Assembly: GCA_022566015.1 (NCBI GenBank)
Contig: JADFJT010000019.1
Location: 1-35,912 of the forward strand
Length of the DNA stretch: 35,912 nt
Direction of reading: 5' to 3'
Origin: Pseudomonadota bacterium
GTDB lineage: Bacteria; Pseudomonadota; Gammaproteobacteria; GCA-001735895
Shown: positions 1 to 35,912 of the stretch, piece by piece
Layout: each line of letters starts with the position of its first letter
How positions within the stretch are numbered: position 1 is the first letter of the stretch
The notes under the pieces: generated by a model
Database searches by the model: none
Told to the model about the DNA's origin: nothing
Seen by the model: the letters and a program-made list of their open reading frames with translations, nothing else
Translations under genes and position numbers: made by a program

Positions 1-31
1 TAGGACTAGGAGCGAAACGGGTCTTGATCAT
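1..31 (-). CDS. gltX: Glutamyl-tRNA synthetase, 5' end only
   Basis: Read on the minus strand, an ATG at 31-29 opens ten codons giving MIKTRFAPSP, which is the N-terminus of glutamyl-tRNA synthetase (the class I P-S-P-T-G segment begins here). The rest lies outside the window. An AGGGA sequence a few bases upstream is a suitable ribosome binding site. The enzyme charges tRNA-Glu. The call rests on a short but very characteristic peptide. The gene is separated from the upstream protease gene by 109 bases in which I see no other gene. Confidence 0.8.
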   Translation of the reverse strand, partial: MIKTRFAPSP

Positions 32-140
32 GGATTTCCCTGGAGAAAAGTGACGCGCAGTATTCTACCAAAGTGAAGGCAATTTAATACTTGCCACTCG
101 GATTTACTAGCGCTTCAGTCGAGTTAGATTTAACCAGTGC

Positions 141-785
141 CTAAAATCGTTTACGTAATTCCATCACACTACCGGTACGCTGCAACTGCGTATATTTCAG
201 GAAGGAATTGCCCAGCAATGCTTTGTGGGGCCGAGAACCTTCGATCACGGTCGCCATTACATTTGAAACGCTGATGTCCCCAATGCTGATTCGATCCAGA
301 ACTATTTGCCATACTGGCACTACCGATGACGCCGTATTTGCGAAACCCTGCACTCCCTGGCGATAATCGATCCCGATTAACCTTGCCAGTTGACCGCTGA
401 TAGTCACGTAGGTCGCCCCAGTATCTATCAAAAAGTGTACGGTCCTGCCGTTAATACTACCCTTAACGTAATACATCCCCTGTTCATCCGGATATATCAT
501 GGTTTTGGCAAGGTCAGGCTTTTTATAACTACTCCCTATCGACCGGTTCAGGCCCAGTTTTTTTAGTTTTCCGTGGATCGATACGACTGCGCCCCTTCCC
601 GATGCGGATATCAAAGTGACTCCGTAAAAAGTCTCTCCTTTACTCACTATCTTTTGCTCTCCTTCAATTTCCATCAGCACTTTATTGGTAAATAGACCGA
701 TCACCTTGACAACAACATCACTGGCGTTCGAATGAGGCCCCAGCAATATTGAAACTAAAACTGCAATAATGGTTAAAATTTTCAT
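141..785 (-). CDS. Periplasmic retropepsin-like aspartic protease
   Basis: A 214-residue protein with an N-terminal signal peptide (about residues 1-21, hydrophobic core IIAVLVSILLG). The C-terminal half is a single retroviral-type aspartic protease domain: the catalytic loop is D121-T-G-A-T inside HFLIDTGATYVTIS, and the flap-distal motif KALLGNSFLK lies at about 188-197. Such clan AA proteases act as homodimers, each chain giving one aspartate. Residues 22-100 are a less conserved periplasmic region. It is the last gene of the minus-strand run, 7 bases after pgpA, and is probably co-transcribed with it. The substrate is unknown. Confidence 0.8.
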   Translation of the reverse strand: MKILTIIAVLVSILLGPHSNASDVVVKVIGLFTNKVLMEIEGEQKIVSKGETFYGVTLISASGRGAVVSIHGKLKKLGLNRSIGSSYKKPDLAKTMIYPDEQGMYYVKGSINGRTVHFLIDTGATYVTISGQLARLIGIDYRQGVQGFANTASSVVPVWQIVLDRISIGDISVSNVMATVIEGSRPHKALLGNSFLKYTQLQRTGSVMELRKRF

Positions 786-792
786 AATTTGG

Positions 793-1287
793 TCAGAAGC
801 TCCCAGGATATTTCGCGATTAATTGCATACAGGCAAGCGCGTACAGTCCCGCAAGCACATCATCGAACATGATCCCAAAACCGCCCTTCAGGTGCTTATC
901 AGCCCATTTAACTGGCCAGGGTTTTACGATATCGAAAAAACGAAATAACACGAACCCGACTAAAATCCATTGCCAGGTTACGGCCGGAACGGCAATCATG
1001 GTGATCCAGAACCCAATAAATTCATCCCACACTATGCCCGAGTGGTCATGAGCTCCCAGAGCCTGACTGGTGTAGTGGCACAGGTAAACACCCAGGGCAA
1101 AGCCCACGACTATGACCGTAATATAGGGCAGCAACGCCAGCTGACTCAGGTATAGATAGGGTATTATCGAAACTATCGTACCAACGGTTCCGGGTGCGCG
1201 TGGCGATAACCCCGCTCCAAATCCAAGTGACAGGACATGCAACGGATTAAGAAGCATAGAGAATTTAATAGGAATGGGGTTAACCAA
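793..1287 (-). CDS. pgpA: Phosphatidylglycerophosphatase A
   Basis: Dephosphorylates phosphatidylglycerol phosphate to phosphatidylglycerol in the inner membrane. The 164-residue length is normal. Family motifs are clear: GAGLSPRAPGTVGT near residue 25, VWDEFIGFW in the middle, RFFDIVKPWPV, and GGFGIMFDDVLAG near the C-terminus; the acidic residues are expected to bind Mg2+. Four hydrophobic segments are visible. The start taken is TTG at 1287, which overlaps the end of thiL by 8 bases and has AGGGA upstream; an ATG at 1257 is an alternative but lacks a clear ribosome binding site. thiL-pgpA overlap is usual in Gammaproteobacteria. Confidence 0.93.
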   Translation of the reverse strand: MVNPIPIKFSMLLNPLHVLSLGFGAGLSPRAPGTVGTIVSIIPYLYLSQLALLPYITVIVVGFALGVYLCHYTSQALGAHDHSGIVWDEFIGFWITMIAVPAVTWQWILVGFVLFRFFDIVKPWPVKWADKHLKGGFGIMFDDVLAGLYALACMQLIAKYPGSF

Positions 1288-2236
1288 AATGTTGATATCC
1301 CTGCCAGTGTTTTAAATCGGTCGAGTGATTGCCTTTCATCAAAGTGTAGTCGGATTTTATAATTTCACCTATTTCAATCAGTTGGCATTCCGGATGAGCC
1401 TGGTTCCAGTCATCGAGGTGATCCTGATATTTCGATGGGAGGGTACAACATATCTCATAGTCGTCTCCTCCAGTCAGCGCGTAATCGAAGGCGTCATTTT
1501 TTCTGATCCAGTCATTAACCGGTAAGGCGAACTGATTAATAGTCGCACCCACCCGGCTGCTACGCAGAATATGAGCCAGGTCCCCAACTAATCCATCCGA
1601 CAAATCTATCGCTGCTGAAGCAAACTGTGCTATAAAATCAGACAGATCTAGCCGTGGTTTCGGACGATTCAAGGCCGTCACACACAATTCTCGTAGCGGC
1701 TCGGGCAAGTGAACGCGTTGCTGCAGATGTGCAAGCCCTAGCGAGGCATTACCCAGTACGCCTGAAACCAGAACTCGGTCACCTGCCTGGGCACCAGCGC
1801 GTGTGACGTATTGTCCTTCAGGCACCAATCCTGTCACCTGAATAGTCACCGATAGAGGCCCCCGGCAAGTATCACCACCAACCAGTTCAATTTGATGGCG
1901 TTGCGACATTTGCCCAAGCGATTTCGAAAACTCTTCCAGCCAGTCTTCGTCATCGTCGGGCAGGCTAAGTGATAACAAAAACCAGGCTGGTTTCGCCGCC
2001 ATCGCAGCAAGGTCGCTCAGATTAACCGCCAGAGCCTTGTAGGCAATGTCGGCCGCGCTGGTTTGCTCCGGAAAGTGAACCCCACTAATGAGCGTGTCGA
2101 TACTCATCACGACCTGCATACCCGGCGGCACATCCAGTACAGCTGCATCATCGCCCTGAGAAAGTCGAACCGGGAATTCACCGCGGCCGATGTCGGCAAA
2201 AAAACGCTCGATTAGTGAAAATTCATTCGATCGCAC
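1280..2236 (-). CDS. thiL: Thiamine-monophosphate kinase
   Basis: Phosphorylates thiamine monophosphate to thiamine diphosphate, the last step of cofactor synthesis. The 318 residues have the AIR synthase-like fold signatures: GDDAAVLD at about 28-35 (Mg-ATP binding), GGDTCRGP at about 121, DLSDGL in the C-terminal domain, and TGGDDYEI. The start is GTG at 2236, giving an N-terminus (SNEFSLIERFF) that matches known ThiL proteins. It follows nusB by 30 bases and overlaps pgpA, so it is part of the same operon. Nothing unusual is seen in the sequence. Confidence 0.95.
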   Translation of the reverse strand: MRSNEFSLIERFFADIGRGEFPVRLSQGDDAAVLDVPPGMQVVMSIDTLISGVHFPEQTSAADIAYKALAVNLSDLAAMAAKPAWFLLSLSLPDDDEDWLEEFSKSLGQMSQRHQIELVGGDTCRGPLSVTIQVTGLVPEGQYVTRAGAQAGDRVLVSGVLGNASLGLAHLQQRVHLPEPLRELCVTALNRPKPRLDLSDFIAQFASAAIDLSDGLVGDLAHILRSSRVGATINQFALPVNDWIRKNDAFDYALTGGDDYEICCTLPSKYQDHLDDWNQAHPECQLIEIGEIIKSDYTLMKGNHSTDLKHWQGYQHFG

Positions 2237-2266
2237 GGTTGCATTAAACCGATTATAAAACGCCTG

Positions 2267-2707
2267 TCAGGCAGTTTCGACTTGACGTAGTTTCTGAGAC
2301 AAAGGATCGAGCACGCCATTTACAAACTTATGCCCCTCGTCGGCACCGTAGATTTTAGCCAGATTGATAGCTTCGTTTATCACGACCTTATAGGGGATTT
2401 CAAGATGATGGATGAATTCGTAAGTAGCAATACGCAATATATTACGTTCGATAGGGTCGATACGATCCTCAAAACTTTTGACAAATTCCCCGTAAGTAGC
2501 ATCGAGATGCTCTACCTCCGCTGGAATTTTATAAAGCAATTCGAGGAAGTATTCTTCATCGCCAGCACTAACACCCTGTTCCTGCAAATACTGATTTTTA
2601 ATCCAGTCAAGGTCTTCGCCAGACAACTGCCACTGATAAAGAGCCTGCAGTATCTTTTCGCGGGCATGCTTACGTTTCTTAATAAAACGCGCCTTATTGT
2701 CTGCCAC
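2267..2707 (-). CDS. nusB: Transcription antitermination factor NusB
   Basis: All-helical RNA-binding protein that pairs with NusE (ribosomal protein S10) on boxA RNA during rRNA transcription antitermination. The 146-residue sequence has the typical N-terminus (KKRKHAREKILQALYQWQ) and the C-terminal pattern EIPYKVVINEAINLAKIYG followed by KFVNGVLD. The start codon is GTG at 2707, preceded by AAGGA with 7 bases of spacing. It lies between ribH and thiL, which is the standard gammaproteobacterial arrangement. Confidence 0.96.
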   Translation of the reverse strand: MADNKARFIKKRKHAREKILQALYQWQLSGEDLDWIKNQYLQEQGVSAGDEEYFLELLYKIPAEVEHLDATYGEFVKSFEDRIDPIERNILRIATYEFIHHLEIPYKVVINEAINLAKIYGADEGHKFVNGVLDPLSQKLRQVETA

Positions 2708-2737
2708 ACCAGTATCCTTTCACCTGACTTCGACAAT

Positions 2738-3211
2738 CTAGCCAATCTTTCTCAGCAAGCTGACCATTTCGATCGCCGCCATCGCCGCATCGGTACCCTT
2801 GTTTCCGGCCTTGGTTCCAGAGCGCTCGATCGCCTGTTCAATCGTATCGGTGGTCAAAATTCCATTGATCACCGGTATCGAATGCTGTAGCGCTACCGAT
2901 GACAGTCCTTTGGCACTTTCACCCGCAACGATATCAAAATGTGGGGTAGCACCACGGATCACCGCACCCAGGCCAATAATCGCATCGAATTTTCCCGACT
3001 GCGCAAATTTTTGTACCAGCAAGGGTATTTCAAAAGCGCCCGGAACGTGGCTCACGGTGATATCCCCGGCTGAAACACCGGCACGTTTTAAAGTATCCAG
3101 CGCAGCCTGCAACAGGCTTTCGACAATAAACCCGTTAAACCTGCCCACAACGATGGCAATCTTCGCCTGATCAGTGCTGATATCACCATCGATATGGTTA
3201 ACTTCATTCAT
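2738..3211 (-). CDS. ribH: 6,7-dimethyl-8-ribityllumazine synthase
   Basis: Condenses 5-amino-6-ribitylaminouracil with 3,4-dihydroxy-2-butanone 4-phosphate, the penultimate step of riboflavin synthesis; family members form pentamers or 60-mer capsids. The 157-residue length is normal. Characteristic segments are [38 protein letters not shown] and [18 protein letters not shown]. The ATG at 3211 has GGAGA upstream. It follows ribBA by 21 bases in the riboflavin operon. No FMN riboswitch was found upstream of any rib gene here. Confidence 0.97.
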
Positions 3212-3232
3212 ATGTGGTTCTCCACAATAATG

Positions 3233-4330
3233 TTATTCGGAATAGTACTCGACAACTTCGAGTCCGAATCCGGCGAGTGCATGAAATTTCTTCGGTGCGC
3301 TGAGTAACTTCATCTTTCGAACACCCAGGTCTGCAAGGATTTGAGCGCCAATTCCGTAGGTTCTCAGATCATCGGGCTGGTCTTCTTCGTGACCGGCTTC
3401 GTCTCGGATGATCGCTTCGATATTCCTCACTAAATCCTTGGGGGTTTCGGCCTGGCGCAAGAATACGATCACACCCTGCCCCATCTCCTCGATGGTTTTC
3501 ATTACCTCCCGCAATGGCCAACCGCGGCCCGAGGTACCCGACAACGCATCTGCCAACGTGTTTTGTACGTGTACCCGTACCGGAATCGGCTGATTGGGGT
3601 CGATCTCACCCTTGACCAGTGCAATATGTAGCTCCTGCGCAATGGTATCTTCGTAGGCGTACAAATTGAATTCGCCGAAATCGGTTGGAAAACGGGATTC
3701 AACGATGCGCTCAACCGAGTGTTCGTGTTCGATTCGGTAGCGAATCAAATCTTCAATCGTACCTATTTTCAGTCCATGCTCATTTGCGAATTTCTCCAGA
3801 TCGTTTCGTCGTGCCATGGACCCATCATCGTTAAGTATTTCTACGATAACTGCGGCCGACTCGAATCCGGCGAGCCGCGCCAAATCGCAGCCTGCCTCGG
3901 TATGACCGGCGCGTATCAATACACCACCCTTGCGGGCCATAACCGGAAATATATGACCTGGCTGGACGATGTCTTCCGGCTTCGCGTCCGGCTTCACTGC
4001 AGCCAATATCGTGGTGGCACGATCGGCGGCAGAAATACCGGTAGTCACGCCCTCTGCGGCCTCGATAGACAGAGTAAAATTGGTTTCCAACTGCGCCTTA
4101 TTATCGCCAACCATCAGCGGCAATCGTAACTGCTGACAGCGCTCTTCGGAAAGGGTCAGGCATATCAGACCACGTCCAAATTTTGCCATGAAATTAACAT
4201 GCTCCGCAGTAACCGCTTCCGCAGCCATCAGGATATCGCCTTCATTTTCGCGGTCTTCATCATCCATGATCACGACCATTTTTCCGGCCCCGATTTCTTT
4301 AATGATTTCCTTACTGCTGTTCAATTTCAT
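3233..4330 (-). CDS. ribBA: DHBP synthase fused to a degenerate GTP cyclohydrolase II domain
   Basis: Residues 1-205 are 3,4-dihydroxy-2-butanone 4-phosphate synthase, which makes the four-carbon riboflavin precursor from ribulose 5-phosphate; the acidic metal-binding loop is [10 protein letters not shown] near residue 23. Residues about 210-365 resemble GTP cyclohydrolase II, but the three zinc-binding cysteines expected after the VRVH strand are absent: the segment reads [17 protein letters not shown]. The second domain is therefore probably not catalytic (RibBX type), and a separate ribA would be needed elsewhere for GTP ring opening. It sits between ribE and ribH in the operon. Confidence 0.93.
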
Positions 4331-4351
4331 AATGTCAGAAAAATTCTCATA

Positions 4352-5014
4352 TCACTTTTGAATAAATCCAGATTTTACCAGGGTATCCAGCATCTGACGG
4401 TCTGAATGATTTTGACCCTGTGCTTTACCCTCTATCAGTCGTTCCAGGTAGCGGGCGATGATATCAACTTCGATATTAACCCTTGTATTGACTCGATAGT
4501 ATCGAAATATCGTCTTCTGCTGAGTATGCGGAACTATATTGACCTCAAAACGATTTCCCGTGACCTGGTTGACAGTCAAGCTGGTACCGTCGATGGTCAC
4601 CGAACCCTTGTGCGCAATGTAGTGCTGTAATTCAGGGATAACTTCAAAGCCGTATCGAATCGATCGCCCTTCGTCCTGCATTTCAACGATGCTCGCAATG
4701 CCATCGACATGACCGCTCACCAGGTGCCCACCCAATGCCGTATTCAACGTCATCGCATTTTCAAGATTCACCGGACTACCCGAATCAAGTTCACCCAGGT
4801 TAGTTTTATTCAGCGTCTCTATCGATATATCGGCCGAAAAACCCTGTTCTCGACTGGCAATTACAGTAAGGCATACGCCATTGACCGCGATACTGTCACC
4901 GGCGTGGATATTATTCAAATCGAGCTCGGCACTATCGATCTCAATGCGAATATCACCCGCTTTAGACTCGACCTCGTCGATGGTTCCGACCGCTTGAATT
5001 ATACCGGTAAACAT
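4352..5014 (-). CDS. ribE: Riboflavin synthase, alpha subunit
   Basis: Dismutates two 6,7-dimethyl-8-ribityllumazine molecules to riboflavin. The protein is two tandem lumazine-binding repeats (about 1-97 and 98-200), each with the conserved sequence types [23 protein letters not shown] and [12 protein letters not shown]. The start is placed at ATG 5014, because MFTGI is the universal N-terminus and AGGGTG lies just upstream; the frame is open 27 codons further but that part overlaps ribD and is not conserved. This gives 220 residues. The gene lies between ribD and ribBA. Confidence 0.96.
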
Positions 5015-5027
5015 GACATCACCCTGA

Positions 5028-6164
5028 TCATATTGACTGACGCTGCAGGCTAATCCGAAGCCGAATATCTTCACCGACCATGCGAATTTCATCAATCCGG
5101 CAATTAATACGCGCGTCCATTTTCGTTATCTCTCCCAGGTCAAATAATCCACGCGACTGATTGCCTAGCAGTTGTGGCGCGATATAAACCACCAGTTCAT
5201 CGACCAGTTGCTGCCGAATCAATGCTCCTGCGAGCGTTGCACCACACTCACTATGTACTTGATTGACCTCTCGTTTGGCCAGATGCGCCATCAACCGGGG
5301 AAGGTCGATATTCCCGCTATTAGAGTTTTCGAACACCGTAACCTCGGCGCCGGCCTGCGTTAAGCGGGCAAGATCAACTTCATTATTGTTGAGCGTGTAA
5401 ACCCAGATCGAACCGCCTGTAGTGAATATTTTTTCTTTGCCTGTGAGCTGTAGATTAGTATCCAGAACGACCCGAACAGGTTGCCTCACTGCTACTGTCT
5501 GTCCTAATTCTGATGCGTTAAGCCGCAGGTTTAACGACGGGTCGTCGGTAATAATGGTAGCCGCAGAGGTTAATATTGCTGAACTTTGCGCACGTAAACG
5601 CTGGACATCGAGCCTCGCTGCTTCGCCCGTGATCCACTGGCTTATGCCATTCGCCAAAGCAGTTCGTCCATCCAGCGACATGGCCATTTTAAGTCGGAGG
5701 AAGGGACGATTTCGCTCCATGCGTGATACAAATCCGGCATTCAAGGCTCTGGCTTCGGATTCTAAAACTCCCACTTCCACCTTGATTCCTGCCGTTTTAA
5801 GCCGTTCGATACCGCGCCCTGCTACCAGGGGGTTGGGATCTTGCATTGCAACGATGACCCGGGCCGGTTTTAAATCGATTATCGCATCGACACAGGGCGG
5901 GGTTTTGCCCTGGTGTGAACAGGGCTCCAGAGTAACGTAAAATTCACTCGCTGCTGGGATCGAAACTTTTTCGATCGCATTTATTTCAGCGTGAGGACCA
6001 CCGTAGAATTCATGCCAGCCTTGCGAAACCAGGGCCTGCTTGCTGATCACTACGCACCCTACTCGCGGATTCGGGTCGGTGGAATATAAACCTTTGCGAG
6101 CCAACTGCAGGGCCTGAGCCATCCAGTATTGGTCGTTGGTCCGATCTGCATCGACCTGCTCCAC
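5028..6164 (-). CDS. ribD: Bifunctional riboflavin deaminase/reductase
   Basis: Carries out the second and third steps after GTP ring opening: pyrimidine deamination (N-terminal domain, about 1-150) and ribosyl side-chain reduction (C-terminal domain, about 155-378). The deaminase zinc site is visible as HAEINAIE and PCSHQGKTPPC. The reductase half has LRLKMAMSLDGRTA and the substrate-binding segment ECGATLAGALI. The start is GTG at 6164, directly abutting the TAG of nrdR, with AGAGGA inside the nrdR end serving as ribosome binding site, which implies translational coupling. The length of 378 is typical. Confidence 0.95.
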   Translation of the reverse strand: MEQVDADRTNDQYWMAQALQLARKGLYSTDPNPRVGCVVISKQALVSQGWHEFYGGPHAEINAIEKVSIPAASEFYVTLEPCSHQGKTPPCVDAIIDLKPARVIVAMQDPNPLVAGRGIERLKTAGIKVEVGVLESEARALNAGFVSRMERNRPFLRLKMAMSLDGRTALANGISQWITGEAARLDVQRLRAQSSAILTSAATIITDDPSLNLRLNASELGQTVAVRQPVRVVLDTNLQLTGKEKIFTTGGSIWVYTLNNNEVDLARLTQAGAEVTVFENSNSGNIDLPRLMAHLAKREVNQVHSECGATLAGALIRQQLVDELVVYIAPQLLGNQSRGLFDLGEITKMDARINCRIDEIRMVGEDIRLRISLQRQSI

Positions 6165-6668
6165 CTAGGTGTCCTCTTCAATCAGCGGTACCTGTCTTCG
6201 GTGCATTTCTGGCGTAGGTTCGGCTTCCAGCGTTTTTATCAATTCTTCAAACGCCTGAATATCTTCGAAACTAAGATATACCGAAGCAAATCGAATATAG
6301 GCCACCTGGTCCAGTCGTTGTAATTCGTGCATGACCAGTTCGCCGATCTTGCGCGACGAAATTTCACGCGAGTCGACCCCGATCAATTGCTTCTTTATGT
6401 GGCTAATCGCATCTTCGATCTGCTCTACCGCAACCGGTCGTTTTTCGAGCGCCCGCATCATGCCGTTGCGTAAGCGTAATTCATCAAATGCGTCGCGACT
6501 ACCGTCATTCTTGATTACCACAGGCATATTAAGCAACGGTGTCTCATAAGTAGTGAAGCGCGATTCGCAGGATACGCACTCACGTCTACGGCGCACCTGA
6601 GCCGATTCCTGGGCAAGCCTGGAATCGACTACCCGGGTATCAGGCGTACCGCAAAAGGGACATTTCAT
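6165..6668 (-). CDS. nrdR: Transcriptional repressor NrdR
   Basis: ATP/dATP-responsive repressor of ribonucleotide reductase genes. The 167-residue protein has an N-terminal zinc ribbon with CPFC at 3-6 and CVSC at about 37-40, and an ATP-cone domain beginning near residue 49 (VVIKNDGSRDAFDELRL). It is directly upstream of ribD and downstream of glyA, a typical gammaproteobacterial position. The C-terminal tail after residue 150 is variable, as in the family. Confidence 0.96.
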   Translation of the reverse strand: MKCPFCGTPDTRVVDSRLAQESAQVRRRRECVSCESRFTTYETPLLNMPVVIKNDGSRDAFDELRLRNGMMRALEKRPVAVEQIEDAISHIKKQLIGVDSREISSRKIGELVMHELQRLDQVAYIRFASVYLSFEDIQAFEELIKTLEAEPTPEMHRRQVPLIEEDT

Positions 6669-6705
6669 CGGTTTTCAACTAGGCTTCCATCGAACATCAG
6701 GAAGA

Positions 6706-7968
6706 CTAATCCTGGCCTCGATAAACCGGTAAACGTTGACAGATTTCACTCACCTTTGCCTTCACTCGAGCAATCACGTCGTGATCGCCCATATCGTCCA
6801 AAATATCGCATATCCAGTTGGCCAATGCACGCGACTCGGTTTCGTTAAACCCGCGAGTGGTGATAGCAGGAGAGCCAATGCGCAAACCCGATGTGACAAA
6901 AGGCGACTGAGGGTCGTTTGGCACCGAATTCTTATTCACGGTAATATTTGCCTTACTCAGGGCAGCATCGGCATCTTTTCCGGTCAATCCTTTGCTGATC
7001 AAGGACAGTAGGAAAAGGTGGTTGTCGGTTCCACCCGATACAATATCAAAGCCGCGTGAAATGAATTCTTCTGCCATCGCACTAGCATTCACCAGAACCT
7101 GCTTTTGATACTCGACAAAATCCTCGCTCATCGCTTCCTTGAACGCTACCGCTTTAGCAGCGATCACATGCATCAGCGGGCCACCCTGGATGCCAGGGAA
7201 AACCATCGAACTGAGCTTCTTTTCAATTTCAGGGTTAGATTTCGAGAGGATGATACCGCCGCGTGGACCCCGCAGGGTTTTGTGCGTGGTGCTAGTGCAC
7301 ACGTCTGCGATCGCTATTGGGCTGGGGTAACAACCTACGGCAACCAGCCCCGCGACATGGGCCATATCTACAAATAAATAAGCACCAACAGAATCTGCAA
7401 TATCTCGGAATCGCTGCCAGTCCATAATTCGAGAATAGGCTGAAAAACCGGCCACAATCATCTTCGGTTGATGCTCCTTCGCTAATGATTCTACCTGTAC
7501 GTAATCGATTTCACCGGTTTTATTGTCGAGCCCGTATTGCACTGCATTGAACAGCTTTCCGGAAAAGTTGACCTTCGAACCATGGGTTAAATGACCGCCA
7601 TCCGACAGGCTCATACCCAGTATCGTATCTCCCGCATTGAGCAGAGCAAAATAGACCGCCGCATTTGCCTGCGAGCCTGAATGCGGCTGCACGTTCGCAT
7701 AATCGGCGTTAAACAGCTTTTTGACACGTTCAATAGCGAGATTCTCGGCTACATCGACGTGTTCACATCCGCCGTAGTAACGTTTAGATGGATAACCCTC
7801 GGCGTACTTATTGGTCAGTACCGATCCTTGCGCCTGCATGACTCTGGGACTGGTATAGTTTTCGGACGCAATCAATTCGATGTGAGCCTCCTGGCGTTGC
7901 ATTTCATCCTGCATAGACGCCCACAGTTCAGGATCGAAATCCGCGATATTCATTGATTGGGAAAACAT
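6706..7968 (-). CDS. glyA: Serine hydroxymethyltransferase
   Basis: PLP enzyme that interconverts serine and glycine with tetrahydrofolate as one-carbon carrier. The PLP lysine motif is [13 protein letters not shown]. Other family signatures are [39 protein letters not shown] and HSGSQAN. The start is set at ATG 7968 ([12 protein letters not shown]) because GAGGT lies at the right distance; 17 more open codons upstream are not conserved. That gives 420 residues, a normal length. It is divergently oriented from the ErpA-like gene across a 248-base spacer. Confidence 0.97.
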
Positions 7969-8103
7969 CGGGTTAACCTCGGGTGAAAAAGAAGGCGATT
8001 GTACAAAACAGTCTGGCAAGAAGCACGGAAAAACACGACATCTGCAAGCATAATGGCGGTATAACGCTTGATTTTCGGAGATTCACCTCGATATTGTGAT
8101 TAT

Positions 8104-8118
8104 CAGGATTAATCCCTG
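8104..8118. promoter_or_regulatory. Palindrome in glyA-erpA divergent spacer
   Basis: A perfect 10-base palindrome, GGATTAATCC (8106-8115), nested in a slightly longer imperfect one, sits in the middle of the spacer between the divergent glyA and ErpA-like genes. It could be an operator, but I cannot match it to a known regulator, and a chance palindrome is possible. Confidence 0.3.
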
Positions 8119-8157
8119 GGCATAGATTGAATTTCATCCACCCGGGTTCTAAAATTA

Positions 8158-8186
8158 TGTCCCTGTCAAGGATTCGGGTGTATAAT
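8158..8186 (+). promoter_or_regulatory. Candidate promoter of the ErpA-like gene
   Basis: A perfect TATAAT at 8181-8186 lies 30 bases before the ATG at 8217. The -35 region at the expected distance (8158-8163, TGTCCC) is poor, as is common for activated or Fe-S-regulated promoters. No convincing IscR site could be read by eye. Confidence 0.45.
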
Positions 8187-8216
8187 TGACCCTAACGCTA
8201 AATCAGGTAATTTACG

Positions 8217-8645
8217 ATGGAAAACGTAGGTATATATACCCCCCCGAAGAAAAACGACGCTATAGTCGGCCGTATTTCCGATACTTTTGAAGTCGCACTC
8301 TCTCACGAGGACCTGGAAGTCACTCAGTCAGCCCAGGATAAACTCAATGAAATCATTACCCAGAGCGAAGATGATGTTTCGGCGATCCGCATCTATATTG
8401 GCGGTGGCGGTTGCAGTGGCATGACTTATGGAATGACATTTACCGACCAGCAAACTGATTACGACACTGTTTTATCGTTCGATGGGTTTAAAGTATTTGT
8501 CGACGTGGTAGCGCTCAATTATCTGCGCGGTGCACAAATTGATTATATTCAGGAAGCCGGGCGAGAAAGATTCGTATTTAACAATGTGTTTGCCGCAACC
8601 GGTGGGTCCGGCTCCTGCGGTGGATGTGGTGCAGCCACTGGTTAA
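8217..8645 (+). CDS. erpA: A-type iron-sulfur carrier (ErpA/IscA family)
   Basis: Carries and delivers Fe-S clusters to target enzymes. The HesB/IscA domain spans about residues 34-138 after an N-terminal extension of some 33 residues. Expected cluster cysteines are C66 (GGGGCSGM), C134 and C137. The C-terminal pair is spaced C-G-G-C rather than the usual C-G-C. The ATG at 8217 has AGGTAA upstream. An intrinsic terminator follows 43 bases after the stop. ErpA is the closest name by sequence, but another A-type carrier subfamily is possible, so the symbol is tentative. Confidence 0.82.
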   Translation: MENVGIYTPPKKNDAIVGRISDTFEVALSHEDLEVTQSAQDKLNEIITQSEDDVSAIRIYIGGGGCSGMTYGMTFTDQQTDYDTVLSFDGFKVFVDVVALNYLRGAQIDYIQEAGRERFVFNNVFAATGGSGSCGGCGAATG

Positions 8646-9957
8646 ACCCGGGCAGTACCAGACCTCAGGTACACTTAAAAACAACCCAAAGCTCGGCCTG
8701 TCGCCGGGCTTTGTTCTTTTAATTGCGCCGGTCGGCAGCTATCGTATTATCCCCTACCTCGAAGCAGCGAAATCACTGGGCGTTGAATTGCTCGTGGTAT
8801 CTAACAGCGAACACTCACTGATACCCCAGGTAGCAAAGGGAATTAGTGTAAATTTCGGCGATATAACCCTGGCTCGTAAGAAAATTCTGGATGCAATTGC
8901 AAGTCTAAATATTTTATGCGTGCTCGCCACCGACGATATCTGTGTTGATCTAAGTAGTCAAATCGCCCAACAATTGAACCTGCCTCAGAATAAACCCGAG
9001 GCAGCCCGATTAACGCATCGCAAAGATCTTGCCAGAGAAGCATTGCGACTGGCAGGTTGTAATACCCCTGAATTTCAGATTATCGAACTGATTCACGCGG
9101 CCAAGGTATCCGCTACTATCAATTACCCTGTAGTGATTAAACCCCTCAGCTTATCCGCCAGCAAGGGGGTGATCCGGGCAAACGATGCGACTGAATTTAT
9201 CCATGCCTGCGAGAGAATCGACTCGATTCTCGAGGCTGCCGGACAATTCGACTATGAACGACACCATGTCATTATCGAGGCCTATCTGGATGGATCTGAA
9301 TTTGCGATCGAAGGATTTATTATCGACGGCACTTTCCACTTACTCACCATTTTCGACAAACCCGAACCACTAATCGGACCCTTCTTCGAAGAAACCTATT
9401 ATTTGACACCCAGCCAGCTGGACGACTCACTGCAAAAGGAACTGATCGAGGAAGTTTCACGCTGTTGCGAGGCATATAATCTGACACATGGCCCGATACA
9501 CGCGGAAGTTCGAATGACCCAGGCTGGCGTTGTGTTACTCGAACTTGCAGCCAGGACGATTGGGGGCCAGTGTGGACAATTAATCGAATTTTCTACGCAA
9601 CAAAAGCTCGAAGAACTGGTTATCCGGGGAATGTGCGGCTTCGAGCCGAAACTGCCCTCGAGGGCAGAATCGGCCGGTGTGTTAATGATACCTGTAACCG
9701 AATCTGGACTAATGAAGCGGGTGGAAGGCTTAACCGCTGCACTGCAGGTTGAGTTTATCAAGGATATCGAAATTCATATCCAGGCGGGATACGAACTGGT
9801 TCCGCTGCCCGAGGGTTCGAGTTACCTGGGATTTATATTTGCGCAGGCACCCAGCTACGAACAGACTTACTCGGCATTAAAAACCGCGTACAGCAAATTG
9901 AAATTTGTAACCCAACCAATATGGATTATCGAGCAGCGGGTGGGAGCCTCTGATTAA
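8629..9957 (+). CDS. ATP-grasp family ligase of unknown substrate
   Basis: An ATP-grasp protein of the carboxylate-amine ligase type, related to L-amino acid ligases and biotin carboxylase-like enzymes. The first domain begins at FVLLIAPVGSYR. The ATP-binding strand is PVVIKPLSLSASKGV, then VIIEAYLDGSEFAIEGF, and the metal-binding end is HAEVRMTQAGVVLLELAAR followed by GGQCGQL. Such enzymes join a carboxylate to an amine through an acyl phosphate. The start is uncertain: no ATG lies near the conserved beginning, so a GTG at 8629 (or 8626), overlapping the erpA end, is chosen; the next in-frame ATG upstream is at 8530, deep inside erpA. The substrate cannot be inferred. Confidence 0.78.
   Translation: MQPLVKPGQYQTSGTLKNNPKLGLSPGFVLLIAPVGSYRIIPYLEAAKSLGVELLVVSNSEHSLIPQVAKGISVNFGDITLARKKILDAIASLNILCVLATDDICVDLSSQIAQQLNLPQNKPEAARLTHRKDLAREALRLAGCNTPEFQIIELIHAAKVSATINYPVVIKPLSLSASKGVIRANDATEFIHACERIDSILEAAGQFDYERHHVIIEAYLDGSEFAIEGFIIDGTFHLLTIFDKPEPLIGPFFEETYYLTPSQLDDSLQKELIEEVSRCCEAYNLTHGPIHAEVRMTQAGVVLLELAARTIGGQCGQLIEFSTQQKLEELVIRGMCGFEPKLPSRAESAGVLMIPVTESGLMKRVEGLTAALQVEFIKDIEIHIQAGYELVPLPEGSSYLGFIFAQAPSYEQTYSALKTAYSKLKFVTQPIWIIEQRVGASD
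8688..8720 (+). terminator. Intrinsic terminator after the ErpA-like gene
   Basis: A 10-base-pair stem (8688-8697 with 8703-8712, one G-T pair) with a 5-base loop is followed by GTTCTTTT. This is a good rho-independent terminator for the ErpA-like gene. It lies inside the reading frame of the following ATP-grasp gene, encoding residues just before its conserved N-terminal strand. Confidence 0.75.
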
Positions 9958-9972
9958 ATCATGAAGGAAATT

Positions 9973-10257
9973 TTATTTTTTCTCACCTGGGGGCCTAAAA
10001 CCCTCGGGCTGCTGTCCAAGATCGCCCTCTTTGAAAATAAACCCGAGCATATGTTGTTCTATCAGCGCCAGGCTAGCGGGGTCGACAGTCGATAAGCTGT
10101 TCTCGTTGATAATCGTGGTTTGACGCTCAATCCACTGTTCCCAGCCCTTCTCGGAAACATTATCATAAATTCGCTGACCGAGCTCACCCGGATAAGGTAC
10201 CTGTTTTAACCCTTCGGCCTCTTCGCCCAGCACTACACAATTTACATTTCGAGTCAT
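9973..10257 (-). CDS. yggX: Fe(2+)-trafficking / oxidative damage protection protein
   Basis: Small cytosolic protein linked to protection of labile Fe-S clusters from oxidative damage. The 94-residue sequence matches the family throughout: the conserved Cys7 near the N-terminus, EAEGLKQVPYPGELGQRIY, SEKGWEQWIERQTTIINE and a C-terminal FKEGD segment. GGTGG precedes the ATG. It is convergent with the ATP-grasp gene, with 15 bases between their stops and no obvious terminator. In many relatives yggX follows mutY; here it stands alone. Confidence 0.93.
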   Translation of the reverse strand: MTRNVNCVVLGEEAEGLKQVPYPGELGQRIYDNVSEKGWEQWIERQTTIINENSLSTVDPASLALIEQHMLGFIFKEGDLGQQPEGFRPPGEKK

Positions 10258-10318
10258 TTCACCACCAATTTAATCACCGGTACGCGGTTAAGTCATATCA
10301 TACCAAATTATGGCCCAT

Positions 10319-10570
10319 TCAAAATGCATAATTCAGGCCGATGGAAATGACCGGCCATGCTTTTAATTGATCAAGTTCGGCGTTGATGTCGTCTTCGGCG
10401 GCTAAGATACTGGTCACACTAATACGGGCATTAATTGTTTGAGTCAACGCCACGCTCAGGTCAACCCCGGCACCGACAGTCCCGGCTTTCACACCGACCC
10501 CTACTTCCAGGGCGTCAGCATTTGATATCATCAAAAGCATAGCTGTGATTAAGCCGCTTAGTTTTTTCAT
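10319..10570 (-). pseudogene. Internally deleted outer-membrane beta-barrel protein
   Basis: An 83-residue reading frame with a signal peptide (about 1-20) and a mature N-terminus LEVGVGVKAGTVGAGVDLSV. It ends in WPVISIGLNYAF, with the terminal aromatic typical of a last barrel strand. Family members with these two ends are, from memory, about 200-230 residues, so roughly 140 residues of the middle seem to be missing without loss of frame. The remainder is too short to form a barrel. It may still be exported, but it is probably a decayed gene. The alternative is a genuine tiny outer-membrane peptide. Confidence 0.55.
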
Positions 10571-10749
10571 TTTGCCATATAGCCGTTAATGTGTTAAACA
10601 GAATTTGAGTATAGAGGAATAATCTTCGCCTGTTTGAACGTTTTTGCGATTTTTGTGAAGTGGGTTAAATGGGAACGGGCAATTTTTGGTTATAATGATA
10701 CTATTATTGCAAATAATGCCAGAATATAAGCTGACTACACGGGGTCGAT

Positions 10750-11523
10750 TTGCCGCTCTACAAAACACATTCAAGCTCGCTTCCAGCCCCAGCCTTTCAG
10801 GTCGCTAGCGATGGCGTCACGCACACTGGATACGTAAGAACCAGAAATGAAGATTCTATTTTGCTACTGGATGAAGAAAGTATCTGGGCAGTAGCCGACG
10901 GGATGGGTGGTCATCATGCTGGAGATTTTGCCAGCCAGACCATTGCTAATAACCTGAGCCTGTACAGACAACAACCCTCGTTAGAAAACTCTATCCTGTC
11001 GCTCGAAGAAAATATTATAAAATCCAATGCAATAATCAGGGAAAAATCCTGTCAAATCGGCAAAAATGAAACTATCGGCAGTACTGTGGTGTGCGTATAC
11101 TTATGGAAAAATTATGCCTTCACCTTCTGGGCTGGTGATAGTCGGCTGTATCGGTTTAGAAATGATCAACTTCAAAGGCTGACCGAAGACCACAGCTATG
11201 TTGAAGAGCTGGTTAGAATGGGCAAAATAGAAGCCAGCGACGCCGAATCGCATCCAGCTGCCAATGTGGTTTTAAAGGCAGTTGGAATATATGACAATTT
11301 GTGTCTGGATTTCGAATATTTTGAATTACTTGATGGAGATATTTTTATTTTATGCTCGGATGGTCTCTACAAAGATTTAGACGATAAAACTATCGTCCCA
11401 ATAATCAAGGAGAATAAAGACGATATGGTTCAATTGACTAAAACTCTGCTTTCCTCATCGCTTGATGCTGGCGGCACGGACAATATATCAATAATTTCCC
11501 TCAAAGTAAGTCAAAAGAGTTGA
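10750..11523 (+). CDS. PP2C-type protein serine/threonine phosphatase
   Basis: A 257-residue PPM/PP2C phosphatase that would remove phosphates added by the adjacent kinase. Metal-binding motifs are complete: TRNEDS (31-36), ADGMGGHHAGDFAS (49-62), WAGDSRLYRFR in the middle, LCSDGLYKDL, and GGTDN (D244, N245) near the end. There is no membrane segment. The start is TTG at 10750, the only initiator before the conserved domain, with a GGGG sequence upstream. A perfect TATAAT at 10691-10696 could be the promoter -10 element. The next gene starts one base after the stop, so the two are coupled. Confidence 0.9.
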   Translation: MPLYKTHSSSLPAPAFQVASDGVTHTGYVRTRNEDSILLLDEESIWAVADGMGGHHAGDFASQTIANNLSLYRQQPSLENSILSLEENIIKSNAIIREKSCQIGKNETIGSTVVCVYLWKNYAFTFWAGDSRLYRFRNDQLQRLTEDHSYVEELVRMGKIEASDAESHPAANVVLKAVGIYDNLCLDFEYFELLDGDIFILCSDGLYKDLDDKTIVPIIKENKDDMVQLTKTLLSSSLDAGGTDNISIISLKVSQKS

Positions 11524-11524
11524 A

Positions 11525-13513
11525 ATGTCTAAGGCTTGTGAATTACTAATAAATGACTATATCGCCGGTACACTGACGATTGCCGACCTCGAACAGGGGT
11601 TAAACGATGTTTTTGATGCGGCCCCTTCGAGTCACACCGAAGCACAGAAGCACCTGAAGGGCCTCTATTCCAAGGAAAAGATTGACGCAACTCACTTCAC
11701 CGAGGTATCTGAACTAATTTCCCGGGTTAATATCCAGTCTACGATTAATAGTAGTTCAGAAACCGATAGTTCTTATTTTGGCGAAGACCAAACCATGGTT
11801 TTAACCGACATGGATGATGAAAATGACGACGGATCTAGCGATAAAACAGTAATTGTCCAAATAGATATAGCTGATCAAAGCGTGGGTAATGCCTCTGCAG
11901 CATCCAGGCACGCAGCAGATGATATTTCGAACATCAATCCGAGAATTGTGGAAAAACCCCACAAGTCCAAAAAACACAAAAATCTAGGGCCAGGAGTTAC
12001 GCTCAAAGATCGATTTGTACTGCTCGAAAAACTTGGCCAGGGTGGTATGGGCGTGGTTTTTAAAGCCAAGGATTTACTGAAAGTAGAGGCACAGGACAAA
12101 GATCCATACGTCGCTATTAAGGTGTTAACCGACGCGTTTAAAAAATTCTCTGGATCGTTTATCGCGCTTCAACGAGAGGCCAGTAAAGCTCAAAGACTAG
12201 CGCATCCAAATATCGCAACGGTTTACGATTTTGACCGAGACGGTGACACCGTATTCATGACCATGGAGTATCTGAAGGGGAAACCACTTAACCAGCTAAT
12301 CAAGGAAATCAGCAAGAAGCCCCTCAAACGAGATCATGCTCTGTATATTATTGACGAACTCTGTAGCGGACTGGCTTACGCGCACGAAAAGAATTTAATC
12401 CACTCCGATTTCAAACCGGGAAACTGTTTTCTGTTAAATGACGGGCACGTAAAGCTTCTCGATTTTGGTATCGCGCGCGCAAGCACCCAGACGGCCGAAG
12501 AAAGAGAAAACACAATGTTCGACCCAGCCAAGCTGAGTGCAGTGACTCCCGCCTACGCCACCCCGGAAATGTTTGCCGGTATGAACCCTGATCCCAGGGA
12601 TGATATCTATGGACTGGCCTGTGTTGCGTATCAGCTTTTATCTTCGGGTAAGCACCCATATAACAAGATTACCTCGCCCAAAATTAGGGAGCTCGGCATC
12701 AAACCGAAGCCCGTCAAAGGTCTAAATCGACGCCAGCAGAAAACCTTAACTAAAGCGTTATCGGTTATTCGTGATGATCGAGTATCGTCAGTAGAGGATT
12801 TTGCTGATGGCATGCGCGTCAGAAAGTCTCATACCAAAACAATAATTTTGGTGGCTTTATTTATTAGCATGATTGGTGCTGGAATCGGTTATAGGCCTTA
12901 TCTTGAATTTCGCGCTGAGCAGATACTCTACGACAAGATTGAAATTATCAAACGGGGTGACAAGGCATTAATGATCGAAACTATCTGGAGCCTGGAACAG
13001 CAAAAACCGGAGCACCAGAGAATTTTGTCGGTTGGACTGCGCCGAGAGATAATCACTTTTTATCGAGATCGGATTCGTGCAGTATTCAGACCCGGAGAAG
13101 GTCTGTATGACTACCCTCAGGCTATTAATCTAATCAAGCGCGCCAAAGAACTCTACCAAGATTCAGTTGCGATATCGACCATCGAAGACCAGGTTAACGA
13201 GCAAAAAGATCGTCTGATGAATAGCTTGATATTACTTTACAATCGATATTTAAAGCAGAAAAAACTTATACGGACACCTAAGGGTGATGACCTGCCTACG
13301 GTAATTCCCCTAATCAAACGGGTCGATCCGGACCATTATATGTTACGAGATACCAAGCTGGCGAATCTTTATCTGGCCGAGGCTGAAAAGTACATCTCGA
13401 AAGGCAAGTACCAGGAAGCATCAAATTACATAGCTACTGGAATCAGGCTGTTTCCTGAAAATGCACGTCTGAAAAACCTGGACAGACAAATTAACGCTCA
13501 ATCCCAAAATTAA
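11525..13513 (+). CDS. Membrane-anchored serine/threonine protein kinase
   Basis: A 662-residue Hanks-type kinase. Residues 1-155 are an N-terminal helical and acidic linker region. The kinase domain spans about 162-430: glycine loop GQGGMG 171-176, lysine K199 (VAIKV), catalytic loop H293-S-D295 with N300, DFG 313-315, and ATPE 345-348. A single membrane segment lies at about 439-456, so the kinase is cytosolic. The C-terminal 200 residues face outward and look helical and TPR-like (KYQEASNYIATGIRLFPENA). The catalytic motif is HSD rather than HRD, so it is a non-RD kinase, possibly not needing activation-loop phosphorylation. Substrates are unknown. Confidence 0.9.
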   Translation: MSKACELLINDYIAGTLTIADLEQGLNDVFDAAPSSHTEAQKHLKGLYSKEKIDATHFTEVSELISRVNIQSTINSSSETDSSYFGEDQTMVLTDMDDENDDGSSDKTVIVQIDIADQSVGNASAASRHAADDISNINPRIVEKPHKSKKHKNLGPGVTLKDRFVLLEKLGQGGMGVVFKAKDLLKVEAQDKDPYVAIKVLTDAFKKFSGSFIALQREASKAQRLAHPNIATVYDFDRDGDTVFMTMEYLKGKPLNQLIKEISKKPLKRDHALYIIDELCSGLAYAHEKNLIHSDFKPGNCFLLNDGHVKLLDFGIARASTQTAEERENTMFDPAKLSAVTPAYATPEMFAGMNPDPRDDIYGLACVAYQLLSSGKHPYNKITSPKIRELGIKPKPVKGLNRRQQKTLTKALSVIRDDRVSSVEDFADGMRVRKSHTKTIILVALFISMIGAGIGYRPYLEFRAEQILYDKIEIIKRGDKALMIETIWSLEQQKPEHQRILSVGLRREIITFYRDRIRAVFRPGEGLYDYPQAINLIKRAKELYQDSVAISTIEDQVNEQKDRLMNSLILLYNRYLKQKKLIRTPKGDDLPTVIPLIKRVDPDHYMLRDTKLANLYLAEAEKYISKGKYQEASNYIATGIRLFPENARLKNLDRQINAQSQN

Positions 13514-13785
13514 TGGAAACCCATGACTCGCCATTTCGTCTGCTGGCAAAAAACTACGCTAACGAATTGCTCACCCGTAAACAGTACGTGATGATCAGGG
13601 CGCAGTTATTAAAAAAGTTACAAAATAAAGGCAATGTGGACAGAGATGATTTAAACAACTTCACCCTGATTTCGCAGGGCAGAGTTAAATCTCGAGGCTC
13701 AAAATATTATTCGGCATCAGAATGGATTATTATTGCTCTTGGTCTCGCAGCTGCTATCGCCCTGGGCTATGTACTTTACAGTTAA
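13513..13785 (+). CDS. Small tail-anchored protein of the kinase cassette
   Basis: A 90-residue protein whose ATG shares one base with the kinase stop codon, so the two are translationally coupled. It has a soluble helical N-terminal part (LLAKNYANELLTRKQYVMIRAQ) and one C-terminal membrane segment (about residues 68-88), so it should be tail-anchored with its bulk in the cytosol. The N-terminal segment resembles the first 30 residues of the kinase (both Y-x-x-x-L-T followed by a helix) and has the look of a SHOCT-like oligomerisation helix. I do not recognise a named family. A partner or substrate of the kinase is the natural guess. Confidence 0.7.
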   Translation: METHDSPFRLLAKNYANELLTRKQYVMIRAQLLKKLQNKGNVDRDDLNNFTLISQGRVKSRGSKYYSASEWIIIALGLAAAIALGYVLYS

Positions 13786-13803
13786 TTGATCTCGGCACAC
13801 CTG

Positions 13804-14254
13804 ATGCCAATTGGTGTAACTAAAAAAATAAGAACCAGAAATAACGTGAGGGGTAAACCCCACCCAGTATCCGGGAAATAGTATTACACGGACACCAGGT
13901 AGTCGTTGAATCCCTGGCAGGTACGCGTTTAGGGGCTGTTAAGCTGGAGGCAGCCGACATGATCAAAAGCATGAAGCCCGGATATCAGTCGTCGATGTCG
14001 TTATCGATCTGGGCGGATGTTTCGAAACTTTAACAGCCACCATCCATGCCGATCCGGCCTATGTAGTAGAAGATATTGAGCATCACTGTGTTGCCAATAT
14101 GCCTGGATCTGTGCCTCCAGATTCGGCTTGTGCGCGGAATAATATCACCTTGCCATTTGTACTCGACATCGCAGACAAGGTGTACAGACTGGCATTGAAT
14201 GACAAACCACAGCTACTCAGTGGTTCAAATGTACACAAAGGTAAAATAGTTTGA
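13804..14254 (+). pseudogene. ald: Alanine dehydrogenase remnant
   Basis: This non-ORF stretch holds pieces of an alanine dehydrogenase gene in order but in different frames. At 13804 MPIGVTKKIRTRN resembles the Ald N-terminus. From 13866 a second frame gives SIREIVLHGHQVVVESLAGT, the next part of the N-terminal domain. The same frame then jumps to AADMIKSMKPG, which belongs over 200 residues later. After a frameshift at about 13983-13990, a third frame from 13991 reads VDVVIDLGGCFET and HHCVANMPGSVP to NVHKGKIV and a stop. About 450 bases remain of roughly 1.1 kb. It cannot encode a working enzyme. Confidence 0.85.
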
Positions 14255-14256
14255 AC

Positions 14257-14333
14257 TGGTCGGGACGGCAGGATTTGAACCTGCGACCACCTGCCCCCCA
14301 GGCAGGTACGCTACCAGGCTGCGCTACGCCCCG
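14257..14333 (-). tRNA. tRNA-Pro (anticodon GGG)
   Basis: A 77-base cloverleaf on the minus strand with encoded CCA. The anticodon stem is CCTGC/GCAGG with loop CTGGGGG, giving anticodon GGG for CCC/CCU codons. The T arm carries GGTTCAAATCC. It is the same strand as the merR-type gene and probably the last element of the translation operon. Confidence 0.97.
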
Positions 14334-14372
14334 TTGAGAGTTGGCTTTACTAAATTTGAGGTGAGTTTATTT

Positions 14373-14729
14373 CTAACGCTTCAGCAGGGCGAGTAATTCT
14401 TCTAGTTCTATCAGAGTTTGCCGTATTATTTGCCGACTTCGGCTGACGTCATCCCTGTTACCTTCACCGTCAAGCCTTTGACGTGCGCCACCAATAGTGA
14501 ACCCTTCGTCATAAAGCAGGCTTCGAATCTGGCGAATCAGTAATACATCGTGCCTTTGATAATAGCGTCTATTGCCACGTCGTTTGACGGGTTTAAGTTG
14601 TGGAAATTCTTGCTCCCAGTAGCGTAGTACATGGGGTTTGACATCGCAAAGCTCGGCAACTTCACCGATAGTGAAGTAACGTTTACCAGGTATAACTGGT
14701 AATTCGCTATTATTGCCTGCTTCCAGCAT
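14373..14729 (-). CDS. MerR-family transcriptional regulator
   Basis: A 118-residue regulator with an N-terminal MerR winged helix-turn-helix: [20 protein letters not shown] followed by [20 protein letters not shown]. The dimerisation helix is short and there is no cysteine-rich effector loop, so it is not a metal sensor. It overlaps ihfA by 20 bases and sits at the end of the pheST-ihfA block, a position conserved in many Gammaproteobacteria (for example next to ihfA and a tRNA-Pro gene in Pseudomonas). Its target is unknown. Confidence 0.92.
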
Positions 14730-15009
14730 ATGCTTCTACTCTAATTTTTAACTTTTGCCCGGGACGAAACGTCACTACTTTTCGCGCAGAAATAGGAATT
14801 TCTTCGCCAGTTTTTGGATTTCGACCTGGTCTTTCAGCTTTAGATCGGGTTAGAAAGTTACCAAACCCCGATAATTTCACCTGATGTCCAGACTCCAGGG
14901 CCACTTTTACCTCTTCGAAAAACTGCTCCACTATTTCCTTAGCTTCCCTCTTATTGAGACCAAGTTCTTCAAAAAGCATTTCGGCCATATCAGCCTTGGT
15001 CAATGACAT
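14710..15009 (-). CDS. ihfA: Integration host factor subunit alpha
   Basis: DNA-bending protein that works as a heterodimer with IHF-beta. The 99 residues match the HU/IHF family: [40 protein letters not shown] with the DNA-intercalating proline in the [11 protein letters not shown] arm, and [12 protein letters not shown]. The ATG at 15009 shares a base with the pheT stop, and AGGGAG lies upstream within pheT. Located after pheT, as in most Gammaproteobacteria. Confidence 0.97.
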
Positions 15010-17381
15010 CAGGTCTCCCTCAGGAAAGCATTGTGTTGTTTTTCTAGTTTATTGAGGACTTTACTTACTAATTTATCTACATCCTCATCGACTAGAGTGC
15101 GGGAAAAGTCCTGTAAAATCAAGCCCAAAGCGACACTTTTTCGACTATTTCTCACTTCCTTACCAGTATAGACGTCAAATACAAATACTTCCTGCAATAT
15201 CTCGCTTTTTAGCGAATGTATGCAATCTATCAGACTTTGTACCGGCACCTCCTGATCGACAGTTAAGGCAATATCGCGCCTAATCGACGGATATTTAGAC
15301 AATTCGGCGAATTTAGGTAACTCTGCTGTTAATATCGATGCGAGTTCTGCTTCAAACACAAATACTGGCTGATTCAACTGCAACTGGGCAATCACCGACG
15401 GGTGTAAGGCACCTAAAAATCCAGCCAATTTATTTCCATGGTAGAGATCAGCACCCTGTCCTGGGTGTAATATAGAATTGCGGGTTTTACTAAATCGATA
15501 GTTCGCCCGGTCAGACAGACTCAAAATAGACTCAAGAATTCCTTTGATATCATAGAAATCGACCTCATTGGTATTCGAGTGAATCCCTTCGTCAGCCCTG
15601 GCACCAGTAATGATACCGGCTATATGGGATTTCTGAACGAGCCCGTCCTTACCTGGCAAAAAACACAGCCCAGTTTCAAACAGCCTTACTCTAGATTGCT
15701 GACGATTTAAATTGTGCTGTAATGCCTGCACTAATCCGGGCAACAGCATCGTTCGCATGACCGACATTTCAGCCGATATCGGATTAGACAATTTAAGCAC
15801 CGGTTGTTGAGGATCCAGAATCGCCTGCAACTCCGGCGCTACGAAGGAATAGGTCACTGCTTCGTAAAAACCCTGCCCAATCAGCACGTCCCTGACTCGA
15901 TTGACTTCAATCTGAGTTTCAGAAAAACTCTCCATCGCTGCATGAGCAGATTCCAGGGTACCGGGAATATTGTCATATCCAACCATACGACCAATTTCTT
16001 CGATCAAATCGGCTTCAATATTGATATCAAATCGATAACTGGGCGGTAGAACCATCCAGTCCTCATTAACTGCTTCAATGCGCATGTTCAGGCTTTCAAG
16101 CATCTTCACTACATCGTCTCTGGAAACGTAAACCCCCAATAAACGCTCGATTCGCGCATAACGCAAAGCAATAGGGGCCACTGAGGGCATGTGTGCCTGT
16201 TCTATTACATCGATGACCGGGCCGGCTTCGCCACCTACTATCTGTAGCATTAAATCAGTTGCTCGATGCATCGCCTTAAGCTGCAAATCGGGGTCTACGC
16301 CACGCTCGAATCGATGTGATGAATCGGTGTGCATGCCGTAGCTACGAGCCATGCTGGCTAGCGCTATAGGACTAAAGAAGGCAGCTTCGAGAAATACATT
16401 GCGGGTACCAGACTGCACAGACGATTCGAGCCCGCCCATAATACCGGCCAGAGCCAGTGGTTTACGGTGATCGGCTATCAATAAGGTATCGCTACGGCAC
16501 TCAATTTCACTTTGATCGAGTAGCGCCAGTTTTTCGCCGCCTTCGGCGAGCCGAACTCTTATGCCACCCTCGAGTTGATCAAAATCGAAACCATGCATGG
16601 GTTGACCAAGCTCCATCATCACGTAGTTGGTGATATCGACTACCGGACTGATCGGGCGTAAGCCACATCGCCTTAATTTTTCCTGCATCCATATCGGCGT
16701 CAGTGCATCACTGTTAATACCCTTAATAATTCGACCCACGTATCGCGGGCAAGCAGCGGGCGCTAGTAGTTCGACCGGAAACAGATCTTCAATCGTCGCA
16801 GCGACTTCTTTGTAGGGGACAGGTTTGAATTCGACATTATTGATCGCTGATACTTCCCGCGCGACCCCGGCCAGGCTCAGGCAATCGCCCCGATTGGGGG
16901 TCAGGTCGATTTCGATAATATTATCTTCCAATTTCAGATACTCGCCGATACTGACACCCGTTGGAGCATCCCTGGGCAATTCGAAAATACCATCGGAGGA
17001 TTCTGCCAATTTCAGCTCGCTCGCCGAACATAGCATGCCTAACGATTCCACTCCTCGAATTTTAGCCTTCTTGATCTTCATATCAGGCAGTCGCGCGCCA
17101 ACCCGGGCAAGTACCGATTTCATTCCCTGCCGGACGTTATTGGCACCACAAATCACCTGCAGTGTATTGTCGCCATCAAACACCTGGCAAACTTTCAGAC
17201 TGTCGGACTCGGGATGTGGCTCCACCGACAATACTTCGACTACTACAACTTGTTCAAAATTAGCGCCAGCAGGTACGACCGACTCGACTTCCAGGCCAGC
17301 CATGGTCAACTGTTCGGCGAGCAATTCGGAATTAATTGCCGGATTAGCCCATTCACGTAACCAGTTTTCGCTCAGTTTCAT
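15009..17381 (-). CDS. pheT: Phenylalanyl-tRNA synthetase beta subunit
   Basis: Large subunit of the alpha2-beta2 enzyme that charges tRNA-Phe. The 790-residue chain shows the bacterial layout: N-terminal B1 domain ([14 protein letters not shown]), a tRNA-binding OB domain at about 40-150 ([20 protein letters not shown]), the B3/B4 editing domain, B5, a catalytic-like core, and a C-terminal FDX-ACB domain (about 697-790, [13 protein letters not shown]). The start follows the pheS stop by a few bases. Length and motifs are normal. Confidence 0.97.
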
Positions 17382-17385
17382 AAGA

Positions 17386-18559
<1,174 letters not shown>

Positions 18560-18580
18560 TAATTGATCAGAAATACTTTG

Positions 18581-18617
18581 ATTATCGACAAGGATGTCAT
18601 CTATCCTTGTCGATAAT
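18581..18617. repeat. Perfect 15-bp inverted repeat, rplT-pheS spacer
   Basis: Arms 18581-18595 (ATTATCGACAAGGAT on the plus strand) and 18603-18617 are exact reverse complements around a 7-base loop. On the minus-strand transcript this hairpin follows the rplT stop by 13 bases. No T-run follows it, so it is not a standard intrinsic terminator; an mRNA-stability or attenuation element is more likely. A smaller GC hairpin (CCGCC/GGCGG) overlaps the rplT end. Confidence 0.7.
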
Positions 18618-18630
18618 ACTATTCCCGCCC

Positions 18631-18993
18631 TCAGGCGGCTTCCAGGCTGACTCTGGCTTTGTCTACCAGCGCGGTAAATGCAGGTTTATCGAATATAGCG
18701 ATATCCGACAAAATCTTTCGATCGATCTCGATATCCGCCTTTTTAAGCCCATTCATAAGCACGCTATAGGACATTCCATTTTCTCGCGCGCCCGCGTTAA
18801 TACGTGCTATCCACAAGGCTCGAAACTGGCGTTTTCGTTGACGACGGTCACGGTAAGCATACTGTCCGGCTTTGGTTACTGCCTGTTTGGCAACACGAAG
18901 AATCTTGCTACGTGCACCCCGGTAGCCCTTGGCTTTCTCCAGAACCTTCTTGTGGCGTGCATGCGCAACGACGCCTCTTTTCACTCTTGGCAT
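18631..18993 (-). CDS. rplT: 50S ribosomal protein L20
   Basis: A 120-residue, very basic ribosomal protein that is needed early in 50S assembly and, in characterised bacteria, represses its own operon by binding the rpmI leader. The N-terminus [18 protein letters not shown] and the central [16 protein letters not shown] are diagnostic. It follows rpmI by 11 bases and is followed by a strong hairpin. Confidence 0.98.
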
Positions 18994-19004
18994 TACTCTA
19001 CTTC

Positions 19005-19202
19005 CTATGAATAAGGTAACAAACGACGCACCATATGCACGTCGTTCTGGTGAACTTCAAGCATTTCGCCAAGCTGGCGCTTGCGCTTGCTACTTTTTTT
19101 AGTCAGGATGTGGCGCAAATGCGATTGTCCGCGTTTGAAACCGCCCGACGCGGTTCGTTTAAAACGCTTCGCGGCGCCACTATTGGTCTTCATTTTTGGC
19201 AT
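19005..19202 (-). CDS. rpmI: 50S ribosomal protein L35
   Basis: A 65-residue basic protein matching L35 from end to end: [17 protein letters not shown], then [20 protein letters not shown] and a C-terminal VRRLLPY. It lies between infC and rplT. A long leader with hairpins precedes it, as expected for L20 autoregulation. Confidence 0.98.
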
Positions 19203-19288
19203 GGTATAACTCCAGTTAAATATAAATTGAATTACCCTGGACGCCGGAGACGCGTCTTTAGGCCTAGGTTAGGAAATTTTAATTCCCT

Positions 19289-19407
19289 GCGACACTTGGA
19301 GGTGTCGCCAAAACTAGTGCCCAATAGGCATTAGTCTTGTGAGAAAAGCGAAAATCACACTTTTCGTTTTTCGTCCTCTGAGAATTCACGGATGAATTAT
19401 TCAGAGG
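19289..19407 (-). promoter_or_regulatory. Structured rpmI-rplT leader (candidate L20 control region)
   Basis: The 219-base infC-rpmI spacer contains three inverted repeats: 19289-19308 (7-base arms GCGACAC/GTGTCGC), 19349-19366 (CGAAAA/TTTTCG) and 19375-19407 (7-base arms CCTCTGA/TCAGAGG with extra inner pairing). In Gammaproteobacteria L20 represses rpmI-rplT by binding a structured leader here. The hairpins are visible; the L20 role is inferred from location only. Confidence 0.5.
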
Positions 19408-19421
19408 ATCAAAAAGTTACT

Positions 19422-19940
19422 CTAACGTTTTTTGGGTACCAGTAACATCGTCATCTGGCGCCCTTCGGACTGTGGATATTGATCCACGGTCGCAAATTCC
19501 TGCATATCTTCTTCCACTCGCTTGAGCAAAGCAGTTCCTATATCCATATGGGCCATCTCACGGCCCCGAAATCGTACGGTCACTTTGCAGCGATCACCTA
19601 TCTCGATAAACTCGGTCAGTTTTCTCAGCTTAACCTGGTAGTCTCCCTCTTCGGTTCCGGGCCTAAATTTAATTTCCTTAATATGTACCTGTCGCTGTTT
19701 CTTTCGCTGATCGTGTAATTTCTTTTTTTGCTGAAACTTGAATTTTCCATAATCCATCAATCGACAAACTGGCGGCTCGGCGTCCGGTACTAACTCGACT
19801 AAATCGAGTTTGGCTACTTCGGCCATTTGTTGTGCTTCAGCAAGCGATACGATGCCCTTTTGCTCACCATCTTCTGCGACCAGCCTGACTTCAGGCGCGG
19901 TAATTTCCTCGTTCAGACGGCTTTGTTTGATAACTGCGAT
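19422..19940 (-). CDS. infC: Translation initiation factor IF-3, AUC start
   Basis: Binds the 30S subunit, prevents premature subunit joining and checks start codons. The first ATG (19826) lies within the conserved N-domain and would drop about 38 residues. The frame is open upstream with conserved sequence [20 protein letters not shown]. An AGGAGA Shine-Dalgarno sits 7 bases before an ATC codon at 19940, giving 172 residues, a normal length. No ATG, GTG or TTG is available there. Rare starts (AUU/AUC) are a known hallmark of infC and give autoregulation by IF-3. The C-domain has [16 protein letters not shown]. Confidence 0.93.
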
Positions 19941-20309
19941 TAGATAGTCTCCTAATTTTGTTTAAAGGAACCTCAGATCAAGTCATGGTCAATCATTCTG
20001 GACACATAATGATCAATCTCTGCGTTGCAAAACTTAGCTACTGCCCTGCATTTCCCAAGTTTCGCACCTCGATCCTGATCATCTTGCATCCCTATTTGCT
20101 TCGCACAGACCTGAACTGATAGTCCTGGGTCAATCAAAAAAACCCCTGAATAATTCGTCCATAAATATCCAGAGGGTGATAACAAAGAATAACAGCTTCT
20201 GCTCTCACACACACGGTGTGAGTACCAACTATTAATCGAGGCTAGTTTCCCGATATTTCGCCAGAGGTTTAAGTTATAAGACCTCTATTAATCCCGCCTA
20301 AAAGCAGAA
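19941..20309 (-). other. thrS-infC spacer, 369 bases
   Basis: No convincing gene was found; the open frame at 19973-20212 has no family resemblance and crosses the structures below. The spacer holds a candidate intrinsic terminator (20136-20176) and an inverted repeat CTCACAC/GTGTGAG at 20204-20222 with a 5-base loop. A leader or attenuator region for infC is the likely role. Confidence 0.4.
20136..20176 (-). terminator. Candidate terminator or attenuator between thrS and infC
   Basis: On the minus strand an imperfect hairpin (outer pairing CCCT/AGGG, inner GGATA/TATTC, a 2-base bulge and a 13-base loop) is followed by a run of seven T (20142-20136). It could end thrS transcripts or attenuate readthrough into infC. 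The bulge and large loop make it only moderately convincing. Confidence 0.45.
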
Positions 20310-22199
20310 TTATTTATTCAGTAAATCGATAAACTGGTCAATTTGCATCACGCCCAGGTCTTCACCACCCAGATTGCGTACAGAGATTGTTCCGTCTTCC
20401 ATCTCGCGATCGCCGACCACTAATAAATAGGGAATGCGCTTTAGCGTGTGCTCGCGAATTTTAAAGCCGATCTTTTCGTTTCTCAAGTCAGAAATCACTC
20501 TGAATTGCTGATTATTAAGCATTTTTTCAATTTTTGCAGCATAGTCGGCCTGTTTATCGGTAATATTTAAAATTACCGCCTGAACCGGCGCCAACCAGAC
20601 TGGAAACTTGCCCTCATACTGTTCGATCAAAATACCGATAAATCGCTCGATTGAACCCAAAATAGCACGGTGTAACATGACCGGAATCTGTTTGCTGCCA
20701 TCTTCCGCGATATACTGTGCACCCAAACGTCCCGGCATCGAAAAATCGACCTGCATGGTGCCACATTGCCAAACCCGGCCGAGACAGTCCTTCAATGAAA
20801 AATCTATTTTTGGTCCATAAAATGCGCCATCACCGGGTTGCAATATCCAGTCGAGTTCTTTCTTATCTAATGTCTGTTGCAGGGCATCTTCTGCCTTGTC
20901 CCACAACGCATCTTCACCGACGCGCTGCGCCGGGCGAGTAGAAAGCGCAACGATCACCTCATCGAAACCGAAGTCTTTGTAGACTTTGAATACCAGATCG
21001 ATGAAAGAGGAAACCTCGTCCCGAATCTGGTCTTCGGTACAGAAGATATGCGCGTCGTCCTGCACGAAGTTTCGTACTCGCATCAAGCCATGCAAAGTGC
21101 CCGAAGGTTCGTTACGATGGCAGGATCCAAACTCCGCTAGCCGCAGCGGCAAATCCCGGTAGCTCTTTAGCCCCTGGTTGTAGACTTGTATATGGCCGGG
21201 GCAATTCATCGGTTTAATCGCATAATCGCGATTTTCCGAACCAGTGGTAAACATCATATCCTGATACTTATCCCAATGCCCCGATTTTTCCCATAAACTT
21301 CGGGCTATTATTTGCGGCGTGTGAATTTCCTGGTATCCGTGTTCTTTGAGTTGACCACGCATATAGTCCTGGATGGTTAAATTGAGCTGCCAGCCGCGGG
21401 GATGCCAAAATATCATTCCGGGAGCCTCCTCCTGCGTATGGAACAGGTTTAGCGCCTTGCCCAGTTTTCGATGATCACGTTTTTCAGCCTCCTTGATACG
21501 GTGCAGGTATTGCTTGAGTTCTTTCTTATTCGCCCAGGAAGTACCATATATGCGTTGTAGCATTTCATTATTCGAATCGCCCCGCCAATAGGCACCCGCC
21601 AGTTTGGTCAGCTTGAATGCCTTCAGGTATCCAGTAGCTGGTACGTGCGGACCACGGCAGAGATCAATAAAATCACCCTGTTCATAGAGCGACAGGGTTT
21701 CGTCGGCTGGGATGCCGCTAATAATTTCTGCCTTGTAATCCTCTCCCATAGCTTTGAAAAAACTGATCGCTTGATCGCGCGACTTTTCACTTCGGGTAAC
21801 CGAAATATCCTGCCGCGCCAGTTCAGTCATGCGCTTTTCGATCGCTTCTATATCTTCAGGCGTAAATGCACGCTGGTAGGCAAAATCGTAGAAAAAACCA
21901 TCCTCAATCACAGGGCCGATAGTCACTTGCGCTGCCGGGAATAGCTGCTTCACTGCCTGTGCTAACAAGTGCGCCGTAGAATGCCGAATGACTTCTAGCC
22001 CCTCGTCAGATGTCGAAGTGATGATGGCTAGTTCAACATCCTCATCGATTAAATAAGAAGCATCGACCATGCGTCCATTTACCTTACCGGCTATGGCGGC
22101 TTTTGCGAGGCCTGGGCCGATATCGTTAGCGATATCTATAATGGAAACGGGATTGTCGAATTGGCGTTTGGAACCGTCAGGCAGCGTGATTTGAGGCAT
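20310..22199 (-). CDS. thrS: Threonyl-tRNA synthetase
   Basis: Charges tRNA-Thr. The start is ATG 22199 ([15 protein letters not shown]); the open frame continues upstream only because it runs through the tRNA-Val gene. The 629 residues show a TGS domain (1-60), an editing domain with [11 protein letters not shown] and its zinc-like histidines, the class II core with MNCPGH (zinc cysteine) and [17 protein letters not shown] (motif 2), and a C-terminal anticodon domain. It is 69 bases downstream of tRNA-Val on the same strand. Confidence 0.97.
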
Positions 22200-22268
22200 T
22201 TTATTCTCCAGTGGTGACCGATACCAGGGGCCACTTGATTTGTTAAATAGTACTACATATTTCAATAT

Positions 22269-22345
22269 TGGTAGTCGCGAGTGGATTCGAACCACCGACC
22301 CCCACCATGTCAAGGTGGTGCTCTAACCAACTGAGCTACGCGACT
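22269..22345 (-). tRNA. tRNA-Val (anticodon GAC)
   Basis: A 77-base cloverleaf with encoded CCA. The acceptor stem is AGTCGCG/CGCGACT, and the anticodon stem CCACC/GGTGG encloses TTGACAT, giving anticodon GAC. It lies immediately upstream of thrS on the same strand and may share its transcript. Confidence 0.97.
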
Positions 22346-22473
22346 ATAAATCAGGCCGGGTATTCTACCTTAGAAATCTAATGAATCAACCTGGCTGTGA
22401 GCCTTTATTGATAGGCTTTTCAGCTAGCTTGCTTTTACTACTGTCACCTACCTGATACACCTGTATTTAGACA

Positions 22474-23637
22474 TTAATCTTTTCTTTGGCTGCTCTTGTA
22501 GGAAATAGGTGTAGGGTACGAGTTTACCACCCAATATGTTGAAGCTACGAATGTAAGAACCACAACAAGCTGGATAAGAGATGACGAACGCTCCTCTATC
22601 AAACCCGATGCCAAAGCACTAAAGGCGATTAATAATGAAAACTCGCTGGCCTGCCCTAATCTGACTCCCAACTCAGCCGAGATTTTCGGATTCTCACCAA
22701 TCACTTTAAATCCCAATTTAAAAATCACTGGTTTTGCTAACATCAGCAGCGCGGTTAATATTAGTCCAGGAACAATGAGTTGTTGTGAAACCAATAAATC
22801 AAACTTCGCACCAATCGAGAAGAAAAACAGTATCAGGAAGAAATCACGCAAAGGCTTAAACTCTTCCGCAATAACTAGAGCATTGGGTACTGTTGCCAGG
22901 CTAACGCCAGCAATGAAAGCACCCATTTCAAAAGACAAGCCCAACATTTCTGCCGCACCGGCAATAAATAGTCCCCAGCCTAAAGCTAATATGAAAGTAT
23001 GTTCTTTTATTACATCGAACTTTATAAACAGTTTTGTTATCACTAATCTGACGATAACGAATGACAAAAAACTTAACCCAACCAGTTTGATTAGCAATAA
23101 AATCATTGACATTGCAATGTTGTCCATGCCGCCCTCGGTTACTAACAGAATGAGCACAATAGCGATCACATCCTGTAACAACAACACACTGATCATCACC
23201 TCGCCAACATGGTCATGATGCAATTGTGTTGTTGGTATTAACTTCAAACTGACAATGGTGCTAGAGAACATTAACGCTGCACCTATGACCAAGCTGTCGA
23301 TAAATGCATAACCTAACGCCAATACTGCTGCCATACTCAGTAGCATGAATATGAAACAGGTCGCCAGCGTTATGAGACCGAGACGTCCGATTAATCCGAC
23401 GAGCTTTGCCGGCTGAAAGTTAAGGCCGATCAGAAATAGCAGCAGGATAATGCCGATACGTGAAAGCTGTTCAATTTGTTCGGCATCGTTAATCAGCCCC
23501 AATCCCTTCGGCCCTACGACAATTCCTAGTACGATGTAGGAAAGAATAATAGGCTGCTTCAAATACAGAAACAGGGTAGCGAACAAGGCCGCACCGGCAA
23601 AAATCAGTACAAATTGAAAAAGAATATGATCGAGCAT
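22474..23637 (-). CDS. Kef-type monovalent cation:proton antiporter
   Basis: A 387-residue inner-membrane protein with about 12 hydrophobic segments and the CPA2 (Na+/H+ exchanger) pattern: YIVLGIVVGPKGLGLI near the N-terminus, GIILLLFLIGLNFQP, and the core segment MFSSTIVSLKLI. LGLSFEMGAFIAGVSLA and FFILFFFSIGAKFD are further family motifs. It lacks the C-terminal TrkA-N (RCK) domain of KefB/KefC, so it should not be gated by NAD or glutathione adducts through that domain. The exchanged ion (K+ or Na+) cannot be read from sequence. It is transcribed alone. Confidence 0.88.
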   Translation of the reverse strand: MLDHILFQFVLIFAGAALFATLFLYLKQPIILSYIVLGIVVGPKGLGLINDAEQIEQLSRIGIILLLFLIGLNFQPAKLVGLIGRLGLITLATCFIFMLLSMAAVLALGYAFIDSLVIGAALMFSSTIVSLKLIPTTQLHHDHVGEVMISVLLLQDVIAIVLILLVTEGGMDNIAMSMILLLIKLVGLSFLSFVIVRLVITKLFIKFDVIKEHTFILALGWGLFIAGAAEMLGLSFEMGAFIAGVSLATVPNALVIAEEFKPLRDFFLILFFFSIGAKFDLLVSQQLIVPGLILTALLMLAKPVIFKLGFKVIGENPKISAELGVRLGQASEFSLLIAFSALASGLIEERSSSLIQLVVVLTFVASTYWVVNSYPTPISYKSSQRKD

Positions 23638-23950
23638 CGCTTGCGAAAATGCCTCATTAATTTCTATTTAAACACCAACTTAGCACGATCTAGTCATTGC
23701 GAACATTATTCATTATGCAATAACCGCGACAATATGTGCTTGCCTGGCAGACAGGAATATTCCCAATTCAGCTTCATATCCCTTTTATCGACCCTGAACT
23801 TAAGCCTGTTATCCGGTGACAGTGTTGTTGTCAGGCCTGTGGATATTACCCACCTTTTCTCCGGTGTGCAGCCGATATGCGTCCAGGGAGCCTCTGATTT
23901 AATCTGGACACAAGAGGTCCGTTTACGACTTGATTAGAGGCACTTCGGGT
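23638..23950. other. Spacer with an imperfect inverted repeat
   Basis: 313 bases without a recognisable gene. An open frame (23614-23937, plus) has no family resemblance. At 23886-23941 an imperfect inverted repeat (GCCTCTGAT versus ATTAGAGGC) encloses a smaller GGAC/GTCC pair. It lies between the YggT-like gene and the antiporter and could end transcripts of the former. Confidence 0.4.
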
Positions 23951-24307
23951 TCAGTTAAACAATTTTCCGAGCATTCGCGATACCCCGTGGGCAAATTCGC
24001 TTTCCAGCGGAAAAGACAGCATCCCCATGACCGAATATCCGAGTATCCAGGGCATTAAATAAAAGCGAACCATGAAGAAAAACCAGGCAATGTAAATGGG
24101 TACAAAAGGCCGGACCAAAAACCCCGGGGTTATCGGTTGGAATAATTTCAATATTGGATTGGTCGAGTTAACAAAAAATTTCATGAAGAAGAACGAACTA
24201 TCCTCGGGAAGAAATATCCCCATTCCAAATCGCCCGATCAGTGTCCACATCACGACGCCTAACAAATAATCGATAACGATTACCCAAATTGGAAAATTTG
24301 CAAGCAT
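23951..24307 (-). CDS. YggT-like integral membrane protein
   Basis: A 118-residue membrane protein with two or three hydrophobic segments (about 5-32, 66-90, 93-108). The central segment ILKLFQPITPGFLVRPFVP followed by a membrane helix resembles the YggT family, in which this part precedes the second helix. YggT proteins are linked to cell-envelope or osmotic functions, but none is firmly established. GAGGAA is placed well before the ATG. It is a single gene, not beside proC or yggS as is usual for yggT. Confidence 0.6.
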   Translation of the reverse strand: MLANFPIWVIVIDYLLGVVMWTLIGRFGMGIFLPEDSSFFFMKFFVNSTNPILKLFQPITPGFLVRPFVPIYIAWFFFMVRFYLMPWILGYSVMGMLSFPLESEFAHGVSRMLGKLFN

Positions 24308-24523
24308 TATCGAAATTCCTCATTAAAAATCATGTTTATCAATCGCGAATTCGTGGGAGCCCTACTATCCCAGTTACGTTAAAGAAGTATAACATTGCCT
24401 CGTTTGAGGCGTAAAAAACGCAGAAAGAGCAGGGCGTAAGCTTGCGAGATAGCGCGAGTTCACCAACAGTCAATGACTGTTTCGAACCACTTACAACGTA
24501 GCTATTTCAGGCGCAACAGCCAC

Positions 24524-24554
24524 AAAAAAAGCCGAGGTACGAGACCTCGGCTTT
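24524..24554 (-). terminator. Intrinsic terminator of the symporter operon
   Basis: A stem of GCCGAGGT paired with ACCTCGGC, extended by A/T pairs, with a short loop, is followed on the minus strand by seven T (24530-24524). It lies 22 bases after the stop of the symporter large subunit. It is one of the clearest terminators in the window. Confidence 0.9.
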
Positions 24555-24576
24555 AAGCTTGGTACTACCTTTATTA

Positions 24577-26391
24577 TTAGTGTGCGGCCTTCAGTACAGT
24601 TTCTCCGGTCGGAATACGAATTTCGTCTACCATTGCCTGAGTTTCCGCATCTGGCTCTTCTGTCATCAACGAAACCACAACCATCAGAAACAGGCTTACT
24701 GGCATACCGATAATTGCGAAGCGCAGGTCATTGATACCAAACCATATGTCCATACCGCCCCACTTGATCATGTACAGATACCAGGTACCTACGCCGAAAC
24801 CGCCGATCATGGCAGCAATAGCACCCTGGCGATTCGCACGTTTCCACCAGATCCCTAAAACGATCGGGACGAAAAGTCCAGAAGCAGCAAAGTCGAATGC
24901 CCAGGCTACTGCACCCAGTATACTGGTCAACTTCATGCTCGCGACTATCGCCGCCCCTGCACCTATGACAAGTAGCAATCCGCGAGCTACCAACAGACGA
25001 TGCTTGGTGTCTGCTTTCGGATCGATGATCTTGTAGTACAGATCGTGAGACAAGGCATTGGCGATCGCAAGTAGCAGTCCATCCGCCGTTGACATCGCTG
25101 CTGCCATACCACCCGCTGCCACTAGGCCGGAGATGACGTACGGTAAGCCCGCGATTTCAGGTGTCGCCAGTACCACGATATCCCCTCGCATGAAGAACTC
25201 ATTGAGTTGCAAAATGCCATCGGCATTTGCATCGATGATCTGCAGGAAGCCTACGTTACTCCACTTCTGAATCCAGTCGAGGGCCTGAACATCGGCAATC
25301 GACTTGCCTATAATACCGGTCGCGAGGTTAGGATCGAGAATTTGCAGCTTGGTGAAGGTCGCCAGCGCAGGAGCAGTGAAGTACAAAAAGAAGATGAACA
25401 ACAGCGACCATGCGACAGACTGACGAGCCGCTTTCACCGAAGGAGTGGTGAAGTAGCGCATCAATATATGCGGCAATGAAGCCGTACCGGTCATCATACA
25501 AAATACCAGGGTCACGAACTGCCAGCTATCACCCGCAGCCGCAAATGGAACCGAGAGGGCTTTCAGGCCAGCCTTGGCCCCTGCTACCGGATCGAGCGTA
25601 CCCATACCATGTAGTAATTCCAGTTCGGTGATTCGCTGTACTGCATCACCATAAACGAGCTGGGGAATCATCCCGAAGCCCTGCTTGTTCGACATCCAGA
25701 TTACCGGTACCAGGTAAGCGATGATCAGTACAATATACTGTGCTACCTGGGTCCAGGTTACCGCTCGCATGCCACCGAGCATGGAACACAGCAAAATACC
25801 CGACAGACCGAACCACACACCCACTTCAAATGGAATTTGAAGTGCGCGGGATGCGATTGTTCCTGTCGCGTTGATTTGCGCGGTCACATAGGTAAATGAC
25901 GCTACAGCGAGTATGACGACACCCAGGAAGCGTGGCAGATTACCCCCGTAGCGGGTACCGATGAAGTCGGGCACGGTGTAACAGCCAAACTTACGTAGGT
26001 ACGGCGCCATTAATGATGCAACCAGGATATACCCTCCGGTCCAACCTACGACGAACGCCAGATAGCCGTGTCCGCCGAAGTAGATACCGCCAGCCATCGC
26101 CACGAAAGACGCACCCGACATCCAGTCTGCTGCGGTTGCCATGCCGTTAAATACAGCAGGTACCTGACGCCCAGCGACATAATAGGCATCGACTGCCATT
26201 GTCCTTGAAAGCCAGCCAATACCCGCGTAAATGGCTATAGTGAAGGCCACAAACAGAATCCCGATCGTATCTGACCCCATACCCATCTGTTCGAAGATGG
26301 CCATCAACAGTACGAATCCCAGGAAACCGCCGGTATACATAAGGTATACCTTGGGCAGATTGTCTATAAAATCACCTTTTATTATGGCCAT
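24577..26391 (-). CDS. Sodium:solute symporter, large subunit (ActP-like)
   Basis: A 604-residue solute:sodium symporter of the acetate/proline permease family with about 13 membrane segments. Family segments include YYVAGRQVPAVFNGMATAAD, GYILVASLMAPYLRKFGCYT and AGGMAAAMSTADGLLLAI (sodium-site region). An extramembrane loop at 387-398 reads DANADGILQLNE, which fits the 12-residue EF-hand Ca2+ loop at every key position. It is preceded by the small subunit, with GAGGAGG at the end of that gene as ribosome binding site. Two-subunit members are thought to import short-chain carboxylates; the substrate here is unproven. Confidence 0.9.
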   Translation of the reverse strand: MAIIKGDFIDNLPKVYLMYTGGFLGFVLLMAIFEQMGMGSDTIGILFVAFTIAIYAGIGWLSRTMAVDAYYVAGRQVPAVFNGMATAADWMSGASFVAMAGGIYFGGHGYLAFVVGWTGGYILVASLMAPYLRKFGCYTVPDFIGTRYGGNLPRFLGVVILAVASFTYVTAQINATGTIASRALQIPFEVGVWFGLSGILLCSMLGGMRAVTWTQVAQYIVLIIAYLVPVIWMSNKQGFGMIPQLVYGDAVQRITELELLHGMGTLDPVAGAKAGLKALSVPFAAAGDSWQFVTLVFCMMTGTASLPHILMRYFTTPSVKAARQSVAWSLLFIFFLYFTAPALATFTKLQILDPNLATGIIGKSIADVQALDWIQKWSNVGFLQIIDANADGILQLNEFFMRGDIVVLATPEIAGLPYVISGLVAAGGMAAAMSTADGLLLAIANALSHDLYYKIIDPKADTKHRLLVARGLLLVIGAGAAIVASMKLTSILGAVAWAFDFAASGLFVPIVLGIWWKRANRQGAIAAMIGGFGVGTWYLYMIKWGGMDIWFGINDLRFAIIGMPVSLFLMVVVSLMTEEPDAETQAMVDEIRIPTGETVLKAAH

Positions 26392-26394
26392 GGC

Positions 26395-26664
26395 TTAATC
26401 CTCCTCTGTGAAACCGCAATCTTTATCGATCGCGTGTTGAGCTCTAACAAACCAGAACAATGTGACTACAAAAATAATCTCGGAGCCCTGTGCGGCCATG
26501 TAAAATCCAAATGGCCATCCGAAAAAATCGGGTGCCATTGCATTCAATGGTGCTGCAAACCAATGCACTACAAAAGAAAAAATAAACCATATCGTCAGAG
26601 TGATGAACATCAGCTTTCTGGTTCTTTGCCAATGCTCTTCTCTCCTGGAAGTGTCTGTATTCAT
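26395..26664 (-). CDS. Sodium:solute symporter small subunit (DUF4212)
   Basis: An 89-residue protein with two membrane segments (about 20-42 and 54-76). It matches DUF4212 small subunits by the pattern HWQRTRKLMFITLTIWFIFS and by FPLAAPLN-like text (HWFAAPLNAM, FGWPFGFYMAAQGSEIIFV). Such proteins are encoded directly before VC_2705-type symporters and probably form a complex with them. The large subunit starts three bases after its stop. GGGGG lies just upstream of the ATG. Confidence 0.92.
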   Translation of the reverse strand: MNTDTSRREEHWQRTRKLMFITLTIWFIFSFVVHWFAAPLNAMAPDFFGWPFGFYMAAQGSEIIFVVTLFWFVRAQHAIDKDCGFTEED

Positions 26665-26711
26665 ACATCCCCCTTATCAAAGAAGTAAATCAAACGTTAC
26701 CGGTATGCGTA

Positions 26712-26741
26712 TTTATAAGTTTAATATTATCGCGACGGTAA
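26712..26741 (-). promoter_or_regulatory. Candidate promoter of the symporter operon
   Basis: On the minus strand TTACCG (26741-26736) is followed 18 bases later by TATAAA (26717-26712), which is about 50 bases before the ATG of the small subunit. The match to sigma-70 consensus is fair, and no operator is evident. Confidence 0.4.
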
Positions 26742-26873
26742 TATCGCACATGTATTTGCACATTTACAGGGCAAATCTCTGCTAATATGGATCTATCCAT
26801 CACTTATCGGCAAATATTTTTGCTGGTAAGAAAATACTGTTACAAAAGGTAACAAATAACCGATAATTAAAAT

Positions 26874-27587
26874 GTGAATATCCTTAAAACTGTCAAATCT
26901 ATATTAAAACTAGTGTTATCCAGAAAATCATGGCGCGATTTGAGTGATTATGTCGGCGTGGGTAAGAAGAAAAGAATCGACAGGATCACCGACCAGTCTT
27001 CGCTGGCGACATTTATTAATAGTCGATCCAGTCATGTCGCGCAAACATCGCTTTATGGCTATCTCAGAACACGAGCGGGTACAAAATTCCCGGAATTGTT
27101 CAAAAACCCCGATATATTGGTATCGATCAATATGGCAAAATGGCATACCTGGCTCGCCTGCGTCGGTGACCTGAGTGTTTTTGTTGGCCGTTTACTTTTT
27201 CAGTCAGGTCGACTGAAATCGCCCGACATCTCTGCGCTCGTATCAGGTGCTATGGATCAAATTTTACAGGATACCGGCACACCCGATGAAGCGGGTGGCG
27301 ATTATTCAAAAGCGGTCGAAAAGACCAGGCAAAGAATCCACACCCTGGACTGGTCGAAAGACTTAGACGACGACACGATATTCAGTCGAAGCCCTTCGGC
27401 ACTGTTTTACTGGGCACCCATCGCCGATGAATTGAAAAACCGAGACGAAGAAATCGTGCGGAATTCGGTTCGCTTTCGGTGGATCGAAATCAGGCGTAGT
27501 GCGCGTCAATTACTCGACTTCGATTCACTAGCCAACACCTTCTCGGTATCGCAAACCGCCGAGGTCAATGCCGTAGTCGAATCCTGA
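26874..27587 (+). CDS. Conserved-looking protein of unknown function
   Basis: A 237-residue protein, mostly helical and soluble in appearance, starting at GTG 26874. I do not recognise a domain. The N-terminal region has a basic amphipathic segment (KTVKSILKLVLSRKSWRD), then SHVAQTSLYGYLRTRAGTKF, which looks like a structured conserved core. A hydrophobic stretch at about 90-112 (WLACVGDLSVFVGRLLF) could be a buried helix or a membrane-associated one. It is divergently transcribed from the symporter operon, with 209 bases between them. Codon use and composition look like a real gene. The ribosome binding site is weak, so the start is uncertain. Confidence 0.7.
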   Translation: MNILKTVKSILKLVLSRKSWRDLSDYVGVGKKKRIDRITDQSSLATFINSRSSHVAQTSLYGYLRTRAGTKFPELFKNPDILVSINMAKWHTWLACVGDLSVFVGRLLFQSGRLKSPDISALVSGAMDQILQDTGTPDEAGGDYSKAVEKTRQRIHTLDWSKDLDDDTIFSRSPSALFYWAPIADELKNRDEEIVRNSVRFRWIEIRRSARQLLDFDSLANTFSVSQTAEVNAVVES

Positions 27588-27672
27588 TACTCGTCATTCC
27601 CTGGTCAATTACTCGTCATATACTGAGAAAGCGAACCATGCTTCGGAATAATTGATATCGCTCTATAAAAAA

Positions 27673-27716
27673 CCCCTTAAAGAACAGCAATTGACTCAAG
27701 CTAACAACTTAAGGGG
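27673..27716. repeat. Inverted repeat upstream of the ectoine genes
   Basis: CCCCTTAA (27673-27680) and TTAAGGGG (27709-27716) form an 8-bp stem with a 28-base loop, flanked on the minus-strand exit by six T. It might terminate minus-strand transcription, but no gene on that strand feeds into it. Otherwise it could be an operator for the ectoine cluster or the 3' end of the upstream gene. Confidence 0.4.
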
Positions 27717-27864
27717 ACTTAATTTCTAAAATCATAACAACAGGCATTGACTAATCCTGCCCATCTTAAAATCCGATTTTCAAGCCGCTTTGTATTCAGT
27801 ACACTTGTCGCAGCAAGCAATTCCAGAAACTATATTACTTAAAGAGCCCTGCCGAGAAATCGCT

Positions 27865-28824
27865 ATGTTAATGCTCGACGCGAAAACCATATTAAATAAA
27901 CTGCCCTTCACCACACTGGTTGATGAACTAGCGACAATGCATCTTGAACCGATTGGTCAAATAGACGAATTATTGATGACGTCCGAAACTACCGAGAAAA
28001 CCACCAGTCATTTATTTATCCGCACCGGCTGGCAACAGGGCAAGGCTCTGGGTGCCAAAGTCATCACAGTTTTTCCGGACAACAATAAGAACAGGGTCTG
28101 GCCATCGATCCAGGCCATTTACGTGCTATTCGAGGGAGTAAATGGCACCCCGATTGCCTGTCTCGATGGCACAGCACTCACCTATATCAAAACAGCTACC
28201 GATTCGGCGCTCGGATGTCGTTTGTTGGCTCGTAACGACATCGCAACCATGCTGATGATTGGCGCGGGCGAAATGGCCAGATACTTGATCACCGCCCATT
28301 GCGAAATTCGTCCCTCGTTAAAACAGGTATACGTATGGAATCGCACCCCCGAAAAGGCAGTACAACTCTGCGAGGGTGAACTCGCGAGCCGATTCGATTC
28401 CATTTCATTTACACCGGTCAGCGATATAGAATATTACGCCGGAAAAGCAGATCTCGTTTGCGCGGCTACCGCATCTCCAACCCCTGTCATTCAGGGCGAG
28501 TGGTTACAGGCCGGGGCACATGTCGATCTGGTTGGTGCTTTCACAGCCGAAATGCGTGAAGCGAATGATGAATGCTTACGTAGGGGAAGTTTATTTGTCG
28601 ATGCCCGTGAAACGACAGTCAATCATATCGGTGAGCTAATGATTCCTATTGCTAATGGCGTAATATCCGAAAGCGATGTACTGGCCGATCTGTCTGACCT
28701 TTGTCTGAACAAGCATCCGGGTCGCAGCAGCGAGTCAGAAATCACCCTGTATAAAAACGGCGGGGGCGGCCATCTGGATTTAATGATGGCCAGGATTATG
28801 CACCAGCATTGCCAGCCAGCATAA
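27865..28824 (+). CDS. eutC: Ornithine cyclodeaminase-like ectoine utilisation protein EutC
   Basis: A 319-residue member of the ornithine cyclodeaminase/mu-crystallin family. The NAD-binding Rossmann motif is MLMIGAGEMARYLITAH, followed by VYVWNRTPEKA; SALGCRLLARND and DLVGAFTAEMREAND are family segments. The start is ATG 27865 (ATG 27871 is an alternative); a TTG at 27790 would add 25 unconserved residues. The name EutC is chosen because it sits beside the ectoine hydrolase, the deacetylase and an eutB remnant. EutB/EutC-type enzymes are thought to act on hydroxyectoine before ring opening. Without EutB its present role is doubtful. Confidence 0.82.
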   Translation: MLMLDAKTILNKLPFTTLVDELATMHLEPIGQIDELLMTSETTEKTTSHLFIRTGWQQGKALGAKVITVFPDNNKNRVWPSIQAIYVLFEGVNGTPIACLDGTALTYIKTATDSALGCRLLARNDIATMLMIGAGEMARYLITAHCEIRPSLKQVYVWNRTPEKAVQLCEGELASRFDSISFTPVSDIEYYAGKADLVCAATASPTPVIQGEWLQAGAHVDLVGAFTAEMREANDECLRRGSLFVDARETTVNHIGELMIPIANGVISESDVLADLSDLCLNKHPGRSSESEITLYKNGGGGHLDLMMARIMHQHCQPA

Positions 28825-28833
28825 GCGATATGA

Positions 28834-29053
28834 GTCGACATCGTATTATTACCGCTTTCAGGCGGTGGCCTGATTCCTGGCATCGCCTGCGCGATCAAAT
28901 CGCTAAAAGAAGGTGTCAGAATTATCGGTAATTCGATGGATAAAGAGAGTGCGAGCGATTAAATCGCAACAAGCTGGCAAGCCTATCGAAGTCGAGGGAG
29001 TCCCTACTCTGGCCGACTCATTCGGTGGCGGCATCGGGCCCGATATCATATAG
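28834..29053 (+). pseudogene. eutB: eutB (threonine dehydratase-like) remnant
   Basis: Two short frames cover the middle of a PLP-dependent threonine dehydratase-like protein. The first reads LLPLSGGGLIPGIACAIKS and EGVRIIGNSMDKES; the glycine-rich loop binds the PLP phosphate in this family. A frameshift at about 28958-28966 leads to the second, QQAGKPIEVEGVPTLADSF followed by GGGIG and a stop. Around 73 codons remain of about 320; both ends of the gene are gone. Its place between eutC and the ectoine hydrolase identifies it as eutB. Confidence 0.85.
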
Positions 29054-29096
29054 ACATGCCTCGGAATTTTATTAATCAACAAGAGATTCGCTATAA

Positions 29097-30269
29097 ATGG
29101 CTGCATTAAATTTCACCCTCGATGAATATGGCCAGCGCCTTTCGAAAACTCGGGCATCTATGTCGAAAAGCAATATTGATTGTCTGGTCGTGGTTGACCC
29201 GTCCAATATGGCCTGGCTGACTGGCTACGACGGCTGGTCTTTTTATACTCACCAGTGTGTCATCCTACAACATGACAAAGAACCGATTTGGTGGGGTCGC
29301 GGTCTCGATGCACCGGGTGCGGTGCGTACCACTTATCTTGACCAAGACAATATACTCAGCTATCCCGATTATTTCGTGCAATCCACCGAATGTCATCCGA
29401 TGGACCACCTGTCCAAAATGTTGACCGAGTTGAAACTTGATCAAGGGTCGATTGGTGTCGAAATGGAAAACTACTATTTTTCCGCCGCGGCCTATCAGTC
29501 CCTGCAAGCCCATCTGCCCAGGGCAACCCTGATCGATGCCACCGCCCTGGTCAATTGGCAGCGTATTATCAAATCTGATCAGGAGCTAAGCTACATGCGA
29601 AGCGCGGCACGTATCGTCGAGCACATGCACAGTCGAATCTACGAAATAATCGAACCAGGATTAGCTAAAAATGAACTTGCGGCCGAAATTTTGTACGCCG
29701 GAATTAAAGGTAAAGATGAACACTGGGGTGACTATCCGGCGATCCTGCCGCTGTTACCGACCGGCATGGATGCGACTGCCGCACACCTGACCTGGGACAA
29801 TTCAATACTAAAAACAGGCGACATTACCTTTTTCGAAATTGCCGGCTGCCACAAGCGCTACCACTGTCCGTTATCGCGCACTATTTCACTCGGTAAGCCA
29901 CCGCAAAAATACCTCGATGCTGAAAAAGCGGTACTCGATGCAATGCAGGCAGGCCTGGCCAACGCCAAGCCAGGCAAACACTGCGAAGATGTCGCAATCG
30001 CGTTTTACGACACACTCGAAACGCATGGATTCAAAAAAGATAGTCGTACCGGTTATTCGATCGGACTATCTTACCCACCCGACTGGGGCGAGCGTACCAT
30101 TAGTCTCCGACGTGGGGATAAAACCGAAATAAAGAAAAACATGACTTTTCATTTTATGCCTGCGCTCTGGCTCGACGACGGTGGCCTGGAAATAACTGAG
30201 TCCGTGGTGATCACTGAAAATGGTTATGAACGCCTGGCGCAGGTACCCCAAAAACTTTTAGTTAAGTAA
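29097..30269 (+). CDS. doeA: Ectoine hydrolase (DoeA/EutD)
   Basis: Opens the ectoine ring to N-acetyl-diaminobutyrate in the cytosol. The 390-residue protein has the creatinase/prolidase N-domain (about 1-160) and the M24 pita-bread domain. At the positions where M24 metallopeptidases have their first two metal aspartates it has E247 and P258 (FFEIAGCHKRYHCPLSRT), so it belongs to the metal-free, creatinase-like subgroup. HAHL-type and C-terminal motifs (TFHFMPALWLDDGGLEITES) match ectoine hydrolases. The deacetylase gene follows after 13 bases, so the two are co-transcribed. Confidence is raised by this pairing. Confidence 0.9.
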   Translation: MAALNFTLDEYGQRLSKTRASMSKSNIDCLVVVDPSNMAWLTGYDGWSFYTHQCVILQHDKEPIWWGRGLDAPGAVRTTYLDQDNILSYPDYFVQSTECHPMDHLSKMLTELKLDQGSIGVEMENYYFSAAAYQSLQAHLPRATLIDATALVNWQRIIKSDQELSYMRSAARIVEHMHSRIYEIIEPGLAKNELAAEILYAGIKGKDEHWGDYPAILPLLPTGMDATAAHLTWDNSILKTGDITFFEIAGCHKRYHCPLSRTISLGKPPQKYLDAEKAVLDAMQAGLANAKPGKHCEDVAIAFYDTLETHGFKKDSRTGYSIGLSYPPDWGERTISLRRGDKTEIKKNMTFHFMPALWLDDGGLEITESVVITENGYERLAQVPQKLLVK

Positions 30270-30282
30270 TGGCATCTCCTTA

Positions 30283-31272
30283 ATGGCTAATCCTATTACG
30301 GCAACTATCGACTTCGAGCAGGATGGCGTTCAGCACGGTTTTCTAAAGGTGCCTCATTCGCGTAACGATTCTGCCTGGGGTTCGGTGATGATCCCGATCA
30401 CAGTCGGTAAAAATGGCGACGGCCCGAGTGCCATCATCACCGGCGCCAACCATGGAGACGAATACGAAGGACCAATCGCACTGAACGAATTATGCCATCG
30501 TCTCGACGCCGGCAAGCTTCGGGGACGTGTAATCATTATCCCGGCGATGAATTTCCCGGCGTTTCAGTCAGCCACGCGCGTATCGCCGATCGATAATCTG
30601 AATATGAACCGGGTATTCCCTGGTCTACCCAGGGGTAGCATCACGCAACAGATAGCCGATTATTTCTCGACCGTGCTACTGCCGATGTGCGATTTCGTGC
30701 TCGATATTCATTCTGGTGGAAAGACGCTCGATTTCCTCCCGTTCGCGGCCTACCACGAACTCGAGGATAAAGTGCAACAGGATCGATGCGAAGCAGCCGC
30801 CAGGGCCTTCGCCGCACCCTATTACCTGCGCCTGGTCGAAATAGACTCTGGTGGCATGTACGACACGCAAGCCGAATCTATGGGCAAGGTCTTCGTTTCC
30901 ACCGAGTTGGGCGGTGGCGGTGGCACCGATACGCTTACGCTAAACGTGGCCAAAAGGGGCGTCCACAATTTCCTGGTGCACGCCGAAATCCTGAATGACG
31001 ACCCGATAGTGTCGCACCGGCCATCGGTTCTTCTCGATATGCAACAGGATAATGCCTACGTTTTTTCCCAGCACAATGGCTTGTTCGAACCCTGCGTCGA
31101 TCTCGGCGATTCGGTTGCTAAAGGCGATTTAATTGCCCGGATTTATTCGTACGAGCGAAGCGGTACCGCCCCAGTCGAATACTATGCTGGTAGCGGCGGC
31201 ATCATCGTCGGCCGACATTATCCATCGCTGATTAAAATAGGCGACTTCATGAACGTTATCGCAAGAGTATAG
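30283..31272 (+). CDS. doeB: N-acetyl-L-2,4-diaminobutyrate deacetylase (DoeB/EutE)
   Basis: Removes the acetyl group from the product of ectoine hydrolase, giving 2,4-diaminobutyrate. It is a 329-residue zinc enzyme of the aspartoacylase/succinylglutamate desuccinylase family. Zinc ligands are H57 and E60 in GANHGDEYEGP and H143 in LDIHSGG. The C-terminal beta domain (about 235-329) has the lid-like GLFEPCVDLGDSVAKGDLI seen in this family. It is the last intact gene of the cluster. No downstream doeC/doeD (conversion to aspartate), transporter or EnuR regulator is present in the window. Confidence 0.9.
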   Translation: MANPITATIDFEQDGVQHGFLKVPHSRNDSAWGSVMIPITVGKNGDGPSAIITGANHGDEYEGPIALNELCHRLDAGKLRGRVIIIPAMNFPAFQSATRVSPIDNLNMNRVFPGLPRGSITQQIADYFSTVLLPMCDFVLDIHSGGKTLDFLPFAAYHELEDKVQQDRCEAAARAFAAPYYLRLVEIDSGGMYDTQAESMGKVFVSTELGGGGGTDTLTLNVAKRGVHNFLVHAEILNDDPIVSHRPSVLLDMQQDNAYVFSQHNGLFEPCVDLGDSVAKGDLIARIYSYERSGTAPVEYYAGSGGIIVGRHYPSLIKIGDFMNVIARV

Positions 31273-31317
31273 TTCGCGCCTAAGTGTAGCAGCCTCTGGA
31301 ATAAACCTTTATCGCAA

Positions 31318-31803
31318 TTACTCCACGAATTCCAATATATCCTTCACGGCAACAATGCCTGCATCTGCGCATATTTCATCGACTTCTGGCTTTGCTCCAG
31401 CAACTGCTGCACCGCCATAAAATTTGCCATTAAATTTTATAGGAACACCCCCGACAATTAAAAGTATGCCTGGCGCATAGTTGAGATCAGGGCGGGATTT
31501 CATTTCCGAAGTTCGGGCCTGGAGGGTTGCGGCAGAGTAGGCTTTCCTCTGACTCACAAGAATGGTATGTGGTCCCGAATAAGGATTGCGCAGGAAAGCC
31601 AGCAGATTACCATCTCTTCCAACTACCGCGGCGGAGACCATATAACCACGATCGAAACATTCCGCAACCGACGCTACGACTATTCTATTCGCTATATCGT
31701 GTGAAAGTGATTTCAGTAAAACCGTTGGTGGTAATTCAGATGCTTTTGCAGGGCTAAAACTTACAAGCAATAAGCAAATAATTGAAAAAATCTGTCTCCT
31801 CAT
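31318..31803 (-). CDS. Secreted GlcG/HbpS-like protein (DUF336)
   Basis: A 161-residue protein with a signal peptide (about 1-21, ending AKA) and a GlcG/HbpS domain. The domain shows SAAVVGRDGNLLAFLRNP, SQRKAYSAATLQARTSEM, PGILLIVGGVPIKFNGKFYG and GAAVAGAKPEVDEICADAG. Related proteins bind heme or form octamers, but no function is established for periplasmic versions. GAGGGG precedes the ATG. It is convergent with doeB and divergent from the FKBP gene. Confidence 0.88.
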   Translation of the reverse strand: MRRQIFSIICLLLVSFSPAKASELPPTVLLKSLSHDIANRIVVASVAECFDRGYMVSAAVVGRDGNLLAFLRNPYSGPHTILVSQRKAYSAATLQARTSEMKSRPDLNYAPGILLIVGGVPIKFNGKFYGGAAVAGAKPEVDEICADAGIVAVKDILEFVE

Positions 31804-32039
31804 AGGGCCCCTCTATTGGAAAATTTCATCGTTACACACGGATTAAGCTGGCTCAATTGTCGAAGTGGTTTGCAGCCTAATAGCAAAGTCGATCTGTCTA
31901 TCGAGTCGGATTTTTCGCTAGCTGGTTCGATATTTGTTAAATTTCAATCTGTTGAAAATATTTTAAGTCTATATAATACCGCGTTTTGCCGAACCCACTT
32001 AATACTCATCTATTAAACCTGTCCAAGGATACTATTTGT

Positions 32040-32705
32040 ATGAAATTAATCCACCGCAGCCTCATTATTCCCGCTCTTCTTATCGCGTTTGGCGCACTGG
32101 CTGAGCAACCATTGACCACCGATAAAGACAGACTCAGTTATGGGCTTGGGATGATAATTGGAGAACGCGTACTCAAACAATATGGTGAAGTCGACTACCA
32201 GATATTACTTCAGGGTATAATCGCGCAACATCAGGGCAAACAGACTCAGATGAGTATGACAGAAGCAGGACAAACTTTGAGTAGGTCACAACAGAAATTA
32301 ACCCAACAAAAATACGAGGCAGTGATGGAAAAAGGTAGCGCTTATTTAGCAGAAAATGCGAAGCTGGATGGCGTGACAGTCACCGAATCTGGTTTACAGT
32401 ATTCGGTAATCACCCAGGCCGATGGCGCAAAGCCTTCAGCTACCGATTCTGTGACAGTACACTACCGCGGTACGCTGCTCGACGGCACCGAGTTTGACAG
32501 CTCTTATGCTCGCGATGAACCCACCACTTTTCCGCTCAATGGCGTAATCCCTGGCTGGACCGAGGGTGTTCAACTGATGAGTGTTGGTAGCAAATTCAAA
32601 TTTGTTATACCGTTTCAACTCGCCTATGGCGAAAGTGGTGCCGGTGCTTCGATCGGTCCTTATGAAACGCTCATTTTCGAAATTGAGCTACTCAGCATTA
32701 ATTAA
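32040..32705 (+). CDS. fkpA: FKBP-type peptidyl-prolyl isomerase, periplasmic
   Basis: A 221-residue FkpA/Mip-like isomerase and chaperone. Signal peptide about residues 1-20; dimerisation domain with KDRLSYGLGMIIGERVLKQY; a linking helix; and a C-terminal FKBP domain (about 125-220) with VHYRGTLLDGTEFDSSY, GVIPGWTEGVQLMSVGSKFK and IPFQLAYGESGAG. The start is ATG 32040, where a signal peptide begins and AAGGA lies upstream; the frame is open 18 codons further without conservation. A TATAAT at 31972-31977 may be part of its promoter. Confidence 0.93.
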   Translation: MKLIHRSLIIPALLIAFGALAEQPLTTDKDRLSYGLGMIIGERVLKQYGEVDYQILLQGIIAQHQGKQTQMSMTEAGQTLSRSQQKLTQQKYEAVMEKGSAYLAENAKLDGVTVTESGLQYSVITQADGAKPSATDSVTVHYRGTLLDGTEFDSSYARDEPTTFPLNGVIPGWTEGVQLMSVGSKFKFVIPFQLAYGESGAGASIGPYETLIFEIELLSIN

Positions 32706-32757
32706 AGCGCCTCACGATAGTTTTTCCAGGGATGAATTTTCCAGCACTGCCTGAAAG

Positions 32758-33654
32758 ATGGTGAGTCAGAGCCTCTTTGTTCGTACCGCACCGCTGCTGT
32801 TTGTATTGCTTTGGAGCACCGGTTTTATTACCGCTAAATACAGCATGGAAAGCGCGGATCCATTCGTGTTTCTGTGTCTGCGCATGTCGATCACGGTTTT
32901 GGTATTGGTGCTAATTCTCTACCTGGTTAAAGCTCCGATGCCACGTGGGATCTGGTGTCATCGCCACGACATGATGACCGGATTTTTGATCCACTGTTGT
33001 TACCTGGGCTTCCTGTTCTGGCCCATCAAGGATGGCGTACCCACCGGCATTGTTGCCATTATGATCGGAATCCAGCCAATATTGACCATGGCGCTCGCAT
33101 CCCTCTATATAGGTGAAACGCTAAGCCTGAAAAAAGCGATTGGTTTGCTGATCGGTTTTTTAGGCATTATCGTGGTTATTTCTGGTAAGTTTGGTATCTC
33201 CCTGGGATCAAACGGCGGCCTGAGCTGGCTTGCCCTTAGCCTCTGTATTATCAGTCTTCTGGCCATGTCGGTCGGCGTTTTTTATCAAAAGAAATTTTGC
33301 CATCAGTCACAACTGATGACTGGCGCCTTGATGCAGTATATTGCTGCTGCACTGGCAACTGCGTTTTTTGCGTTCCTGTTTGGAGAGACCTGGCAAGTCG
33401 AGTGGACCCAAAGTTTCGCTATCGCGCTTATTTGGCAAGTATTCGGTCTTTCGATAGGGGCGGTCTTGTTATTGATGCTAATCATCAATCTCGGTGAAGC
33501 GGGACGGGTATCGAGCATGTTTTATCTGGTGCCACCACTAGTCGTAGTCGAGGCGCATTATCTGTTTGGCGAGACCCTGGGCCTGGTTTCAATCTTTGGC
33601 ATGGGATTGTGCATATTTGGCGTCTATCTGGTCAATCGCCCGGTAACAGGCTGA
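32758..33654 (+). CDS. EamA/DMT-family transporter
   Basis: A 298-residue inner-membrane protein with ten hydrophobic segments arranged as two EamA repeats (about 8-140 and 153-290). Recognisable segments are LLWSTGFITAKYSMESADPF and, in the second repeat, YLVPPLVVVEAHYLFGETLG. Drug/metabolite transporters of this type export amino acids or other metabolites; the substrate cannot be told. It starts 53 bases after the FKBP gene on the same strand and may be co-transcribed. Confidence 0.9.
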   Translation: MVSQSLFVRTAPLLFVLLWSTGFITAKYSMESADPFVFLCLRMSITVLVLVLILYLVKAPMPRGIWCHRHDMMTGFLIHCCYLGFLFWPIKDGVPTGIVAIMIGIQPILTMALASLYIGETLSLKKAIGLLIGFLGIIVVISGKFGISLGSNGGLSWLALSLCIISLLAMSVGVFYQKKFCHQSQLMTGALMQYIAAALATAFFAFLFGETWQVEWTQSFAIALIWQVFGLSIGAVLLLMLIINLGEAGRVSSMFYLVPPLVVVEAHYLFGETLGLVSIFGMGLCIFGVYLVNRPVTG

Positions 33655-33680
33655 CTCGCTAATTATCTGCTATATATAAT
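33651..33680 (+). promoter_or_regulatory. Candidate promoter of the DUF4124 gene
   Basis: CTGACT at 33651-33656 and TATAAT at 33675-33680 are separated by 18 bases and stand 28 bases before the ATG at 33708. The -10 match is perfect and the -35 is partial. It overlaps the end of the EamA gene. Confidence 0.45.
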
Positions 33681-33707
33681 GGGCGAAAGAATATGAAGGA
33701 AAGCGCC

Positions 33708-33947
33708 ATGAGTCGACCATTCAATCTTGCATTATGTCTGCTTACGCTGATATTACTATTACCGGCTTTATCGTCTGGTGCCGGATTATATAAATGGACA
33801 GATGATCAGGGAAATATTCACTACGGTGACAAACCGCCTGCAGAAGCCAGGCTACAAGTCATCAAGGGCAATATCAGCAGTTTTACCACTGTGAATGTCG
33901 AACCGTTTGTGTTTGATCCGACTATTATCACGCCTACAGCCAGATAG
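33708..33947 (+). CDS. DUF4124 domain protein (5' part of a split gene)
   Basis: A 79-residue secreted protein: signal peptide (about 1-24), then the DUF4124 motif LYKWTDDQGNIHYGDKPP at about 27-44. The start is ATG 33708 with AAGGA upstream, rather than ATG 33693. The frame ends at TAG 33945-33947, but after it the same frame continues directly into a glutaredoxin (KHKTVVMYSTSWCGYC). In many Gammaproteobacteria DUF4124 and glutaredoxin are one polypeptide, so this looks like a fusion gene cut by a single nonsense codon. Confidence 0.75.
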   Translation: MSRPFNLALCLLTLILLLPALSSGAGLYKWTDDQGNIHYGDKPPAEARLQVIKGNISSFTTVNVEPFVFDPTIITPTAR

Positions 33948-33959
33948 AAGCACAAGACC

Positions 33960-34187
33960 GTGGTCATGTATTCAACCAGTTGGTGTGGGTATTGCAAAAA
34001 AGCCAGGGCCCACTTTAAACACAACAATATCCCATTTCAGGAACACGACATCGAAAAGTCGGAAAAGGCCGCCAGGGCATACAAGAAACTTAACGGCAGG
34101 GGCGTGCCTGTCATCCTGATTGGAAACCAGCGCATGAATGGTTTTAGAGCCGAAACTTTCGACTCTATTTATTACGACAGATCCTGA
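33960..34187 (+). CDS. Glutaredoxin domain (3' part of a split gene)
   Basis: A 75-residue glutaredoxin with the CGYC redox centre in STSWCGYCKKARAHF, the cis-proline segment GRGVPVILIG and a C-terminal MNGFRAETF. It starts at ATG 33960, but this is only the first methionine after an in-frame TAG. It lies in the same frame as the DUF4124 segment and has no ribosome binding site of its own. In the usual fused form it would be exported with the DUF4124 domain. On its own it lacks a signal peptide and would be cytosolic if translated at all. Confidence 0.7.
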   Translation: MVMYSTSWCGYCKKARAHFKHNNIPFQEHDIEKSEKAARAYKKLNGRGVPVILIGNQRMNGFRAETFDSIYYDRS

Positions 34188-34521
34188 TAACTAATCAATA
34201 AATTCACGGAATCAAATATCGTAGCGCAGTAGTTCATCAAATTTGTATACCTACTCTTCGCAAGGGTGATAAATCAACTGCATAATCCTCGTATAGCGAG
34301 GCAGAGGCGAGTTTTTCATTGCCCAGCTTAAAACCCCCAAAAGATAGATCCTCCAGGGGCTCGTTGGCCGTACCGCCAGCAAGGACGATGGCAAAAAAAG
34401 TACTCAATTCAAATCCCAGGCTTACTGGATAAAAAGCCTGACAGCGCTAGAATGCCTGGTTGCCGGAGAAATAATTCCGGCTAATCGTGTTTCTATTTCA
34501 CAAATAGACGAGGAGGCTTAA
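34188..34521. other. Spacer with a coding-like relic and a hairpin
   Basis: 334 bases with no intact gene. The minus strand is open from 34446 to a TGA at 34237 (69 codons, no ATG) and translates into protein-like sequence including LSTFFAIVLAGGTANEPLED and FGGFKLGNEKLASASLY. A hairpin GCCGGA/TCCGGC at 34462-34481 lies 40 bases before the GYD gene and may be part of its leader. Confidence 0.4.
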
Positions 34522-34860
34522 ATGGGCATTTATATCACACAAGGTAATTTTAGCGAACAGGCTATGAAAGGAATGGTCGAAAATCCCGAGGACCGCATGG
34601 TTGCAGTAACAGGCCTTATGGAATCGATTGGGGCAAAAATTATTCAATACTATGTGACACTGGGCGAATACGACTTTCTGGTCGTTTGGGAAGCCGACAA
34701 TTTAACCGACACCGTGACTTTACTAATGGTCATAGCATCGACCGGCGGTACTAGCAACTTGAAAACAGTGCAAGCAATGACGACACTGGAAGCCAAGGGG
34801 GCCATGGAAAGAGCTAAGCAGATATCCGTCGGGTTTCAAGCCGCAGGGGCCAGCGACTAA
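34522..34860 (+). CDS. GYD domain-containing protein
   Basis: A 112-residue protein of the GYD family: the ferredoxin-like fold is indicated by IYITQGNFSEQAMKGM, then GAKIIQYYVTLGEYDFLVVW, where the G-x-Y-D signature occurs. These small alpha/beta-barrel-like dimeric proteins have no assigned activity. The ribosome binding site GAGGAGG is excellent. The gene stands alone and is followed by a strong terminator. Confidence 0.9.
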   Translation: MGIYITQGNFSEQAMKGMVENPEDRMVAVTGLMESIGAKIIQYYVTLGEYDFLVVWEADNLTDTVTLLMVIASTGGTSNLKTVQAMTTLEAKGAMERAKQISVGFQAAGASD

Positions 34861-34871
34861 AGTTCTACATA

Positions 34872-34915
34872 GCGTCGACAGTCAAGCGGACGATCGTCTG
34901 TCGACGCCTTCTTTT
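34872..34915 (+). terminator. Intrinsic terminator after the GYD gene
   Basis: GCGTCGACAG (34872-34881) pairs perfectly with CTGTCGACGC (34898-34907) across a 16-base loop, and is followed by CTTCTTTT. It starts 12 bases after the GYD stop codon. Confidence 0.85.
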
Positions 34916-34931
34916 CGGTTCGAAGTATTAA

Positions 34932-35050
34932 GCCAATGAATGGGTCGATACATCTGAGGCGCTAAGGGCCTATGCCCGACACGCGCGTAAAACCGAATTA
35001 GAAGTTTAAGGCAGAAAAGCGCAAACAATGCCGAACGGCTTGTTGTGCGG
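34932..35050 (+). pseudogene. Possible phage- or plasmid-type gene relic
   Basis: A short frame ending at TAA 35007-35009 reads WVDTSEALRAYARHARKTEL. This resembles a conserved segment (A-x-A-L-R-x-Y-A-R-x-A-x-D-x-E-L) found in phage- and plasmid-encoded helical proteins. One frame over, directly after, KAEKRKQ matches the expected continuation R-A-E-R-R. It has no start and is broken. The evidence is a short resemblance only. Confidence 0.3.
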
Positions 35051-35171
35051 AAAAGCTGTTTCTGTCTCATATTTAGCCCATACCCTTGCACATGAACCTG
35101 CTACAGGTGATATCATATATCGGGTGTAAGCGATGCAAGGCAATGTAAAGCAATGTAAAGGTGGTAGTAGC

Positions 35172-35465
35172 ATGGCCAGCAAAGAACCAGACGAAAACGA
35201 AAAGGAAAAAAACGGAGATAGTGTATTCAACTCTCTAGCTGGTATCGCTGTATTTGGAATGATATGTTGTATAGCCGGACCCTTAGTAATTCTTGCAGGG
35301 GTTGGCGGTATAACTGCATGGTTTAATGGATTAAATCCGTTTGTAATTGGCTTATTTACGTTGGTGGCTGGCGTACTTGCCGTTGTATGGGTCACTCGCA
35401 GAAGCAGTCGCAGGAAGTTGGGTAAGGTAAATCGCCGCGACTCCAGTGCTCCCGATAAAACATAG
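35172..35465 (+). CDS. MerF/MerT-like small membrane protein
   Basis: A 97-residue protein with an acidic N-terminus, two membrane helices (about 23-45 and 55-75) and a basic C-terminus. Vicinal cysteines C32-C33 in the first helix, followed by GPLVILAGVGG, resemble the first helix of mercury carriers MerT and MerF. The second cysteine pair of those carriers is absent. The start is ATG 35172 with AAGGTGG upstream. No merR, merA or merP is nearby, so mercury transport is not supported by context. A direct repeat (GCAATGTAAA twice, about 35139-35158) lies just upstream. Confidence 0.6.
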   Translation: MASKEPDENEKEKNGDSVFNSLAGIAVFGMICCIAGPLVILAGVGGITAWFNGLNPFVIGLFTLVAGVLAVVWVTRRSSRRKLGKVNRRDSSAPDKT

Positions 35466-35541
35466 TTTCGAGTATTTTCTCACCACCTCAGTGCACCTTA
35501 CACCACAGGGGTAATATAAAAGTTATTGATTTTTAATAATA

Positions 35542-35618
35542 CGGGGTGTAGCTCAGCCTGGTAGAGCGCTGCCTTCGGGAGGCAGAGGTCGTAGGTTCGA
35601 ATCCTGTCTCCCCGACCA
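35542..35618 (+). tRNA. tRNA-Pro (anticodon CGG)
   Basis: A 77-base cloverleaf with encoded CCA. The anticodon stem CTGCC/GGCAG encloses TTCGGGA, giving anticodon CGG for CCG codons. The T arm has GGTTCGAATCC. It is a second proline isoacceptor in the window, separate from the GGG one. Confidence 0.97.
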
Positions 35619-35726
35619 TATTTCACTCATAATTCAATTACTTGGCTATTCCTGTATTTTCTAAATATCTTACTACAGTAGATAATGAAGTAGTAATTAG
35701 GCCAGGGTTGGTGTTCCTCCCCTAAA

Positions 35727-35903
35727 ATGCCAGGCGAGCAATTGAAATTACGATATGTCAGCCTGTGGATCATAATCAAAACTAACGCAATCAAGCCCTG
35801 TCGGCGAGTAGACATTCTCGTTATCGACGGTGGATTTAACGGCACGGGCATAGCGCGCGATGCACTTAAACACCGACTAATGGGCTTTCTCACCAGGCAA
35901 TAA
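35727..35903 (+). pseudogene. glpD-like (FAD-dependent G3P dehydrogenase) N-terminal remnant
   Basis: A 58-codon frame ends in VDILVIDGGFNGTGIARDAL, which matches the N-terminal FAD-binding strand-loop-helix of aerobic glycerol-3-phosphate dehydrogenase (usual form D-x-x-V-I-G-G-G-I-x-G-x-G-I-A-R-D-A). It then runs into TAA at 35901-35903. A third glycine of the dinucleotide motif is changed to Asp. The window ends nine bases later, so the rest may continue in another frame beyond it. It is probably the beginning of a decayed gene. Confidence 0.55.
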
Positions 35904-35912
35904 TTTCACTCT

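Follow-up and report, generated by a model that had tools for sequence, protein, structure and literature searches.

Many in-frame stop codons in bacterial genes are argued to persist under purifying selection at the population scale (2021 survey, PMC7918605). The stops in that survey are single and in frame with constraint on both sides, and the worked example is a TAG that can replace CAG. The TAG described here is alike in these respects, but the survey keeps stops found in at least two genomes, whereas this one was found in a single genome. Ordinary nonsense pseudogenes resemble the present copy in having a private stop in a dispensable gene with repeated loss in sister lineages; the present copy differs from them in that neither half has further damage yet. 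The DUF4124-glutaredoxin fusions of Gammaproteobacteria have the same domains (PF13511 and PF00462), order, linker, and CGYC site as this copy, and the fusions of the same genus also have the same neighbors. None of these fusions has the TAG that interrupts the linker of the present copy. A literature search found no paper that treats DUF4124 and glutaredoxin together, or the fusion.

The window analyzed is a stretch of 35,912 nucleotides and makes up one contig (C149) of a draft genome. This genome measures 2.97 Mb in 197 contigs and is estimated to be 96% complete. One frame in this window (33708-34187, + strand) encodes a putative signal peptide, a DUF4124 domain, an in-frame TAG, and a complete glutaredoxin with a CGYC site (Table 1). 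The initial annotation stated that the identical frame continues past this TAG into the glutaredoxin, which translation and Pfam searches confirmed. The DUF4124 domain before the TAG scored 45.6 bits (cut-off 22) and the glutaredoxin domain after it scored 58.3 bits (cut-off 22.9), while the unchanged frame runs through KHKTVVMYSTSWCGYC and the complete glutaredoxin to a TGA at 34185-34187. The adjacency of the two halves is not due to chance, because the read-through frame can be aligned over its full length with 20 uninterrupted genes from the same genus. The start chosen earlier, ATG 33708, is well placed and has a stronger Shine-Dalgarno score than ATG 33693 (-2.8 kcal/mol). The signal peptide was called by eye, and the structure model has a predicted helix at residues 5-22. 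Downstream of the frame, a GYD-domain gene (34522-34860) is preceded by a very strong Shine-Dalgarno sequence, scored at -11.8 kcal/mol, and is found in only seven of the 30 other genus members.

Table 1. Features of the interrupted locus and its conserved neighbors (positions refer to the window).
Feature	Position	Strand	Evidence
FKBP-type peptidyl-prolyl isomerase gene, conserved neighbor	31986..32705	+	
EamA transporter gene, conserved upstream neighbor	32758..33654	+	
5' half: predicted signal peptide and DUF4124, ends at the TAG	33708..33947	+	translation; Pfam; Shine-Dalgarno -5.7 kcal/mol; helix in structure model
In-frame TAG at a variable linker codon	33945..33947	+	codon alignment; linker pLDDT
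3' half: complete glutaredoxin with CGYC, no Shine-Dalgarno-backed start, ends at TGA	33948..34187	+	translation; Pfam; Shine-Dalgarno scoring
GTG, earliest candidate restart codon past the TAG, without ribosome binding site	33960..33962	+	-0.2 kcal/mol

An unbroken DUF4124-glutaredoxin fusion is the ancestral form. Among the 30 other genomes of the genus searched, 20 have a full-length homologue, each in one open frame and with 58-69% identity to the read-through protein. Beyond the genus, 174 candidate stretches from named GTDB genomes encode a relative, and the best 80 of the 174 were retained. None of these 80 loci has a stop inside the match, and 79 are fused, mostly in Gammaproteobacteria. 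These counts agree with the claim in the initial annotation that a single exported protein normally contains both domains, and a split gene as the normal state was rejected on the same counts. The comparison with sister genomes proposed there found no relative with the same split; a split at this place in most homologues would have refuted the initial reading. The lone unfused locus among the best 80 of the 174 (L149:1082-1333, in a named gammaproteobacterial draft) has only the glutaredoxin part, with in-frame stops upstream in place of DUF4124, and is an independent loss of the first half. Two other loci (L121 and L138) come from metagenome assemblies titled Klebsiella pneumoniae, in which the family occurs at 43-46% identity amid matches from aquatic Gammaproteobacteria; these titles look wrong.

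The gene order FKBP-EamA-fusion is common to most of the genus, including the window, indicating that orthologues are being compared, and the position of the fusion has been inherited vertically. The window locus has both Pfam domains in one frame and in the expected order, as well as the expected gene order, but not an uninterrupted frame. The stop inside the gene is found in the window copy alone. The residue aligned with the TAG in the codon alignment is S, Q, K, T, A, R, or V across the 20 homologues of the genus, and a single base separates TAG from several sense codons possible at this linker position. In a structure model built with 50 sequences (mean pLDDT of 84), the mean pLDDT is 56 at residues 71-80 but at least 91 from residue 81 onward, which makes residue 80 the last one in a linker of poor order. 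When stop-creating single-base changes were counted in four intact relatives, 5-14% of them lay in the linker. The placement of a random nonsense mutation in the linker is mildly unusual, not remarkable.

The gene is missing from ten of the 30 other genomes. Six of these (G003, G004, G005, G012, G015, and G025) retain FKBP and EamA, and the sequence that follows the two genes contains no remnant of the fusion. The contig of G026 stops about 200 bases past EamA, while the locus is absent altogether from G008, G010, and G021, perhaps because their assemblies are incomplete there. When mapped on a PheT tree, the pattern of presence requires at least five changes; for example, G011 has the fusion, which has been lost in the close sister G012. 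Judged by this pattern, the gene is dispensable in the genus, which makes a fresh nonsense mutation easy to accept, and the repeated loss, a point absent from the initial annotation, makes plain decay the simplest reading. The PheT sequences also had irregularities of their own. The pheT of G029 (C1:1784687-1787054; L183 and L189) is split between two overlapping frames, probably by a frameshift in the assembly. In addition, G005 has two pheT copies (C110 and C47; L179 and L188) with about 64% identity to the pheT of the window, which suggests two mixed genomes or a duplication.

One reading of the TAG is that it is recoded throughout this organism by a suppressor tRNA, pyrrolysine, or a changed code. 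The in-frame TAG itself is the only sign in its favor, apart from an incomplete tRNA set. The search for an amber suppressor tRNA proposed earlier found no CUA anticodon among the 29 recovered tRNAs, a set that lacks Ala, Phe, Tyr, Glu, and Ile-GAT, such that a missing suppressor is conceivable. Against recoding, release factor RF1 is present (555 bits), and a search of the genome for PylS found no match over the cut-off. In a genome sample of 20 stretches (about 414 kb), TAG terminates 76 of 279 called genes (27%). These include AceE-like, GyrA-like, and NrdR-like proteins (identified by eye from the sequence) that are complete at their terminal TAG. The observation in the initial annotation that nrdR ends in TAG holds for the ORF at 6165-6668 (- strand), as does its view that wholesale reassignment of TAG is unlikely. 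Reassignment was therefore rejected, given RF1, the common terminal use of TAG, and the lack of a PylS match; recoding of this kind is extremely improbable, and for practical purposes general TAG recoding is excluded. Programmed readthrough predicts a stop at the same place in relatives, which was seen in none of the 20 genus homologues and none of the 79 wider fused homologues (among the best 80 of 174), and neither programmed readthrough nor a code change is supported.

The two halves of the window copy are well preserved. The other 20 genus sequences share 50 invariant columns, and the window copy retains every one of them, including 33 after the TAG. Neither half shows a faster rate of change than its counterpart in the intact relatives. 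About 79 nonsynonymous sites in the glutaredoxin half have taken no hits, which limits unselected drift over the 33 glutaredoxin columns to at most about 0.04 substitutions per site at 95%. This bound is small compared with the synonymous distance to the relatives, which is saturated, and dating of the stop by dS was abandoned for that saturation. Dating by the nearest genome (G008) was also given up: its assembly has no FKBP, EamA, or fusion, with the GYD gene found in another setting, and the age of the stop is therefore not closely bracketed. The retained residues imply that the stop is recent, that it is false, or that the downstream half is still used, and conservation data alone choose none among these. 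As expected for a nonsense pseudogene, the gene is intact in relatives and has a private stop here; relaxed constraint after the stop is not seen, which is expected if the stop is recent and so neither speaks against a pseudogene nor proves one.

Continued use of the glutaredoxin half may involve a restart at GTG 33960 or ATG 33966, giving an exported DUF4124 protein and a glutaredoxin, or leaky termination at the TAG, giving a little full-length protein. Such use is consistent with the location of the TAG at a domain boundary between two complete domains, with the 33 of 33 invariant residues retained in the glutaredoxin, and with the argument that many bacterial in-frame stops are maintained under purifying selection (PMC7918605). 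However, Shine-Dalgarno scoring found no site ahead of GTG 33960 or ATG 33966 (-0.7 kcal/mol), both scores being weaker than the background mean of -1.7 kcal/mol, and a dedicated ribosome binding site for this half was rejected. Moreover, the two codons are nothing out of the ordinary in the family, encoding a conserved Val and a conserved Met that intact relatives share, the same split is seen in no relative, and a restarted glutaredoxin without a signal peptide would remain cytosolic. Restart after the TAG is possible in principle, although no feature in the sequence has been shaped for it. Functional use of the second half by any of these routes is unlikely. A recent working gene fission at the domain boundary, yielding a cytosolic glutaredoxin apart from the exported DUF4124 piece (or traces of full-length protein through leaky termination), seems quite doubtful.

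The main rival to a recent nonsense mutation is an error in the assembly or consensus, or a minority variant picked by the assembler, in which case the fusion would be intact in the population, with a sense codon at this place. With its 197 contigs the genome is a draft, its closest kin are metagenome-assembled, and all other codons of the gene are intact and under constraint. Such errors or variants do occur in drafts of this genus: the essential pheT of G010 (L162) is interrupted by a single in-frame TAA, which probably reflects an assembly error or a variant and calls for caution with lone stops in such drafts. On the other side, consensus assemblies seldom contain single-base substitution errors, and the coding-potential survey of the same 414 kb found one other clear candidate interruption, although this survey is blind to short interrupted genes, did not hit the window locus, and gives no rate. 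The assembly explanation is rather less than likely, yet a serious contender. The other candidate is an alpha/beta-hydrolase gene in the same genome (L214:3593-4159, - strand; identical coordinates on G000 contig C163) with an in-frame TGA inside the domain. The cut gene matches only positions 2-122 of a 245-position profile and is probably a second pseudogene, indicating that interruptions in this genome are not confined to TAG.

The probable explanation is a nonsense mutation, recent and private, that is fixed or segregating in the population and lies in a gene prone to loss. An ancestrally single exported DUF4124-glutaredoxin gene would have acquired a single nonsense mutation, either in this lineage as a whole or in some members of the population. 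With RF1 expected to halt ribosomes at the TAG, at most a short DUF4124 piece would be exported and the glutaredoxin half would be made rarely or never, placing the window copy of a dispensable gene at an early stage of loss. Two points in this account are inferred: the base is taken as real, and the second half is taken to yield no useful protein. What stands against the nonsense mutation is that the perfect conservation past the TAG also fits a false stop or a second half that is still translated, along with the mildly unusual placement in the linker. The initial annotation offered a recent stop, an error, or readthrough; readthrough gained no positive support, while a recent mutation and an assembly error both stand and are separable only with reads. 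More generally, recoding should be invoked for a single stop in a conserved gene only after reads and sister genomes have been checked. If the stop is real, the gene has been caught very early in its loss, in a genus where it has vanished several times while its neighbors stayed. The exported glutaredoxin would then be dispensable in this genus, and the case would otherwise be an ordinary one.
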